Source: Salinicoccus carnicancri Crm
Lineage (GTDB): Bacteria; Bacillota; Bacilli; Staphylococcales; Salinicoccaceae
Length of the DNA stretch: 64,000 nt
Assembly: GCF_000330705.1 (NCBI RefSeq)
Contig: NZ_ANAM01000001.1
Coordinates: forward strand, 558,001 to 622,000
Direction of reading: 5' to 3'
The position numbers were made by a program, and so were the translations under genes. Under the pieces are notes generated by a model that saw only the letters and a program-made list of their open reading frames with translations, was not told where the DNA came from and ran no database searches. The stretch's first letter is position 1. The number at the start of each line of letters is the position of its first letter. Shown piece by piece: positions 1 to 64,000 of the stretch.

Positions 1-325
1 CACGTTCCCCGCTTAATGTATCCCCGAATATTTCACGGGGAAGATTGAGGTTGTCGAACACGGTACCTGCAATCATCGGTGAGCTCTGGAATGCCATGCC
101 GACCTCTTTGCGGAGTTCTATGATATCGATATCCGCAAGGTTTTCACCCCGGTAGTATACGGCGCCCCCGTCCGGTGAGAGCAGTCCGTTTATGTGTTTC
201 AGGCAGGTCGTCTTCCCGGCGCCGCTGGGCCCCACGAATGTGGTGATGCGGCTTTCCCGGAAATCGCCCGTAATATTATGGAGAATGCCGCCGTGGCTGA
301 CATTGTTGAATTTTATGATGCTCAT
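1..325 (-). CDS. ABC transporter ATP-binding protein, N-terminal part (cut by window edge)
   Basis: This is the first 108 codons of an ATPase that energises a membrane transporter; the rest lies outside the window. The ATG at 325 follows a strong ribosome site (AAAGGGGGG) at normal spacing. The Walker A motif GPSGAGKT lies at about residues 32-39, and a Q-loop (GMAFQSSP) lies at about 76-83, followed by GTVFDNLNLP. That stretch resembles the FetA/YbbL type of ATPase that pairs with a UPF0014 permease, but the signature motif and Walker B are off the edge, so the substrate stays open. It is transcribed divergently from the DUF72 gene, with only about 50 bp between the two starts. Confidence 0.85.
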   Translation of the reverse strand, partial: MSIIKFNNVSHGGILHNITGDFRESRITTFVGPSGAGKTTCLKHINGLLSPDGGAVYYRGENLADIDIIELRKEVGMAFQSSPMIAGTVFDNLNLPREIFGDTLSGER

Positions 326-376
326 GAGTACATGCCCCCCTTTAAAATTGTGTTACAATAAAGTAAGGTGATTTTA

Positions 377-1225
377 ATGATTTATGCAGGACTGACTGGG
401 TGGGGAGATCACCATGATCTCTACACAGATATTACCAATAAAAAAGATAAACTTGCTACATATTCATCCAATTTTCCGATTGTGGAGCTGGATGCGACCT
501 ATTATGCCATCCAGCGTACTTCAACCATCGAAAAATGGTGCAGTGAGACGCCGGAGAAATTCAGGTTCGTAGTCAAGGCCCATCAGTACATGACGGGCCA
601 CAGTGACTACCGTGACCATTACGACTCCATAAAGGAAGTATTTGCCGCCTACCGCGACATGCTTCTGCCGATGGAGAAGGCGGGGAAGCTCGCTTTTGTA
701 CTGTTGCAGTTTCCGCCGTGGTTCGATTGTACAAACAAAAATATCCGCTATGTAAAATATGCCATTACGCAGCTCGTACCATACAAGGTAGCCGTCGAGT
801 TCAGGAACCAAACATGGTTTTCCGAAAATTATCGTGAGGAGACCCTCGCTTTCCTCCACGCAAACGGTGCCATACACAGTATCTGTGATGAACCGCAGGC
901 CGGCGTGGGCAGCATCCCCTTCGTTGCACGGGTGACCGACAGGACGGCCTTCATCAGGCTCCACGGCCGCAACACCCACGGTTGGACCCAAAAGGACAGA
1001 ACGAGCGAGGAATGGCGCAATGTGAGGTATCTCTATGATTATAACAGAACTGAACTGGAATGGCTGAAGCGTCAGGTTGAAATCCTGGCCCACAAGACAA
1101 AGGACATATACATCGTCTTCAACAACAATTCCGGCGGCCACGCCGCCGGAAACGCACAGGATTTTCTGAAGATGATGAATATCAGATATGAAGGACTTTC
1201 GCCCAAGCAATTGAGATTGTTTTGA
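377..1225 (+). CDS. yunF: DUF72 family protein (YunF/YecE-like)
   Basis: A 282-residue cytoplasmic protein of the DUF72 family, a TIM-barrel-like family without an established activity. It opens with the family's typical AGLTGWGDH stretch and keeps the ELDATYYA and VEFRNQTWF blocks. A GTG at 368 is in frame, but AAGGTG at 365-370 sits six bases before the ATG at 377, so that ATG is taken as the start. It is followed by yunE and yunD homologues in the same order as the Bacillus yun group, which supports the family call. Function is unknown. Confidence 0.85.
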   Translation: MIYAGLTGWGDHHDLYTDITNKKDKLATYSSNFPIVELDATYYAIQRTSTIEKWCSETPEKFRFVVKAHQYMTGHSDYRDHYDSIKEVFAAYRDMLLPMEKAGKLAFVLLQFPPWFDCTNKNIRYVKYAITQLVPYKVAVEFRNQTWFSENYREETLAFLHANGAIHSICDEPQAGVGSIPFVARVTDRTAFIRLHGRNTHGWTQKDRTSEEWRNVRYLYDYNRTELEWLKRQVEILAHKTKDIYIVFNNNSGGHAAGNAQDFLKMMNIRYEGLSPKQLRLF

Positions 1226-1294
1226 TATCGGGACATCCTCCTGATGTACAAGCGGAGCCCTGTCTCCAGGCAGGACTTTAAAGGAGAAAAGCCT

Positions 1295-2116
1295 ATGGAA
1301 TATCTCATATTGATTTTAATCGGGCTGATGGCGGCGGCACTGGGTGCACTGATCGGCATCGGCGGCGGAGTGATCATCGTCCCGCTCCTCATCTTCTTCG
1401 GCATTGATATGGGAGTGCTGGACCGCATCACTCCGCAGACGGCTGTCGGGACATCGAGCCTTGTACTGATTGTCATCGGCCTGTCGGCAATGATGTCATA
1501 TGGCCGCAGTAATCAGCTGGACAGGAAGAACGGCATGCTCTTCCTTATAGGAATCATGCCCGGTGCATTCGCGGGATCCTATGCAAGCCGGCTGTTCACA
1601 ACAGACAGCTTCAATCTGTATTTCGGACTGTTCCTGATATTCCTGAGCATGATCCTCATCCTGAGGAACAGGATCCGGCCGATTACAATATTCCAGGATG
1701 AACGCTATGTGAAACCGCACGTGGACCATATGGGGGAAGTGCACCATTACGGTTTTGCACCGTGGATTGCGGTCACCTCCACATTCATCGTCGGTTTCTT
1801 CACAGGCCTTTTCGGCATCGGCGGCGGGGCATTGATGACACCGCTCATGCTGATCGCATTCCGGATGCCGGCCTCGATTGCCATCGGCACGAGCATGATG
1901 ATGGTGTTCTTCTCGGGACTCTCGGCAGCCTCCGGGCATGTGCTGCAGGGCAACGTCGACTACTGGTATGCAGCATTTATATTGCCGGCGGCTTTCCTGG
2001 GTGCGAAAATCGGAGTGTGGATCAACCAGAAGTTCAAATCCGATTCCCTTGTCGTTGTGCTGCGGACAGTGCTCATGCTGCTCGGAATATATATGATTTT
2101 ACAGACAATCCTATAG
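1295..2116 (+). CDS. yunE: TauE/SafE family membrane transporter (YunE-like)
   Basis: A 273-residue integral membrane protein of the TauE/SafE family, whose members are proposed exporters of sulfite or organosulfonates. The hydrophobic helices come in two related halves, each with a glycine-rich GIGGG element (near residue 23, and again in GLFGIGGGALMTP near the middle), the hallmark duplication of the family. An in-frame ATG exists at 1244, but AAGGAG just before 1295 and the immediate start of the first helix favour 1295. It lies 10 bp upstream of yunD and probably shares its transcript. The substrate cannot be read from sequence. Confidence 0.85.
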   Translation: MEYLILILIGLMAAALGALIGIGGGVIIVPLLIFFGIDMGVLDRITPQTAVGTSSLVLIVIGLSAMMSYGRSNQLDRKNGMLFLIGIMPGAFAGSYASRLFTTDSFNLYFGLFLIFLSMILILRNRIRPITIFQDERYVKPHVDHMGEVHHYGFAPWIAVTSTFIVGFFTGLFGIGGGALMTPLMLIAFRMPASIAIGTSMMMVFFSGLSAASGHVLQGNVDYWYAAFILPAAFLGAKIGVWINQKFKSDSLVVVLRTVLMLLGIYMILQTIL

Positions 2117-2126
2117 AGGTGATCAG

Positions 2127-3443
2127 ATGGAGATAAAACTTTTCCATACCAACGATGTGCACAGCCATCTGTACAACTATTTAAAAATAATGTCTTTTTT
2201 GAAGAATAAAAAGCGCCAGCACGGAGATAACATGGTCTATGTCGACCTCGGCGACCATGTCGACCGCTCCCACCCCTATACCGAAGCGACACTCGGCAAA
2301 GGGAATATAGAGCTCCTCAATGAGGCGGGATGCGAGGTGGCTACGATCGGCAACAACGAAGGCATCACGCTGCAGAAGGAAGACCTGCAGACACTCTACG
2401 ATGATGCGGATTTCGACGTCATCTGTGCCAACCTGCGTGAAGTGGGGAGCACCGATCCGTTCTTCAGACCATATGTCATAAAGAAGATCCGGGGCATCAA
2501 ATTCGGCTTCATCGCTGCGACAGTGGAATTCACACCCTTCTACAAGGCGCTCGGCTGGGAAGTATCCGAAGCTTTCGACTGGGTTCTTGATGCCATCCGG
2601 GAAATCAATACGGAAGTCGACTGCATTGTGATGATGAGCCATCTCGGCCGATATGATGACGAGTCTCTTGCGATGATGTTCCCTGAGATAGACGTCATCC
2701 TGAGTTCACATACCCATCACTATCTGCCTGAAGGCGAGTGGGTGGGCGATACGCTGCTTGCGGCTGCCGGGCGTTTCGGCGATTTCACCGGGGAGGTCAC
2801 ACTCAATTTCGAGGGCTCGGTGCTGACCCGGAAATCTGCAAAACTGTACGAGACCGACCTGCTCTCAAGCGTTGATGACAACTATTATGATATCGGCAGG
2901 GAGAAGCTCCGGGGAGTGGTCGAAGAGGAGGCAAAACCGATTCCGCGCAGGCTTTATTCGGCAAGTGAGTTTGTCACACGTCTCGCCGCCATGGTGCAGG
3001 AATTTACAAAGAGCGATGCAGGGCTGGTGCACACGGGGCTCGTCGTGAAACCATTCCGGGGCGGGGATCTCACGGACTATGATCTCCACAAAGTACTGCC
3101 GCACGCCATAAATGCGGTGCAGATAGAGCTGACCGGGCGCGAGCTGAAGGAAGTGTTCAACCAGGCGGCCAAACACGAATTCAAAGATGAGATCATCCGC
3201 GGGCTCGGATTCAGGGGGGATATCTTCGGATGCTTCGTGCCCCATGGCATCAGCTATATCCAGTCCGAACGTGAATACTATGTCGGCGGCCGTCTTGTCG
3301 AGGACCGCGGAACATACACTCTCGGGACGCTCGACATGTATACATTCGGCCGCATATTCCCGCAGTTCAGGTACTCCAGGAAGACATACATGATGCCGGA
3401 ATTCCTGCGGGACATCTATAAGAAGTACAACGGCAAAATCTAG
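2127..3443 (+). CDS. yunD: Metallophosphoesterase / 5'-nucleotidase family protein (YunD-like)
   Basis: A 438-residue two-domain enzyme of the UshA-like 5'-nucleotidase family. The N-terminal calcineurin-like domain carries the metal ligands in HTNDVHSH (residues 7-14), DLGDHVDR, IGNNE and SHTHHY; the C-terminal half matches the nucleotidase substrate domain. There is no signal peptide, so it should act in the cytoplasm. The start has GAGGTGATCAG just upstream. The gene is intact even though an insertion sequence begins on the very next base after its TAG; the last 28 bp are duplicated on the far side of the element. The nucleotide substrate is not deducible. Confidence 0.88.
   Translation: MEIKLFHTNDVHSHLYNYLKIMSFLKNKKRQHGDNMVYVDLGDHVDRSHPYTEATLGKGNIELLNEAGCEVATIGNNEGITLQKEDLQTLYDDADFDVICANLREVGSTDPFFRPYVIKKIRGIKFGFIAATVEFTPFYKALGWEVSEAFDWVLDAIREINTEVDCIVMMSHLGRYDDESLAMMFPEIDVILSSHTHHYLPEGEWVGDTLLAAAGRFGDFTGEVTLNFEGSVLTRKSAKLYETDLLSSVDDNYYDIGREKLRGVVEEEAKPIPRRLYSASEFVTRLAAMVQEFTKSDAGLVHTGLVVKPFRGGDLTDYDLHKVLPHAINAVQIELTGRELKEVFNQAAKHEFKDEIIRGLGFRGDIFGCFVPHGISYIQSEREYYVGGRLVEDRGTYTLGTLDMYTFGRIFPQFRYSRKTYMMPEFLRDIYKKYNGKI
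3416..3443 (+). repeat. Left copy of the IS target-site duplication
   Basis: These 28 bases (beginning CTATAAGAAG and ending AAAATCTAG) are the last codons of yunD with its stop. They recur perfectly at 5027-5054, directly behind the insertion sequence. A duplication of this length matches the unusually long target duplications known for IS1202-type elements. Confidence 0.93.
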
Positions 3444-3469
3444 TGTCAACCACAAATGAAAATGTCCCG
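3444..3469 (+). repeat. Left terminal inverted repeat of the IS
   Basis: The left end matches the reverse complement of the right end (5002-5026) with about five mismatches over 25 bases. The inner part, CACAAATGAAAATGTCCC, is repeated again just inside the right end. Confidence 0.85.
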
Positions 3470-3518
3470 GGAATTTAAAATTTAGCGTTTACTATTTGGC
3501 CGGCATCCCCTGTGTCTC

Positions 3519-4931
3519 TCACTGGGGATGCCGGCGTTTGTTTTGTCTGCGTTCCAGGCGCTGCAGGTACTGTTCATAGGAGCGTTGCTTCCATGGATGC
3601 GACAGGGGTGGAATCCAAACACTGCGGAGCGTTTTCTGGGGCACCGGCTCGAATGCAGCGGAGTGTGCATCGACGGCCGGAATCTCCTCCAGAGCGTAAA
3701 CCTGCTCCTGATGCGATACAAACAGTTGACCTGTGCGGGTTTCAATCACCATAACTTTGGTCTTTCTGTTTAAATAGATGACCTTTCCGGTCTCTGTGAT
3801 CAATCGGTATTTCTTGTTCTTATACTGGATCGCATGGCCGTTGTCGATCGTCCGGAACTCGAACCGGGCGAGAATCCGGTCCAGATCAATGCCAGCGGGG
3901 AGTGCTTCAAACACGGATGGATAGGATTCCGGCTTAAAGGCAAACTGTCTGTTAAACCGGGGGACATAGGTTTCCAAAAATTGATTTGCCGCCGGAATAG
4001 AGGTAATATGATGTTCAGCTAGTGCTTTCACTAGCCGGTCTTGTAACGTACCGAAGGCCCGCTCTACGCGGCCTTTGGCCTGGGGGATGGAAGTCGTCGA
4101 AAGCTCGATCCCCAGCGTTTGACAGGCATATCCATATTGGGTGTTGGCTCTCGGGGTGTTGTCCCGGGAGCCTCTTTTCGTTTCATAGTTAAAAACGGTA
4201 CGGTTATCCGTCAACAGGCGGTACGGGAGACCGTATTGGGTTAAGCACTGTTCGGTAATCGCATAGTAGCCGTTCAATGTCTCCTGATGATCAAACCAGG
4301 CGCCGACGATCTGACGGGTACAATCATCGATGGCGATGTGCAGATGGGCATAGTCATGCCGTTCACCAAACCACTTGTGCATGGAGGCATCCATCTGGAG
4401 GAGCTCTCCAAATGCTTTGGCCCGGGGGCGTGTCGGATGGGCTTTGACCGGATCGACCAGGCTTACTTCCACCAGTAATGCTTCTTCCCGCCGGGTCATA
4501 TGGTTGGCGGACCGGGCCTTCTGTTTCAGCCGGTCTTTCATCATCCGCTTTGTCTGCCGCGTTGATTTGGGAGACAATGTATTGGTCCGGTCCATGAGGG
4601 TCCGCAGGGCGGTATAGGAAATGGAGATGCCGTCGGTCTCTCTCAGTTTTTCATGAAAATGCTTAAAGTTATACCCATCATATTTTGTCCGGTACAGCCG
4701 GATGATGGTCCGTCTCAGATCCGGGTCAAGGGTTGTGGCCGGTTTTCGGCCGGTGTTCCCGTGCCGGAATCCCTTCCTGCCTTTCTCATGATAGGTCTGG
4801 ACCAATCGGTTGATCTGTCTCCGGGTGAGATTCAATTCAATCTCCGCTCTCGTCTTTGTTTTCTGTCCATTCACGACCGCTTTAATGATGCGATACTTGT
4901 CCTGTTCTCTCATGGTTAGATACTCCTTCAT
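3519..4931 (-). CDS. ISNCY/IS1202-family transposase
   Basis: A 470-residue DDE transposase that cuts and joins the ends of this element. An N-terminal helix-turn-helix region (residues about 10-60, with LTRRQINRLV) is followed by an integrase-type core: first Asp in LLQMDASMHKW, second in RLLTDNRTVF, Glu in QAKGRVERAFGT. The C-terminal part is basic. Two starts are plausible: ATG 4931 behind AGGAGGCGACATC, or ATG six codons later behind AAGGAGTATCTAACC; the first is used. No frameshift or stop interrupts the reading frame, so the protein may be active. Confidence 0.92.
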   Translation of the reverse strand: MKEYLTMREQDKYRIIKAVVNGQKTKTRAEIELNLTRRQINRLVQTYHEKGRKGFRHGNTGRKPATTLDPDLRRTIIRLYRTKYDGYNFKHFHEKLRETDGISISYTALRTLMDRTNTLSPKSTRQTKRMMKDRLKQKARSANHMTRREEALLVEVSLVDPVKAHPTRPRAKAFGELLQMDASMHKWFGERHDYAHLHIAIDDCTRQIVGAWFDHQETLNGYYAITEQCLTQYGLPYRLLTDNRTVFNYETKRGSRDNTPRANTQYGYACQTLGIELSTTSIPQAKGRVERAFGTLQDRLVKALAEHHITSIPAANQFLETYVPRFNRQFAFKPESYPSVFEALPAGIDLDRILARFEFRTIDNGHAIQYKNKKYRLITETGKVIYLNRKTKVMVIETRTGQLFVSHQEQVYALEEIPAVDAHSAAFEPVPQKTLRSVWIPPLSHPWKQRSYEQYLQRLERRQNKRRHPQ

Positions 4932-4977
4932 GATGTCGCCTCCTGGTATGTACTTTCTATCTTAGTGTATACCAGCG

Positions 4978-5026
4978 GGACATTTTCATTTGTGATTACT
5001 TAGGACATTATCACTTGTGTTTCACA
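4978..5026 (-). repeat. Right end of the IS with iterated terminal motif
   Basis: Read inwards, the right end holds CACAAGTGATAATGTCC at the tip and a second, better copy CACAAATGAAAATGTCCC about 20 bp further in. The inner copy is identical to the motif at the left end. Such iteration suggests multiple transposase-binding sites. Confidence 0.75.
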
Positions 5027-5054
5027 CTATAAGAAGTACAACGGCAAAATCTAG
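5027..5054 (+). repeat. Right copy of the IS target-site duplication
   Basis: A perfect second copy of 3416-3443. It is a non-functional stub of the yunD 3' end. The next base begins the -35 hexamer of the downstream promoter. Confidence 0.93.
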
Positions 5055-5083
5055 TTGCGAAGTTTGAGGAATACTGCTATAAT
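5055..5083 (+). promoter_or_regulatory. Sigma-A-type promoter for the lysine riboswitch transcript
   Basis: TTGCGA at 5055-5060 and TATAAT at 5078-5083 are separated by 17 bp. Before the insertion the -35 box directly abutted the yunD stop codon; after it, the duplicated 28 bp still lies upstream, so core promoter spacing is unchanged. Confidence 0.8.
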
Positions 5084-5099
5084 ATCCATGTCAATTGAA

Positions 5100-5320
5100 G
5101 AATGAAAGTAGAGGTTGCACCTTTCAGGAGTACCCGGTGGAGCAGGCATGCTCTGAAGCCGCGGAAAAGGGGAAGCTGCCGAAGATCACCGTCCGGCGGG
5201 ACGCTGATCTGGGACCGGGTTTAACAGATCCGGTACTGTCATTACGGTGATGCGCTACATTAATGTGATCCTGGACGTCACAGTGGCTGATTCTGTAATG
5301 CTGCTGTGGCGTCTTTTATT
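5100..5320 (+). promoter_or_regulatory. Lysine riboswitch (L box) with intrinsic terminator
   Basis: The leader carries L-box landmarks in order: AGAGGTTGCACC at about 5110, AGGAGTA, GGAAAAGGGGAAGCTGCCGAAG at about 5163-5184 (key element GGGGAAGC..GCCGAAG), a CTGGGACCGGG..CCGG arm and ACTGTCATTACGG. GTAG near 5108 can pair with CTAC near 5256 to close the multi-helix core. A terminator follows: GACGTCACAG (5274-5283) pairs with CTGTGGCGTC (5304-5313) and runs into TTTT. Lysine binding should therefore stop transcription before the NhaC-family gene. The call is based on conserved motifs read by eye. Confidence 0.85.
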
Positions 5321-5348
5321 ATTGAAAATATTCAACGGAGGTAAATAG

Positions 5349-6932
5349 ATGGATACTATATTGAACTGGGAATACATATCGCTTGTTCCACCGCTGCTCA
5401 CACTGCTGCTGGTGCTGGCGACCCGTAAAGTCGGAATCAGTCTCGGCATCGGGATCATCACTTCGGCTTTTCTTGTTGCAGAGGGCGGCATCGGGGGGAT
5501 GATCCGGACTGTGTGGGAATCGTTCGCGATGATTTTCGTTGTGGACGGTGCGATCAATACCTGGAATGCATTCATCCTCATCTTTCTGACTTTCCTCGGC
5601 ATGATGACTGCATTCATGAATATGTCAGGCGGCGCAAAGGCATTTACTGCCTGGGCGCTCACTAAAGTGAAGAAAAGGGGGCAGGCGAACTTCGCGACGG
5701 CCCTGCTCGGCATCGTCGTCTTCATCGATGACTATTTCAGTGCGCTGATCGTCGGCCAGGTCGCAAAGCCGCTGACTGACAAGTATCAGGTGTCGCGGGC
5801 GAAACTTGCCTATTTCATCGATACGACCGCTTCCCCTGTGTCGGTGATCGCACCGGTTTCAAGCTGGGGTGCGGGAATCATGGGCCTGGTTGCACCGCTT
5901 CTCGCAGCCGGCGGCCTGGTCGCAGTGACACCGTTCCAGGCCTTCATCTACATGATTCCGATGAACCTCTACGTCCTGACTGCGCTCGCGATGATGTTCA
6001 TCGTCATCGCCACACGGTTCGACATCGGGCCGATGCGCAAGCAGGAAAGGCGGGCCATCGAAGACGGTGTGCTCGTTGAGAATGCGATGGAGGCGCCGGG
6101 GGCGACGGATGAGGAACTGCCCGTACATGAAGAGAGTTCTCCCAAAGCGCTGATCGTGCCGATACTCGGACTTGCAGTAACGGTCGTCATCGCAATGCTT
6201 ATCACCGGTGGTATCGAGGGCGGGGAGTGGACACTTCTCAGCATGTTTGAGAATACACTGGTCACCCATTCGCTCCTGCTCGGCGGCGTGGTCGGTTTTG
6301 TCCTCAGTCTGTTCTATTTCTTCAGCTATACGCGCAGAAACAACGAATTCGGCAAAACGGAAGTTTGGCTCGGCGTCAAAACGGGATTCCTGGCAATGTT
6401 TCCGGCAATGCTTGTGTTGACACTGGCATGGATGATTGGTGAACTGATTTCAGCCATCGGAACCGGTGAACTGCTCGGCGACATGGTCCAGCAGTCCAGC
6501 CTGCCGGTGAGTCTGCTGCCTGCTGTCGTATTTGCAGTGGCCTGCCTTATGGCGGTAGCGACGGGGACAAGCTGGGGATCCTTCGGCATACTGATCCCGA
6601 TTGCCGGAGAGATCATGATTTCAATCGGTCAGACTGACCTTCTGCTGCCTGCGATTGCAGCGATTCTCGCGGGGTCGGTGTTCGGTGACCACTGTTCACC
6701 GATCTCGGATTCCACTATCCTGTCATCGACGGGGGCGGGCTGTAACCATATTGTACATGTCATGACCCAGCTGCCCTATGCATTGCTGTCAGCGACGATT
6801 GCACTGGCCGGGTACATCGTACTCGGAATCACGACAAGCGTATGGCTTGCGCTTGGCACGATTATCGTACTGCTCGCAGTTGTGACGGTCATATCAAAAT
6901 TTGTCTATTCACCGATTGTCAAAAAAGTTTAA
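5349..6932 (+). CDS. lysW: NhaC-family transporter under lysine riboswitch control, probable lysine transporter (LysW type)
   Basis: A 527-residue polytopic membrane protein of the NhaC Na+/H+ antiporter superfamily. The hydrophobic segments span most of the chain, with a hydrophilic loop at about residues 220-265 and conserved FIDDYFSALIVG, TASPVSVIAP and GDHCSPISDSTI blocks. The start has CGGAGGTAAATAG upstream. L-box control is known to mark the LysW subgroup, proposed to move lysine rather than to act in pH homeostasis; the riboswitch here points to that role. A simple Na+/H+ exchange function cannot be excluded by sequence alone. Confidence 0.8.
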   Translation: MDTILNWEYISLVPPLLTLLLVLATRKVGISLGIGIITSAFLVAEGGIGGMIRTVWESFAMIFVVDGAINTWNAFILIFLTFLGMMTAFMNMSGGAKAFTAWALTKVKKRGQANFATALLGIVVFIDDYFSALIVGQVAKPLTDKYQVSRAKLAYFIDTTASPVSVIAPVSSWGAGIMGLVAPLLAAGGLVAVTPFQAFIYMIPMNLYVLTALAMMFIVIATRFDIGPMRKQERRAIEDGVLVENAMEAPGATDEELPVHEESSPKALIVPILGLAVTVVIAMLITGGIEGGEWTLLSMFENTLVTHSLLLGGVVGFVLSLFYFFSYTRRNNEFGKTEVWLGVKTGFLAMFPAMLVLTLAWMIGELISAIGTGELLGDMVQQSSLPVSLLPAVVFAVACLMAVATGTSWGSFGILIPIAGEIMISIGQTDLLLPAIAAILAGSVFGDHCSPISDSTILSSTGAGCNHIVHVMTQLPYALLSATIALAGYIVLGITTSVWLALGTIIVLLAVVTVISKFVYSPIVKKV

Positions 6933-6945
6933 TAATTTCATGATT

Positions 6946-6974
6946 CCCCGCATGGCAGCTGCCATGCGGGGTTT
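6946..6974 (+). terminator. Intrinsic terminator after the NhaC-family gene
   Basis: CCCCGCATGGC pairs perfectly with GCCATGCGGGG across a two-base loop and is followed by TTT. It ends the riboswitch transcript before lipA. Confidence 0.85.
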
Positions 6975-7091
6975 AAAATTAAAATCCATCTTGAAAATGA
7001 GGGATATAGCCATATATTGAAATTCTTTGTCTCATGAAAGTGCCAAGTATGCTAATATGGGGATAACTTTTCTTATGGGGGGCTTAACTGC

Positions 7092-8012
7092 ATGGCTACT
7101 AAAAATGAAGAAATTCTGAGAAAACCGGATTGGCTTAAAATAAGACTGAATACGAACAAGAACTACACCGGCCTGAAGAAAATGATGAGAGAGAAGGGCT
7201 TACATACTGTATGCGAAGAAGCGAAGTGTCCGAACATCCACGAATGCTGGGCTGAAAGGCGTACTGCGACATTCATGATCCTGGGTGCAGTCTGCACCCG
7301 TGCCTGCAGATTTTGTGCAGTCAAGACGGGTCTGCCGAACGAACTGGATTGGGATGAACCGAACCGGGTGGCTGAATCAGTCAAACTGATGAACCTTAAG
7401 CACGTTGTCATCACAGCTGTTGCAAGGGATGACCTGAAAGACGCAGGGTCAAGAGTGTATGCTGAAACTGTCAAACGTGTAAGAGAAGAGAATCCATATA
7501 CGACCATTGAAGTGCTGCCGTCCGATATGGGTGGTGAATTCGATAACCTGAAGACCCTGATGGATGCAAAACCGGATATCATGAACCATAATATCGAAAC
7601 AGTCGAACGCCTGACACCGAAAGTGAGGGCAAAGGCGAAATACTGGAGAACGATGGAGTTCCTGAAACGGGCCAAAGAGATCAACCCCGACATCCCGACG
7701 AAATCAAGCATCATGGTCGGCCTCGGTGAAACTGTCGAGGAACTCCATCAGACGATGGATGACCTGAGAGCGCACAATGTGGATATACTGACAATCGGAC
7801 AGTATCTGCAGCCGTCCAGGAAACATCTGAACGTACAGAAGTACTACACGCCGCTTGAGTTCGGCAAATTGAGGAAAGCAGCCATGGAAAAAGGCTTCAA
7901 ACACTGTGAGGCAGGTCCTATGGTCCGTTCAAGCTACCATGCAGACGAACAAGTCAATGCGGCAGCACGGGCCAAGCAGGCTAAAGGTGATGAACTGTTG
8001 AAAGGTGAGTAA
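7092..8012 (+). CDS. lipA: Lipoyl synthase
   Basis: A 306-residue radical-SAM enzyme that inserts two sulfur atoms into protein-bound octanoyl chains to make lipoyl cofactor. The auxiliary cluster cysteines are in [12 protein letters not shown] (about residues 37-48) and the radical-SAM cluster cysteines in CTRACRFC (about 63-70). The C-terminal end has the usual MVRSSYHAD block with the Ser that ligates the auxiliary cluster. The ATG follows GGGGGGC. Its neighbour yutD begins within a few bases of its stop, as in Bacillus and Staphylococcus. Confidence 0.97.
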
Positions 8013-8016
8013 CACT

Positions 8017-8625
8017 ATGATTACGATAGATCATATGCATTTTGAGGTCATTGAGAACTACAGGGACGCATTCGACCCGGAGCAGTTCCGGGATAAATAC
8101 AGCGAAGTTCTTAACAAATATGATTATATCGTCGGGGACATCGGCTACGAAAAGCTGAGGCTGGCCGGCTTTTTCAGGGATGACAAGGCGAAAGCCGACC
8201 GTGACAAGAAATTCAGTGCCATCCAGGATTACCTGTATGAATACTGTAACTTCGGATGCGCCTATTTCGTGCTGAGAAAAGTGCCGAAGTCCGAAATCAA
8301 AGAGATGAAGGAACAGGGCAGATTCGAAGAGCCGGAAACAGGTGCAGAACCGGTGGCGGGGGAGGCCCCTGTTTCAGACCGTGAGGCATCCGGGGGGGAA
8401 GTGACGGATGCCGACAGGCCCGAAGGTGCCGGCGGTGAAGGTGCTGCATCCAGGGGGCGGAAGGAGGTCCCGCAAGACCAGGACAGAGGGAACAGGCAGC
8501 CCAGACGCAAAAAAACATCCCGCGGCAAAAAGAAGCCTGGACAGCAGAAAGGAAAGCAAAACAGCAGCCAGATGCCTTCGGGGAAAACACTGGCAGAACA
8601 TCAGTCACCCAAAAAACCGGATTAA
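8017..8625 (+). CDS. yutD: YutD family protein with long charged tail (DUF1027)
   Basis: A 202-residue protein whose first about 95 residues are the conserved YutD domain (ITIDHMHFEV...YDYIVGDIGYEKLRL...DYLYEYCNFGCAYFVLR). Its role is unknown. The remaining half is low-complexity: an acidic Glu/Gly-rich stretch and then a Lys/Arg-rich one (RRKKTSRGKKKPG), probably disordered. Bacillus YutD is about half this length. The ATG at 8017 has AAAGGTGAG seven bases upstream; an in-frame GTG at 8005 lies inside that site. It lies 4 bp behind lipA. Confidence 0.85.
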   Translation: MITIDHMHFEVIENYRDAFDPEQFRDKYSEVLNKYDYIVGDIGYEKLRLAGFFRDDKAKADRDKKFSAIQDYLYEYCNFGCAYFVLRKVPKSEIKEMKEQGRFEEPETGAEPVAGEAPVSDREASGGEVTDADRPEGAGGEGAASRGRKEVPQDQDRGNRQPRRKKTSRGKKKPGQQKGKQNSSQMPSGKTLAEHQSPKKPD

Positions 8626-8667
8626 GAGAAGCGGCGCCATGCAATTTCGCATGGCGCCGCTTCTCTT
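8626..8667. terminator. Bidirectional intrinsic terminator
   Basis: GAGAAGCGGCGCCATGC pairs perfectly with GCATGGCGCCGCTTCTC around a six-base loop, beginning on the base after the yutD stop. It can serve yutD and the convergent DUF3055 gene. Confidence 0.85.
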
Positions 8668-8729
8668 ATAGTCGTGCTTTCCGGGCATGGCGGAAGCCGG
8701 GGTGTGCGTCAGGAACACTCCAGACCGGC

Positions 8730-8996
8730 CTAGACGATTATCTCGTTCAGGAAACCTTCGACTTCCGCCGCTTCATCGTCACCGAGCCCGAGGATGTGGG
8801 CGATGTAGCCTTCCTCTTCCAGGTCATCGGGGCCGATGATGCCGAATCTGCTGCTCTGTGTATTGAGCACCAGGCTTTTGCCGAAGTAGCGGTCTGATTT
8901 TATTATTGCGAGGTCGTAGCGGCCGTGTTCGCCGACGAATCCGACGAATCGTGTCTGCGTGTCTTCTGTATCATCATATAGATAAAAGTCGATCAA
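8730..8996 (-). CDS. DUF3055 family small protein
   Basis: An 88-residue acidic soluble protein of the DUF3055 family, found next to lipA-yutD in staphylococci; its role is unknown. The start codon is TTG: GGAGG lies eight bases before it and no ATG is better placed. The C-terminal half (GPDDLEEEGYIAHILGLGDDEAAEVEGFL) is strongly acidic. It is transcribed convergently to yutD and divergently from yutE. Confidence 0.8.
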   Translation of the reverse strand: MIDFYLYDDTEDTQTRFVGFVGEHGRYDLAIIKSDRYFGKSLVLNTQSSRFGIIGPDDLEEEGYIAHILGLGDDEAAEVEGFLNEIIV

Positions 8997-9083
8997 AGAG
9001 TTCGCCTCCAGTTCAAGTATGTTTAAATTATGCTATCATATAATTATACTATACTAAAGAACACTGGAATAGGAGTGGCAGCA

Positions 9084-9515
9084 ATGTATTTCGTAGATAA
9101 AGAGGTGCTCCTCGGGCGCCTCGGATATATCGACGGTCTGACTGAAGAATACGGCCGGACCGAAGGCCTTGCGCTGGAGCGCGCCTCCCAGATGCTGATC
9201 GAAGCGGTGGTTGATGTGGGGAACATGATCATCGACGGGTTCATACTCCGCGATCCGGGAAGTTACCAGGATGTGATGGATATCATGGAGACTGAAGGTG
9301 TCATCCCCGCAGAAGATAATGAAAGGTTCAAGGCGACGTTCAGATGGCGCGTGGAGCTGACGCGCAATTATACTTCCATTGACCATGCCGGGATGAAGGG
9401 GGATTTCAAAGAAAATCTCTCGGCGTACCGCAACTTCAGGAAGAATGTCTATGCTTTCTTCGAGAATGAAGGCCAGGCGATCACTGCCTTCAAGGGGGAT
9501 CAGCACGATGTATAA
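9084..9515 (+). CDS. yutE: DUF86 / UPF0331 HEPN-like protein (YutE)
   Basis: A 143-residue all-helical protein of the DUF86 (HepT-like) group. In toxin members of this fold an RX4-6H motif cuts or modifies RNA; here RNYTSIDH (about residues 97-104) keeps Arg and His at RX6H spacing but lacks the usual tyrosine after the His. No MntA-type nucleotidyltransferase partner lies beside it, so a housekeeping role is more likely than a toxin-antitoxin pair. The ATG at 9084 has AGGAGTGG upstream; the frame opens earlier at 9030 without a site. The stop overlaps the yutF start. Confidence 0.8.
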   Translation: MYFVDKEVLLGRLGYIDGLTEEYGRTEGLALERASQMLIEAVVDVGNMIIDGFILRDPGSYQDVMDIMETEGVIPAEDNERFKATFRWRVELTRNYTSIDHAGMKGDFKENLSAYRNFRKNVYAFFENEGQAITAFKGDQHDV

Positions 9516-10269
9516 GGGCTATCTCATCGACCTTGACGGTACGATGTACAACGGAACGGCCGTCATTGACGGTGCTGTGGATTTTATTGACCGGCTTAAT
9601 AAAGAGAGCATCCCCTACGTGTTCCTGACGAACAATGCGACCAAGACGCAGGTGGAAGCGGCGCAGAAACTGCTGGATATGGGGTTTGACATCCAGCCCG
9701 AGACGCTCTATACGTCCTCGATGGCGACAGCAGCCTATCTCAGAGAGACGGCCCCGGGTGCGTCGGTCTATGTCATCGGCACAAAGGGTCTGAAAGGGAC
9801 GCTTGAAGCATCAGGTCTCACGGTCACTGACAGTGATGCGGACTATGTAGTGATGGGTCTCGATCCTGAGATCAACTACGAAAAGCTTTCGAAAGGGACG
9901 CTCATGATCAATGCCGGCGCCCGGTTCATTGCCACGAACCCGGACAAAAAGTTCCCGACTGAAAAAGGGTTCGTGCCGGGCAACGGTTCGCTTGTGTCCG
10001 TACTGACTGTTGCAACAGGCATCGAGCCTGTCATCATCGGCAAGCCGGAGGGCATCATACTGGAATCCGCAGTCTCTGAGCTGGGCCTGCCTAAAGAGGA
10101 CGTCCTCATGATCGGCGACAATTACGATACGGATATATTGACAGGGATCAACGGCGGAGTGGATACTTTACATGTCAATACGGGTGTCACCCCGAGAGAG
10201 GATGTGGAAGGGAAGACGCATCCGCCGACATATATGATTGATAACTTAAAGGAATGGAGTGTCGGATAG
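9508..10269 (+). CDS. yutF: HAD superfamily IIA phosphatase (YutF/NagD-like)
   Basis: A 253-residue haloacid-dehalogenase-type phosphatase. The nucleophile motif DLDGTMYNG stands at about residues 8-16, the second motif in VFLTNNAT, and the closing Asp pair in MIGDNYDTDI. The cap type and length match TIGR01457/NagD-like enzymes that act on small phosphate esters; the true substrate is unknown. The ATG overlaps the end of yutE by 8 bp and has AAGGGGGAT upstream, which implies translational coupling. Confidence 0.87.
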   Translation: MYKGYLIDLDGTMYNGTAVIDGAVDFIDRLNKESIPYVFLTNNATKTQVEAAQKLLDMGFDIQPETLYTSSMATAAYLRETAPGASVYVIGTKGLKGTLEASGLTVTDSDADYVVMGLDPEINYEKLSKGTLMINAGARFIATNPDKKFPTEKGFVPGNGSLVSVLTVATGIEPVIIGKPEGIILESAVSELGLPKEDVLMIGDNYDTDILTGINGGVDTLHVNTGVTPREDVEGKTHPPTYMIDNLKEWSVG

Positions 10270-11226
10270 TTGAAAAAGATAGTCATAACAAGAAACATCA
10301 ACCCTGATATTGTAGACAAGCTGCGTAAAGATTTCGAGGTGTCGGTCTGGGAAGAGGACCAGAAACCGATGCCGCGTGAAAAATTCCTTGAAGAGACGAG
10401 AGATGCCCATGCGGTGCTCACGATGCTGAGCGATAAAGTCGACGAAGAATTCCTGTCGAATGCGCCGGAGCTGAAGGTTGTTGCCAATCTTGCGGTGGGC
10501 TTTGACAACATAGACCTTGACGCAGCCCGGCGGCATGAGGTAGTGATCACCAACACACCGGACGTGCTCACCGAAACGACAGCCGAGCTCGCATTCACGC
10601 TGATGCTTGTTTCAGCACGCAAAGTGCTCGCGGCCAACAACGAGCTCATGGAAGGCAACTGGTCCGGCTGGAGTCCGTACCACATGGCCGGTACCGATGT
10701 CTTCGGCAAGACAGTCGGAATCTTCGGCATGGGCTCCATCGGCGCCGCCTTTGCAAGACGTCTCGCCGGATTCAGGTCGAACATCCTGTACCACAACAGA
10801 TCAGAATCAGAGGCGGCGAATGACCTCGGCGCGAAACTGGTCAGCTTCGATGAGCTGCTCAGCCAGTCGGACTTCGTACTGTGTGCAGCACCGCTGACTG
10901 AAGAGACGAAACACAAATTCGATGCGGAGGCCTTCGGCAAGATGAAGGATACGGCGCACTTCATCAACATCGGCCGCGGTGCCCATGTGGTCGAGGACGA
11001 TCTGGCGGAAGCCGTCAGCTCCGGAGTGATTGCCGGCGCAGCGCTTGATGTGTTTGAAAATGAACCGATCGGCGCGGATCATCAGTTCGTCGGGCTGGAC
11101 AACATGACGCTGCTGCCCCATATCGGCAGTGCGTCGGTTGCAACCCGCAACAACATGATGAACCTGTGCGTAAACAATATCATGGAGGTGCTGAACGGCG
11201 GCAGGCCGATCACACCGGTAGGATGA
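10270..11226 (+). CDS. D-isomer-specific 2-hydroxyacid dehydrogenase (glyoxylate/hydroxypyruvate reductase-like)
   Basis: A 318-residue NAD(P)-dependent oxidoreductase of the GyaR/GhrB type that interconverts a 2-keto acid and its D-2-hydroxy acid. The Rossmann motif GMGSIGAAFARR lies near residue 154, the catalytic Arg region in INIGRGAHV and the catalytic His in LLPHIGSA. The start is TTG directly behind the yutF stop, with GGAG about eleven bases upstream. It probably shares a transcript with yutE-yutF. Glycerate, hydroxypyruvate and glyoxylate are the likely substrates, without further resolution. Confidence 0.87.
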   Translation: MKKIVITRNINPDIVDKLRKDFEVSVWEEDQKPMPREKFLEETRDAHAVLTMLSDKVDEEFLSNAPELKVVANLAVGFDNIDLDAARRHEVVITNTPDVLTETTAELAFTLMLVSARKVLAANNELMEGNWSGWSPYHMAGTDVFGKTVGIFGMGSIGAAFARRLAGFRSNILYHNRSESEAANDLGAKLVSFDELLSQSDFVLCAAPLTEETKHKFDAEAFGKMKDTAHFINIGRGAHVVEDDLAEAVSSGVIAGAALDVFENEPIGADHQFVGLDNMTLLPHIGSASVATRNNMMNLCVNNIMEVLNGGRPITPVG

Positions 11227-11230
11227 AGAG

Positions 11231-11252
11231 GCCCCCGGTGGCGGGGGCTTTA
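11231..11252 (+). terminator. Intrinsic terminator
   Basis: GCCCCCG pairs with CGGGGGC around a four-base loop and runs into TTTAT, directly behind the dehydrogenase stop. Confidence 0.8.
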
Positions 11253-11263
11253 TTCAAAGATTA

Positions 11264-11317
11264 ATTGTCAACCTTTAATATAAAATAGTTAACAATAGGC
11301 CGTGGACGTGATATGAT
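11264..11317 (+). promoter_or_regulatory. Biotin (BirA) operator overlapping the bioY promoter
   Basis: ATTGTCAACC (11264-11273) and AGTTAACAAT (11287-11296) form an inverted repeat that matches the BirA half-site TTGTnAACC; the spacer is 13 bp, a little shorter than usual. TTAACA (11289-11294) inside the second half-site and TATGAT (11312-11317) form a promoter with a 17-bp spacer. Bound BirA-biotinyl-AMP would therefore cover the -35 box and repress bioY. Confidence 0.7.
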
Positions 11318-11329
11318 ATGGATATCATA
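11312..11329. repeat. Palindrome at the bioY -10 region
   Basis: TATGATAT and ATATCATA form a perfect 8-2-8 inverted repeat over the -10 box and probable start of transcription. It may be chance in an AT-rich promoter or a second operator; no known factor is assigned. Confidence 0.4.
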
Positions 11330-11349
11330 CATAAAAAGGGGTTCATCAT

Positions 11350-11889
11350 ATGAAGACGAAACATCTGATTTATGCTGCGTTGTTTGCAGCACTGATAGCA
11401 GTAGGGGCGCAGATCAGGATTCCGATCGGCCCGGTGCCTGTCACATTCCAGGTGCCGATGGTGCTGCTTGCGGGTTTCCTGCTCGGTCCGAAGCTCGCGG
11501 CGCTGAGCACAACCGTATACATGCTTGTGGGGCTCGCCGGGGTCCCGGTATTTGCAGGATCCGGAGGCATCGGTTCACTCGTGTCGCCGTCATTCGGCTT
11601 TGTCATCGGGTATATCCCGGCAGCATTCATCGCCGGTTTCGGTGCGGGGGATGACAAGGGGCTCGGGAAGACGGCAGCCTTCGGAATGCTGTCGCTTTTC
11701 GTCATCTATGTATCCGGATTCCTTTACTTCGTATTCATCATGAACCAGGTGATCGGCACGCCTGTCGGCCTTCGGGAAGCACTCATGCTGACCGTGGTGC
11801 CTTTTGTCATCAAGGATACGATCATCACCGTGCTTACGGCCATGTTCGGCAAAACGCTCCACAGGCGGGGGCTCAGGCCGGCAATATGA
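11350..11889 (+). CDS. bioY: Biotin transporter BioY (ECF S component)
   Basis: A 179-residue six-helix membrane protein that captures biotin; it normally works with a shared ECF energy module or alone at low rate. The conserved N-terminal block RIPIGPVPVTFQVPMVLLAG and the glycine-rich GLAGVPVFAGSGG and GFVIGYIPAAFIAG segments identify BioY. No biotin synthesis genes are nearby, so the cell probably scavenges the vitamin here. The BirA-type operator upstream independently supports the assignment. AAAAAGGGG precedes the start. Confidence 0.93.
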   Translation: MKTKHLIYAALFAALIAVGAQIRIPIGPVPVTFQVPMVLLAGFLLGPKLAALSTTVYMLVGLAGVPVFAGSGGIGSLVSPSFGFVIGYIPAAFIAGFGAGDDKGLGKTAAFGMLSLFVIYVSGFLYFVFIMNQVIGTPVGLREALMLTVVPFVIKDTIITVLTAMFGKTLHRRGLRPAI

Positions 11890-11891
11890 AA

Positions 11892-11925
11892 AAAGATCCT
11901 CCGGGCACTGCACCGGAGGATCTTT
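11892..11925. terminator. Bidirectional terminator between bioY and yuzD
   Basis: AAAGATCCTCCGG pairs with CCGGAGGATCTTT around an eight-base loop. The flanking A and T runs let it work for both convergent genes. Confidence 0.88.
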
Positions 11926-12237
11926 CTATGCCGTGTTGCTGTCCATCCACTTCTGTATCGGTTTCAGCTGGACGTAGCCGTCCTGCACGATTTCATCATT
12001 GATGGCGACGAGGGGGTAGAAAAGCTCGTCATCGTTGATGCGCCCGATGATTTCCTCATCGTAGTCAGACAGGTTTTCATCACGGTCCATATCGATATAG
12101 TTGAAGTGCAGGTCATGGTCCGGATACTTCCGTCCGAGCACTGCCTCGAGCCAGTCATACGTATCTTTTGAACCCGGCGCATTGACGCAGCTTGCACAGA
12201 TGACATCGCGGCCATAGACATTGACAACATATTTCAT
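11926..12237 (-). CDS. yuzD: DUF1462 family thioredoxin-like protein (YuzD)
   Basis: A 103-residue acidic protein of the DUF1462 family, which has a thioredoxin-like fold. A CASC motif (about residues 14-17) near the N terminus resembles a redox-active CXXC site. The start has AAAGGAGTAGTTTCAA upstream. It lies opposite yutI, which carries a CXXC Fe-S motif, a pairing conserved in Bacillus and Staphylococcus; this suggests but does not prove a role in Fe-S or thiol chemistry. Confidence 0.82.
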   Translation of the reverse strand: MKYVVNVYGRDVICASCVNAPGSKDTYDWLEAVLGRKYPDHDLHFNYIDMDRDENLSDYDEEIIGRINDDELFYPLVAINDEIVQDGYVQLKPIQKWMDSNTA

Positions 12238-12334
12238 TTGAAACTACTCCTTTCAGATGATGGATTTTTTCTTCTGTATCCATTATAATATAGATACAAG
12301 ATTTTGCGTAAGAATTGATAGGGAGTGAACTGTA

Positions 12335-12577
12335 ATGACAACTGGACAGGATACAATGTTTGAACAGGTTGATGACGTTTTAGATAAATTGCGCCCGTTT
12401 CTGCTTAGGGACGGTGGAGACTGCGAACTCGTGGATGTGGAGGACGGCATCGTGAAACTCCGCCTTCTCGGTGCATGCGGTACATGCCCGAGTTCCACAA
12501 TCACACTCAAAGCAGGCATCGAGCGTGCCCTGCTTGAAGAAGTTCCGGGCTTCGTCGAAGTCGAACAGGTTTTCTAG
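12335..12577 (+). CDS. yutI: NifU C-terminal-like Fe-S scaffold/carrier protein (YutI)
   Basis: An 80-residue protein consisting of a single NifU C-terminal domain. The cluster-binding motif CGTCPSST is at about residues 49-56, preceded by KLRLLGA. Proteins of this type receive Fe-S clusters and deliver them to apo-enzymes such as lipoyl synthase, whose gene lies 4 kb upstream. GGGAGTGAACTGTA precedes the ATG. It is a single-gene unit ended by its own terminator. Confidence 0.92.
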
Positions 12578-12599
12578 AATATCATTTTTGACATAACAA

Positions 12600-12633
12600 G
12601 AGCCCTCGGCAGAAACTGCCCGGGCTCTTTTCT
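12600..12633. terminator. Intrinsic terminator between yutI and yutJ
   Basis: GAGCCC..GGCAG pairs with CTGCC..GGGCTC around a short AAA loop and is followed by TTTTCTTT. It can serve both convergent genes. Confidence 0.8.
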
Positions 12634-12643
12634 TTACGTGTCT

Positions 12644-13705
12644 TCAATTATTTCCGAGTTTGTACATCCAGAGTACACCGCTTTTCAGCATGCGGGCAAT
12701 GCGCCCTGTGACCGTGCGTTCCTTGAGGTAGGCGAAGCCTTCCTTTGAACCGAGAGAGCCGAGTATCCCCTGCATTTTGATCTCGGGCATCTCTCCCGGC
12801 AGCTCCCTGCCTTTTAAGATGTCATCGATCACTTCGGCAATCTGCTCGGCCTGGCCTTCCGCCACCTGGGCGGAAGGTGCATGCTCAAGTGCCGCACAGT
12901 CACCGACGACGTAGACATTACGGTGGCCGGGGATCTGATGATACTGGTTGAGCTCCACCCGGCCGCCGGGTCCGAAGTCGGCCGGCAGGCTGCGCACGAC
13001 TTCTACGGGCTGCACACCTGCAGTCCAGATGCACATGTCGACATCATGGGAATCATTGTTGTTGTAGACTTTATCCGCTTCGACCTTGACGATGTTCGAG
13101 TTCGGTATGACTTCGACGTCATTCTCATCGAACCATCTTTTGACATAGGCGCTGAGGCGGGCGGGGTACATCGGCAGTATGCGTTCCCCGCGGTCGAAGA
13201 GTTTGATCCTGAGGTCACTCCGCGATTCGCGGAGTTCACTTGCGATTTCTATGCCGCTCAATCCGGCACCGACGATGCCGACTGCGGCATTCGGCTTGAG
13301 CTGGCCGATCTGTTCATATGTGGCGCGTGATTTCCTGAGTGTCTGGATGCTGAAAGTATACTCGGCTGCGCCGGGTACGCCGTGGTATTTGTCTTCACAG
13401 CCGAGGCCGATGATGAGTTTGTCGTAATCCAGGGAACCGTGTTCGAGAGTGACCCTGCCGTCCTCGATGTCAATCTCCCTGATCGTATCGAAAAGGACTT
13501 CGACCCTGTCATCATCAGGAAAGTCAACACGGACTTTCTTTTCGCTTTTAGTACCTGCAGCGAGCGCATAGTACTCGGTTTTAAGTCCGTGATATGGATT
13601 CATATCGACGAGGGTGATGCTATAGTTGGGTGGCAATTTTGGAAGCATGCGCTGGATGAAGCGCATGTTACCGTAGCCGCCGCCGAGGCAAACTATTTTC
13701 TTCAT
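12644..13705 (-). CDS. yutJ: NAD(P)/FAD-dependent oxidoreductase, type II NADH dehydrogenase-like (YutJ)
   Basis: A 353-residue two-dinucleotide-domain flavoprotein. The FAD site CLGGGYGNMRFIQ is at the N terminus, the NAD site AVGIVGAGLSGIEIA near the middle, and the FAD-closing YVVGDCAALEH near the C terminus. It is related to Ndh/YumB but shorter, and its start has AAGGCGG upstream. The electron acceptor is unknown. It stands opposite yuzB-yutM. A closer homologue of respiratory NDH-2 is encoded 0.9 kb downstream. Confidence 0.83.
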   Translation of the reverse strand: MKKIVCLGGGYGNMRFIQRMLPKLPPNYSITLVDMNPYHGLKTEYYALAAGTKSEKKVRVDFPDDDRVEVLFDTIREIDIEDGRVTLEHGSLDYDKLIIGLGCEDKYHGVPGAAEYTFSIQTLRKSRATYEQIGQLKPNAAVGIVGAGLSGIEIASELRESRSDLRIKLFDRGERILPMYPARLSAYVKRWFDENDVEVIPNSNIVKVEADKVYNNNDSHDVDMCIWTAGVQPVEVVRSLPADFGPGGRVELNQYHQIPGHRNVYVVGDCAALEHAPSAQVAEGQAEQIAEVIDDILKGRELPGEMPEIKMQGILGSLGSKEGFAYLKERTVTGRIARMLKSGVLWMYKLGNN

Positions 13706-13806
13706 ATCAGTACCGCCTTGTTTAGAAATTCTCTTATATACAGTATAATAGTTAAAGCCTTAAACTACAATGGAAGTTGTAATAATGCGTACGGGAGGTG
13801 ACCGCA

Positions 13807-14070
13807 ATGCTTACACTTGTAGAATTCTGTTCTTCGAATATGCTGAAGGGGACCGAAGAGGTGTACCGGACACTCGAGGAGGATCCGGGAATCGATGTTC
13901 TGGATTACGGATGCCTGGGCCACTGCGGTCTTTGCAGCAAGGCATTCTTCGTCCTGGTGGAGGGTAAGATCGTCAGTGCCACGACACCTGAAAAACTGCT
14001 TGAGAAGATATACAAAAGAATAGATAAATTGAAGATTGAACAGGAATCCTGGTTCGAAGATTTGAGTTAG
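13807..14070 (+). CDS. yuzB: YuzB family protein (DUF1450)
   Basis: An 87-residue protein of the DUF1450 family. It holds four cysteines, Cys in VEFCSS and three in YGCLGHCGLCSKAFF, in a ferredoxin- or thioredoxin-like arrangement that could bind a metal or cluster. GGGAGGTG lies five bases before the ATG at 13807; a GTG at 13798 within that site is less likely. It lies 44 bp before yutM and among Fe-S genes, which suggests but does not prove a redox role. Confidence 0.85.
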   Translation: MLTLVEFCSSNMLKGTEEVYRTLEEDPGIDVLDYGCLGHCGLCSKAFFVLVEGKIVSATTPEKLLEKIYKRIDKLKIEQESWFEDLS

Positions 14071-14114
14071 GGGGCCGGGTTGATATATAATGAACTAAAT
14101 GGAGGATTGATATT

Positions 14115-14471
14115 ATGGCAATTGAATTGACTGAAAGTGCAGCACACGAAGTCAAGGACATGCTCAAACAGAATGATATGCCGGATGGATTCCTCAGGTT
14201 CAAAGTCCAGGGCGGCGGATGCACAGGCCTGACTTACGGCATGGCGGCTGAGACAGAAAAACAGGAACGCGATGATGAATACGAATTCCACGGCGTCAGG
14301 GTCCTTGTTGATAAATATGATCTGCCGGTGATTGACGGTACTGTGATCGATTTCAAGCAGTCCCTCATGGGCGGCGGTTTTACAATTGATAATCCGAAGG
14401 CATCGCTCTCATGCGGATGTGGTTCATCATTCCGTACGAAAGAGGTTGCCGGACAGCCTGGGGATTGTTAA
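14115..14471 (+). CDS. yutM: HesB/IscA/SufA-type Fe-S cluster carrier (YutM)
   Basis: A 118-residue A-type carrier that transfers Fe-S clusters to target enzymes. The three cluster-ligating cysteines are in GGGCTGLTY (about residues 36-44) and in the CGCGSSF pair near residue 103, the standard C-X(63-65)-CXC pattern. ATGGAGGATTGATATT precedes the ATG. It follows yuzB and ends in a strong terminator. Confidence 0.92.
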   Translation: MAIELTESAAHEVKDMLKQNDMPDGFLRFKVQGGGCTGLTYGMAAETEKQERDDEYEFHGVRVLVDKYDLPVIDGTVIDFKQSLMGGGFTIDNPKASLSCGCGSSFRTKEVAGQPGDC

Positions 14472-14504
14472 TTATTCATCTTAAATGGCTTGAAATATGT
14501 GAAG

Positions 14505-14546
14505 AAAATCGCTAATATTAGTAGTGACTAATATTAGCGATTTTTA
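14505..14546 (+). terminator. Strong intrinsic terminator after yutM
   Basis: AAAATCGCTAATATTAG pairs perfectly with CTAATATTAGCGATTTT around a six-base loop, followed by T. Confidence 0.88.
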
Positions 14547-14602
14547 AGTATGGCGTAAAAATCACTAAACCACTATTAATCGGAGAGAAAAGGTGACATA
14601 TA

Positions 14603-15814
14603 ATGAGTTTTGAGCGAAAGAAAATCCTCGTGCTTGGTGCAGGATATGCAGGTCTTCAGGCAGTTTCCAAACTGCAGAAATCACTGGGCCATCAGGATGC
14701 GGACATCACACTCATCAACAAGAATGAATACCACTACGAAGCGACATGGCTCCATGAAACAGCAGCCGGAACAATCGATTGGGAAGACGGCGTATATCCG
14801 ATCAGCAAAGTCGTGGATGCGTCAAAAGTCAAGTTCATCCCCGCAGAAGTGACTGCGATCCACAAAGATGAAAAACGTGTGGAAACGAACCAGGGCGATT
14901 TTGAGTATGACATCCTCATCACTGCGCTCGGCTTTGAAAGTGAGACGTTCGGCATCGACGGCATGGCTGAACATGCACACTCCATCGTCAGCCCGCAGAC
15001 TGCACTTGCTGCGCGCCATGAAATCGAAAAGAACTTTGCCAACTACAAAACTTCGGGAGCTGACAAGGATATTGCCATTCTTGTAGGCGGCGCCGGCTTC
15101 ACCGGTGTCGAATTCCTCGGAGAACTTGTGGAGAGTGTTCCTGGGCTGTGCGAGAAATACGGCATCGATTACAGCAAAGTGAAGATTACATGTGTGGAAG
15201 CAGCTCCGTCCATGCTGCCGATGTTCCCTGAAGACCTGACGGACTATGCGGTCAAGTATCTTGAGGACCGCGGCGCCAAATTCATGATCGGCACACCGAT
15301 TGTGGCTGCAAACGAAGATGGCTTCGTCGTCAAGATCGATGATAAGGAACAGCAGCTTGAGGCGAGCAGTGTAATCTGGACTGCCGGCGTGCGCGGCAGC
15401 AGTCTGATGGAAGAGTCATTCGACGGTGTAAAACGCGGACGCATCATCGTGAAACCGGACCTTACGATCGAAGGCTATGAAGACATCTACGCAATCGGGG
15501 ATGTTTCAGCAGTGATGAACGGCGAAGGTGATGATGCACGTCCTTACCCGACAACTGCACAGATTGCGATGCAGGCCGGCGAACATGTGGCGAAGAACAT
15601 CGAGCTTACACTCAAAGGAGACAAGAAGGAACCATTCAGGTACGATGATAAAGGTACTGTATGCTCCCTTGGTTCCAAAGACGGTATCGGCATCGTCATG
15701 GGCCGTGAGATCAAAGGCAAGAAGGCTGCCTTCATGAAACGCGTCATCGATACGCGGGCGGTCTTCAAGATCGGCGGACCGATGCTTGCTTACTCCAAAG
15801 GTAAATTCCTGTAA
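14603..15814 (+). CDS. Type II NADH:quinone oxidoreductase (NDH-2, YumB-like)
   Basis: A 403-residue membrane-associated flavoprotein that passes electrons from NADH to menaquinone without pumping protons. The FAD motif [12 protein letters not shown] is at residues about 10-21, the NADH motif [15 protein letters not shown] at about 165, the second FAD motif YAIGDVSAV at about 300, and the quinone-site [10 protein letters not shown] follows. The C terminus has the mixed basic/hydrophobic segment that attaches NDH-2 to the membrane. AAAGGTGACATATA precedes the ATG. It is likely a main respiratory NADH dehydrogenase. Confidence 0.92.
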
Positions 15815-15830
15815 TTCAAATGATAAGAGC

Positions 15831-15864
15831 GGCATGGGTATTGATTCAATGCCCATGCCTTTTT
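15831..15864 (+). terminator. Intrinsic terminator after the NDH-2 gene
   Basis: GGCATGGG pairs with CCCATGCC around a 13-base loop and is followed by TTTTT. Confidence 0.82.
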
Positions 15865-15884
15865 AATATGGAGGCAACATATTT

Positions 15885-16202
15885 ATGTCAATAGTTCAAC
15901 TGGTAATATCCATGCTTCTGTTCTTTGTCCTGTTCTACGGCATCAGCTTTTTATTGAACATGATTCTGAAAGTGACATGGCTCATGGTCGGGGTCTATCC
16001 ATTCATCGTACTTCTGATTGTAGACGGGATTTCGACCGCGGAATATTTTACGGATACAAAAGAGGCATTCAATACACTGCTCTCAAAATTTGCAAACCTT
16101 TACACTGCAGACATACTCATGCTCTCCGGCGGGCTTGTCGGCACGATACTTGCAGGGATGACGATACGCTATCTCCGCAAGGCCGGATATCAGATGTTCT
16201 AA
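15885..16202 (+). CDS. yuiB: YuiB-like small membrane protein
   Basis: A 105-residue protein with three predicted membrane helices (about residues 3-25, 30-50 and 75-95). It matches the YuiB family of Bacillales, which has no assigned function. ATGGAGGCAACATATTT precedes the ATG. It lies 12 bp upstream of pepA and between NDH-2 and pepA, as in Bacillus yumB-yuiB-yuiE, so family and context agree. Confidence 0.75.
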   Translation: MSIVQLVISMLLFFVLFYGISFLLNMILKVTWLMVGVYPFIVLLIVDGISTAEYFTDTKEAFNTLLSKFANLYTADILMLSGGLVGTILAGMTIRYLRKAGYQMF

Positions 16203-16214
16203 GGGGGAATAACC

Positions 16215-17702
16215 ATGAAATTCGACTACCGTGAAAGCTACGGGGCCACCAGGGCACCGCTCATCATCGGCCTGCCGGATAATTTCAGGCAGATGGATAA
16301 CTTCGAGGAAGTGGATACACTGCTGAACGGCATGACGGAGAAGATCGTCGAGCAGAAAGTCCTGTCGCCAGAGGCCGGTAAGATCACGACGACGGGGATG
16401 ATGATCCAGACAGAATACCGGAAAGTGATCGCTCTCGGACTCGGAAAGGCAGACAGCCTGGATCAGCCGGCCGTCCAGGAGCTCTTCGGGAAACTGTTCC
16501 AATATCTGCAGGATACGGATACAGGGCAAGGGCAGCTGCTGCTCGATACAATCCCCTATGACAAGACGCTTCTTGCAGAGGCGATCGGGCTCATGTCCGT
16601 CGTCAGCATCTATGAATTTGAGTCCTACAGGGCGGACAGAGCCGGTTCTTTCTCTGATCGGGCTGAACTTCTGATTACAGGAGTTGTGGATGTAAAAGGA
16701 GCGGTGGAGCGCGGGGAAGCGCTCGGACGCGGCATAGCGATGGCACGGAGCTTCAGCGAAACGCCGCCGAACATCATGACGCCTGAACATATGGCGGAGA
16801 AGGTGGCGGAAATTTTCAGGGACCGCAAATACGTCTCCGGCAGGGTGAAGGACGAGGGGACGCTTGCCGGGGAGGGCTACGGCCTGATCACCGCGGTGGG
16901 CAAGGCATCCAAAGCTGCACCAAGACTCGTGACCATCGAGTACAAGCATCCATCTGCAGAATCCAGAAAGCCTGTGGCACTGGTCGGCAAAGGGATCACT
17001 TATGACACCGGCGGCTATTCCATCAAGAGCAAGACGGGAATGCCGGAGATGAAGTATGACATGAGCGGCGCTGCGAACGTCGTCGGCATGATGCATGCGA
17101 TAAGCGCACTCGAGCTGCCGGTCCATGTAGTCGGCGTGATTGCCCTTGCTGAAAATATGATTGACGGCAACGGAATGCGCCCGGATGATGTATATACGTC
17201 ATACAGCGGCACCACTGTCGAAGTGAAGAATACCGATGCAGAAGGCCGCCTTGTCCTTGCGGATGCGGTATTCCATGCATCGCAGTATTCCCCGGGTCTG
17301 ATCATGGACTTCGCCACGCTTACAGGAGCTGTCGTAGCGGCACTCGGGACAGAGCGCACCGGCATTTTCACCAATAAAAAGCCCGGTTTCCTCGAGCCTT
17401 TCTTTGAAATCGCGAAAACGACCGGGGAGGAGGTCTGGCAGCTGCCGATTACGGAAATCGAAGAGAAAAATGTGAAATCATCTGCCATCGCCGACCTCAC
17501 GAACCATGTGGAGCAGCCGGGCAGGGCATCGTTCGCAGCATGCTTCATCAAACAGTTCACGAACGGCACGCCGTGGATCCACTTTGACATCGCAGGTACC
17601 GGAACGGTATCAAAACGCACACCGTACGGCCCGAAAGGGGCGACGGGGGTCATGATCCATTCAATCGTGAAGTATCTGGAAACGGGTGATATGCATGAGT
17701 GA
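16215..17702 (+). CDS. pepA: Leucyl aminopeptidase, M17 family
   Basis: A 495-residue cytosolic metallopeptidase that releases N-terminal residues from peptides. The C-terminal catalytic domain carries the two-metal site: GKGITYDTGGYSIK (metal and catalytic Lys), MKYDMSGAA, and the family signature NTDAEGRL near residue 338. The N-terminal half is the variable macrodomain-like part used in hexamer assembly. AAGGGGGAATAACC precedes the ATG, and the 3' end overlaps the thioesterase start by 8 bp. Confidence 0.95.
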   Translation: MKFDYRESYGATRAPLIIGLPDNFRQMDNFEEVDTLLNGMTEKIVEQKVLSPEAGKITTTGMMIQTEYRKVIALGLGKADSLDQPAVQELFGKLFQYLQDTDTGQGQLLLDTIPYDKTLLAEAIGLMSVVSIYEFESYRADRAGSFSDRAELLITGVVDVKGAVERGEALGRGIAMARSFSETPPNIMTPEHMAEKVAEIFRDRKYVSGRVKDEGTLAGEGYGLITAVGKASKAAPRLVTIEYKHPSAESRKPVALVGKGITYDTGGYSIKSKTGMPEMKYDMSGAANVVGMMHAISALELPVHVVGVIALAENMIDGNGMRPDDVYTSYSGTTVEVKNTDAEGRLVLADAVFHASQYSPGLIMDFATLTGAVVAALGTERTGIFTNKKPGFLEPFFEIAKTTGEEVWQLPITEIEEKNVKSSAIADLTNHVEQPGRASFAACFIKQFTNGTPWIHFDIAGTGTVSKRTPYGPKGATGVMIHSIVKYLETGDMHE

Positions 17703-18075
17703 CATGGAAGGACTCATCGATGTGCTCGGCATCCGTATCGTGCATGAGGAGGCGGGAGTGATGGTCATGGAGATGCCGGTGACAGAGAAGGTGCTGCAGC
17801 CGTACGGGTATCTCCATGGCGGCGCCAGCGTCGTGCTCGCGGAATCGGCGGCCAGCCTCGGCGCCGCCCGACAGATTATGGACGATGAGGTCACATTCGG
17901 CATGGAGATCAATGCCAACCATATAAAAACCAAGCAGGACGGCGTGATCACAGCCACAGCCAGCTGCCGTCACCAAGGCCGTTCATCACAGATATGGGAA
18001 ATCGAACTTACGGATGAAGCGGGCGATCTGGTGTGTCTTTCAAGGTGTACGATGGCGGTAAAGAAAAAGAGATGA
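17695..18075 (+). CDS. PaaI/MenI-type hotdog-fold thioesterase
   Basis: A 126-residue acyl-CoA thioesterase of the hotdog fold. The diagnostic LHGGASVVLAESAAS block (about residues 40-54) contains the family's HGG and the catalytic acid in the following helix. Members hydrolyse DHNA-CoA in menaquinone synthesis or phenylacetyl-type CoA esters; sequence alone does not decide. The ATG at 17695 overlaps the pepA stop and has GGGTGAT four bases upstream; ATG 17704 is an alternative. It is probably co-transcribed with yuiB-pepA. Confidence 0.85.
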   Translation: MSDMEGLIDVLGIRIVHEEAGVMVMEMPVTEKVLQPYGYLHGGASVVLAESAASLGAARQIMDDEVTFGMEINANHIKTKQDGVITATASCRHQGRSSQIWEIELTDEAGDLVCLSRCTMAVKKKR

Positions 18076-18090
18076 TCCTGTACAGATGTG

Positions 18091-18122
18091 AAAGGGGGGT
18101 TCCGGCGGGAACCCCCTTTTTT
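18091..18122 (+). terminator. Intrinsic terminator after the thioesterase gene
   Basis: AAGGGGGGTTCC pairs with GGAACCCCCTT around a four-base loop, followed by a T run. Confidence 0.85.
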
Positions 18123-18129
18123 AGCATGA

Positions 18130-18173
18130 AAATCCCCGGTCCAGTGAGGTTCACCTCACAGTTGGACCGGGGA
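18130..18173 (-). terminator. Terminator of the mnh operon
   Basis: CCCCGGTCCA and TGGACCGGGG form the outer stem; the interior GTGAGGTTCACCTCAC is itself a perfect palindrome. Read on the minus strand, the stem runs into ATTTTC. It lies just beyond the mnhG stop. Confidence 0.8.
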
Positions 18174-18178
18174 TGCTT

Positions 18179-18607
18179 TCATTTCTCAGGTTCTCTGTTT
18201 TCAAGGTCTGGTCTGCGTTTGCCTTCGATGATTACGCGTTCTCCGTGGCTGCCGTCCGGTGCCCCCGTCTCATCACGTTTCAGCTCGTTCAATATCGTCA
18301 GCTGATAGGGTTCCACATCCGCATGGAAGGCGCTCCTTGCGAGAAGGTGTGCAGCTACCGGTGCGGTGATGAAGATGAAGAGGACAGCAAGCACAAGTTC
18401 GGTATCCACATAGCCTTCCACATACCAGAAATAGAGGAAGGTGCCGGTCATCATCATCATGACACCGAGTGTCGAGCTTTTGGATGCGGCATGAAGTCTT
18501 GTGTACACATCCGGCAGACGGATCACACCGATGGCGGCGACAACACCGAAGAATGCACCGCCGAGTATGAAGAATGCGATAATGCTACTCATCACTATTT
18601 CTATCAT
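18179..18607 (-). CDS. mnhG: Na+/H+ antiporter Mnh/Mrp complex subunit G
   Basis: A 142-residue membrane protein of the MnhG/PhaG family with three helices in the first 100 residues and the conserved GVIRLPDVYTRLHAASK block. It is the last gene of the seven-gene operon. The hydrophilic C-terminal tail (from about residue 105, rich in charged residues) makes it longer than the usual approximately 118 residues. The start overlaps mnhF by 23 bp; an ATG at 18592 is an alternative start that overlaps the mnhF stop more tightly. Confidence 0.92.
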   Translation of the reverse strand: MIEIVMSSIIAFFILGGAFFGVVAAIGVIRLPDVYTRLHAASKSSTLGVMMMMTGTFLYFWYVEGYVDTELVLAVLFIFITAPVAAHLLARSAFHADVEPYQLTILNELKRDETGAPDGSHGERVIIEGKRRPDLENREPEK

Positions 18608-18884
18608 ATTGGATGATCACGCCTTTCTCTAGGAATTTCGCAAAAGCGATTGTGGCAATGAAGGCAAGAATGCCGATGAGCAGTACCACGACAAGCAGGT
18701 GGGTCGTACCGAGCATCATCGCCGTCAGGGCAATCATGGCCATTAGCAATACCCCGAATGCATCGAGTGCCACAAGTTTGTCATGCAGCGTCGGACCTTT
18801 CAGCATGCGGTAGACCATGCCGAGCATGGCAAACGCCAGGACGATGACAGAGAATATGATGACGACATCAAGGAATGTATTCAT
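18585..18884 (-). CDS. mnhF: Na+/H+ antiporter Mnh/Mrp complex subunit F
   Basis: A 99-residue protein with three membrane helices, matching MnhF/MrpF, a small subunit required for assembly and activity of the antiporter. It includes the typical GPTLHDKLVALDAFG loop. The ATG overlaps the mnhE stop as ATGA, so the two are translationally coupled. Confidence 0.92.
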   Translation of the reverse strand: MNTFLDVVIIFSVIVLAFAMLGMVYRMLKGPTLHDKLVALDAFGVLLMAMIALTAMMLGTTHLLVVVLLIGILAFIATIAFAKFLEKGVIIQYDRNSDE

Positions 18885-19360
18885 GGTTTCGCCACCTCTT
18901 TTATTTCATTTTCAAATGCAGATTTTATATTTTGGATCTCTTCTTCCGCACTTTTCATATCGACGCCGTGTATATAGATCGTCGAGTGGTCATCTGATAT
19001 CGCCACAACAACCGTCCCCGGTGTAAGGGTGATGAGGGATGACAGCAGGACGACTTCCCAGTCTTCCTCAAGATCACATGGGTAGGCGTAGAAACCGGGA
19101 TGGACATCGATCTTCGGGCTCAGCACGATTTTGACCACATCGATGTTCGCCTTCACCATTTCGATGATGAAGATGAAGAACAGTCTGACGATGCGCCAGA
19201 CACGTCTGAGATAGAAGGAGCCCGGGAGGAACCTGCGCAGCAGGAATACTGCGGCAAGTCCCATGATATAACCTGTGGTGAAGGATGCTACGCTGAATTC
19301 AGAACCCATGAACATCCACAGTACGGCAAGGAGCAGGTTGATCAGTATTTGTAATGGCAT
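18881..19360 (-). CDS. mnhE: Na+/H+ antiporter Mnh/Mrp complex subunit E
   Basis: A 159-residue subunit with hydrophobic helices at the N terminus and a soluble C-terminal domain containing SLITLTPGTVVVAI, typical of MnhE. GGAGGTGGAATAG precedes the ATG, which lies directly behind the mnhD stop. MnhE is needed for function of the complex but carries no obvious proton channel of its own. Confidence 0.92.
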   Translation of the reverse strand: MPLQILINLLLAVLWMFMGSEFSVASFTTGYIMGLAAVFLLRRFLPGSFYLRRVWRIVRLFFIFIIEMVKANIDVVKIVLSPKIDVHPGFYAYPCDLEEDWEVVLLSSLITLTPGTVVVAISDDHSTIYIHGVDMKSAEEEIQNIKSAFENEIKEVAKP

Positions 19361-20854
19361 CTATTCCACCTCCGTTAAATAACCGGCATAAGTCGCCGGG
19401 TCATGGAATGACAGGGCCGCCATCTCGAATAATGGATAAAGGAGGTCGGCGGCGAGTCCGAACGCCACGGAGATGATGACAAGTCCGATGGAAGAGAACA
19501 GAAGTTTGTCGCTCTTGATGGCCCGGAGACCGCCTGCTGCAGGACTTTCCCTCCAGAATACGTTCATGAAGATCCTGACCACTGAAATCAGCACCGCAAG
19601 ACTTGACAGCAGTACGATGAGGCCGGCGATGTAAAGGTCATTGCCGAAGGCGGACTGGACGATGAAGAGTTTGCCGTAGAATCCGGACAACGGCGGTACT
19701 CCCGCAAGTGCAAAACCTGCTACGAGGAACATCCAGCCTGTGACCGGATGGCTTCTGATCAGTCCGCCGAGCCGTCCGGTATCCGATTCACCCGTCCGGT
19801 ATATGATGAAACCGACAAGCATGAACAGTGCAGCCTTGATGATCATATCGTGAATCAGATAGTAGATTGCACCAATGGTACCCGTCTCATCCATCAGGGA
19901 GAAGCCGACGATGATGATGCCGACTGCAATCAGTATGTTGTATATGATTATCTTTTTCATGTCCGTATAGGCAAGCGCCCCGATTGAACCCATTATGATG
20001 GTGAGAAGTGCCATAAGCAGCAGTACCTGATGGGTAAATGCCTGGTTTTCAATGAAGAAAAGGCTGTATGTCCTGGCAATCGCGTAGACGCCGACTTTGG
20101 TCAAAAGTGCACCGAACAGTGCGATGATCGGCATCGGGGGCGCATAATATGAACCCGGGAGCCAGAAGAACAGCGGGAAAAGTCCGGCTTTCGTAGCAAA
20201 CACGAACAGGAAAACGACAGCAAGGACCGTCATGATTACCATGTTGCCATCATAATCTTCGAGCTTCAGGTAGATATCCGCCATGTTGAGTGAGCCTGTC
20301 ACGGAATAGAGATAGGCGAGACCGAGAACGAAGAAGTTCGAAGAAATAAGATTGACCAGCAGGTATTTGAACCCTTCCTGAAGCTGTACTCTGGTCCCGC
20401 CCATCGTAATCAGTACATAGGATGCAAGCAGGAAGACCTCAAAGAATACGAACATGTTGAATATGTCCCCGGTCGAGAAAGCGCCATTGACGCCGGCGAT
20501 CATGAACAGCACCATGGGATAGTAGAAGTACTTCTCCCGTTCGATGCCGATCGACTGGAACGAATAGACCACGATCAGGAATGCAATGATCGTGGTGGTC
20601 AGAAGGAGCAGTGCTGCCGCCATGTCGATGACGATACTGATTCCGAATGGTGCCATCCAGTCACCCAGAAATGTCACGATCGTCCCGTTCCGGTAGATGG
20701 ATATGACCAGCCAGACGGCTGAAAGCATCATAAGGAGTCCTGAAATTCCTGAGACAACTCTGTGCCAGACTGGACGCTTTCCCATGAATAACATGATGAT
20801 CCCGGCGAAAAAGGGGATCATTATAGGTAATAGGGGCAGTATGTTAGTCGTCAT
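19361..20854 (-). CDS. mnhD: Na+/H+ antiporter Mnh/Mrp complex subunit D
   Basis: A 497-residue, about 14-helix subunit homologous to the proton-pumping NuoM/NuoN subunits of complex I. The proton_antipo_M core contains [13 protein letters not shown] (key Glu in the fifth helix) and [17 protein letters not shown] (key Lys). It is one of the two large proton/sodium-translocating subunits. The start overlaps the end of mnhC by 11 bp. Confidence 0.95.
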
Positions 20855-21188
20855 GTGGAACTCCTTTCATTTCTTCTACATTATCTGTACCAAGCTCCCT
20901 GTACATCCTTAACGCAAGTACGAGAATGTAGGACGTAAGTGCAAAAGCGATGACGATCGCCGTCAGGATCAGCGCCTGGGGCAGGGGATCGGTGTATGAG
21001 GATACCTCCGGGTCGAGGACGGGGACGTTCCCCTGTTTAAGCCGTCCCATTGTCAGGAGCATCAGATGGACTCCGTGTGACAGCAGGGCTGTGCCGATGA
21101 TGATCCTGATTATACTTTTTGAGAGCATCATGTATACCGATGAACCGATCAGTATACCGCTCAGTATGATGGTTATCAGTTCCATCAA
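20844..21188 (-). CDS. mnhC: Na+/H+ antiporter Mnh/Mrp complex subunit C
   Basis: A 114-residue, three-helix subunit homologous to NuoK. It has [14 protein letters not shown] and [14 protein letters not shown], the latter being the conserved helix that carries a Pro/Thr-rich ion-path motif. It overlaps mnhB by 4 bp and mnhD by 11 bp. Confidence 0.94.
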
Positions 21189-21652
21189 TCGTCCTCCTCT
21201 GCAATGAGTTTGATGATGAGGAGCGCTGTCCCTGCAACTGTCAGGAACACTCCGACATCGAAGATCACTGCGGAGTGCAGTGCAACTTCACCAAACACCG
21301 GCACAGTGATGTATGTGTGCTGGTGTGTGAAGAACGGTGTGCCGAACAGAAATGAAAGAGTCGGCAGGCCGGCCGCAAGGACAAGGCCGGTCGCAATCAG
21401 GATCCTGAAATCGATCGGCAGCATTTTCTCAACCGTTTTTTGATCAAAGGCGATCAGAAGGAGGATGATGGCCGCTGCTGCCAGCAGGCCACCGACAAAG
21501 CCGCCGCCCGGAGTATAGTGACCCGCAAAAAACAATTTGAAGGCGAACAGGATGATGATGAAGAAGATCACTTTGGAAGTGAACTGCAGGAAGACATCAT
21601 GGACCTGTTTCTGTACCTTGCTATACCCTGCTTTCTTCAGAGTGCTCTTCAT
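21185..21652 (-). CDS. mnhB: Na+/H+ antiporter Mnh/Mrp complex subunit B
   Basis: A 155-residue, four-helix subunit containing [18 protein letters not shown], the MnhB family signature. The frame has two starts: ATG 21661 without a good site, and ATG 21652 with AAAGGA eight bases upstream; the latter is used. It still overlaps the mnhA 3' end by 32 bp. A basic N-terminal stretch (about 25 residues) precedes the first helix. Confidence 0.92.
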
Positions 21653-24035
21653 TGTCTTCATCCTTTCTGGTTAGTTTCAGTTTCATCAATGTGTAAATGC
21701 CGATGCCGGCGATGCCGAACACAAGTGTCTCAAACAATGTATCAAAACCACGGAAGTCGACAAGTATGACGTTGACCATGTTGCCGCCTGCAGCGAGTTC
21801 ATACACATTCTCGATGTGGAATTCGCTGATCGGTTCGAATACCCTTCCGGAGAAGGCGGAGATGCCGAACAGGATGACGAGGATCCCGACTCCTGCCGAA
21901 ACGATGAAGTTTGTGAACTTGAACCGCATGCGTTCTTCGTGCCTGCTCTTCTTGGGAAGATGATAGAAGCAGACCAGGAAAAGGGCTGTCGTCACCGTTT
22001 CTATCGCAAGCTGCGTCAGGGCAAGGTCAGGTGCCCTGAAGAATACAAAGAAGAGTGCCATCGAGAAACCGATGGACCCGAGCATTATGATGGACACCAT
22101 GCGCGAGCGCGTTATGAGGATGACTGCTGTTGCAATGAGTATTATGAGGCTTATGATGACTTCCTGTATGCCTACAGGTGCAAAGCCGCTGAAGTCCATA
22201 TTGAAGCCTGAATTCATGAGCGTTATGATGCCCATCACGATGAAGAAGCCGAATATATAGACCAGATAGTTGCGGATGTAGCCTGTCATATAGCCGTCAG
22301 TGACTTTCTCCGATCCGATGCGGCTGTACAGAAGCCCCTGATCGTAAAGGAAATTGAGTGTAAATGCTTCTTTATGATAATTGTAGATGAACATCCATCT
22401 GTCCCTGAAATAGAACATCACAGAGCCGATGATGACAACGGCTACTGTCGCCCAGAGTGCAGGGTTGGCAAAACCATGCCACATCGCAAGATGTGTGCCG
22501 AGCGGTTCTGCACTGTCCATGATGCCCATGGCTGCCGGGTCGATGATTGTTGCCGACAGCACGTTCGGGAACAGTCCGAAGATGATGACAAGCAGCGACA
22601 GAATTGCCGGGGAAATCAGCATCAGCACCGGAGGATCGTGCGGTTCTTTCGGCGTATCGTGCGTCCGTTTACCGAGGAAGATGCCGTAGATGATCAGTAT
22701 GGAATAGATGAATGTAAAAATGCTTCCGATAACCGCAACAAGCGGGATGAGGAAGTCCGTGCTCGCCATGGCTCCGAAGTCGGCTTTCAGCACAGTGATC
22801 ATGGCTTCCAGGAACAGTTCCTTGGAAAGGAAGCCGTTGAATGGCGGCAGGCCGGCCATCGACAGTGCAGTAATGACTGTCAGGGTGAACGAAACCGGCA
22901 TGATGGTAAGGAGGCCGCCGAGGCGTTTCATGCTCCTTGTGCCGGTTTCATGATCGATGATGCCGGTGATCATGAACAGTGCACCCTTGAATGTTGCATG
23001 GTTGATCGTATGGAACACAGCTGCAACGACAGCGACTGTGAACAGTTCGTCATTTGCACCTGTTGCAAGGCTCAGCGCCCCGAGTCCGAGAAGGCTCATG
23101 ATGAGGCCAAGCTGTGAAACGGTGGAGAATGCGAGTATCGCTTTAAGGTCATCTTTCTTGATGGCATTGAAGGACGCCCAGGCCATCGTAAACAGGCCCA
23201 CGATAAGGATTGTCCATACCCAGAGGTTTGAAAAGGCAAACAGCGGGGTAAAACGTGCGACAAGATAGATTCCCGCCTTGACCATCGTGGCTGAGTGCAG
23301 ATATGCACTGACCGGGGTTGGCGCCTCCATGGCATCCGGCAGCCAGATGTAGAACGGGAACTGTGCGGATTTCGTGAATGCGCCGAACAGGATGAGTACG
23401 ATTGCGAAAGGTGCAAGCGGGCTTTCCTGGATCTGCGGCAGGGCTTCGATCATCCCTCTGATGCTGAATGTGCCTGTGATCAGGTAGAGGGTGATGAATC
23501 CACCGAGCATGAGGAAGCCGCCGAACATCGTGATGATCATCGACTTCAGGGCACCGTACAGCGAGCGGTCACGGGTGTACCAGAATGCGATGAGCAGGAA
23601 ACTGGAGATTGATGTCAGTTCCCAGAAAAGATAGAGCATGATCACGTTGTCATTGAGCACGATGCCGAGCATCGCGGTCATGAACATGAGCAGAAAGACA
23701 TAGAAGTTACCGAGGTTCTCCTTTTCGGAGAGGTAACCGATTGAATATAGGACGACGAGCGCCCCGATTCCTGATATCAGTATGGCGAACAGCAGTCCGA
23801 GACCATCTATGTAAACATCGAAATTCATACCGATTCTCGGCATGAACTGCATTGTTTCATGAATCACCTGTCCGTTCATCGCCCGGGGAATCAGGGTAAA
23901 CAGATAGATGACGATCAGGAGTGGTACAGGCAGGACGAACCAGCCCAGGTGTATACGTCTGTAATACCTGTAGAGCGTGCCGATGAAAACGGCGGCAATG
24001 ACAGGCAGCAGAATCGCCAGATGTATTAACGTCAC
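21621..24035 (-). CDS. mnhA: Na+/H+ antiporter Mnh/Mrp complex subunit A
   Basis: The 804-residue largest subunit of the multisubunit antiporter, homologous to NuoL plus a C-terminal NuoJ-like part. The core has LFWELTSISSFLLI (Glu of the fifth helix) and TKSAQFPFYIWLPDAMEAPTPVSA. The start is GTG at 24035: AAGGAGG lies seven bases upstream and the protein then begins directly with a membrane helix. Length matches the S. aureus protein (about 800). It is first in the operon mnhABCDEFG, which exchanges cytoplasmic Na+ for protons and supports salt and alkali tolerance. Confidence 0.95.
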   Translation of the reverse strand: MTLIHLAILLPVIAAVFIGTLYRYYRRIHLGWFVLPVPLLIVIYLFTLIPRAMNGQVIHETMQFMPRIGMNFDVYIDGLGLLFAILISGIGALVVLYSIGYLSEKENLGNFYVFLLMFMTAMLGIVLNDNVIMLYLFWELTSISSFLLIAFWYTRDRSLYGALKSMIITMFGGFLMLGGFITLYLITGTFSIRGMIEALPQIQESPLAPFAIVLILFGAFTKSAQFPFYIWLPDAMEAPTPVSAYLHSATMVKAGIYLVARFTPLFAFSNLWVWTILIVGLFTMAWASFNAIKKDDLKAILAFSTVSQLGLIMSLLGLGALSLATGANDELFTVAVVAAVFHTINHATFKGALFMITGIIDHETGTRSMKRLGGLLTIMPVSFTLTVITALSMAGLPPFNGFLSKELFLEAMITVLKADFGAMASTDFLIPLVAVIGSIFTFIYSILIIYGIFLGKRTHDTPKEPHDPPVLMLISPAILSLLVIIFGLFPNVLSATIIDPAAMGIMDSAEPLGTHLAMWHGFANPALWATVAVVIIGSVMFYFRDRWMFIYNYHKEAFTLNFLYDQGLLYSRIGSEKVTDGYMTGYIRNYLVYIFGFFIVMGIITLMNSGFNMDFSGFAPVGIQEVIISLIILIATAVILITRSRMVSIIMLGSIGFSMALFFVFFRAPDLALTQLAIETVTTALFLVCFYHLPKKSRHEERMRFKFTNFIVSAGVGILVILFGISAFSGRVFEPISEFHIENVYELAAGGNMVNVILVDFRGFDTLFETLVFGIAGIGIYTLMKLKLTRKDEDNEEHSEESRV

Positions 24036-24123
24036 TGTGTGACCTCCTTCGTCGTTGTACAAATTTTTGCACATTATATAGCAAATTATACATGAAACAT
24101 CAGGTTAAATAAATGTATAGGGA

Positions 24124-24151
24124 TTGAAAATAAATAAAATCACTGTATAGT
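24124..24151 (+). promoter_or_regulatory. Probable promoter of ppiB
   Basis: TTGAAA (24124-24129) and TATAGT (24146-24151) are 16 bp apart, about 90 bp before the ppiB start. The divergent mnh operon has AT-rich -10-like boxes (TATAAT on the minus strand at 24073-24078 and 24085-24090) in the same gap. Confidence 0.5.
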
Positions 24152-24239
24152 ATAAATAGGAATAAAAGGAATTGGTGTCACAGAATTTTCATATTTTTAA
24201 CCATGAAATTGAAACGTTTGAAACTTTAGGAGGATTAGA

Positions 24240-24827
<588 letters not shown>

Positions 24828-24844
24828 TGGTTGAATAGTTTGAT

Positions 24845-24880
24845 CAGGGGGCGGAGCCGGAAGGTTCTGTCCCCTGTTTT
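24845..24880 (+). terminator. Intrinsic terminator after ppiB
   Basis: CAGGGG pairs with CCCCTG, and the interior GGAGCC/GGTTCT extends the stem through wobble pairs to a GGAA tetraloop; TTTT follows. The first 41-bp repeat array starts about 30 bp later. Confidence 0.75.
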
Positions 24881-24911
24881 ATGCTGGCCGTACGGATTTT
24901 CAGTGTTTTCC

Positions 24912-25157
24912 GGCCACGGCGGCAGTCGCGGTGTCCGCCAAAGGGGTTTTTCGGCCACGGTGGAAATCGCGGTTTCCGCCAAAGGGGTTTTCCGGCCACG
25001 GTGGCAGTCGCGGTGTCCGCCAAAGGGGTTTTCCGGCCACGGCGGCATTCGCGGTGTCCGCCAAAGGGGTTTTCCGGCCACGGCGGCATTCGCGGTGTCC
25101 GCCAAAGGGGTTTTCCGGCCACGGCGGCATTCGCTGTGTCCGCCAGAAGAACCTGAG
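24912..25157 (+). repeat. Tandem array 1: six copies of a 41-bp hairpin repeat
   Basis: Units begin GGCCACGG at 24912, 24953, 24994, 25035, 25076 and 25117, exactly 41 bp apart. The typical unit has GGCCACGGCGGCATTCGCGG followed by TGTCCGCCAAAGGGGTTTTCC. Within a unit CGGCCAC can pair with GTGTCCG with one C-U mismatch. Unit 2 has three substitutions and the last unit degenerates after CCGCC. The array is head-to-tail without spacers. It is open in several frames only because the unit lacks stop codons; the 41-bp period shifts frame each unit and there is no start signal, so it is taken as non-coding. Confidence 0.92.
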
Positions 25158-25295
25158 GCCTGTATCTCCGCATCACATTTCTTCCCGGATTTCAACAGTT
25201 AAGTCTGAAACGCTCACAAAATAGTCATTAATAGGGTGGGACATGGCGGGATATTCTTTGTTATAATCTATTGAGATAAAGGTGAGTGATTAACT
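25158..25295 (+). promoter_or_regulatory. Leader region between array 1 and the next gene
   Basis: This 138-bp stretch holds no gene. TATAAT at 25262-25267 is a good -10 box; the -35 region at about 25239 (GGACAT) is poor. It probably starts the transcript of the two following small genes. Confidence 0.45.
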
Positions 25296-25499
25296 ATGAT
25301 GGAGTTTCTTTATTTCCCGGAAGATAAGACTGAATATATCCCGGCTTTCCTGACGCTGGCCATCTGTATCCTGCTGGCCTATATCGTATTCCGCCTGGTC
25401 AGAAAGTATTCCCGCAAGCAGGAAGAGAAGATGAAGGCGTTTGAGCAGCAGGTGCTGAAACAACTGGATGAGAAAGACCATGATGAGTCCCGAAGGTAA
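25296..25499 (+). CDS. Small single-pass membrane protein, unidentified
   Basis: A 67-residue protein with a short acidic N terminus, one membrane helix (about residues 15-36, FLTLAICILLAYIVFRLV) and a charged helical tail (KYSRKQEEKMKAFEQQVLKQ), probably facing the cytoplasm. AAAGGTGAG lies upstream at acceptable spacing; the second ATG at 25299 is an alternative start. It overlaps the DUF1871 gene by 32 bp and both lie between ppiB and the S1-domain gene. The family was not recognised. Confidence 0.65.
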   Translation: MMEFLYFPEDKTEYIPAFLTLAICILLAYIVFRLVRKYSRKQEEKMKAFEQQVLKQLDEKDHDESRR

Positions 25500-25755
25500 T
25501 GTCGAGCTGTACAGGCTTCTTGGAAGATGGTGTCCTTCGGCCGCCGGTATGCCGGACGGGGCGGATTTCGACTTTGACAGTGAAATCTACGACAGCATGG
25601 ATGTGATTTTCAGGCACAGGGAAGATGTGGAAAAAGCGAGCGCCGGAATACAGGATGTGTTCCGCTTTTCATTTGAAAGGACGGTGCCTCTTGGGGAAAT
25701 CAGGCCCGTTGTAATTGAAGCTTTTGAAATCATCGAACTTTATAAAGAACCGTGA
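25468..25755 (+). CDS. DUF1871 family protein
   Basis: A protein of up to 95 residues matching the DUF1871 family (Bacillus YugE-like): the core DFDSEIYDSMDVIF...IQDVFRFSFERTVPLGEI is characteristic. It is a small acidic soluble helical protein of unknown function. The start is uncertain: ATG 25468, ATG 25480 and ATG 25483 are all in frame and none has a strong ribosome site, which fits coupling to the overlapping upstream gene. Confidence 0.7.
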   Translation: MRKTMMSPEGNVELYRLLGRWCPSAAGMPDGADFDFDSEIYDSMDVIFRHREDVEKASAGIQDVFRFSFERTVPLGEIRPVVIEAFEIIELYKEP

Positions 25756-25894
25756 CGCAGGCAGTGCTCCCGTGATGAAGTGCTGGCTGCGTTTTTCATA
25801 TGCCGCCTTCCCCGTCAATGATTAGATAATCGTCATTCAATATGATAAAATAATCATTGCGTATGTACTACCGAAAGTAAGCGGGGTAATATAA

Positions 25895-26275
25895 GTGGCA
25901 AAAAATTATCGGAAAGGCCAGTTCGTCAAAGTGAAAGTGACTGGCATCCAGCCGTATGGCGCTTTTGTCAAAACCCCTGATAATCAAGAAGGACTCATTC
26001 ATATTTCGGAAGTGATGAACGATTATGTCCATGATGTAAACCAGTTTCTGTCGAAGGGCCAGATTGTAAAAGCGAAGATATTGAGCGTGGACAAGCATGG
26101 CAAACTGAACCTTACATTGAAGGAGAATGAATACTTCAAACGCGAGGAAAGGAAACGGGACAGGCGGTCTGTTCTGGAACAGATCCGTGAGACGGAGAAA
26201 TATGGATTCGAATCCATCAGACAAAAGATGCCGGAATGGATTGAAGAGGCAAAGAAATACCTTAAGGATAAGTGA
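25895..26275 (+). CDS. S1 RNA-binding domain protein (GSP13/YugI/CvfD-like)
   Basis: A 126-residue protein whose first about 75 residues form an S1 OB-fold (GQFVKVKVTGIQPYGAFVKT...GLIHISEVMNDYV...GQIVKAKILSVD), followed by a basic helical tail. Homologues bind RNA or the 30S ribosome and were described as general stress protein 13. The start is GTG with AAGCGGGG upstream. In S. aureus the homologue also stands between the cyclophilin gene and rocD. Confidence 0.88.
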   Translation: MAKNYRKGQFVKVKVTGIQPYGAFVKTPDNQEGLIHISEVMNDYVHDVNQFLSKGQIVKAKILSVDKHGKLNLTLKENEYFKREERKRDRRSVLEQIRETEKYGFESIRQKMPEWIEEAKKYLKDK

Positions 26276-26616
26276 TGAGGTCTTCCATTTTAAAACACGG
26301 CTTGAACATAAAAGGACTGCGGCATGGGCTGTGGTCTTTTTATTTTGGAAGTTTGCCGGATTGATTGGAAGCGTTTCAACATGTTTTTAAAACCGCTTAC
26401 ATAATTTTTTGTGAATAGCGTTTTCATCAGTCAGCTATGGAAAGGCTGATGCGGTAGTGAAATAAATTCTGTCAATTGAATAGATATTAAACTGTATGAA
26501 TAGGTTTACAATACTTTTCATTCTGCGCTGTGCCGCAGTTATCAAAAGGGTTGAAAAAGTCTGATAAAACGTTCATTATAATCTTTAGATTCAATACTTT
26601 AAGGAGGTTATCTGTA
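26276..26616 (+). promoter_or_regulatory. Intergenic region upstream of rocA with a weak terminator and weak catabolite-control candidates
   Basis: A GU-rich hairpin (AGGACTGCGG with CTGTGGTCT, about 26310-26331) followed by TTTTTA may terminate the S1 gene. TTGGAAGCGTTTCAA (26365-26379) and TGAATAGCGTTTTCA (26412-26426) each resemble CcpA sites but deviate by several positions or one inserted base. No gene is seen. The rocA promoter was not located with confidence. Confidence 0.35.
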
Positions 26617-28158
26617 ATGATACCGTACAAACACGAACCGTTTACGGACTTTTCCATCGAGGAAAACCGGACAAAGCTTCAAGAGGGATTAAAGACAGTA
26701 AAATCTTATCTGGGCAAGGACTACCCCCTGATCATTGGCGGAGAACGCATCATGACCGATGAAAAGAAAGAGTCATATAACCCGTCTGAAAAGACGGAAA
26801 TGATTGGGCACATGTCCCAGGCCAACCAGGAACATGCCCAGCGGGCGATGGATGCAGCCCTTGAAACATTCGAATCCTGGAGGAAATCCACATTCGAGTT
26901 CCGGTCAGACGTGCTGTTCAAAGCGGCGGCGATCATTCGTAAGCGCAAGTTTGAATTTACAGCCCTCCTTGTAAAGGAAGCCGGCAAACCGTGGAAAGAG
27001 GCGGATGCGGATACGGCGGAAGCCATTGATTTCCTTGAGTATTACGGACGGAATAACCTCAAGATCAAAGACGGTGATCACGTCGAATCCCGTCCGGGCG
27101 AATACAACCAGTTCCACTACATACCGCTCGGTGTCGGACTTGTCATCTCTCCATGGAACTTCGCTTTCGCCATCATGGCCGGCACGACGGCTGCTGCACT
27201 CGTCACAGGGAATACTGTGCTGCTCAAACCGTCTTCCCGCACACCGATCGTGGCGTACAAGTTCATGGAAGTGCTGGAAGAGGCGGGAATGCCAAAAGGA
27301 GCAGTAAACTTCATTCCGGGCTCGAGCCGTGACATCGGCGACTATCTGGTGGAACATAAAGATACGCGATTCGTTTCCTTCACGGGTTCACGCGATGTCG
27401 GCACACGTATCTATGAAAAAGCTGCCATCGTCCAGGACGGCCAGACACATCTCAAGCGTGTCATCGCAGAAATGGGCGGCAAGGACACGATCGTCGTCGA
27501 TTCCGATGCCGACCTTGAACTTGCGGCCGAAGCAATCACCTATTCAGCATTCGGTTTCAGCGGCCAGAAATGTTCGGCGTGCTCCCGTGTAATCGCGCTC
27601 GAGGACATCCATGATGAACTGCTTGCCAAAGTGGTCGAGAAGACGAGGCAGCTCAAAGTGGGCAACCCGGAATCCGATGTCAATGTCGGGCCGGTCATCG
27701 ATGATGCATCACTTGAGAAAATCGGGAAGTACATTGAAATCGGCAAGTCGGAAGGTAAGCTTGAAACCGGCGGTACGACGGAGAATGACACGGGTCATTT
27801 CGTACATCCGACGATTTTCTCAGGTCTCAGGCATGATGACCGCATCATGCAGGAAGAAATTTTCGGACCAGTCGTCGGATTTGCTACAGCGAAGGACTTC
27901 GATCAGGCAATTGAATATGCCAACGCGACGGACTACGGCCTGACAGGTGCTGTCATTACACAGAACCGTGAACACATCGAACAGGCCCGCCGCGATTTCA
28001 TGGTCGGCAACCTGTACTTCAACCGCGGCTGTACAGCAGCGATTGTCGGCTACCAGCCGTTCGGCGGCTTCAAGATGTCCGGTACTGACTCAAAAGCCGG
28101 CGGCCCGGATTACCTGACGCTGCATATGCAGGGTAAAACATCTTCAGAACAGTTGTAG
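26617..28158 (+). CDS. rocA: 1-pyrroline-5-carboxylate (glutamate-5-semialdehyde) dehydrogenase
   Basis: A 513-residue aldehyde dehydrogenase-family enzyme that oxidises pyrroline-5-carboxylate to glutamate, the last step of proline and ornithine breakdown. The NAD site FTGSRDVG, the EMGGKDT block with the general-base Glu, and the catalytic Cys in GQKCSACSR are present. The ATG at 26617 has AAGGAGGTTATCTGTA upstream; the frame opens earlier at 26530 without a site. It is the monofunctional type, without a proline dehydrogenase domain. rocD and gudB follow and complete the route to 2-oxoglutarate. Confidence 0.95.
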
Positions 28159-28184
28159 GAACAGAAACCATAAAATATTATCAG

Positions 28185-28216
28185 GACAGCGGGAGGTCTC
28201 AGCCTGCTGTCTTTTT
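28185..28216 (+). terminator. Terminator-like hairpin between rocA and rocD
   Basis: GACAGCGGG pairs with CCTGCTGTC (one GU pair) around a nine-base loop, followed by TTTTT, only 16 bp before the rocD start. It would reduce but, with no room for a new promoter, probably not abolish rocD transcription from upstream. Confidence 0.65.
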
Positions 28217-28231
28217 GGAAAGGGTGTCATT

Positions 28232-29425
28232 ATGACAAAATCACAGGAAATCATTGAACAGACAAACCAATACGGAGCACCGAACTACAATCCGCTGCCA
28301 ATCGTCATCTCGGAAGCGGAGGGCGTATGGGTGAAAGACCCGGAGGGCAACAAATACCTTGATATGCTGAGTGCATATTCTGCGGTGAACCAGGGCCACA
28401 GGCATCCGAAAATCATCCAGGCGCTCAAAGATCAGGCGGACAAGCTTACATTGACTTCCCGCGCATTCCACTCGGACCGTCTCGGCCCGTGGTATGAAAA
28501 GATATGCAGGCTGGCCGGCAAAGAGATGGCACTGCCGATGAATACCGGTGCCGAAGCCGTGGAAACGGCCATCAAGGCAGTGCGCCGCTGGGCGTATGAT
28601 GTCAAAGGCGTGGCGGAAGACAAAGCGGAAATCATCGCGATGAACCAGAACTTCCACGGCCGTACACTGGCTGCCGTCTCCCTGTCATCGGAAGCGGAAT
28701 ACCGTCGCGGCTACGGCCCGCTGCTTGAGGGCATCAAGCTCGTGGACTTCGGTGATATCGAACAGATCAAGGCTCAGATCAATGAAAATACAGCGGCTGT
28801 CCTCCTGGAGCCGATCCAGGGCGAGGCCGGCATCAACATTCCGCCGGAAGGCTTTCTGAAAGAAGTGCGCGACCTGTGTGATGAGCACAATGTGCTGTTT
28901 GTAGCGGATGAAATCCAGGCGGGGCTCGGCCGCTCCGGCAAACTGTTTGCAACGGACTGGGATAATGTCAAACCGGATGTCTATATCCTGGGCAAGGCAC
29001 TCGGCGGCGGCGTGTTCCCGATTTCAGCGGTCGTTGCCGACAGGGAAGTGCTCGAGGTATTCAACCCGGGCTCCCACGGTTCCACGTTCGGCGGCAACCC
29101 GCTGGCCTGTGCCGTATCGGAAGCGGCGCTTGATGTCATGATCGATGAGAATCTGGTGGAACGCTCCAACGAATTGGGCGAATACTTCAAGGCGGAACTC
29201 AAGAAGATCGACAACCAGGCCATCAAGGAAATCCGCGGCCGCGGCCTGTTCATCGGTGTGGAGCTGACGGAGCCGGCGCGTCCGTACTGTGAAGAGCTGA
29301 AAGAACTTGGCATCCTCTGCAAGGAGACGCACGAAACGGTCATCCGCTTTGCCCCGCCGCTTATCATTTCAAAAGAAGACCTCGACTGGGCGCTTGAAAA
29401 AGTGAAGTCAGTGCTGTCCAAATAA
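28232..29425 (+). CDS. rocD: Ornithine aminotransferase
   Basis: A 397-residue class III PLP enzyme that moves the delta-amino group of ornithine to 2-oxoglutarate, giving glutamate semialdehyde for RocA. The PLP lysine lies in [10 protein letters not shown] (about residue 255) behind [13 protein letters not shown], whose Asp contacts the cofactor; [12 protein letters not shown] is the typical substrate/cofactor block. GAAAGGGTGTCATT precedes the ATG. It lies between rocA and gudB. Confidence 0.95.
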
Positions 29426-29461
29426 CGCTTTAAAAAAAGATTTAGTATGATACAATGAAGT

Positions 29462-29475
29462 TGAAAACAGTTTCA
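29462..29475 (+). promoter_or_regulatory. Candidate CcpA site (cre) in the gudB leader
   Basis: TGAAAACAGTTTCA matches the cre pattern TGWAANCGNTNWCA at all fixed positions but one (A for G) and is a near-palindrome. It lies 20 bp before the gudB start. Catabolite repression of this gene is known in relatives, but the site itself is inferred. Confidence 0.4.
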
Positions 29476-29495
29476 TAAAAAGAGGCGGATAAAAA

Positions 29496-30740
29496 ATGTC
29501 AGAGAAATCAAATCTTATCACTTCTACACAGGCGATCATTCATGAAGCCCTGGACAAACTCGGCTTCGATGAGGGCATGTATGAACTCATCAAAGAACCG
29601 ATGCGCCTGTTGACCGTACGTATCCCTGTACGTATGGATGACGGTTCTGTAAAAGTGTTCACGGGATACCGGGCGCAGCATAATGATGCGGTCGGGCCGA
29701 CCAAAGGCGGTGTACGTTTCCATCCTGATGTAAACGAGGAGGAAGTCGTGGCGCTTTCCATGTGGATGACTTTGAAGGCGGGAATCGTCGATCTCCCATA
29801 CGGCGGAGGCAAAGGCGGAATTGTTTGTGATCCGCGTGAGATGAGCATTGAGGAAGTAGAGCGTCTGAGCCGCGGTTACGTCCGTGCAATCTCGCAGATT
29901 GTCGGACCGACCAAGGATATACCGGCACCGGATGTGTTCACGAACTCGCAGATCATGGCGTGGATGATGGATGAGTACAGCATGATTGACGAATTCAACT
30001 CTCCGGGATTCATTACAGGTAAACCACTCGTGCTGGGCGGCTCCCAGGGGCGTGACCGTGCAACAGCGATGGGCGTTGTCCTATGCCTTGAGCAGGCAAT
30101 GGAAAAACGCGGTATGAAGATGGAAGATGTCCGCATCGTAATACAAGGATTCGGAAATGCAGGAAGTTTCCTGTCCAAAATCCTGTCGGACAGAGGGGCC
30201 AGAATTGTAGGGGTCTCAGATGCGAACGGGGCGCTGCATGATCCGAACGGGCTCGACATCGACTACCTGCTGGATCGTCGTGACAGCTTTGGCATGGTGA
30301 CAAATCTGTTCGATGATGTCCTGAGCAACCATGAACTGTTTGAAATCGACTGTGACATCCTGATCCCGGCCGCAATAGCCAACCAGATTACAGAAGAGAA
30401 CGCAAATGATATCAAAGCGGATATTATCTGTGAGGCGGCAAATGGTCCTACTACTAAAGAAGCCACAAAAATCCTCACCGATAACGGAAAGCTCATCGTG
30501 CCTGATGTGCTTGCATCGGCAGGCGGTGTGACAGTGTCCTACTTCGAGTGGGTACAGAACAACCAGGGCTACTACTGGGATGAGGACGAAGTCAATGAGA
30601 AACTTCAGCTCAAACTCAGAAAGGCCTTCGATGAGATTTATGACCTCCATGACAAACGTCAGATTGATATGCGGCTTGCAGCGTACATCATCGGCATCAA
30701 GCGTACAGCAGAAGCGGCAAGATACAGAGGCTGGGCATAA
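29496..30740 (+). CDS. gudB: NAD-type glutamate dehydrogenase (GudB/RocG)
   Basis: A 414-residue hexameric enzyme that oxidatively deaminates glutamate to 2-oxoglutarate. The substrate-site lysines lie in PTKGGVRF and MTLKAGIVDLPYGGGKGG, and the dinucleotide motif is GFGNAGSF at about residue 220. At the end of the second Rossmann strand it has VSDANGAL with Asp242, the acidic residue expected to hold the adenosine ribose of NAD+. AGAGGCGG precedes the ATG. With RocD and RocA it closes arginine and proline catabolism. A close paralogue follows. Confidence 0.94.
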   Translation: MSEKSNLITSTQAIIHEALDKLGFDEGMYELIKEPMRLLTVRIPVRMDDGSVKVFTGYRAQHNDAVGPTKGGVRFHPDVNEEEVVALSMWMTLKAGIVDLPYGGGKGGIVCDPREMSIEEVERLSRGYVRAISQIVGPTKDIPAPDVFTNSQIMAWMMDEYSMIDEFNSPGFITGKPLVLGGSQGRDRATAMGVVLCLEQAMEKRGMKMEDVRIVIQGFGNAGSFLSKILSDRGARIVGVSDANGALHDPNGLDIDYLLDRRDSFGMVTNLFDDVLSNHELFEIDCDILIPAAIANQITEENANDIKADIICEAANGPTTKEATKILTDNGKLIVPDVLASAGGVTVSYFEWVQNNQGYYWDEDEVNEKLQLKLRKAFDEIYDLHDKRQIDMRLAAYIIGIKRTAEAARYRGWA

Positions 30741-30753
30741 AATCAGAACAGAC

Positions 30754-30786
30754 GACCCGGAAATCCCATGGATTTCCGGGTCTTTC
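30754..30786 (+). terminator. Intrinsic terminator after gudB
   Basis: GACCCGGAAAT pairs perfectly with ATTTCCGGGTC around a seven-base loop and runs into TTTC. The next glutamate dehydrogenase gene must therefore have its own promoter. Confidence 0.83.
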
Positions 30787-31078
30787 ATATGGTCTAAAGG
30801 CTGACGGCTGTTCAAAAGCGTATTCGCCGGCCGTTAAAGTGTTAATGTATGCCTCCTGCAGGAGGCGCATGTTCAATTCAACTGCATTTCCATTCTGTGA
30901 TTTTCTTGCATTATGCGAACTTTTGTATTATTATAAATATTTAAATTGCGAAAATTTTAACATTATGCAAAAAGGACAGGCTGAAGCGGGTTCCTACTCT
31001 GTACGGGAAAGGATCTACCAGGCAGATTCAATTTATCATGCCGTGTCCCGAGGAAATCTTATGAGGGTGGTAAAAATT
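30787..31078 (+). promoter_or_regulatory. Leader of the second glutamate dehydrogenase gene
   Basis: No gene is supported here. A perfect 16-bp palindrome GCCTCCTGCAGGAGGC is at 30851-30866. An AT-rich block at about 30905-30980 contains TATAAA-type -10 boxes and the element CATTATGC twice (TTGCATTATGCGAA near 30908, AACATTATGCAAAA near 30959), possibly a regulator site. The stretch is open in the downstream frame, but no ribosome site supports an N-terminal extension. Confidence 0.45.
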
Positions 31079-32323
31079 ATGGGGAAGACTTCGAATCTTA
31101 TTTCATCAACACAATCTGTAATTCATGAAGCGCTGGATATGCTCGGCTTTGATGAGGGCATGTACGACCTGATCAAAGAACCTGAAAGGCTGCTCAAAGT
31201 GCGCATTCCGGTACATATGGATGACGGCTCTGTGAAAGTTTTTACGGGCTTCCGCGCCCAGCACAGTGATGCTGCCGGACCGACCAAAGGGGGCATCCGC
31301 TTCCACCCTGATGTGACGGAGGAGGAAGTGATCGCACTTTCGATGTGGATGACGCTGAAGGCCGGCATCGTCGGGCTCCCGTACGGCGGGGGCAAGGGCG
31401 GCGTCATCTGTAACCCGAAAGAGCTGAGTGACAAGGAACTGGAGGGGATTTCAAGGGGATATGTCAGGGCAATTTCACAGATTGTGGGTCCGGCCAAGGA
31501 CATTCCGGCGCCCGATGTATATACCAATGCCCAGGTGATGGCCTGGATGATGGATGAGTACAGCGTGAAGCATTCAGATAACGCATTCGAATTCATCACG
31601 GGCAAGCCGATTGTGCTGGGCGGCTCCCAGGGACGCAACACCGCAACTGCGATGGGGGCGGTAATCTGTGTCGAACAGGCACTTCTGAAGCGCGGCATCA
31701 AGATCGAGGATGCACGTGTCGTGGTCCAGGGCTTTGGCAACGCCGGCAGCTTCATCTCCAAGATTCTCTACGACAAAGGGGCGAAAATCGTGGGTGTATC
31801 GAGATCCACGCGTGCGCTCTATAATCCGGATGGCATCGATATCGACTATATCATAGAGCATAAGGACAAAGTGGATGTTCCGAAGGAACTGGGCCTTGCA
31901 GAGGTGACGAATGAAGAACTGCTCGAACTGGAATGTGATCTCCTGATTCCGGCGGCGATCGCCAACCAGATCACTGAGGAAAATGCAGGACGCATCAAGG
32001 CCGGTATCATCTGCGAGGCGGCGAACGGTCCGACGACCCAGGAGGCGACTGCCATCCTGACCGAAAACGGCAAGCTGATCGTGCCTGATGTGCTGGCATC
32101 CGCAGGCGGTGTGACCGTCTCGTACTTCGAATGGGTACAGAATAAGCAGGGCTACTACTGGAACGATGAGGAAATCCATGAGCTCCTCGTCAGGAAGATG
32201 AGGGAGTCGTTCGACGAAGTGTACAGAGTCCATGATACCCGCCGTGTCGACATGCGCCTTGCTGCTTATGTGGTCGGCATCAAACGCACGGCCGAGGCGA
32301 TCAGATACCGCCACTGGGCATAG
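31079..32323 (+). CDS. Second glutamate dehydrogenase paralogue with altered coenzyme pocket
   Basis: A 414-residue protein that aligns with GudB without gaps across most of its length and keeps the catalytic lysines (PTKGGIRF, LKAGIVGLPYGGGKGG) and the GFGNAGSF motif. At the coenzyme-selecting loop it reads VSRSTRALYN: Asp242 of GudB is Arg242 here and a second Arg stands at 245. Loss of the acidic residue with gain of Arg/Ser/Thr is the classic change towards binding the 2'-phosphate of NADPH, so an assimilatory, NADP-linked role is inferred. The ATG at 31079 has AGGGTGG eight bases upstream. It lies directly behind gudB but has its own leader. Confidence 0.88.
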   Translation: MGKTSNLISSTQSVIHEALDMLGFDEGMYDLIKEPERLLKVRIPVHMDDGSVKVFTGFRAQHSDAAGPTKGGIRFHPDVTEEEVIALSMWMTLKAGIVGLPYGGGKGGVICNPKELSDKELEGISRGYVRAISQIVGPAKDIPAPDVYTNAQVMAWMMDEYSVKHSDNAFEFITGKPIVLGGSQGRNTATAMGAVICVEQALLKRGIKIEDARVVVQGFGNAGSFISKILYDKGAKIVGVSRSTRALYNPDGIDIDYIIEHKDKVDVPKELGLAEVTNEELLELECDLLIPAAIANQITEENAGRIKAGIICEAANGPTTQEATAILTENGKLIVPDVLASAGGVTVSYFEWVQNKQGYYWNDEEIHELLVRKMRESFDEVYRVHDTRRVDMRLAAYVVGIKRTAEAIRYRHWA

Positions 32324-32361
32324 AGAAATCCAACTTTTCTGAAAAAACTTTCATTTTAAGC

Positions 32362-32390
32362 TTGCATTATCCTTTTTCATGTATTAGTAT
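32362..32390 (+). promoter_or_regulatory. Probable promoter of the trp leader
   Basis: TTGCAT (32362-32367) and TAGTAT (32385-32390) are 17 bp apart, about 25 bp before the first T-box stem I. A TACAAT at 32395-32400 is an alternative -10 box. Confidence 0.55.
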
Positions 32391-32411
32391 GGGATACAAT
32401 CATTTAAATAG

Positions 32412-32676
32412 CATATGATCAGGAAGAGGAGTAGCATATCCTTAATGTCAAAGAGAGCCGGTGGTCGGTGCGAACCGGTGCATGGGGCGTGTGAATGGAC
32501 TTCCGTCAGAACCAGAAGCTGAAATTACTTTAAGATTAGGCTCTGGCGCCCGTCCCGCGTTACAGGGATTTGCAGCCTGGATTCAGGCTGCAGCCAGAGT
32601 GGACCGTTCAGTCGGTCAATAAAGGTGGTACCACGGCTCCCCGTCCTTTTATATAGAGACAGGGGAGCTTTTTTAT
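32412..32676 (+). promoter_or_regulatory. T-box leader 1 (tryptophan specifier)
   Basis: Stem I begins near AGAGGAGTAGC, with AGAGAGCCGGTGGTCGGTGCG in the usual place (key GAGAGCCGG). The specifier loop reads GTGAATGGAC, giving UGG (Trp) at 32496-32498. The T-box sequence AAAGGTGGTACCACGG is at 32621-32636, followed at once by a terminator (GCTCCCC..GGGGAGC, T run at about 32669). Uncharged tRNA-Trp should stabilise the antiterminator. The base expected to pair with the tRNA discriminator is U here, whereas the second T-box has C. Confidence 0.85.
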
Positions 32677-32721
32677 ATACGCAGGCAGCAGCGCAAAATT
32701 CATACAGATCCGTATTCCAGA

Positions 32722-32927
32722 ACAAGTAGGTACAGTGGGCATGTGGCAGAGAGCCGGGGTGGTGGAAACCGGTACATGCAGCTGTTCTGAATGGGCCTGG
32801 GTCAACCATACGGATGCCGGCCGTGCATTATACGGTGAGAGAGAATGCCCCTGGCGGCATTAATACGAGGTGGCACCGCGGTGATATCGTCCTCCACAGA
32901 CAGAACGTCTGTGGAGGACTTTTTTAT
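32722..32927 (+). promoter_or_regulatory. T-box leader 2 (tryptophan specifier)
   Basis: A second, complete T-box follows within 50 bp. It has AAGTAGG, GCAGAGAGCCGGGGT and a specifier loop CTGAATGGGC with UGG (Trp) at 32792-32794. The T-box sequence CGAGGTGGCACCGCGG is at 32866-32881. The terminator is very strong: GTCCTCCACAGAC pairs with GTCTGTGGAGGAC, followed by TTTTTT (32889-32926). Two T-boxes in series make a steeper, tighter response to tryptophan starvation. Both must be passed before trpD. Confidence 0.88.
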
Positions 32928-32946
32928 TCGAAAGGAGAAATGGACA

Positions 32947-34011
32947 ATGAACACAAACCAGGCATTCAAAATACAGGTGGAAAAACGAAGCATACGCACT
33001 CATCTCATAAAGCTGTCCGCACGTGAAAATCTGGAGTTCGAAGAGATGGCGGAGGCGATGGAGATCATCCTGAACGACACCGTGAGCGACTCCGAAGTGG
33101 CGGCATTCCTCATGGCACTGAAGGCGAAGGGCGAGACGGTGGAAGAGATCGCCGCACTCGTCGAAGTGCTGAGGGAAAATGCGCTGCCGATCAGACGCAC
33201 GATGACGAATGTGATGGACAACTGCGGCACCGGCGGTGACGGCTCGCACAGCTTCAATATCTCAACAACGTCGGCGTTCGTCCTTGCAGGGGCGAATGTG
33301 ACAGTCGCAAAGCACGGCAACAGGAGCGTGACGAGCAGGACGGGCAGTTCGGATGTCCTGTCTGAACTGGGTGTGGCACTCGATTTCGGGCCGGAGGACA
33401 CGGACCTGATGCTCCAGGAGAACAACATCGCATTCCTCTTTGCACCGCACGTGCATCCGAAGCTCCGTCAGATCATGAAGGTCAGGCAGGATCTCAGGGT
33501 GCCGACGATTTTCAATCTCATCGGACCGCTCATCAATCCGGTGGAGCTGGACCATCAGTTCCTCGGCATCTATGACCGCAGCCAGCTCGTGATGATGGCG
33601 ACCGTAATGAAGCGGCTCGGACGCAAAAGAGCGATTGTGATCAATGGTGCCGGCCATATGGACGAGGCGTCACTTGCCGGAGAGAACCATATGGCCCTGC
33701 TTGAGAAAGGCGCCATCTATGAAATGAAATTCACGCCGGAGTCCGTCGGGCTCCCCACGTATCCCCTCGAGGAGATCGCCGGCGGGGACAGCTGTGAAAA
33801 CGCGGAAATACTGAAAAACGTACTCGAGGGCACCGCGGCGCCGGCCCAGAGGGATACGGTACTGCTGAATGCCGGCCTTGGCATGTATGCAGCAGGGGCC
33901 GCAGACTCGATCGAGGCCGGCATCGAGCTTGCGAGGGAAAGCATCGAAACGGGCAACGCACTGGCCAAGCTCAGGAACATGGTCAAATACTCGGACGAAA
34001 GAGTGATATAG
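32947..34011 (+). CDS. trpD: Anthranilate phosphoribosyltransferase
   Basis: A 354-residue enzyme that joins anthranilate to PRPP. The PRPP-binding glycine loop NCGTGGDGSHSFNIST and KHGNRSVTSRTGSSDVLE-like block (here ending SSDVLSELG) are present. The ATG at 32947 has AAAGGAG nine bases upstream; a second ATG at 32940 is out of frame. It is the first gene behind the T-boxes. No trpE or trpG precedes it, unlike the usual trpEGDCFBA order. Confidence 0.95.
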   Translation: MNTNQAFKIQVEKRSIRTHLIKLSARENLEFEEMAEAMEIILNDTVSDSEVAAFLMALKAKGETVEEIAALVEVLRENALPIRRTMTNVMDNCGTGGDGSHSFNISTTSAFVLAGANVTVAKHGNRSVTSRTGSSDVLSELGVALDFGPEDTDLMLQENNIAFLFAPHVHPKLRQIMKVRQDLRVPTIFNLIGPLINPVELDHQFLGIYDRSQLVMMATVMKRLGRKRAIVINGAGHMDEASLAGENHMALLEKGAIYEMKFTPESVGLPTYPLEEIAGGDSCENAEILKNVLEGTAAPAQRDTVLLNAGLGMYAAGAADSIEAGIELARESIETGNALAKLRNMVKYSDERVI

Positions 34012-34776
34012 ATGGGAACAATACTGGATGATATCATCACACAGAAAAAACTGGAACTGGACAGCCTGCCGAGCATAACGCCCAAAGTGGACAGAAAGCC
34101 GGTTTCGCTGGCGGAAAAGCTGAAATTTTCAAGTACGATGGCGGTCATCTCCGAGGTGAAGCGCGCTTCACCGTCCAGGGGGGATATCAATCAGAGTATC
34201 AACCCGGCGGAGCAGGCGGCAAAATATACTGGCGGGGGAGCAGATGCGATTTCGGTCCTCACGGATGAGAAATTCTTCTCCGGTACGATGGAGGACCTGG
34301 AGCAGGTAAAAAGCATTGTCGACGTGCCGGTACTCAATAAGGATTTCGTCATTGATGCGCGCCAGATCGACAACGCCTGCCGGCATGGTGCGGATGTCAT
34401 ACTGCTCATCGTGGCGGCACTCGATGACGCCACACTCACAAACCTGTACGGTCATGCAGAGTCACTCGGCCTCGATGTGCTGGTCGAAGTCCATGATGAA
34501 GCGGAGATGGAACGTGCCCTCAGGATAGGACCGGAAATCATCGGCATCAACAACCGCGATTTGAAGACTTTCACGGTGGATATTGCCAACACGGAAAAAT
34601 TGCTCGGGAAATACCGGGACTCCGGTCCGTTGTTCATAGCGGAGAGCGGTATCCGGACGCGGGAGGATGCCCTCAGGATGCAGCATGCCGGCGCCAAAGG
34701 ACTGTTGGTGGGTGAGACGCTGATGACGGCGGATGACCCGGCTGAAAAGATAGCGGAACTCAAGGTGCCGGTATAG
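34012..34776 (+). CDS. trpC: Indole-3-glycerol-phosphate synthase
   Basis: A 254-residue TIM-barrel enzyme that closes the indole ring from CdRP. The conserved SEVKRASPSRG (catalytic Lys), SVLTDEKFF, LNKDFVID and INNRDLKTF blocks are present. It starts on the base after the trpD stop, so translation is coupled. Confidence 0.95.
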   Translation: MGTILDDIITQKKLELDSLPSITPKVDRKPVSLAEKLKFSSTMAVISEVKRASPSRGDINQSINPAEQAAKYTGGGADAISVLTDEKFFSGTMEDLEQVKSIVDVPVLNKDFVIDARQIDNACRHGADVILLIVAALDDATLTNLYGHAESLGLDVLVEVHDEAEMERALRIGPEIIGINNRDLKTFTVDIANTEKLLGKYRDSGPLFIAESGIRTREDALRMQHAGAKGLLVGETLMTADDPAEKIAELKVPV

Positions 34777-35400
34777 ATGAAAGTGAAAATATGCGGTGTA
34801 CAGACGGTCGAAGCGGCAAAAGCAATAGAAGAGAGCGGTGCGGATATGATCGGGTTTTTATTCGCCGACAGCCGCCGCCGGGTGACAGTCGGGGAAGCTG
34901 AGGAAATTGCCGGGGCACTGGGTCCGGGCATCAGAAAGGTTGGCGTGTTCGTGAATGCCGGCAAGGATGAAATCGATGAAGCCATCCGGCGCGCCGGACT
35001 CGACTATGTCCAGCTGCACGGTGATGAGGACGGAGATTTTGCCATGTCGCTCGATGCATGCATCATCAAGGTGTTTTCACATGAATCAGCCTGTACTTTC
35101 AGGGAGATGTTCAGCTTCCCGGCAGACTTCATCCTGATCGACAGCGGCAGCAGCGGGGCCCGCGGCGGCACCGGCAGAGTGTTCGACTGGTCGGCCCTTG
35201 ATCATCCTGACATAGACAAAGAACGGCTGATACTTGCCGGCGGGCTCAATGCAGGCAACATCAGAGCAGCCTACAGCGCAGTGGCCCCGTACGCAGTGGA
35301 CCTCTCAAGCGGTGCGGAAACAGACGGAACCAAGGATCCGGAAAAGATAAAGGATATCATGAGTGAAGTGAGGAGTGTAAATGATGGAGAAGACTTATAG
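34777..35400 (+). CDS. trpF: Phosphoribosylanthranilate isomerase
   Basis: A 207-residue TIM-barrel enzyme converting PRA to CdRP. The N-terminal KVKICGVQT holds the catalytic Cys, the general acid Asp lies in [16 protein letters not shown], and LAGGLNAGN is the phosphate site. It starts directly behind the trpC stop and overlaps trpB by 20 bp. Confidence 0.95.
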
Positions 35401-36595
35401 ACAGCCGGATGCCCGCGGGTATTACGGGGAGTTCGGCGGCAGATATGTACCCGAGACTCTCATGAGCGCGGTCAAGGAGCTTGCGGCCGCGTACAGTGAA
35501 GCGAAGGCGGACCAGGAATTCCAGCATGAACTGGAGGCGTACCTGAAGGACTATGTCGGCAGGGAGACGCCGCTTTACCTGGCCGAAAACCTGACAGAAC
35601 AGTGCGGCGGTGCAAAGATCTATCTAAAGCGGGAGGACCTGAACCATACGGGAGCGCATAAGATCAACAATACTATCGGACAGGCACTGCTGGCCCGCCG
35701 CATGGGCAAGCGGAAGATCGTTGCCGAGACGGGCGCCGGCCAGCACGGCGTGGCGACTGCCACCGTCTGTGCGCTGCTGGACCTGGATTGTGTGGTATTC
35801 ATGGGGAAAGAGGATGTGAGGCGCCAGGAACTGAATGTCTTCCGCATGGAACTTTTGGGCGCCCGGGTCGTCAGCGTGGACCAGGGACGCGGTACGCTGA
35901 AGGATGCGGTGAATGAGGCACTCCGCTACTGGGTGGCGAATGTCGACGACACCCACTATATTCTGGGCTCGGCGCTCGGGCCGCACCCGTTCCCGGAAAT
36001 CGTGCGTGATCTGCAGTCGGTCATCGGAAGGGAAACGAAGCGTCAGATGATGGACATTGAAGGCAGTCTGCCCGATGCAGTCGTTGCATGCATCGGCGGC
36101 GGCAGCAATGCCATCGGCATGTTCCATCCGTTCATTGAAGAGAGATCGGTAAGGATGGTTGGTGTCGAGGCATCCGGCCGCGGCATTGAGACGGGCGAGC
36201 ATGCATCTTCGCTCACAAACGGACACATCGGTGTCCTCCACGGTGCAAAGATGCACCTGTTGCAGGATGAAGCGGGACAGATCCAGGAGGCCTATTCGAT
36301 ATCAGCGGGGCTCGATTATCCGGGGATAGGACCGGAGCACAGCCATCTCGAAGCAATCGGCCGTGCAGAATATGCCCATGTCACCGATGAGGAGGCGCTC
36401 GGTGCCTTCGAAGTTCTGTCACGGGCCGAGGGCATCATCCCGGCACTTGAAAGTGCCCATGCCGTCGCCCATGCGCTGAAGATGGCACCGGAGATGGAAA
36501 AGGGACAGAGTCTCGTCATATGTCTGTCGGGCCGAGGGGACAAAGATGTTGCCGAAATCAAGGAGCGGCTGAAGGGGGACGGTGGATATGAGTAA
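35381..36595 (+). CDS. trpB: Tryptophan synthase beta chain
   Basis: A 404-residue PLP enzyme that condenses indole with serine. The cofactor lysine is in HTGAHKINN (about residue 91), the phosphate-binding loop is [10 protein letters not shown] and the substrate loop AETGAGQHG. Two ATGs (35381, 35384) follow AGGAGTGTAA. It overlaps both trpF and trpA. Confidence 0.97.
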
Positions 36596-37394
36596 ATTCA
36601 AGATAGAAGACACATTCAACAGACTGGGGGAAACGGGTGAAAAAGCCTTCATCGCCTATATCATGGCCGGTGACGGCGGGCTGTCTGATCTCGGACGCCG
36701 GATTCGGGAACTTGAGTCTGCGGGTGTATCGATTGTGGAACTCGGCATTCCATTCTCGGACCCTGTAGCGGATGGTCCGGCAATCCAGGCGGCGGGCCGG
36801 CGTGCACTGGCTGAAGGCGTGACGCTTGAAGCCGTGCTTTTGGAACTCGCCCGCATAAAGTCGGAAATCAGTATTCCCGTCGTCATCATGTCATATGCGA
36901 ACCCTGTACTCAGGCTTGGGGCGGAGAAGTTTGCCGGCCTGGCGCATGAAGCGGGCGTCGCAGGCGTCATCCTTCCGGATGTGCCGTTCGAACAGGAGTA
37001 CGAATTCGCTGCGCCGCTTGCCAAGTACGACATCGCAAACATCCGCTTCGTCACACTGACGAGCAGTTCGGAGCGGATCCGGGAAGTGACTGAGACCGCG
37101 GAAGGCTTCGTCTACGCTGTGACGGTCAACGGCACAACGGGCGTCCGCGACGATTTTGATGAGTCCCTCTATGACCATCTGTCACACATCAGCGAAGTGA
37201 GCAATGCGCCCGTGTGCGCGGGGTTCGGTATCAGCACGCGGGACCAGGCGGCGCGGGTTGGTGCGGCATGTGACGGTGTGATCGTCGGCAGCCGCATCGT
37301 CAATCTGCTGCATGAAGGGAAGGCGGATGAGATCAGCGGAATAATCCCGCAGAAAAACGTGTTGAAAAAAGTGACGTCGAAAATATTTGATTAG
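36588..37394 (+). CDS. trpA: Tryptophan synthase alpha chain
   Basis: A 268-residue TIM-barrel subunit that cleaves indole-glycerol phosphate and passes indole to TrpB. The catalytic Glu is in [15 protein letters not shown] (about residue 49), and the second acid in ILPDVPFEQ. The ATG at 36588 overlaps the trpB stop. It is the last gene of the trpDCFBA unit; no strong terminator was seen before pgi. Confidence 0.95.
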
Positions 37395-37448
37395 TCATGC
37401 CCTTTTTATCTACAATATAGAAGATAGATAAACTATTTGGAGGATGCC

Positions 37449-38771
37449 ATGACACACATCAAATTCGATTATAGTAACGTTTCAACATTTCTGGATGAAG
37501 AAGAACTGGACAACATGAAGCCGTTCGTCTCAGCTGCCCACTCGCTGATCCGTGAAGGCACCGGTGCAGGCAGTGATTATCTCGGCTGGGTCGATCTGCC
37601 CAAAAACCATGACAGGGAAGAGTTTTCCCGCGTGGGAAAAGCAGCGGACAAAATCAGGGGAGACTCCGATGTCCTGGTTGTAATCGGCATCGGCGGCTCC
37701 TACCTCGGAGCAAAGGCGGCAATTGAAATGATGGCGCCGGCTTTTGGTCAGAACGGCCCGGAAATCATCTTCGCCGGCCATCACCTTTCCAGCCATTACA
37801 TGAATGAACTCAAAGACCACCTGAAGGACAGGGACTTCTCCATCAATGTCATAAGCAAATCGGGTACGACGACGGAACCGGCCATCGCGTTCCGCGTATT
37901 CAAGAAGCTGCTCGAGGAAAAGTATGAGAATCCGGCAGACCGCATCTATGTAACAACAGACCGGGAGAAGGGGGCACTGAACACACTCGCCAAAGAGCGG
38001 GGGTATGAAATGTTCGTAGTGCCGGACGATGTCGGCGGCAGATATTCCGTGCTGACCGCTGTGGGACTCCTGCCGATCGCCGCTTCCGGCATCGACATCA
38101 GCCGGATGATGGAAGGTGCACATGCGGCAATGGATGATCTGGCGGAAGAGGGACTGGAAGACAATCCGGCCTATCAGTATGCAGCGGTGCGGAACGCCCT
38201 CCTTGCCAAGGGGTACGATGTCGAGATGCTCATCAACTATGACGAGCGCCTCAAGTATTTCGGTGAATGGTGGAAGCAGCTGTTCGGGGAAAGTGAAGGC
38301 AAGGACAATAAGGGTATCCTTCCCCACAGTGCCAACTTCACTACAGACCTGCATTCACTGGGCCAGTATATCCAGGAAGGCAGAAGGATGCTGATGGAGA
38401 CGGTCATCGATGTGGAAACACCGCTCTCCGATCTGGAGATCGGAGAGGAGGAGGCAGATCTTGACGGTCTCAACTATCTGGCGGGGATGACAGTCGATGC
38501 TGTCAACCACCAGGCGATGACGGGCACGATCCTTGCCCACGTGGACGGCGGTGTGCCGAACATGGTCGTGCAGATTCCGAGGATGGATGCCTATACATTC
38601 GGCTATATGGTCTACTTCTTCGAAATCGCATGTGCAATGAGTGGTTATCTTCTCGGTGTCAACCCGTTCAACCAGCCCGGTGTGGAAGCATACAAGCAGA
38701 ATATGTTCGCATTGCTCGGGAAATCCGGGTATGAGGAATTGCGGGAGCAATTGAATGACAGACTCCGCTAA
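37449..38771 (+). CDS. pgi: Glucose-6-phosphate isomerase
   Basis: A 440-residue glycolytic enzyme interconverting glucose-6- and fructose-6-phosphate. It has [25 protein letters not shown] (sugar-phosphate site), the [15 protein letters not shown] block with the catalytic Arg region and [12 protein letters not shown] with the active-site Lys near the end. GGAGGATGCC precedes the ATG at 37449; an upstream TTG at 37437 is in frame but lies before that site. Confidence 0.97.
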
Positions 38772-38795
38772 AAATTATATAATTGTATAGAACTT

Positions 38796-38827
38796 AAGGC
38801 TATATTACAGTGTAATATAGCCTTTCT
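38796..38827 (+). terminator. Intrinsic terminator after pgi
   Basis: AAGGCTATATTAC pairs perfectly with GTAATATAGCCTT around a three-base loop and runs into TTCTT. Confidence 0.83.
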
Positions 38828-38849
38828 TAAATAGGACGGGGTTATTAAT

Positions 38850-39449
38850 TTGGAAGCAATTTTTGAAAGACTGATGACGCAGGAAGGGCTTGAACAGCTG
38901 TTCAGGGAAGTCGAACAGCTCGGACTCATCGTTGGGTTCCTGCTTGTATTCATGGAGTCATTCCTGCCGTTTCTGCCGCTGTTCATCATCGTGGTGGTCA
39001 ACATAAATTCATACGGGTTCATACTGGGCTCCCTGTCAAGCTATTCCGGGACGGTGCTCGGCAGCTATCTCGTGTTCCTGCTCATAAGGTATTTTTTCAG
39101 GCGGTCCGCACAGAAATATATCAGGAAGCACAAACGGCTCGGGCAGATGCTGTCGTTCATCGACCGGCGTGGTTTCGTGTTCCTGTTCGTACTGCTGTCA
39201 CTGCCTTTTACACCGACATCGGTGATCAATGTCATTGCGGCTTTATCGAATCTTAAAAAAGTCGTATACTTGTATATATTACTTGCGGCAAAAGCGATCA
39301 TGATATTGACGATGTCTCTCGTGGGGTACGATGTCACATCATTCTTCACTTCCCCGCTGCGGCTTACACTGTCAATTGCCGGTCTGGTGCTCATCTATTT
39401 CTTTTCGAAAGGATACCAGAAGTACATCAACAGAAAAATGGATAAATAG
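38850..39449 (+). CDS. TVP38/TMEM64 (VTT/SNARE-associated) family membrane protein
   Basis: A 199-residue protein with about five to six hydrophobic segments, matching the TVP38/DedA-related VTT domain family. The conserved LPFTPTSVINVIAALSNL stretch is the family's re-entrant helix region. Bacterial members are proposed lipid scramblases or solute transporters; no substrate can be assigned. The start is TTG behind ACGGGG; an ATG eight codons later (38874) is possible. It lies between pgi and the signal peptidase gene, as in staphylococci. Confidence 0.8.
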   Translation: MEAIFERLMTQEGLEQLFREVEQLGLIVGFLLVFMESFLPFLPLFIIVVVNINSYGFILGSLSSYSGTVLGSYLVFLLIRYFFRRSAQKYIRKHKRLGQMLSFIDRRGFVFLFVLLSLPFTPTSVINVIAALSNLKKVVYLYILLAAKAIMILTMSLVGYDVTSFFTSPLRLTLSIAGLVLIYFFSKGYQKYINRKMDK

Positions 39450-39461
39450 GGGTGTGGCATT

Positions 39462-39995
39462 ATGCTGAAAGAGATAAAAGAATGGCTCATTGCGATAGTG
39501 GTCGCAGTGGTCCTCATATTGATAATCAGACAGTTCCTGTTCGTATCGTTCACGGTGGATGGTCTGAGCATGGATCCGACATTCGAGGACGGTGACAAAG
39601 TGGTGGTCAACAAATTCATTGATAATTTCAGTGATTATGAGACGGATGATGTGATCGTCTTCAATTCCGAAAAGGGTCCGGCCTATGTGAAACGTGTAAT
39701 CGGCACCCCGGGGGATACCGTCAGGATGGAAGACAAGCAGGTCTATGTGAACGGCGAACCGCTCAATCAGGACTACGTGACCCATACGGAGGATTCATAC
39801 ATGGACAATTTCACACTGGAGGAACTTGGTGTCGAAGAGGAGACGATTCCGGAAGGGACACTGCTCGTTCTGGGCGACAACCGCCCGGTGAGCCGGGACA
39901 GCCGCGATTTCGGGCTGGTTGACCAGTCGGAAGTGATCGGGGAAGTCCAGCTCCGCTTCTGGCCTCTCAATGAAATATCCATCAATTTTGACTGA
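39462..39995 (+). CDS. spsB: Type I signal peptidase
   Basis: A 177-residue membrane-anchored protease that removes signal peptides from secreted proteins. One N-terminal helix (about residues 8-25) is followed by the catalytic Ser36 in DGLSMDPTF and the catalytic Lys77 in AYVKRVIGTPGD; GDNRPVSRDSRDFG is the conserved box E. GGGGTGTGGCATT precedes the ATG. S. aureus carries an inactive spsA beside spsB; only the active type is present here. Confidence 0.94.
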   Translation: MLKEIKEWLIAIVVAVVLILIIRQFLFVSFTVDGLSMDPTFEDGDKVVVNKFIDNFSDYETDDVIVFNSEKGPAYVKRVIGTPGDTVRMEDKQVYVNGEPLNQDYVTHTEDSYMDNFTLEELGVEEETIPEGTLLVLGDNRPVSRDSRDFGLVDQSEVIGEVQLRFWPLNEISINFD

Positions 39996-40000
39996 ATGGC

Positions 40001-40028
40001 AAAGACACCCGGATGAAGGGTGTCTTTT
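40001..40028 (+). terminator. Intrinsic terminator after spsB
   Basis: AAAGACACCC pairs with GGGTGTCTTT around a seven-base loop and ends in TTTT. Confidence 0.85.
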
Positions 40029-40053
40029 GTCTACTCTCGAGGAGTGAAATATT

Positions 40054-43000
40054 ATGACATTAAAGATTTGGACCGGTGTCAGCGGTACCGGCAAGACGGG
40101 GCGGATGTTCGAGGACATACAGGCGGAAACGAAAGGGAAACCGCTCGGTGCCCCCATCTATATCATCACGCCGACGCAGAATACGCTGAGATATGAAAAC
40201 ATCATCACGGGTGCCCGGGACGGCGGAAGCGGCAGCCTCAGGACCGCCGTATTCAGCTTTTCACGCTTCATGTGGCATGTCTTCAACGAGACCGGCCACT
40301 CCACGAGGGATGCCCTGTCGGAAAGCGGGCATATCATGCTGCTCCACAAGATGATGACGGAGATGAAGGAGCAGCTGTCCTTCTACAGGGACAGCTCACA
40401 GTACATAAAATTTTCCCAGAAAGTGCTCGATATGCTCAAAGAGCTGAGTGCCTACCGGGTGGCGCCTGACGACCTGAGACGGGCACAGCCTGAGGCCGGC
40501 CGCATGAAGGACAAGTTTTCCGACCTGCAGCTCATCTATGACCAGTGGCTGCTGAGGGCAGCGGAACTCCAGATAGAGGATTTGAACCTGACCGGCCAGT
40601 TCATCGATCTCCTCTACTCCGGCAGGACAATCAGATCTCTCGAGGATGCGGTCATCTATATCGACGGCTTCCACAATTTCACCGAAGTGGAATATGCGCT
40701 CATCCAGGCGCTTCACACACGCGTGAGGGAGATAAACATCCTCCTTACGCATCAGGGGACGAACAAGGAACTGTTCAGGAAGACCGATGCCGTCATCGAA
40801 AGGCTCCGTTTCTTCATGGGGGATGACAGCCTCGAATTCGAACATTTCGGACAGGACTTCAAACGCTCTGAAAAGAAAGGGCTCATCCAGATTGAATCGC
40901 ATTTCGCAGAACAGGAGACGATGTACGACTATGAAGGGGTGACGATCACCGAAGCGCCGAACGCCCTTGAGGAGATCACTGAAACGGCGCGGGAGATAGA
41001 ACGCCTCGTGGCAGACGGCAGCGCCTACTACAGTGATATCGGGATCCTCTACAGGGACGCGTCCTATGAACCGCTCATCCGTTCCGTTTTCAGGAGGTTC
41101 GATATTTCATACCATATCGACAGGAAAGTCCAGATGTACTCCCATCCGTTCATCCAGTTCATCATGGCGCTGCTCGACTGCTATACGAAAAATTACGAAT
41201 TCAACGCATTCATGAACGTGCTGAAGACAGGATACCTGTGTGAGGATACAGACAGGATGTACATCGATCAGCTGGAGAACTTTGCGCTGGAGCGCGGCCT
41301 CGGCGGCGCTGCCCTGTTCGATGATGACAAATTCCGCTACATCACCGTGCCGGACGAAAACGGTGTGCTCCACACCGTAGACAAGAGCGGGCAGTATCAG
41401 GACATGATCGAATTCAAGAATAAAATCCTGTCGCGCCTTGAGGTGCTCTTTGCCGAATTCAGGGCAGAGCGGACGGTGCGCGAGTACATCGGCATCATCT
41501 ATGATTTCCTGATGGCGGAAGGGATAGTGGAGAAAATCACAGAGGAGATGGTGCATCAGGATGAGAACGACCAGATCCGGGAAAGGGATGAAACGGAGCA
41601 GGCATACAATCTGTTCATCCGCCTGCTCGATGATGCCTATGTGGTCTATGATGACGGGGCTGTCCGTTTCCAGGTCTTCTATGAAGCTTTCATGGACGGG
41701 CTTAAGAATGCGGAGTTCAGCCTCCTCCCCTCCACAATAGATCAGGTGATGGTCGGCTCACTCGACCTGTCCAAAGTGGAGAACAAGAAATATATTTTCC
41801 TGATTGGTGTGAACCGCGATGCGATGCCCCGGGAAACACGCAACAGGGACATCATCTCCGATGAGGAAAAGGCGCTTTTCGAACGGGCGGACATCGAACT
41901 GTCGCCGAGCTCGAGGACGCTTGCCCAGGACGAGCGCTTCGTATTCTATCTTGCCATCACCCGCGCGACCGAGGGGCTGTACCTCAGCTGGAGTGTCACA
42001 CTGCCTTCAGGCGATGTGACAAAGCGCAGCCCGTTCCTCGATGAAGTGATGCCGCAGCGGCCGGAGCAGGTGCGGAATTATGAGTACAGGCGGGTAAGTG
42101 AATACAGCCGTTTCAATCCGGAACGTCTGATATCATCGGCTGCGAGCATGGAGCCGCTGCTCCACCTGAAGATGCGCGAGATGATGACATCCCAGGTGGA
42201 TGACCCTTCGGATTTCCTCAGGATTCCGGAATACCGTCCGTGGGTCGAAACGTTCCAGGTGCTCATGAAAGACAGCTGGCATGATTTCTATCCGAGATTG
42301 AGGCGCAATCTGACACACGACAACCGCGCCCGGCCGCTGTCAAAAGAAGCGGCGCAGGCGCTGTACGGCGGAGAGATGAATGCGAGCGTATCGCGTTTTG
42401 AGACGTTCCACCGCTGCCAGTTCCAGCATTTCAGCTCCTACGGACTCAGGCTCAATGTACGGAAACCGTATCAGGTCGCCCCGCTTGAGCTGGGGAACCT
42501 GTACCACGAAGTGCTCTATGACACAGTGGCGAAGCTTGGCTTCACACTCCTCCACGATACAGAGAAGATACGGATGCAGGTGGAGGATTCCATCGAGCGT
42601 TTCGCCCGGGCGATCCAGTTCGGCATCTTCGATCATACGGGCTACTATCAGTCGCTGAAACGGCGCGCAGGGGATGCGATCGTCCGCCTGCTCGTGTTCA
42701 TGCGGGATATCGAGGAACTGGGTGACTACAGGATTGCGGAAGCCGAGCTGTCATTCGGCTTCGTGAAAAGTCCGATCGATGAAGTGACACTGACGAGCGG
42801 GGACGGCCACACGATCCATCTGCGGGGCAAAATCGACCGCGTGGATATGTATGAGACGGGGGAGGACGCGTATGTGAACCTGATCGATTACAAGTCGAGT
42901 GCACGGTCCATCTCGAAAGCGGGCATATTGAACGGACTTGAACTGCAGATGATGACATACATGCATGTGCTGGTGGAGAAGGGTCCGGAGTATTTCGGCA

Positions 43001-43563
43001 AAGGGCGTATCATGCCGAACAGCATGCTCTTCTTCCCGGTCAGGGATCCGCTCATCTCGCTCGCCGGCGAGGAGTCGCTGGAACACGCTGAAGAGGAGCA
43101 GAAGAAACGCATGCGCCCGGACGGGGCGTTCATCAATGAAAATGCCGAATACGACGGCATGATCGATGAAACTTCGGCCGGTATTACGGGCATGCTCTCA
43201 AAACTCGATGATTACAAGATGTACAGCGCCTACTACCCGATCTCCGTCACCAGTGCAGGCAAAATAAACAAAGCAACCCGGCACAGGTACTACAGCCCGC
43301 TCCTGTTTGAACATTATGCGGATCATATCATGCAGATGTACCGGGATACGACGGACCGCATGTACCGGGGCGAGGTGCTGGCTTCACCGATATCCCTGGA
43401 TCCGTCGAACACGAGACTGGCATGTGAAATGTGCGATTTCAAATCCGCCTGCCGCATCGATCCGCTGATGAACCGGCGGGACATCAGGATGAATACGGTG
43501 GATGACGAAACGATAGAGAATTTTGAAAGAGGGGTGGGAGACCATGGTCCAGTGGACGGATAA
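40054..43563 (+). CDS. addB: ATP-dependent helicase/nuclease subunit B
   Basis: A 1169-residue subunit of the AddAB (RexAB) enzyme that resects double-strand breaks for recombination. A Walker A-like GVSGTGKT lies at about residues 6-13. The C-terminal nuclease domain has LGNLYHEVLYDT, INLIDYKSSARS-type residues (here VNLIDYKSS) and the Fe-S cysteines, with CEMCDFKSACR near the end and one Cys (about residue 790, FHRCQF) before the nuclease core. CGAGGAGTGAAATATT precedes the ATG, and the stop overlaps addA by 20 bp. Confidence 0.95.
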   Translation: MTLKIWTGVSGTGKTGRMFEDIQAETKGKPLGAPIYIITPTQNTLRYENIITGARDGGSGSLRTAVFSFSRFMWHVFNETGHSTRDALSESGHIMLLHKMMTEMKEQLSFYRDSSQYIKFSQKVLDMLKELSAYRVAPDDLRRAQPEAGRMKDKFSDLQLIYDQWLLRAAELQIEDLNLTGQFIDLLYSGRTIRSLEDAVIYIDGFHNFTEVEYALIQALHTRVREINILLTHQGTNKELFRKTDAVIERLRFFMGDDSLEFEHFGQDFKRSEKKGLIQIESHFAEQETMYDYEGVTITEAPNALEEITETAREIERLVADGSAYYSDIGILYRDASYEPLIRSVFRRFDISYHIDRKVQMYSHPFIQFIMALLDCYTKNYEFNAFMNVLKTGYLCEDTDRMYIDQLENFALERGLGGAALFDDDKFRYITVPDENGVLHTVDKSGQYQDMIEFKNKILSRLEVLFAEFRAERTVREYIGIIYDFLMAEGIVEKITEEMVHQDENDQIRERDETEQAYNLFIRLLDDAYVVYDDGAVRFQVFYEAFMDGLKNAEFSLLPSTIDQVMVGSLDLSKVENKKYIFLIGVNRDAMPRETRNRDIISDEEKALFERADIELSPSSRTLAQDERFVFYLAITRATEGLYLSWSVTLPSGDVTKRSPFLDEVMPQRPEQVRNYEYRRVSEYSRFNPERLISSAASMEPLLHLKMREMMTSQVDDPSDFLRIPEYRPWVETFQVLMKDSWHDFYPRLRRNLTHDNRARPLSKEAAQALYGGEMNASVSRFETFHRCQFQHFSSYGLRLNVRKPYQVAPLELGNLYHEVLYDTVAKLGFTLLHDTEKIRMQVEDSIERFARAIQFGIFDHTGYYQSLKRRAGDAIVRLLVFMRDIEELGDYRIAEAELSFGFVKSPIDEVTLTSGDGHTIHLRGKIDRVDMYETGEDAYVNLIDYKSSARSISKAGILNGLELQMMTYMHVLVEKGPEYFGKGRIMPNSMLFFPVRDPLISLAGEESLEHAEEEQKKRMRPDGAFINENAEYDGMIDETSAGITGMLSKLDDYKMYSAYYPISVTSAGKINKATRHRYYSPLLFEHYADHIMQMYRDTTDRMYRGEVLASPISLDPSNTRLACEMCDFKSACRIDPLMNRRDIRMNTVDDETIENFERGVGDHGPVDG

Positions 43564-46500
43564 GCAGCTCGAAGCCATTGAATATGAAGGTTCCGATGTA
43601 CTGGTGGCGGCTGCTGCCGGAAGCGGAAAGACGACGGTTCTGGTCGAACGCATCATCCGGAAGATACTGGAGGAGAAGTATTCGATCGATGAAGTCCTCG
43701 TCGCAACCTTCACCAACATGAGCGCACGCGATATGAAGGAGAAGATCGAGAAGGCGCTCAAGACCGCATTTCTTGAAAAGAGGGATCCGAGAATATACAG
43801 GGAGTCCCTGAAGCTTAAAGAGGCACATATATCGACGCTGCACAGCTTCTGTCTGCACCTCATACAGATGCACTATAATGTGATCGGGCTGTCCCCGGAT
43901 ATGCGCACACTCGGCGATATCGAGATGAAGCTCCGCCTGGAAAATGTGATTTCCGGCGTGCTCGAATCCTATTACATGGCGCCGGATGAAGATTTCCGGC
44001 ATGTTTCCACCATGCTGTCGACGGATAAGAGCAACGAGGGGCTGCTCGGTGCCATACGGGATCTTTATTATACGGCGGTTGCAAGCCCCGATCCACAGGG
44101 GTTCCTCGAAGGGAACAGGGACCAGTATATCGATGTGGACCGTCTCGAAGCCATACTCTCTGAGCACAACCACAACCTCAGGCTGAAGCTTGATGCGCTT
44201 TTTGCAGACCTTGGATTGCTCCGCACCCATTACAGGACGGCGGTGCATGAATCGATCAAGGAGGCCCAGGTGGTGGAAGCCTACGATGCGCTTGAATCAG
44301 CCGTCATGTCTGTCGAGCGGGCGGGTGGTGATGTGATGGAGGGACGGCCGGTGGAACTGCCGGCATTCCCGCTCAAGGACGGCCGTTCGGCCTTCATCAA
44401 AAATATTGCCGACCCCGATCGGAAAGCGGCGCTGCTTGCCGTGCACAAGCGCGTCCGCGACCGCTACAATGAGGTGCGGGATGCACCGGCGTATGATCTC
44501 GGGCGCGTAAAGGCGGAGCTCGCACCGATGAACGGGGCCAATAACGTACTCATCGATATCGCGCTCAAGGTGATAGAGAGGTTCAGGCAGCAGAAGCGCA
44601 CGCGGAATGAAATGGACTTTTCGGATTATGAACATTATGCGCTCGGGATACTGAACGCCGGGGACGGGGCGGTCGGGGAGCGCTACCGCCGCCAGTTCAA
44701 GGAGATCATGATTGATGAGTATCAGGATATCAACCGTGTACAGGAGGCCATCATCCAGGTGCTTAAGACCGGCGGTGAATCGGATGGCAACCTTTTCATG
44801 GTGGGCGATGTCAAACAGTCCATCTACAAGTTCCGCCAGGCAGACCCGTCCCTGTTCATCACCAAGTCTGAGCGCTTCAAGACAGGGGGCAGCGGGCGGC
44901 TGATCAGCCTGAACCACAATTTCCGCTCGCGCGGGGAAGTGCTCGGCCTTACGAACACCGTATTCGAGAAGATCATGGACCGTGAAGTCGGTGAAATCAC
45001 GTATGATGACACGCACCGGCTTGTGCAGGGGAACTATCTCGAGGAGGCGCCGCTGCATTCGGAGTGCCATATCATCGAAAACAAGGCTGAATATGGCGGG
45101 GATGCAGAGATAAAGCATATCATCGATGTGGTCAGGGACCTTGTACGGAAAGGTGTGGCCTACAGGGATATCGTCATCCTGACGCGCAACACGCGGGATA
45201 ATGAATCCTACCGCCGGCTGCTCGGTGAAGCTGAACTGCCGGTGTTCGTCAACAACCGCTCGGGCTATCTCGATACGCTTGAGATCCGTACGATGATCAG
45301 CATCCTTTCCGTCATCGACAATCCGCTTCAGGACGATCATCTTGTCGGCATGATGCGGCTGCCGATGTTCGGTTTCACAGAAGATGAGATTGCGCGGATC
45401 CGTGCATCGTCGGATGCGGATTACATGTACGGTGCACTGATCGAATATGATGGCCCGGCGGTGGTCATGAAGAAGCTCCACGAATTCCGGGATGCACTCC
45501 GGTCGCTCCAGGAATATGCGCGGTATATGAGTGTGCCGGAGCTGATTGATGAAATCTATCTCGAATTCAGCATCCTGGAATACTTCGCCGGTCAGAAAGG
45601 CGGCAGGTCAAGGCGTGCGAACCTGAACGGCTTCATAGAAAAAGCGCGTGAATTCGAAGCCATGTCACAGCTTTCACTGTATGAATTCATCTCATACATC
45701 CACCGCATGATCGATGACGGACAGGACTTCGGCGAAGAGAACACCGTGTCGCCGGACGATGACACGCTCCGTGTCATGACGATCCATGCCTCCAAGGGGC
45801 TTGAATTCAATTATGTGATATATGCAGGGCTGCACCGCCGCCTGAACATGATGGACGTTTCGAAAAAGATCAGTGTCCACCCTGGGCAGGGCATTGCGAT
45901 GAAGCGGTTCCTGCCGGAGGCACTTGCAGTGATGCCGAGCATCCACTCGGAAGTCGCATCCAGACAGGTACTCCGGGAGCTGATCAGCGAGGAGATGCGG
46001 CTTGTGTATGTAGCGATGACCCGTGCGATCGACAAGCTCATCATGCCGCTGGTCTACGACGGGGAGTATAAGGAGAAATATTCCTATGAACCGGGGTTGA
46101 TCAATGCCGATGACAGGCTGAACGCCCGGACCATACAGGACCTCATCGCACCGATCTTCATCAATGAGGATATGCCGTTCCTCACGCTGGAGTATGCTGA
46201 ACCTCCGGAGGAGACCGGAACGGATGACAGGCGCTACGCATCGCTTTCTGAACTCGAAGGGCTGAAGGTGCCGGACAATGAACCGCTGAAGGAGAGGCTG
46301 TTCTATAAATACCCGCATCAGGCCGAGGCCCGTACCGTATTCAAGGAGTCCGTGACGGAAATCAAGCGGCGCAATGAAACGCCGCCGGACGACAGTGCAG
46401 TCATCCGCCATGACCGGACGCCAAACCTGAAACTGCCGAACTTCCGCAGCGAGACGCTCGATGCCCCGGTCTTCGGTACTGTGATGCACCAGATGATGAT

Positions 46501-46990
46501 GCACATGATGAACCGCTACGAAGAAGTACGCGGGCTCGGAGCTGTGGAACGTGCCGCGTACGTCAGGCGCCTGGTTGAAGACAACACCCTGGAAGACATG
46601 CTCATCACCGATATGCACAGGGAGAAGATGGTGGAGAACATCGAACAGTTCCTGTCAGACAGTGTGATGGCCGAACTGCTGGCGCGCCAGGAATCCATCC
46701 ATACCGAGATTCCGTTCATCATGAACCAGAAGGCGATCGGCTACTCGCAATACGAGGACCAGATGGTTCAGGGGATCATGGATGCCCTGCTCGAGATCGA
46801 CGGCAGCTACGTCATACTGGATTACAAGACGGACCGCGTGGCAGGGACCGGACTCGGACCGTCGGATCTCGTGGAAAGATACGGTACACAGATGGATATC
46901 TACAGGCGCTCTGCGATGCAGGCCCTCGGAAAAGATGTTACTGTTTACCTATATTTCTTTGATTATGGAGCGATTAAAATTGAAAACTGA
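43544..46990 (+). CDS. addA: ATP-dependent helicase/nuclease subunit A
   Basis: A 1148-residue UvrD-like helicase with a C-terminal RecB-type nuclease. Helicase motif I is AAAAGSGKTTVL (about residues 24-35), motif II IDEYQD, motif III VGDVKQSIYKFRQADP, motif V TIHASKGLEF and motif VI VAMTRAIDKL. The nuclease site is YVILDYKTDR near the C terminus. The ATG at 43544 has GGGGTGGGAG upstream. With AddB it forms the Chi-recognising recombination enzyme. Confidence 0.96.
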   Translation: MVQWTDKQLEAIEYEGSDVLVAAAAGSGKTTVLVERIIRKILEEKYSIDEVLVATFTNMSARDMKEKIEKALKTAFLEKRDPRIYRESLKLKEAHISTLHSFCLHLIQMHYNVIGLSPDMRTLGDIEMKLRLENVISGVLESYYMAPDEDFRHVSTMLSTDKSNEGLLGAIRDLYYTAVASPDPQGFLEGNRDQYIDVDRLEAILSEHNHNLRLKLDALFADLGLLRTHYRTAVHESIKEAQVVEAYDALESAVMSVERAGGDVMEGRPVELPAFPLKDGRSAFIKNIADPDRKAALLAVHKRVRDRYNEVRDAPAYDLGRVKAELAPMNGANNVLIDIALKVIERFRQQKRTRNEMDFSDYEHYALGILNAGDGAVGERYRRQFKEIMIDEYQDINRVQEAIIQVLKTGGESDGNLFMVGDVKQSIYKFRQADPSLFITKSERFKTGGSGRLISLNHNFRSRGEVLGLTNTVFEKIMDREVGEITYDDTHRLVQGNYLEEAPLHSECHIIENKAEYGGDAEIKHIIDVVRDLVRKGVAYRDIVILTRNTRDNESYRRLLGEAELPVFVNNRSGYLDTLEIRTMISILSVIDNPLQDDHLVGMMRLPMFGFTEDEIARIRASSDADYMYGALIEYDGPAVVMKKLHEFRDALRSLQEYARYMSVPELIDEIYLEFSILEYFAGQKGGRSRRANLNGFIEKAREFEAMSQLSLYEFISYIHRMIDDGQDFGEENTVSPDDDTLRVMTIHASKGLEFNYVIYAGLHRRLNMMDVSKKISVHPGQGIAMKRFLPEALAVMPSIHSEVASRQVLRELISEEMRLVYVAMTRAIDKLIMPLVYDGEYKEKYSYEPGLINADDRLNARTIQDLIAPIFINEDMPFLTLEYAEPPEETGTDDRRYASLSELEGLKVPDNEPLKERLFYKYPHQAEARTVFKESVTEIKRRNETPPDDSAVIRHDRTPNLKLPNFRSETLDAPVFGTVMHQMMMHMMNRYEEVRGLGAVERAAYVRRLVEDNTLEDMLITDMHREKMVENIEQFLSDSVMAELLARQESIHTEIPFIMNQKAIGYSQYEDQMVQGIMDALLEIDGSYVILDYKTDRVAGTGLGPSDLVERYGTQMDIYRRSAMQALGKDVTVYLYFFDYGAIKIEN

Positions 46991-48089
46991 AGAAGGCAGC
47001 ATCAGATTCATCCTGGCCATCACACTGTTCCCGGTACTTCTCATGAACGGGATGCACTACATGATGCCGTATGATGCGATAAATGTATATGAATATCTGA
47101 GCGGTGACTCGCTCAGCTCATACCATCTTGTCAACATATTCACCGGCAGCGCCGTCATGCCTCTGGTCGCTCTCATCACCGGCTACATGCTGAACCATTG
47201 GCGCGACAGGGGGATTTTGGACCTTGGCAAAATAACAATCACCATCTTCCTTGCGGGCTCACTCCAGTCGGTGTTCGTCTTTGCCTGGGATTTCCTGCCG
47301 GGACTTGCCCTGACCGCGCTTGTGGGACTCATATTCCTGAAATCGAAATGGTTCGTGCCCATGATTTCGGCGGTTCTCCTGTTCGCATTCCACATGGCCG
47401 CGAACGTCCTGCCGGATATTTTGGAGAATATCGGTTCGCCGACGGATAAGATGTATTCGGCCATCCAGACGGTGAACGAACAGACGAGTGTGTACAGGAG
47501 CAGCGACTACTTCGCGATCATCAGCAAAAATATCGAGATATTCACAGGCGACATCCCGGGCATGGTGTATACCCTCCTGTTCACTGTCCTGCCGTGGCTG
47601 CTCTTTGGCATGGCGCTGTCCAAAGTCGGTATCAAAGACCTGCTCGCTGCAAATCATATACTCGCAGTAGCGATGTTCATCACCCTTGCGGGCGGCGGGC
47701 TTGCCCTGAAGCTGATCCAGGTCGTCACGCTCGGGACCTACAGCGGCACGCTGCTGGCTGACAATTTCGGCGGTCCCGTCCTCGCCCTCGGATACTTCAT
47801 CCTGCTCCTGTTCATATCAGCCGTCATTCCGGAAAAGGCCGTGGCGCTGTTTGCACCGCTCGGCGGCAGGGTACTGACGATGTATATAGCCGGCAACATC
47901 CTGCTGATATTCATCTTCTACGGAATCGGATTCACGGCGTACGGCGACGTCAGCATACTTTCGATGGTGCTGATCATGACGGCGGTCTACGTGCTGTCAG
48001 TCGCCGTCGGGTTTTTATTCCGGAAAGCTGGGGCAGGGGGCATCGAAACACTATTTGCGGATAATTCAGATAAATGCGGGGAAAATTGA
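46980..48089 (+). CDS. Polytopic membrane protein, unidentified (DUF418-like layout)
   Basis: About 369 residues with nine or ten hydrophobic helices. The general plan (two N-terminal helices with a Met/Pro-rich loop, LVNIFTGSAVMPLVALITGYML, and a late GGRVLTMYIAGNILLIFIFYGIGF) is reminiscent of DUF418/YeiB-type membrane proteins, but the match is loose and no catalytic motif was recognised. The start is uncertain: TTG 46980 has GGAG nine bases upstream, ATG 46965 has none; both overlap the addA 3' end, implying coupling. No signal of secretion beyond the membrane helices is seen. Confidence 0.6.
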   Translation: MKTEEGSIRFILAITLFPVLLMNGMHYMMPYDAINVYEYLSGDSLSSYHLVNIFTGSAVMPLVALITGYMLNHWRDRGILDLGKITITIFLAGSLQSVFVFAWDFLPGLALTALVGLIFLKSKWFVPMISAVLLFAFHMAANVLPDILENIGSPTDKMYSAIQTVNEQTSVYRSSDYFAIISKNIEIFTGDIPGMVYTLLFTVLPWLLFGMALSKVGIKDLLAANHILAVAMFITLAGGGLALKLIQVVTLGTYSGTLLADNFGGPVLALGYFILLLFISAVIPEKAVALFAPLGGRVLTMYIAGNILLIFIFYGIGFTAYGDVSILSMVLIMTAVYVLSVAVGFLFRKAGAGGIETLFADNSDKCGEN

Positions 48090-48135
48090 CCGGTTGTCTG
48101 TTATAATGGATAAAACAACAAAAGGAGCGTAATCC

Positions 48136-49038
48136 ATGAAATTTTTGACATTTGACTACGGAAACCAGACTTACTACGGGGTTAAGGTAAAGCGCGAGGA
48201 AAGTGCATGGATACTGCCGAAGCTGTTCGAGGATTTCGGCAGTGATGCGGGCTATCCGAAGACGCTGCTCGAGGGGATATCAACATACAATACTCTGGAT
48301 TTCCAGGAAATCGTAAGAAAATTAGTGGAGAAGGCGGACCGGTCCGGCAATGCGGATCAGTATAAAGCACCGTTTGCGGACATAGAATTCCTTGCGCCGG
48401 TGACACCGCCGAACAACGTGATTGCGTTCGGACGCAACTACAAAAAGCACGCAGAGGAGCTGGACAACGAAGTTGAGAGCCTCTATGTATTCACGAAGGC
48501 TGCAACAAGCCTCGTCGGGGATGAAGCTGTCATTCCGGACCATGGGGAGGTAACCAGCGCGCTCGACTATGAAGGGGAGCTTGGCGTTGTCATCGGCAAG
48601 CGTGCGGACAGGATAGAAAGCTCGATGGCACTCGATTACATCTACGGCTATACGATCATCAACGATATCACGGCACGCGACCTGCAGAAGAAGCACCTCC
48701 TGCCGTTCCTGTCGAAAAGCCTGAAGGGCGGCTGCCCGATGGGGCCGTTCATCGTCACGAAGGATGAGCTGCCGAATCCGGAGCAGACATCCATCGTCAC
48801 GAAGGTGAATGAGGAGATCCGCCAGGACGGCAGTACATCAGAGATGGTGCTGAAGCTTGATGAACTGATTGCGGAAGTTTCCAAGTACGTCGTTCTTGAG
48901 CCGGGTGACATCATCGCAACCGGCACACCGGGGGGTGTCGGCGCCGGAATGACCCCGCCGCAATTTTTGAAAAAGGGTGACGAAGTCCGTATTTCCATCA
49001 ATGGAATCGGCACACTTACGACATATATCGGTGAATGA
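48136..49038 (+). CDS. Fumarylacetoacetate hydrolase (FAH) family protein
   Basis: A 300-residue protein whose C-terminal two-thirds is the FAH fold: [16 protein letters not shown], the metal ligands in [21 protein letters not shown] and [13 protein letters not shown]. Family members cleave carbon-carbon bonds in or decarboxylate beta-diketo acids, and several act as oxaloacetate decarboxylase or ureidoglycolate lyase. The substrate is not clear. AAAGGAGCGTAATCC precedes the ATG. It follows addA in staphylococci as well. Confidence 0.88.
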
Positions 49039-49094
49039 AAATCCGGGCGGATATGTTAGAATGGTAAGTGATTCACAATAGAAAGGGAGATTTC

Positions 49095-49469
49095 ATGATA
49101 CACTTGCACCTTACAGCAATTGTCCTTGCAGTTGTGTTCTTCTTCATCACTTACTTTTCAATTAAAAATCCGGGGGATCCGGATGCAAAGTACGCAAAAG
49201 TTCCCCATATGATTGCAAGACTGTTTTACGTCATCGTCCTTGTATCAGGCCTTGTTCTGTTCATCCAGGCGATGGGCATCAACGGTATGCTGTACGGCCT
49301 CAAATTCCTTGCCGGCCTGTTTACGCTCGGCCTGATGGAAATGGCAGTGATAAGGAAGAGGAAGGGTACCGGACAGCCGCTGTTCATCATATTCCTCGTG
49401 CTTGCAGTCATCACGATCGGGCTCGGCATCTATCTGCCGATGGGACCGGTCACTGCGCTGTTCAGATAA
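49095..49469 (+). CDS. yisL: YisL family (DUF1516, UPF0344) membrane protein
   Basis: A 124-residue protein with four predicted helices spaced over its whole length. It begins MIHLHLTAIVLAVVFFFI and has KYAKVPHMIARLFYV, which match YisL/UPF0344. Its function is unknown. AAAGGGAGATTTC lies before the ATG at 49095; an earlier in-frame start at 49068 has no site. A terminator follows. Confidence 0.83.
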   Translation: MIHLHLTAIVLAVVFFFITYFSIKNPGDPDAKYAKVPHMIARLFYVIVLVSGLVLFIQAMGINGMLYGLKFLAGLFTLGLMEMAVIRKRKGTGQPLFIIFLVLAVITIGLGIYLPMGPVTALFR

Positions 49470-49482
49470 CACTGGTGGAATC

Positions 49483-49511
49483 AGACACTCTTTTTAAGGG
49501 AGTGTCTTTTT
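49483..49511 (+). terminator. Intrinsic terminator after yisL
   Basis: AGACACTC pairs with GAGTGTCT around a short T-rich loop, followed by TTTTT. Confidence 0.78.
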
Positions 49512-49601
49512 CATGGGATTTTGTGAACATTCTTTGAAAATATGATATTTTTATTTTTTATCTAGTATACTTGGGATATTAGACAAGAAGGTAGGGTCAC
49601 A

Positions 49602-51020
49602 ATGCAGAAATTATTGAAATACATAGTGGTGGTGCTGGTAGTGGGCGGCATGTTCCAGCAGGATGCATCAGCCCGGGAAAAGCCGCACGACCGCATCTAT
49701 ACAGTTGTCGTCGACCGATTCCTCAATGCGGATGAATCAAATGATGTCAATGTGACGGATGACGAGACAGAGCCGCTCCCGTTCGGCGGGGATTTTCGCG
49801 GCATACAGGAAAATCTGGAATACATACATGACATGGGATTCGACACACTCATGCTGTCGCCGGTCTTTGAAAGGTCGGCTGAGGACTATCTCGGCTACGA
49901 TGTAGAAAGCTATGGGGAGATTGAGGAATCGTTCGGCGGAGCGGAAGGGTTCCAGTCCCTTGTCGATGCGGCACATGAGATGGATATGAAAGTCGTTGTC
50001 GACATGCCGGCGAGTGCGGTGGAGGGCTACGAAACCCTGCAGGACCCCGAGCTCAATCAACTCCAGCAGGAATACTATTCTGAGATCGGCGATGTGGAGT
50101 TCATCGATCTGAGCGTGCCGGAGAACCAGGACGCGTACAGGGAGATGGCGCAGTCCTTCGTTGATGAATTCGGCATCGACGGCCTCAGCATGAACGTGGT
50201 ACAGGATGGCGTGGACGCCCGCGAATTCATGCCGGAGGGCGTGACGACATACGGAATTCTCGGCAGCGAACCGGTCGGGGCGGAAGGGTTTGACCATGTC
50301 GCTTCAGAATCCATGAGGCAGGATGTCGCAGAGGCCTTCAGCACGACGGATAAGGCGATACCATCCTATCCGGAAGATGGACAGATGCTGCTTGCAGACC
50401 ACTGGTTCACCGAGCGCTTCACAATGCATGCAGCCGGGGAAAATATGTTTCCGGGCACCCGCATACAGCAGCTCACCGCGTACCTGTACGGCTACCCGGG
50501 TCCCATCAGCTTCCAGTACGGGACGGAAGTCGCGCTGAACGGTGATACCATCCCTGCGGTGCACAGGCAGATGGACCTTTGGACAGACCAGGAAGTGGTT
50601 GACTACATCAAGCAGATCAACACTGTATTTACGCAGCACAAACAGCTGCTCGGCGGTGAGATGACGGAATTGAAAGCAGATGGGAGCGGCCACTATGTCG
50701 TCCGGTACGACACCGCCGACATCGATTTCATACTGAACATCAACGACACCTCAAGGACTGAAAACTTCAACGTCCCGCTTGAAGCCGATGACAGGGGCAA
50801 GATGATGAGCGGCATGCTCATCGGAGACAAGCTCAGAGCCGCTGAAGGACAGGACAGCTACAACGCCGTTCTCGACCGGGAGGAGGCGGAACTCTACGCC
50901 ATCACTGAAGAGACCGGTCTCAATAACGGTTACGTCTACGCCGGACTCATCATCTTCGGCGGATTCGGAATATTCATCTGGATCGTAGCCAAACGCCGTA
51001 AGCCAAAAGAAGATATGTAA
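49602..51020 (+). CDS. Membrane-anchored GH13 (alpha-amylase family) protein lacking the catalytic residues
   Basis: A 472-residue exported protein: a signal peptide (residues 1-24, DASA cleavage box), a TIM-barrel with the GH13 plan (DRIYTVVVDRF, GDFRGIQENLEYI, LGYDVESYG), a beta-sandwich end and a C-terminal membrane helix (about 446-463) followed by basic residues. The four GH13 catalytic regions are eroded: region I DxxxNH reads DMPASA (134-139), region II GFRxD reads GLSMN (194-198, so Arg and the nucleophile Asp are lost), and the NHD of region IV is replaced around HAAGEN (276-281). It is probably a cell-surface binding or scaffold protein rather than an amylase. A start at 49602 follows AAGGTAGGGTCACA. 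Confidence 0.82.
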   Translation: MQKLLKYIVVVLVVGGMFQQDASAREKPHDRIYTVVVDRFLNADESNDVNVTDDETEPLPFGGDFRGIQENLEYIHDMGFDTLMLSPVFERSAEDYLGYDVESYGEIEESFGGAEGFQSLVDAAHEMDMKVVVDMPASAVEGYETLQDPELNQLQQEYYSEIGDVEFIDLSVPENQDAYREMAQSFVDEFGIDGLSMNVVQDGVDAREFMPEGVTTYGILGSEPVGAEGFDHVASESMRQDVAEAFSTTDKAIPSYPEDGQMLLADHWFTERFTMHAAGENMFPGTRIQQLTAYLYGYPGPISFQYGTEVALNGDTIPAVHRQMDLWTDQEVVDYIKQINTVFTQHKQLLGGEMTELKADGSGHYVVRYDTADIDFILNINDTSRTENFNVPLEADDRGKMMSGMLIGDKLRAAEGQDSYNAVLDREEAELYAITEETGLNNGYVYAGLIIFGGFGIFIWIVAKRRKPKEDM

Positions 51021-51033
51021 TGATTTTTGTGAG

Positions 51034-51057
51034 AGAGGCCGGTGTGGCCTCTTTTTT
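51034..51057 (+). terminator. Intrinsic terminator after the GH13-like gene
   Basis: AGAGGCC pairs with GGCCTCT around a five-base loop, followed by TTTTTT. Confidence 0.82.
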
Positions 51058-51136
51058 GATGGGACGACGTCCGTATAGCTGAACTGAAATTCCAAATGGC
51101 GGCCGGCAGACTCATTTGATGGCCATGGTCCGATTC

Positions 51137-51173
51137 ACGGAGGCCGATAAGCATTGTTGCCGGCCTCCGTTTT
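51137..51173 (+). terminator. Second terminator-like hairpin
   Basis: ACGGAGGCCG pairs perfectly with CGGCCTCCGT around a 14-base loop and is followed by TTTG. It lies 80 bp behind the first terminator with no gene in between, and about 20 bp before the second repeat array. Confidence 0.65.
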
Positions 51174-51193
51174 GTAGATTTGTAATATTTTCC

Positions 51194-51521
51194 GGACACG
51201 GCGCCGCCCGCGGTGTCCGCCACAAGCGTTTTCCGGACACGGCGCCATCCGCGGTGTCCGCCATGAGCGTTTTCCGGACACGGCGCCGCCCGCGGTGTCC
51301 GCCATGAGCGTTTTCCGGACACGGCGCCGCCTGCGGTGTCCGCCATGAGCGCTTTCCGGACACGGCGCCGCCTGCGGTGTCCGCCATGAGCGCTTTCCGG
51401 ACACGGCGCCATCCGCGGTGTCCGCCATGGGCGTTTTCCGGACACGGCGTCATCCGCGGTGTCCGCCATGAGCGCTTTCCGGACACGGCGCCGCCTGCGG
51501 TGTCCGCCACACACCCGCCCT
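51194..51521 (+). repeat. Tandem array 2: eight copies of a 41-bp hairpin repeat
   Basis: Units begin GGACACGG at 51194, 51235, 51276, 51317, 51358, 51399, 51440 and 51481, exactly 41 bp apart. The typical unit runs GGACACGGCGCCGCCCGCGG then TGTCCGCCATGAGCGTTTTCC. Each can fold with CGGACAC pairing perfectly to GTGTCCG, a G-G mismatch, GCG/CGC and a five-base loop. Units differ at a few positions only (CC/AT before CCGCGG, CAC/ATG after CCGC, GTTTT/GCTTT). It is clearly related to array 1, with the same length and polarity. The last unit decays after CCGCC. Confidence 0.93.
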
Positions 51522-51529
51522 GCCGCAAA

Positions 51530-51573
51530 AGAACCGCCGTTCCCGCTCCTATAGGAGGCGGCACGGCGGTTCT
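51530..51573 (-). terminator. Terminator of the cdr gene
   Basis: AGAACCGCCGT pairs perfectly with ACGGCGGTTCT; the interior CCGCTCCTATAGGAGGCGG extends the hairpin. On the minus strand it ends in TTCTTTT, about 15 bp behind the cdr stop. A GACCGATCGGTC palindrome (51579-51590) overlaps that stop. Confidence 0.8.
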
Positions 51574-51588
51574 CAATCGACCGATCGG

Positions 51589-52932
51589 TCATTCATCGAG
51601 CTTCTTCATTTTTTCAATCGTTTTGTAGCCGAGCATGTTGAGCACACTTTTCGGGCTGGAGTACGGCGGGGAGTATGCGACTTCGATGTTGGCGAGGTCG
51701 GCCGCCGTCCCGCCGAGCCGGATATGTGCGGCGAGTATGTCGATGCGTTTGTCGACGCCTTCGGTGCCGACGACGGCGGCGCGCAGAATCTTGCCGTCTG
51801 CTTTTGACACATAGATCCGCACCCGGATGGGGACGCTGCCGTCCATGTATCCGGCTTTGTTCCGCTGCCGGTGGTCGACGATGAAGTGGTCGTACCCGGT
51901 GACTTCGTGCTGCCCGAGTCCAAGCGTCGCGATATCATAGCCGAAGAACCGCATGATGTTGGTGCCGAGCAGTCCCTCGAACACGACGTCTCCATTTCCG
52001 CTGATCTGGCTGGCGATGACGTATGCCATGCGGTGGGCACCCCAGGCGAGGGCGACCGTCGTCTTCCCGCCCGTATGCTGGTAGAATGTCTCGATGGCGT
52101 CCCCCAGCGCATAGACGGACTCGGCGCTCGTACGGCCTGTCTCACCGGTGCAGATGAATCCATCATCGTTCAATTCAATGCCGGAGCCCTGCAGGAATTC
52201 CGTCCGCGGCAGTATGCCGATGCCTGCAACGATCATCGGGGCATCGATTTCCTCGCCATTATCAAGCGTCGCGACATTGCCGTCGACTTCCACGATTTCG
52301 GTGTTGAGCCTGACATCGACCCCCTGGCGTTCCATCTCCTCGATGAAGAAATCCCCCATATCGTCTTCAAGAGGACGGTAGACTTCATCGCTCCGGTGGA
52401 TAAAGGTCACGTGCATGCCGCGTCTGACAAAGTTCTCGATCAGTTCGAGACCGATGTATCCGGCACCGATGACGACGACCTTATCCACATCATGCCTGTC
52501 GATATGAGATTTGATGCCGTCCAGATCCTCGAGGTTGTGCAGGACGAATGCCTGCGGAACATCGAGCAACGCGGACAGAGTCTTCGGTGCCCCGCCCGGG
52601 GAGAGGATCAGGTAGTCATAGTCCTCTTCGAACGTATCATTCCCGTTGATATCCTTCACGGTGACTTTCTTCGTTCCGCTGTCCACACGGGTCACTTCAT
52701 GATGCGTCATCACAGTGATATCCCGTTCGGCCATGCTCTCAGGCGTTGCGGCGACGAGCTTGTCCCGGTCGCTCACCTCGCCGCCGATGTTATATGGCAG
52801 GCCGCAGTTGCCGAAGCTGATGTCGCGGCCCTTTTCATAGATTGTTATGCGGATTTCGGGATTTATCCTGCGGAGCTGTGCAGCGGCGGTTGCGCCGCCG
52901 GCCACGCCTCCCACGATAATACAATGCTTCAT
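51589..52932 (-). CDS. cdr: Coenzyme A disulfide reductase
   Basis: A 447-residue flavoprotein that reduces CoA disulfide with NADPH, keeping the CoA pool as the main low-molecular thiol in staphylococci. FAD site IIVGGVAGGATAAAQLRR at the N terminus; single redox Cys at position 43 in SFGNCGLPYNIGG, exactly where the S. aureus enzyme has it; NADPH site VVIGAGYIGLELIENF; FAD site VYALGDAI. The ATG at 52932 has AAGGTGTGTAAT upstream; the frame opens 11 codons earlier without a site. The degV gene ends 1 bp before it. Confidence 0.94.
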   Translation of the reverse strand: MKHCIIVGGVAGGATAAAQLRRINPEIRITIYEKGRDISFGNCGLPYNIGGEVSDRDKLVAATPESMAERDITVMTHHEVTRVDSGTKKVTVKDINGNDTFEEDYDYLILSPGGAPKTLSALLDVPQAFVLHNLEDLDGIKSHIDRHDVDKVVVIGAGYIGLELIENFVRRGMHVTFIHRSDEVYRPLEDDMGDFFIEEMERQGVDVRLNTEIVEVDGNVATLDNGEEIDAPMIVAGIGILPRTEFLQGSGIELNDDGFICTGETGRTSAESVYALGDAIETFYQHTGGKTTVALAWGAHRMAYVIASQISGNGDVVFEGLLGTNIMRFFGYDIATLGLGQHEVTGYDHFIVDHRQRNKAGYMDGSVPIRVRIYVSKADGKILRAAVVGTEGVDKRIDILAAHIRLGGTAADLANIEVAYSPPYSSPKSVLNMLGYKTIEKMKKLDE

Positions 52933-52933
52933 A

Positions 52934-53776
52934 TTACACACCTTCATTGAAGTAGAATAGTGCAACCGTACCGTTGCCTGTATGGCTGCTGATCGTCGGG
53001 CCGATCATGCTGATTTTGACACTGCCGGCGTCCGTCTCCTCCATAATCTTCTTCTGGAGCTGCTCAGCCTGCTTCTGGGCATTCGCATGGGTGATGTGGA
53101 CCTCGCCGGTAACGTTGTCCGCCTGCATGTGTCTGACCATGCTTGAGTGGACTTTTTTGGTGCCTCTGTGCTTTTCCAGGGGAACGAGTCTGCCATCCTC
53201 GACATGGAGCAGTGGCTTGATGTTGAGCAGTCCGCCGAGGAATGCCTGGCCCTTGGACAGGCGCCCGCCTTTGGCGAGGTAGTCCAGGTCATCCACCGTA
53301 AAGAAGTGACGGATGCTTTTTACATCGTTTTCGATTTTCGCGAGGAGCTCCTCTTTCTGGATGCCCCTTTCCAGGTAGCTGTGGGCGCGTTCGACGATGA
53401 GGCCGAGCCCGTAGCTCGCCGCCTTCGTATCGATGATTGTGATGTCCGCATCGGTATGCTCATCAAGGATCGTATCCCGTGCAATGACAGCACTCTGGTA
53501 GGTGCCGGAAAGTTCGCTTGAAAATGCGATGTAGAGGACAGACTCCCCCTTCTCAACATACGGCATGAACATGTCGGTGAACTGTTCAGGATTCGCCTGA
53601 CTGGTAAGCGGACGTTTACCGTCTGCGATTTCATCAAGCACTTCCTGGCTCGATATCTCAATCTGATCCAGGTACTCCTTGTCATCGATGGTAATTTTCA
53701 GCGGGACGAACTCAATTTCCTTCTCCTTGAAGTCCTGCTGGGATATATCAGAACAGCTGTCTGCGAATAACTGCAT
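52934..53776 (-). CDS. DegV family fatty acid-binding protein
   Basis: A 280-residue protein of the DegV/FakB family, whose members hold a fatty acid for phosphorylation by the FakA kinase. The N-terminal FADSCSDIS, the fatty-acid-site PLTSQANPEQF and SSELSGTYQSA blocks, and VEDGRLVPLEKHRGTKKV are typical. GAGAGGAGCGATTGAT precedes the ATG. It lies between the HAD gene and cdr, all on the minus strand and probably one transcript. Confidence 0.9.
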   Translation of the reverse strand: MQLFADSCSDISQQDFKEKEIEFVPLKITIDDKEYLDQIEISSQEVLDEIADGKRPLTSQANPEQFTDMFMPYVEKGESVLYIAFSSELSGTYQSAVIARDTILDEHTDADITIIDTKAASYGLGLIVERAHSYLERGIQKEELLAKIENDVKSIRHFFTVDDLDYLAKGGRLSKGQAFLGGLLNIKPLLHVEDGRLVPLEKHRGTKKVHSSMVRHMQADNVTGEVHITHANAQKQAEQLQKKIMEETDAGSVKISMIGPTISSHTGNGTVALFYFNEGV

Positions 53777-53794
53777 ATCAATCGCTCCTCTCGG

Positions 53795-54613
53795 TTATGG
53801 TTGTATATTCAATTCGAAATGCGCATTCAGAAACTTGCCGATGCCGTCGGTTTCGTTCGAATCCGTCACATGGTCGGCGGCCTCTTTGACCTCTTCGATG
53901 GCATTGCCCATGGCCACACCATGTTTGACATATTTAATCATTTCAGTGTCATTGTCCTCATCGCCGAACGCGATGGTATGCTCCTGGCTGATGCCGAGGT
54001 AGCCGCGCGCATAATCGACGCCGACCGCCTTGTTGATTCCTTTCTTGACGATTTCGATGACCGGGTAGGGCGCACCCCAGCGGCGGTGTTCGATCGTTTC
54101 GGCGAACAGGTCATCGAGCGCTTTGCGGATGCCCGGAACTTCCGGTTCATCCGCCTGGATCAGTATGGAAGTCGGCCCCGATTCCATGTTCTGCACCAGG
54201 TTGCCGATTTTCACCCGGGGGTTTCCCATGCTGAATGCCTCGAACAGCACTTCGTCGTGGTAGTGGATGTAGACGTTGTCCTTCACCTCGGCAATGATGT
54301 TCTGTATGTTCAAGTCCGGCACCCGGGCCACAATCTCCTTCGCCACTTCAAGGTCCAGTTCTTCATGGACCGTCTTGAAATAAAGATCCTGTGGATGGTG
54401 GACGAACGCCCCGTTGAAATTGACGACAGGCGTCGACATTTCAAGTTCACGGTAGTAGGGCTCACTCGCCCTGTACGGGCGACCGGTGGAGATCATGATT
54501 TCATGACCCATCTCTTTCAAGTGCATCAGCACTTTCTTTGTATATGGACTGATCTTCTTCTCATCTGTGAGAAGTGTACCGTCCAGGTCCAGGCATATTA
54601 AATGTTTGTGCAT
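53795..54613 (-). CDS. Cof-type HAD-IIB phosphatase
   Basis: A 272-residue haloacid-dehalogenase phosphatase with a C2 cap. The nucleophile motif LDLDGTLLTDEK is at about residues 7-18, motif II in MISTGRPYRA, and motif IV in IAFGDEDNDTEMIKYV. Such enzymes dephosphorylate sugar phosphates, FMN or PLP; the substrate is not resolved. AAGGAGTATACAACTG precedes the ATG. It is the first gene of the three-gene minus-strand group with degV and cdr. Confidence 0.92.
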   Translation of the reverse strand: MHKHLICLDLDGTLLTDEKKISPYTKKVLMHLKEMGHEIMISTGRPYRASEPYYRELEMSTPVVNFNGAFVHHPQDLYFKTVHEELDLEVAKEIVARVPDLNIQNIIAEVKDNVYIHYHDEVLFEAFSMGNPRVKIGNLVQNMESGPTSILIQADEPEVPGIRKALDDLFAETIEHRRWGAPYPVIEIVKKGINKAVGVDYARGYLGISQEHTIAFGDEDNDTEMIKYVKHGVAMGNAIEEVKEAADHVTDSNETDGIGKFLNAHFELNIQP

Positions 54614-54724
54614 CAGTTGTATACTCCTTGTTAATCATTCATAAAACTATCATATCATTTATATTTTAATAGTGTAATTTTTTTGGTATATTAATGGTAT
54701 ATACTCTAAAAAGGAGTGATATTG

Positions 54725-55033
54725 ATGGACAAAGCGATGGAAGAAAGCATGATGGGTGCGCTTGAGAATGTAATCGACCCTGAACTTGGCATAGACATTG
54801 TGAACCTTGGACTTGTGTACGGTGTGCATCTCGATGAAGACGGCAAAGCCGGCGTCGAAATGACACTCACATCCATGGGCTGCCCGATGGGGCCGCAGAT
54901 TGTTGAACAGGTTGAAACTGCACTCGGCGAACTGCCTGAAGTGAAAGAGACCGAAGTCAACATCGTCTGGAACCCGCCATGGGGCAAAGACAAGATGAGC
55001 CGCTACGCAAAGATCGCCCTTGGCGTGAGCTGA
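54725..55033 (+). CDS. SufT/MIP18-type Fe-S assembly factor (DUF59, YitW-like)
   Basis: A 102-residue DUF59 protein that helps mature Fe-S enzymes. DPELGIDIVNLGLVY (about residues 18-32) and SMGCPMGPQI with the conserved Cys are the family marks, and the C terminus has VWNPPWGKDKMS. AAAAGGAGTGATATTG precedes the ATG at 54725. It is divergent from the HAD gene and ends in a strong terminator. Confidence 0.92.
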   Translation: MDKAMEESMMGALENVIDPELGIDIVNLGLVYGVHLDEDGKAGVEMTLTSMGCPMGPQIVEQVETALGELPEVKETEVNIVWNPPWGKDKMSRYAKIALGVS

Positions 55034-55041
55034 GGTCATAT

Positions 55042-55072
55042 AAAGGCGCCTGCTTCTGCAGGCGCCTTTTTA
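55042..55072 (+). terminator. Intrinsic terminator after sufT
   Basis: AAAGGCGCCTGC pairs perfectly with GCAGGCGCCTTT around a TTCT loop, followed by TTTAA. Confidence 0.9.
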
Positions 55073-55077
55073 ATGCG

Positions 55078-55110
55078 AAAATTCCCGGATCTGGGAGGAT
55101 CCGGGAATTT
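55078..55110 (-). terminator. Intrinsic terminator of uppP
   Basis: AAATTCCCGGATC pairs with GATCCGGGAATTT around a six-base loop; on the minus strand it ends in TTTTC, a few bases beyond the uppP stop. Confidence 0.85.
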
Positions 55111-55113
55111 CAC

Positions 55114-55938
55114 TTATACGAAGATATAATAGTAGAGTATGGAAAATGTTCCAAGTGCGAAACAGTAGTAGCTGAAGATCGCGAGGTTGCCGTTCTGCAT
55201 GACGTTCTGCAGCCATTTTACAGCGAAGTACGTGGCGGCGAGTGTCGCCACGAAGCTGAGTGCATACGGCAGGGCGAGTGCAGCGATTTCCGGATCGTTC
55301 ACGATGTCGCCGGCTGAGATGAGTGCTGTGCCGAGTGATACCGGAATGTAGAGCAGGAACACGAAGCGGAGTGCGCTCTTCTGGTTGAGGCCGACCGCCA
55401 TCGAGCCGACGAGGGCTGCACCGCTCCGGCTGATGCCGGGAGTGAGGGCGATACACTGTGCAAGCCCGACGATGATGGAGTCGCGCACAGTCAGTTCGCC
55501 GTCGCGCTTCTGGCCGCGCCTGTTCTTGATGAACCAGAGCGCCGCTCCGGTCACGAGCAGCATGACGCCGACAAAGCCCATTGAGATATTGTCGCCGATC
55601 ACATCCTTGAGCAGCACGCCAAGAATGCCGACGGGGATTGTCGCGATGATGAGATACATGATGTATTTGAAATCCTTTACTGCCTCTTCATCCCTGGCAC
55701 GCTTGAAGAAATATCTGTACAGGTTGGAGAGTATCGCCATAATATCGTTCCTGTATACCATCAGGATGGCAAGCAGTGATGCGGTATTCAGAAAAATTTC
55801 AAACGACAGTCCGCTGGCTTCGATGTTGAACAGTTCCCGTGCTATGACAAGGTGGCCGCTTGATGAGACGGGTATCGGTTCAGTGATCCCCTGCAAGAGC
55901 CCCAAAAATACATATTTTATGATAAGTATGATGTCCAA
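55114..55938 (-). CDS. uppP: Undecaprenyl-diphosphatase
   Basis: A 274-residue multi-helix membrane enzyme that recycles the cell-wall lipid carrier by removing a phosphate from undecaprenyl pyrophosphate; extra copies give bacitracin resistance. The active-site blocks GLLQGITEPIPVSSSGHL (with the catalytic Glu) and TPGISRSGA (with the phosphate-binding Arg/Ser) are intact. The start is TTG, seven bases behind AGGAGG. It is divergent from clpB. Confidence 0.94.
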   Translation of the reverse strand: MDIILIIKYVFLGLLQGITEPIPVSSSGHLVIARELFNIEASGLSFEIFLNTASLLAILMVYRNDIMAILSNLYRYFFKRARDEEAVKDFKYIMYLIIATIPVGILGVLLKDVIGDNISMGFVGVMLLVTGAALWFIKNRRGQKRDGELTVRDSIIVGLAQCIALTPGISRSGAALVGSMAVGLNQKSALRFVFLLYIPVSLGTALISAGDIVNDPEIAALALPYALSFVATLAATYFAVKWLQNVMQNGNLAIFSYYCFALGTFSILYYYIFV

Positions 55939-56004
55939 AGTAAGACCTCCTAAAATCCCTAAGATATAATATAAATTAATTTGATTTGAAAAGCCATCAA
56001 TTAC

Positions 56005-56057
56005 TTGAAAACGCGTGTGAAAAGTGTATAATTAAATTATGGTCAAAAAAGGTCAAA
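56005..56057 (+). promoter_or_regulatory. clpB promoter with CtsR operator
   Basis: TTGAAA (56005-56010) and TATAAT (56027-56032) form a promoter with a 16-bp spacer. GGTCAAAAAAGGTCAAA (56041-56057) is a perfect CtsR heptad direct repeat, covering the expected start of transcription. CtsR should repress clpB at normal temperature and release it under heat or protein stress. The ctsR gene itself is not in this window. Confidence 0.9.
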
Positions 56058-56093
56058 CTCTATTGAATCATTTTTATCAAAGGAGTGACATAC

Positions 56094-58685
56094 ATGGATA
56101 TAAACAAAATGACGTATACCGTACAGTCGATCATCGAACGGGCGCAGTCGATTTCCGTGGAACTCAAACTGCAGTCCATCGAAATCGAAGCCGTGATGAA
56201 AGCGATGCTCGAAATGGACGACAGCATGGCATCTGATGTCCTTGAGCGCGCGAAGGTTGACGTTCGGGCGCTTCTTGGGGCGTATGATGAAAAGCTTGCG
56301 AAATACAATACCGTAACCGGCGACAATGTCCAGTACGGACAGTACATGTCGAACGGGTTCACAAAACTGATTTCGAGGGCAGAGAAGCTGATGGCCGAAA
56401 TGAGTGACGAATATGTATCTGTCGAACACCTGATACTCTCCGCAGTCGAAACGGAAGAGATCATGCGGGAAACCGCAGGCAGTAAAGACCGGGTGATCAG
56501 GGAGATCATCAACAAAGTAAGAGGAGGAAATCATGTGACAACACAGAATCCGGAAGTACAATATGAAGTATTGGAAAAATACGGCCGCGATCTCGTTGAG
56601 GAAGTGCGGAACGGCAACATCGACCCTGTCATCGGACGGGATGAGGAAATCCGCAACTCGATCCGCATACTGAGCCGGAAGCGGAAGAACAACCCGGTGC
56701 TGATCGGAGAACCAGGTGTCGGCAAGACTGCAATCGTCGAAGGGCTCGCACAGCGCATCGTGCGCCGGGATGTGCCGGACAGCCTGAGGGACAAGACAAT
56801 TTTCGAACTGGACCTGTCCGCACTTGTGGCCGGTGCAAAATACCGCGGTGAGTTCGAGGAACGGCTGAAGGCTGTCTTAAAAGAAGTCAGGGAATCGGAC
56901 GGCCGGATCATCCTGTTCATCGATGAAATACACATGCTTGTCGGTGCCGGCAAGACAGAGGGCGCAATGGATGCCGGCAACATGCTGAAACCGATGCTCT
57001 CACGCGGCGAACTGCACTGCATCGGTGCCACGACGCTCAATGAATACCGTGAATACATCGAGAAGGATTCAGCACTGGAACGCCGCTTCCAGAAGGTTCA
57101 GATTCCCGAGCCGGATGTGGAGGATACCATTTCCATACTGCGCGGCCTGAAGGAGCGCTATGAGGTGCACCACGGCGTCAGGATCACCGACCGCGCACTG
57201 GTTGCAGCGGCGGAACTGTCCGACCGCTATATATCGGACAGGTTCCTGCCGGATAAGGCGATCGACCTGATGGACCAGGCGAGTGCGACCATCCGCACGG
57301 AGATGGGCTCCAATCCGACGGAACTGGATCAGATCAACCGTCGTGTCATGCAGCTCGAGATCGAGGAGCAGGCGCTTAAATCGGAAGATGATTCAGTGTC
57401 CAGAAACAGGCTCGGCGAGCTGCAGAAGGAATTGTCCGAAGCACGTGAGGCACAGCATACGCTGGCCCAGCGCGTCGAGAAGGAAAAAGGGCAGATCCAG
57501 AAAGTGACCGGCAAGCGTGAAGAGCTCGACCGGGTGCGCCAGGAACTGGAGGATGCGGAAAACAACTATGAACTGGAACGGGCGGCCGAACTGAGGCACG
57601 GCAGACTGCCGGCACTTGAGAAGGAGCTTGGCGAACTTGAGGAGAAGCTGCAGGAGGAAAGTGCAGGAGAGAACCGCATCATCCGCGAAGTCGTGACGGA
57701 GGATGAAATCGGCTATATCGTCAGCCAGTGGACCGGCATACCGGTCACAAAACTGGTCGAAACCGAAAAGGACAAGCTGTTGAAACTTGCGGATATACTT
57801 CATGAACGCGTAGTGGGTCAGGACGAGGCAGTCGACCTCGTCTCGGATGCGGTCATCCGCGCGAGGGCCGGCATCAAAGACCCGGACCGTCCGATCGGGA
57901 GCTTTTTATTCCTCGGGCCGACCGGGGTCGGCAAGACAGAGCTTGCGAAGACACTTGCTGCGACGATGTTCGATTCTGAAAAGCACATGATCCGGATAGA
58001 TATGAGCGAGTACATGGAAAAACACGCGGTGTCCAGATTGATTGGCGCCCCTCCGGGCTACGTCGGACACGAAGAGGGCGGTCAGCTGACAGAGGCCATC
58101 CGCAGGCAGCCATATTCCGTCATCCTGCTGGATGAAGTGGAGAAGGCCCATTCCGATGTGTTCAACATCCTGCTCCAGCTGCTCGATGAAGGACGCCTCA
58201 CAGATTCCAAAGGGCGTTCCGTCGACTTCAGGAACACGATCATCATCATGACATCCAACATCGGTTCCCATCATCTGCTCGATTCGATGACAGAAGGCGG
58301 CGAAATCACTGACGAAGTCCGCGACACTGTCATGAGCGAAGTACACATGTACTTCAAGCCGGAAATCATCAACCGCATGGACGACATCGTCATGTTCAGT
58401 CCGCTGTCCAAGGACAACATGAAGATGATCACCGATAAGCTCATCCACGACCTGAACCGCAGACTGATGGACCAGCACATGACCGTCGAAGTGACAGAAG
58501 CAGTCAAAGACTGGATTTCAGACGAAGCATACGAACCCCAATTCGGCGCCCGTCCGCTGAAACGGTTCATCCAGCGCCATATCGAAACCCCGCTGGCAAA
58601 AGAACTCATCGCCCGTGACAAGGAAGACGGCCTGAAGATCAGGGTCGACTACAGAGACGGTGAGCTCAAATTCGATATGGACTGA
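56094..58685 (+). CDS. clpB: ATP-dependent disaggregase ClpB
   Basis: An 863-residue AAA+ chaperone that, with DnaK, pulls proteins out of aggregates. The N-terminal double-repeat domain (1-145) is rather divergent. The first AAA domain has Walker A GEPGVGKT at about residue 205 and [12 protein letters not shown]; a coiled-coil middle domain (about 395-525) marks ClpB rather than ClpC; the second AAA domain has GPTGVGKT at about 608 and [11 protein letters not shown]. The C-terminal [19 protein letters not shown] block is conserved. The ATG at 56094 has AAAGGAGTGACATAC upstream. Confidence 0.96.
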
Positions 58686-58692
58686 TCGAGAT

Positions 58693-58712
58693 GAAAAAAA
58701 CCTCCCATCGGG
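58693..58712 (+). terminator. Small hairpin after clpB
   Basis: ACCTCCC pairs with GGGAGGT around a tetraloop-sized ATCG loop. It directly precedes the larger terminator and may add to it. Confidence 0.45.
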
Positions 58713-58718
58713 GAGGTG

Positions 58719-58765
58719 CCCCCCTAAAGATGAACTTTGAAGTTCATCTTTAGGGGGATTTTTTT
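58719..58765 (+). terminator. Strong intrinsic terminator after clpB
   Basis: CCCCCTAAAGATGAACTT pairs perfectly with AAGTTCATCTTTAGGGGG around a two-base loop, followed by seven T. Confidence 0.92.
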
Positions 58766-58835
58766 GTGGCCGGCAGAGGTGTTTTGGAAACGGCAGCCGT
58801 CAAATAAGGTTGCGGGCCTGCAGCTTTGAGCTGGC

Positions 58836-58876
58836 GGCCACGGTGCGATCCGCGGTGGCCCTGGCCAAAAACCGGC
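58836..58876 (+). repeat. Solitary diverged copy of the 41-bp repeat
   Basis: GGCCACGG..GATCCGCGGTGGCC (from about 58837) has the length, order and polarity of the array units (GGmCACGG, six-base centre, CCGCGGTGkCC). The stem reads GGCCAC/GTGGCC and pairs perfectly, where array 2 has GGACAC/GTGTCC. It lies about 70 bp behind the clpB terminator and 30 bp before the stop of the convergent symporter gene. Confidence 0.65.
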
Positions 58877-58906
58877 CCCATCTGCACAAAGAGGGAATCC
58901 TCTATG

Positions 58907-60295
58907 CTACATGTTCGTCCGCTCAACAGGGTTGGCGAAGAATTTCTGTGTTTCTGTTCGGATCACTTTATAAAGGAAGAGCAGCCCGATCAGGTTGGGT
59001 ATCATCATGAGTGCATTCGCTGTATCGGCGAACGCCCACACGGTGGAAAGGTCCATCACTGTGCCAAGGAATGTGGCGGTGATGTAGATGACTCCGTATA
59101 CCGCTACATATTTCAGACCGAAAAGGTATTCGAAGCATTTGGTTCCGTAAACGTACCATGCGATGATTGTCGAGAATCCGAAGAATATGACGGATATGGA
59201 CACGATATATTCCCCCACAATCCCGAGGCCCGCCCCGAATGCTGCGCTGGTCAGAGCGCCGGCTTCGAGTCCCGGGTCATGTTCGACTCCGGACAGGAGG
59301 CCGCCTGATGCATCCCAGAAACCGGTAACGATCAGCACGAGACCGGTCATTGTACACACGACGATTGTGACGATGAATGTACCGGTCATCGCGACCAGGG
59401 CCTGTTTCACCGGATGGGTGGTCCGGGCATTTCCTGCAATCAGTGCAACGGTACCGAGTCCGGCTTCGTTGGAGAAGACGCCTTTTGATACGCCGTGCTG
59501 CATCGCCTGGGCGACGACTACGCCTGAAAAGCCGCCTGCAGCAGACACCGGAGTGAAGGCATGTTTGAAGATGAGTTCGAATGCAGGGATGATCTGGTCA
59601 TAGTTCAACAGGAGTATCAGGATGGAACTGCTGATATAAAGTACTGCCATGACCGGTACGAATACGCCGGCAACACTGCTGATGCGTCTGATGCCTCCGA
59701 AGACGATCAGACCAGTGAGTGTCACGAGGATGACACCCGTCACCCAGCCGGGTACAAAGAAGCTGTTCTCCATGACATCGGCGATCGTGTTGGACTGGAC
59801 GCCGTTGCCGATGCCAAGCGCTGCGAATGCAGCGAAGAAGGCAAACAGCAAAGCAAGCCATTTGAACTTCGGGCCGATCCCCCTTTCTATATAGTACATC
59901 GGACCGCTGGAGTACTCACCGTCCGCATTCTTCACTCTGTAGATCTGGGCGAGCAGGGCTTCCGCGTATTTCGTGGCCATGCCGACGAGGCCCACGAGCC
60001 ACATCCAGAAGAGAGCACCAGGTCCACCGAGTGTGATGGCGGTCGCCACGCCGGCAATATTTCCGTTGCCTATCATACCGGCAAGGGAAGTCATGAGCGC
60101 CTTGAAGTTGCTGACATCACCCTCAGCACCGGCATCTTCCTTGTCCCTGGTGAACACCAGCCTGAAAGCATACCTTAGTTTCGAGAACTGCAGCCCCCTC
60201 AGCTGAAATGTTAAAAAGAGACCTGTCCCGGCGAGCAGTACCAGGCTGGGTGGCCCCCAGAGCACTGCGTTGATACGATTTAAAATCTCTAACAT
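58907..60295 (-). CDS. Alanine/glycine:cation symporter (AGCS family)
   Basis: A 462-residue sodium-coupled amino acid carrier with about ten helices. The AGCS signature IGNGNIAGVATAITLGGPGALFWMW (key GNGNIAG, about residues 77-83) and SSGPMYYIERG and GVSKGVFSNEAGLGT blocks are all present. It should take up alanine, glycine or a related amino acid with Na+, in keeping with the sodium economy seen elsewhere in the window. GGGAGTGGAATT precedes the ATG. A candidate CcpA site lies 20 bp upstream. Confidence 0.93.
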   Translation of the reverse strand: MLEILNRINAVLWGPPSLVLLAGTGLFLTFQLRGLQFSKLRYAFRLVFTRDKEDAGAEGDVSNFKALMTSLAGMIGNGNIAGVATAITLGGPGALFWMWLVGLVGMATKYAEALLAQIYRVKNADGEYSSGPMYYIERGIGPKFKWLALLFAFFAAFAALGIGNGVQSNTIADVMENSFFVPGWVTGVILVTLTGLIVFGGIRRISSVAGVFVPVMAVLYISSSILILLLNYDQIIPAFELIFKHAFTPVSAAGGFSGVVVAQAMQHGVSKGVFSNEAGLGTVALIAGNARTTHPVKQALVAMTGTFIVTIVVCTMTGLVLIVTGFWDASGGLLSGVEHDPGLEAGALTSAAFGAGLGIVGEYIVSISVIFFGFSTIIAWYVYGTKCFEYLFGLKYVAVYGVIYITATFLGTVMDLSTVWAFADTANALMMIPNLIGLLFLYKVIRTETQKFFANPVERTNM

Positions 60296-60314
60296 AATTC
60301 CACTCCCATTTTTA

Positions 60315-60328
60315 TGAAAACGCTGTCA
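60315..60328. promoter_or_regulatory. Candidate CcpA site (cre) upstream of the symporter gene
   Basis: TGAAAACGCTGTCA fits the cre pattern TGWAANCGNTNWCA at every fixed position. It lies in the leader of the symporter gene, a position suited to repression of amino acid uptake when glucose is plentiful. Confidence 0.55.
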
Positions 60329-60479
60329 AATAGTGCCAAAAAAAATTAAATGAAATAAATTGTGGTTTTTACAATATAACAAAGAAAATTATTTTCGGTA
60401 TTGTAATAGTTCATGTTTAAACCGTATTTTTTCATTTAGGGTACAATGTATCATTTTTTTGGGAGCGGGTTTTTTCGCA
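60329..60479. other. AT-rich intergenic stretch without gene
   Basis: This stretch between the symporter gene and the ehu terminator is AT-rich and holds no open frame worth reporting. It should contain the symporter promoter (minus strand), which was not located with confidence. Confidence 0.5.
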
Positions 60480-60514
60480 ACAAAAATCCACCCGATACTC
60501 TTGACCGGATGGAT
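60480..60514 (-). terminator. Terminator of the ehu operon
   Basis: On the minus strand ATCCATCCG pairs with CGGGTGGAT (one U-G pair) around an eleven-base loop and is followed by TTTTTG, just beyond the ehuA stop. Confidence 0.75.
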
Positions 60515-60522
60515 ATATGATA

Positions 60523-61293
60523 CTACTCACCGCGGAATCTGCGCAGGAAGTCCTGCAGCCGCGGATTCTCGGATCTGTTTATGACTTCTTCAGCGGTGCC
60601 GGATTCGGCGATTACACCATCATCGAGGAACAGAACCCGGTCCGCGACTTCAAGTGCGAAATCCATTTCATGTGTGACGAGCACCATCGCCATATCCTCG
60701 TTATCCGCGAGGTCCCGGATGACTTCGAGCACTTCGCCGACGAGCTCGGGATCGAGAGCGGATGTGACTTCATCGAAGAGCATGATCTTCGGCTTCATCA
60801 CGAGTGCCCGCGCCATGGCGACGCGCTGTTTCTGCCCGCCTGAGAGCTGGGTCGGATAAGACTCGTATTTATCACCGAGCCCCACACGGTCCAGCATCTG
60901 CTTCGACAGTTCTACCGCCTCATCCTTTTTCATCTTCCTTACATTGACGAGCGGCACAACGCAGTTGTCCAGAATCGTCTTATGGGGAAACAGGTTGAAA
61001 TGCTGGAACACCATGCCGATGTCATTCCTCACGATGCCAAGATGCTTTTCACTGGCTTTCTTCATTCCTTTTCCCGATTCCATCTTCCACAGGTTCTGCC
61101 CGTCGACGATGATGTCGCCTTCCGTCGGTTCCTCGAGCGTCATCAGCAGACGGATGATCGTCGTCTTGCCGGAGCCGCTGGGTCCGATGATGGCGATTTT
61201 CTCCGTGGGGCGGATATCCAGGTTGATCCCCTTCAGGACATGGACGTCACCGAATGATTTATGGATATCCTTGTATTGAACGATCGGTTCCAT
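60523..61293 (-). CDS. ehuA: Ectoine/hydroxyectoine-type ABC importer ATPase (EhuA-like)
   Basis: A 256-residue ATPase of the polar amino acid importer class. Walker A GPSGSGKTT at about residues 36-44, Q-loop MVFQHFNLFPH, signature LSGGQKQRVAMARAL, Walker B MLFDEVTSALDPE and the H-loop VLVTHEMDFA are all intact. It is the last gene of ehuBCDA and starts where ehuD stops. The ectoine assignment rests on the binding protein and gene order; the ATPase alone would only say polar amino acid uptake. Confidence 0.85.
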   Translation of the reverse strand: MEPIVQYKDIHKSFGDVHVLKGINLDIRPTEKIAIIGPSGSGKTTIIRLLMTLEEPTEGDIIVDGQNLWKMESGKGMKKASEKHLGIVRNDIGMVFQHFNLFPHKTILDNCVVPLVNVRKMKKDEAVELSKQMLDRVGLGDKYESYPTQLSGGQKQRVAMARALVMKPKIMLFDEVTSALDPELVGEVLEVIRDLADNEDMAMVLVTHEMDFALEVADRVLFLDDGVIAESGTAEEVINRSENPRLQDFLRRFRGE

Positions 61294-61988
61294 TATTCTG
61301 TCACCTTCACTTTCGTATTCTTTTTGTCGAATCTGCGGTTCACCTTATCCTCGAGCTTCCTGATGAGTACGGCGGAAGGGTAGCTGAGCAGAAGGAACAG
61401 CAGGGCGACGATTGTCAGCGGTTCGATGTATGACCACGTATTTGCGCCGTACGTTCTTCCCAGGCTCAGTATGCCGACCACGCCGATCGTCGCCGCAAGC
61501 GGCACTTCCTTGAACAGGATGATGAGATAGTTGCCGAGCATCGGTATGGTGGGCGGGAGTGCCTGTGGCAGTACGATTTTCATCCATGTATCTTTCCTGG
61601 AGAAATTGAGCGCCTTTGAAGCCTCCCACTGGCCTTTATCGACACTCTCTATGCCCGAACGGTACACTTCCGCTATATATGTCGAGAAGTGGACTCCGAG
61701 GGCGATCATCGCCGCGATGAACGGCGTGAAGGATGTCCCGATATACGGCACCATCGGCCAGGCGAAGTACAGGAAGAATATCTGTACAATCGGCGGTGTC
61801 GACCGTATGAACTCACGGATCCAGTAGATTACGAAATTGAATGGCCTGAGCGGCGTCGATTCGAGAGCGAGCCAGATGAAGCCGGCGGCAAGTGCAAGCA
61901 CGTAGCTCGTGAATGTCAGGCCGAGTGTCACGTTTATCCCTTTTATGATGAAGGGGAACGCATCAATGAAGGTTTCCCAGCTCCACAT
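61293..61988 (-). CDS. ehuD: Ectoine/hydroxyectoine-type ABC importer permease (EhuD-like)
   Basis: A 231-residue permease with five helices and the ATPase-docking EAA loop at QWEASKALNFSRKDTWMKIVLPQALPP (key EASKALNFS). The His/Glu-type family fold starts with FIIKGINVTLGLT and has IREFIRSTPPIVQIFFLYF. Its ATG shares a base with the ehuC stop (TGATG). It pairs with EhuC to form the membrane channel. Confidence 0.84.
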   Translation of the reverse strand: MWSWETFIDAFPFIIKGINVTLGLTFTSYVLALAAGFIWLALESTPLRPFNFVIYWIREFIRSTPPIVQIFFLYFAWPMVPYIGTSFTPFIAAMIALGVHFSTYIAEVYRSGIESVDKGQWEASKALNFSRKDTWMKIVLPQALPPTIPMLGNYLIILFKEVPLAATIGVVGILSLGRTYGANTWSYIEPLTIVALLFLLLSYPSAVLIRKLEDKVNRRFDKKNTKVKVTE

Positions 61989-62650
61989 CAGCTTGCCACC
62001 CCTTTCCTGGCGATCTTCTCACCTTTTTTGGACATCCAGATCAATGGCAGTGCAATGATGAAGTACATGATGAGTACCATCAGGTATGCCATCGGCCCTT
62101 CTGAAAGATTCGTCGAACGGTAGATGTCGCCGTAGTAGAGTATATCTGTGAGACCTATCAGCGATACAAGTGCAGTCCCTTTGAGTATCTGTATGGAATA
62201 GTTTCCGAATTCCGGCAGCATCAGCCTGAGCGCCTGCGGCAGGATGATGTGCCTCATGCGCTGCACCGGGCTCAGGTTCAGTGCGATGGCGGCTTCCGTC
62301 TGTCCCTTGTCCACAGCAAGGATGGAAGTCCTGACAACCTCTGACATATAGGCACCGTAGTTCAGGCCGATGGCGATCACACCGACGATCCAGTTGCTGC
62401 CGAGCTGGATGTCAAACAGTATCGGCACTGCATAATACAGCCAGAAAAGCTGCACGATGAGTGATGTGCCCCGGAAAACTTCCACATAGAATGCCGTAGC
62501 GCCCCGGATGATGGGATTCTTCACCATTCTTGTAAGTCCGGCGACAAACGCCATGATATATGAAAAGAGTGCTGCTGCTAAAAAGATGCTGACTGTCGTC
62601 CAGAGTCCCTGACCCAGATAGGACAGTATGTTAAAGGCGGAATCTAACAT
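61988..62650 (-). CDS. ehuC: Ectoine/hydroxyectoine-type ABC importer permease (EhuC-like)
   Basis: A 220-residue permease of the same five-helix class as EhuD, with VEVFRGTSLIVQLFWLYYA, and the EAA loop QTEAAIALNLSPVQRMRHI. GAAGGAGGGAGCAC precedes the ATG. A hairpin between ehuB and this gene may lower its expression relative to the binding protein. Confidence 0.84.
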   Translation of the reverse strand: MLDSAFNILSYLGQGLWTTVSIFLAAALFSYIMAFVAGLTRMVKNPIIRGATAFYVEVFRGTSLIVQLFWLYYAVPILFDIQLGSNWIVGVIAIGLNYGAYMSEVVRTSILAVDKGQTEAAIALNLSPVQRMRHIILPQALRLMLPEFGNYSIQILKGTALVSLIGLTDILYYGDIYRSTNLSEGPMAYLMVLIMYFIIALPLIWMSKKGEKIARKGVAS

Positions 62651-62679
62651 GTGCTCCCTCCTTCATGGAAAAATGAAAA

Positions 62680-62710
62680 GGTCCAGTCTTTCCTGCAGGA
62701 TAACTGGACC
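62680..62710 (-). terminator. Attenuator-like hairpin between ehuB and ehuC
   Basis: On the minus strand GGTCCAGT pairs with ACTGGACC around a 15-base loop and is followed by TTTTCATTTTT. Such hairpins commonly keep the binding-protein message more abundant than the permease message. Confidence 0.6.
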
Positions 62711-62722
62711 AAAGCATGAATA

Positions 62723-63601
62723 TTAACCTTCACTTCCACCTTCACATAGTTCTGCAGCTGTTACTGTGCCTGCCTCCACGCGGTTTTCCTCAGCGGTGAA
62801 ACCTTCGGAATTATCCAGGATTTCATCTATGGTTCCGTCTTCTATCAATGTTGCGAGTGCTTCATTATAGGCATCGCGGAGTTCTTCGTCCTCCAGGTTG
62901 AATGCGGCGGCACCGAAGCTCGGGATGCCTTCGATATCAGGCTGTTCGAAGTCTTCGACGATTTCCACCGCATCGCTGCCCAGTGATTCATAGGCGGAGC
63001 GGAGTGTCGGACCGGTTGCGGCAGCCACATCGGCGTTGCCGGATTGTACGGCTGAGAGCTGCCCCGGTATGTCGGCAACCGACATGAACTGTTCTGAATC
63101 CACGCCTTCGCTTTCAAGGAATTCGAACTGTGTCGTACCTTCCATGAGCGCTGCAGTGACATCCGGATTGTCTGCGATGTCAGCGTAGCTGTGCAGGTCG
63201 TGCGGATTGTCTGCAGCGACTACGAGCCCTTCACCATACTGCATCTCAGGCTCTGCAAACAGCGCGTTTTCACATCTGTCCGGCTGTATCGCCATAGCTG
63301 CCGTGATGACATCATACTGGCCGGCCTGTACGCCCGGGATCAGCTCGCCCCAGTCAGTCAGATGGCCTTCCACGTTTTCAACACCCATTTCTTCGAATAC
63401 AGCAGTCGCAATATCAATTGCCGCACCCTCGAGTTCCCCTGTTTCGGAATTTTCATATGCATAAGGCGGTTCATTGGCAAACCCGATGTTTACCGTACCG
63501 GATTCCTGAAGTTCGGCTACCCGGTCTTCACCACCGCCACCGCCGCATGCGCTCAGTACAAGCGCTGCCGCGAAAGTGAGTAAAATCGAAATTTTCCTCA
63601 A
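62723..63601 (-). CDS. ehuB: Ectoine/hydroxyectoine-type substrate-binding lipoprotein (EhuB-like)
   Basis: A 292-residue periplasmic-type binding protein attached to the membrane as a lipoprotein: the lipobox LVLSAC places the lipidated Cys at residue 19. The mature protein begins with a Gly-rich linker and has IGFANEPPYAYE and TAAMAIQPDRCENALFAEPEM, which match EhuB-type binding proteins. It should capture ectoine or hydroxyectoine outside the cell as osmoprotectant or nutrient. The start is TTG with AGGAGGAG upstream. A related polar amino acid cannot be excluded. Confidence 0.83.
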   Translation of the reverse strand: MRKISILLTFAAALVLSACGGGGGEDRVAELQESGTVNIGFANEPPYAYENSETGELEGAAIDIATAVFEEMGVENVEGHLTDWGELIPGVQAGQYDVITAAMAIQPDRCENALFAEPEMQYGEGLVVAADNPHDLHSYADIADNPDVTAALMEGTTQFEFLESEGVDSEQFMSVADIPGQLSAVQSGNADVAAATGPTLRSAYESLGSDAVEIVEDFEQPDIEGIPSFGAAAFNLEDEELRDAYNEALATLIEDGTIDEILDNSEGFTAEENRVEAGTVTAAELCEGGSEG

Positions 63602-63655
63602 AGTATTCTCCTCCTAGCAAGTATTTTTCCTTAAATTGGAACATCGTACACGCTC

Positions 63656-63683
63656 AGTATACCGAAGTGATATTCTATGTCAA
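63656..63683 (-). promoter_or_regulatory. Promoter of the ehu operon
   Basis: On the minus strand TTGACA (63683-63678) and TATACT (63661-63656) are 16 bp apart, about 55 bp before the ehuB start. Confidence 0.8.
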
Positions 63684-63870
63684 ATTCATGTTGAAAAGGA
63701 TAAAAATGGGTGTGGAAGCGCAGGAAGGCTGCTTCTCCAATGAAAAGCGCATTGAAAAGGTAATCCTGCACTTTATTCTACTATAGTTTACAGATAATTC
63801 AAACTGCTATGGGGATAAATTACACTCACTCTAATAAAAAAGTTGTATAAATACACCATATTTTCGCAGG
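63684..63870. other. Intergenic stretch without gene
   Basis: No gene, repeat or RNA was recognised in this AT-rich stretch between the ehu promoter and the next terminator. Any osmotic regulator site for the ehu operon would lie here, but none stands out. Confidence 0.5.
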
Positions 63871-63872
63871 AA

Positions 63873-63908
63873 AATATCCCGCACCTCACAAAAGAAGTAC
63901 GGGATATG
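63873..63908 (-). terminator. Intrinsic terminator of the gene at the window end
   Basis: ATATCCCG pairs with CGGGATAT around an 18-base loop; on the minus strand the stem runs into ATTTTCC. Confidence 0.7.
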
Positions 63909-63920
63909 GATCGGATCATT

Positions 63921-64000
63921 CTATTTTTCCACGACGGGCCGGGTCGCTTCAAGGTAGGAGCGGTCAAGTTCCGCTTCATACCGGAGACGCGTCTCTTCAT
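63921..64000 (-). CDS. C-terminal end of an unidentified protein (cut by window edge)
   Basis: The last 25 codons before a TAG read as a charged helical tail (ETRLRYEAELDRSYLEATRP near the end, then VVEK). A terminator lies 12 bp beyond the stop, which supports a real gene end. The remainder lies outside the window and the fragment is too short to identify. Confidence 0.6.
   Translation of the reverse strand, partial: EETRLRYEAELDRSYLEATRPVVEK

Follow-up and report, generated by a model that had tools for sequence, protein, structure and literature searches.

How can a gene with the outward form of an exported alpha-amylase be kept by nearly a whole bacterial family, if the residues on which catalysis depends in such enzymes are missing from its product? 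The question is raised by a gene (Table 1) in the window, i.e., the whole stretch of 64,000 nucleotides from Salinicoccus carnicancri Crm that was analysed. For this gene, an earlier note had postulated a catalytically dead, membrane-anchored GH13 protein selected for another task, possibly surface polysaccharide binding or scaffolding, comparable to rBAT/4F2hc of animals.

Table 1. Features of the locus, numbered from the first letter of the window.
Feature	Position	Strand	Basis
FAH-family (yisK-type) gene, usual neighbour	48136..49038	+	PF01557; synteny
Membrane protein of DUF1516 (yisL-type), usually found upstream	49095..49469	+	PF07457, E 3.6e-27; synteny
Terminator-like hairpin between DUF1516 and amylase-like gene	49483..49507	+	Consensus match; 2 in region, 3.4 expected by chance
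Promoter-like site before gene	49542..49571	+	Weak; 4 found, 2.6 expected by chance
Gene for membrane-anchored pseudo-alpha-amylase, 472 aa	49602..51020	+	ORF, ATG start; homologues along protein length
Signal peptide, residues 1-24	49602..49673	+	Sequence; model helix 2-15, low confidence 19-25
GH13 (beta/alpha)8 barrel, residues about 25-345	49674..50636	+	AF2 model, Foldseek, VIA-align
Region I equivalent DMPASA, residues 134-139 (canonical DxxxNH)	50001..50018	+	Alignments, hhalign
Region II equivalent GLSMN, residues 194-198 (Arg replaced by S196, nucleophile Asp by N198)	50181..50195	+	Alignments, hhalign
Region III equivalent, residues 217-223 (proton-donor column without Glu in the window protein)	50250..50270	+	MAFFT G221, hhalign I219
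Region IV equivalent ADHWF, residues 265-269 (stabiliser Asp replaced by F269)	50394..50408	+	Alignments, hhalign
Domain C, beta-sandwich, residues about 346-437	50637..50912	+	Model; weak PF22026 match 352-432, under its cut-off
C-terminal membrane helix, residues 442-465, then basic end	50925..50996	+	Model, hydropathy, homologue tails
CDR-type pyridine nucleotide-disulphide oxidoreductase, convergent neighbour	51589..52965	-	Family via L148 homologue; synteny
DegV-family gene, conserved flank	52934..53776	-	Family via L148 homologue; synteny

Architecture of the protein and state of its active site

The intact frame and the layout of an exported alpha-amylase with a membrane helix at the C-terminus, both read earlier from the letters, are supported concordantly by the ORF, the structural model and the profile alignment. 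With a 93-row alignment as input, AlphaFold2 yielded a model with a mean pLDDT of 91.5 and a pTM of 0.86, in which, as also seen with Foldseek and VIA-align, a GH13 alpha-amylase-type barrel is joined to domain C. The nearest PDB entry to the ectodomain is the Anoxybacillus alpha-amylase 5a2a (Z 42.6 over 399 residues, rmsd 2.2 A, 29% identity), with 4e2o as the next solved structure (Z 41.8) and GH13 entries filling the fold-match lists, so that the proposed comparison with active GH13 enzymes finds the fold intact. Likewise, phmmer against PDB sequences placed 5a2b/5a2c, 5a2a and 4e2o at the top, and hhalign aligned the protein nearly end to end with triad-bearing GH13_45-type relatives (28% identity, E 7e-76); the match to Pfam PF00128 (E 7.5e-25) covers residues 36-135 only. 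Fold, domain C and signal peptide are common to the window protein and the GH13_45 alpha-amylases (GTA 4e2o, Anoxybacillus 5a2a-c and BaqA), at 28-29% identity. The signal peptide, the least conserved part of the protein in the conservation scoring, would be cleaved after ASA, and the number of cysteines in the protein is zero.

For the catalytic site, 110 different homologues picked from 143 loci were aligned (E-value cut-off 1e-15, with duplicates of identical sequence and further GH13 genes removed), with all 50 Staphylococcales rows in one alignment (A2) and 93 of the 110 proteins, including 43/50 Staphylococcales rows, in another (A3). In the MAFFT alignment, the triad D213, E242 and D310 of an Anoxybacillus-like relative (L127) falls on N198, G221 and F269 of the window protein, and the Asp-Glu-Asp triad of GH13 is found missing with hhalign as well. 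The degeneration of regions I, II and IV described in the earlier note is confirmed, the Glu of region III proved to be lost too, and substitutions affect the His of both region I and region IV as well. As aligned, all three catalytic residues are absent from the window protein, which on the level of residues agrees with the claim of a dead enzyme.

The nucleophile and stabiliser columns are anchored by their conserved neighbours, D193-G194 and R272-F273-T274, and both are paired in the same way when hhalign compares the profile of the 50 Staphylococcales rows with one of 15 triad-bearing rows. The same sites had been recommended for inspection in homologues: in the 50 rows from Staphylococcales, acids are missing from the nucleophile column and from the two residues on either side of it, Phe fills the stabiliser column in every row, the region II Arg is Ser throughout (50/50) and the donor column is free of acids in 48/50, Glu occurring in the other two (L016 and L017, Salinicoccus genus). 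Judged from these alignments, the region III column is poorly anchored and the weak point of the dead-site case, the donor position being G221 by MAFFT and I219 by hhalign. An Asp or Glu stands two places past the donor column, in the column of E223, in 33/50 rows (24 Glu, 9 Asp), and the donor column according to the hhalign pairing is Ile, Phe or Val in 50/50. For the stabiliser column, 31/43 Staphylococcales rows of A3 have an acid no more than two residues away. Outside the order, 44 further rows lack the full triad, 20 of them being acid-free at all three columns; the 33 dead rows of family f6 feature Thr, Gln or Ser in the nucleophile column, and one of these proteins (L073) was also modelled as a confident full fold (pLDDT 89.4).

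In addition to the replacements in regions I-IV described above, the window protein differs from GH13_45 enzymes by the loss of both the LPDL motif and the adjacent Trp pair: QSFVD is found in helix alpha-3 where KWWIK stands, the second Trp corresponding to F186 (Phe in 50/50 Staphylococcales rows), and EFIDL occupies the place of the LPDlx motif in CSR-V. Residues D38, N42, N47 and G62-D64, which we take to be the calcium site as in related enzymes, are mostly retained in the alignments. Thirteen positions, including D95, P136, S196 and F269, are fixed differently in Staphylococcales (43 rows) and triad-bearing proteins (10 rows), and D95, P136, S196, Q201, D266, F269 and E309 are invariant in Staphylococcales.

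Altered catalytic residues among BaqA relatives have been described before. According to PMC5347038, BmaN1 carries an aberrant triad, keeps Glu231 together with a shifted Asp203 and is reported active, and a small group designated 'Nos 28-34', in which the whole triad is substituted, clusters with BaqA. In this respect both resemble the window protein, BmaN1 being compared here by its published residues with its sequence outside the alignments and trees, and Nos 28-34, which may overlap with the window lineage, by its description in print. A still active alpha-amylase of the BmaN1 kind would find a precedent in the hydrolysis of starch reported for this enzyme despite Lys and His at two triad positions (PMC5347038 and PMC11448133), and in the Glu of L016 and L017 and the frequent acid two places on. 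Nevertheless, it appears very improbable for the window protein: the BmaN1-type triad (Asp one place past the nucleophile, Glu as donor, His as stabiliser) is not matched, since an acid near the nucleophile column is missing in all 50 rows, and the uniform Phe of the stabiliser column goes along with the replacement of the Arg in region II and of both His residues (regions I and IV).

The best 19-mer of the C-terminal helix has a Kyte-Doolittle mean of 2.26. In 110/110 homologues, a hydrophobic stretch of 19 residues lies near the C-terminus and precedes at least three Lys/Arg, namely in 50/50 Staphylococcales, 33/33 dead f6, 16/16 triad-bearing and 11/11 other proteins. Because the triad-bearing relatives from genomes are included, the membrane anchor is ancestral; the helix is not peculiar to the window protein, it is a trait of the GH13_45 subfamily. 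The window tail also aligns with the triad-bearing profile in hhalign, and N441, Y444, F455 and F458 are invariant in the 50 Staphylococcales rows; the features compared here are the hydrophobic helix and the basic end, the criterion used for GH13_45 being a conserved stretch of some 30 residues at the C-terminus, five of them aromatic. PMC11448133 states that a transmembrane helix is predicted in the tail and that truncation abolished raw-starch adsorption. As the tail, called starch-binding in print, is equally retained in proteins without an amylase site, a membrane anchor would be the simpler reading.

Distribution, constraint and descent

Homologues along the length of the protein occur in 57/157 genomes of the order Staphylococcales, comprising 32/33 genomes of the window's family, with 12/12 in its genus, the single f2 genome (1/1) and 24/24 of genera g10-g13; the sole non-carrier of the family is 81% complete, and one carrier (G029) has a partial match covering residues 62-471, its counterpart L197 starting near a contig end. 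The gene was found in 0/15 genomes of f3 and in 0/84 of the genomes G073-G156, which belong to the Staphylococcus-like genus g14 wherever a genus is given (three are without a row). Among the best 80 of 197 loci, the carriers named are Salinicoccus, Jeotgalicoccus, Lacicoccus, Phocicoccus, Nosocomiicoccus, Aliicoccus, Mammaliicoccus, Macrococcus and Macrococcoides and, more distantly, Psychrobacillus, Lysinibacillus, Tetzosporium, Neobacillus and Peribacillus; none of these 80 is from Staphylococcus. Genus g14 has lost the gene: FAH and DUF1516 lie together without it in 15 g14 genomes (a weak sixteenth DUF1516 locus, L259, was excluded), with CDR adjacent to DUF1516 in 12/15 and not found within the stretch examined in the remaining three.

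With its counterpart from Salinicoccus sediminis (L008) the window protein shares 94% identity, and dN/dS between the two genes is 0.098 (Nei-Gojobori), with 0.060 for the barrel, 0.265 for domain C, 0.136 for the tail and 0.538 for the signal peptide. Across 17 pairs of dead genes, values range from 0.053 to 0.182, 13 of them being below 0.10, and four triad-bearing pairs gave 0.032-0.062; dS is high in some pairs and one (L012) gave no value. By these ratios, the dead genes are constrained, somewhat less than the triad-bearing ones. Internal stops were found in none of the 57 carriers of the order, which together with the low dN/dS rules out an artefact or a pseudogene. A functionless relic on its way out might be seen in the absence of the gene from the 84 Staphylococcus-like genomes and in the CDR gene adjoining DUF1516 in 12/15 loci; however, the stop-free frames, the range of dN/dS and the several families that carry the gene throughout leave this explanation with next to no likelihood. 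The earlier assumption that the gene is selected for something besides ordinary GH13 catalysis is thus in line with the 57/157 carriers, their stop-free frames and the constraint relative to L008.

Descent was studied with a rooted tree of 80 chosen rows and three outgroup neopullulanases without their first 120 residues, computed by a quick search without bootstrap; both this tree and an earlier one without outgroup, which is compatible with it, were computed without the three catalytic columns. In the rooted tree, triad-bearing rows are basal and a single clade of 67 rows is nested among them (SH-aLRT 98), consisting of 66 rows without the full triad and L216 (D-E-D, with His replaced by Gln). 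The triad-bearing rows around this clade possess the Trp pair and the LPD motif; within it, Staphylococcales and f6 are sister groups (98). Rows of the Neobacillus type mostly keep LPDL and the Trp pair with Pro, Ile/Val and Asn/Tyr/Phe/Leu in place of the triad, and the Peribacillus state is D-D-D. Within the clade, catalysis may have been lost in one step of descent or repeatedly; L125 (H-E-D) represents a separate single loss on the tree. Taken as a whole, the window protein is very probably a dead enzyme that descends from a GH13_45 alpha-amylase.

Several loci with other states of the site were seen in addition. L125 and L145, both of genome G234, show a GH13_45 relative in which the nucleophile is replaced by His with Glu and Asp retained; it adjoins a neopullulanase-type gene, with DegV close by and no malEFG, and possibly represents a separate and recent loss. 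The Bacillaceae loci L216, L228 and L229 have triads of an intermediate kind (D-E-D with Gln for His, T-D-T and D-D-D, respectively), each with another GH13 gene adjoining and DegV near, L228 also with malE and a LacI-type regulator. Further strongly diverged dead relatives (L118 and L120-L123, family f44) feature His, Gln or Tyr in the nucleophile column and have DUF1516 upstream and mostly DegV downstream, with other genes in between.

The chromosomal place of the gene is well conserved, 'next' meaning the next among the genes searched for, so that others may intervene, and several outer loci having a gap of one to three kilobases before the next recognised gene. Among the named Staphylococcales loci with room to see, DUF1516 is next upstream in 40/40 and CDR or DegV downstream in 38/39; Planococcaceae-type loci, to which L217 (Bacillus sp. 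FJAT-22090) was assigned by hand, gave 21/21 for both sides, and 16 other Bacillaceae loci 6/16 and 11/16, respectively. Homologues of malE, malF or malG are present in 0/43 Staphylococcales and 0/21 Planococcaceae-type loci (0/64), and in 1/16 of the other Bacillaceae loci (malE in L228). While the window gene stands alone beside DUF1516, its triad-bearing relatives lie in a malEFG cluster with the order neopullulanase-malE-malF-malG-amylase-LacI regulator (malR) in 10/10 loci with long flanks, 6 of the 16 triad-bearing rows being outside this count and the cluster genes being identified by Pfam on ten proteins from two clusters. In one such cluster (L148), CDR and DegV follow directly, then one other gene and then HAD, as in the window; CDR also follows the cluster of L146, and DegV is found farther on at L149. 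Two f6 genomes (G250 and G441) each contain both a dead gene at this place and a triad-bearing cluster elsewhere. The retention of the gene at the same place across such a wide range of relatives indicates that it probably has another job.

Candidate roles of the anchored barrel

As the L148-type cluster is followed by CDR and DegV like the gene in the window, the dead gene would be the remnant of a maltodextrin-use cluster that harboured the ancestral GH13_45 amylase and was lost around it. The protein would be exported by Sec, its barrel facing the cell wall and held by the C-terminal helix, and would work by binding instead of cutting. We lean slightly towards a pseudoenzyme that acts as a surface-anchored binder by means of its remodelled cleft; that the former substrate cleft would hold a glycan of the cell surface or the environment is a more tentative part of this reading, to which we give somewhat less than an even chance.

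The conservation of the barrel is consistent with such a role. Loops of the old active-site face, which as defined here includes D38 and N42 from the putative calcium site, score 0.713 as the highest class in the barrel (permutation p 0.0006), closely followed by strands with 0.695 and then by other loops and helices with 0.60-0.61, although TIM barrels commonly show conservation on their C-terminal face in any case. Among the catalytic columns, nucleophile and donor vary (0.49 and 0.40, median 0.64), the stabiliser column scoring 1.0. The conserved face and the residues newly fixed there suggest, as far as alignments can tell, a binding cleft with a new ligand, a pattern which fits somewhat better than that expected of a neutral scaffold.

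An alpha-glucan ligand serving nutrition is unlikely, because malF (E 1e-30), a gene of the maltodextrin transporter, is present in just 14/57 carriers and was not found in the window's genome at this threshold; the idea of a role tied to maltodextrin uptake is weakened for the same reason. The search of the window's genome with PF13416 returned one solute-binding protein. The gene is dispensable to g14, in which it is absent.

Scaffold proteins with the same fold are known from animals. The heavy chains rBAT and 4F2hc (SLC3) are membrane-anchored GH13-fold proteins without activity, which possess an N-terminal membrane helix and are linked to a transporter light chain via a cysteine in a disulphide bond. 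Of the likeness drawn in the earlier note, the analogy of an anchored, inactive GH13 fold holds, whereas the topology is opposite, with the anchor helix of the window protein being C-terminal, and the protein has no cysteine; both cases are taken as independent. A dead barrel that stabilises or places a membrane partner as an extracellular module, similar to rBAT/4F2hc and unrelated in detail, would account for the tail in all 110 homologues with its invariant residues and for the fold and domain C retained after the loss of catalysis, and the usual neighbour DUF1516 is a small membrane protein. Still, DUF1516 persists without the gene in 15/15 g14 genomes examined and is thus ruled out as an obligate partner. 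The terminator-like hairpin, which is not above chance, suggests a separate transcript; together with the lack of cysteine and the excess conservation on the old active-site face, it makes a scaffold or chaperone rather doubtful.

A pocket rebuilt for a different reaction by D95, D134, D169, D266 and E309 was also considered. These acids are conserved in at least 42/43 Staphylococcales rows, and D95 is new compared with the triad-bearing relatives. Nevertheless, D134, D266 and E309 are equally conserved in the latter, where they are not the triad, and D95 falls in a gap in 29/29 dead f6 rows (the 31 f6 rows of A3 in this count include two triad-bearing paralogues, L138 and L139), so that a new enzyme seems improbable. 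A broader version of the favoured binder, an old family of pseudoenzymes, shared by Bacillales and Staphylococcales, whose rebuilt cleft with a new ligand or chemistry would serve as a general envelope factor unrelated to starch, is conceivable and in our view not the likelier outcome.

Published context and further observations of the locus

Degenerate GH13_45 sequences are already in print; PMC12695923 reports that most sequences of the subfamily are without complete conserved regions, 140 of 1091 conforming to the subfamily criteria. Among the papers listed in our literature searches, none was recognised as dealing with the anchored lineage, its chromosomal place or the link to the maltodextrin cluster, and the anchored dead lineage and its origin were not found described. 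Annotation by similarity would label these genes as alpha-amylases in Macrococcus, Mammaliicoccus, Jeotgalicoccus, Salinicoccus, Lysinibacillus and relatives, in which such an activity is unlikely judging from the residues. At the same time, the homologues form a natural series, which starts with a triad-bearing enzyme encoded in a sugar-use cluster and ends with a solitary pseudoenzyme; as Neobacillus, Peribacillus and other Bacillaceae supply partly decayed members, the series allows one to trace how catalysis was lost and the protein retained. Should a surface function come to light, this would reveal a conserved envelope component that is missing from the Staphylococcus-like genus.

The Rfam scan of 46500-53000 gave no match at gathering scores. 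Upstream, the frame of a DUF418 membrane protein (46782-48089, + strand) overlaps the end of AddA as listed, its first start codon probably being too early; in many relatives the gene is placed between those for AddA and FAH, and it is unrecognised in Macrococcus loci. Directly 3' of the amylase-like gene, a G+C-rich tandem repeat of 41 bp with an internal inverted repeat spans 51188-51509 in 7.9 copies. Its unit also occurs four times from 24910 (about 24910-25130). Locus L164 of S. sediminis contains the unit seven times, and it was not seen in L165-L171.
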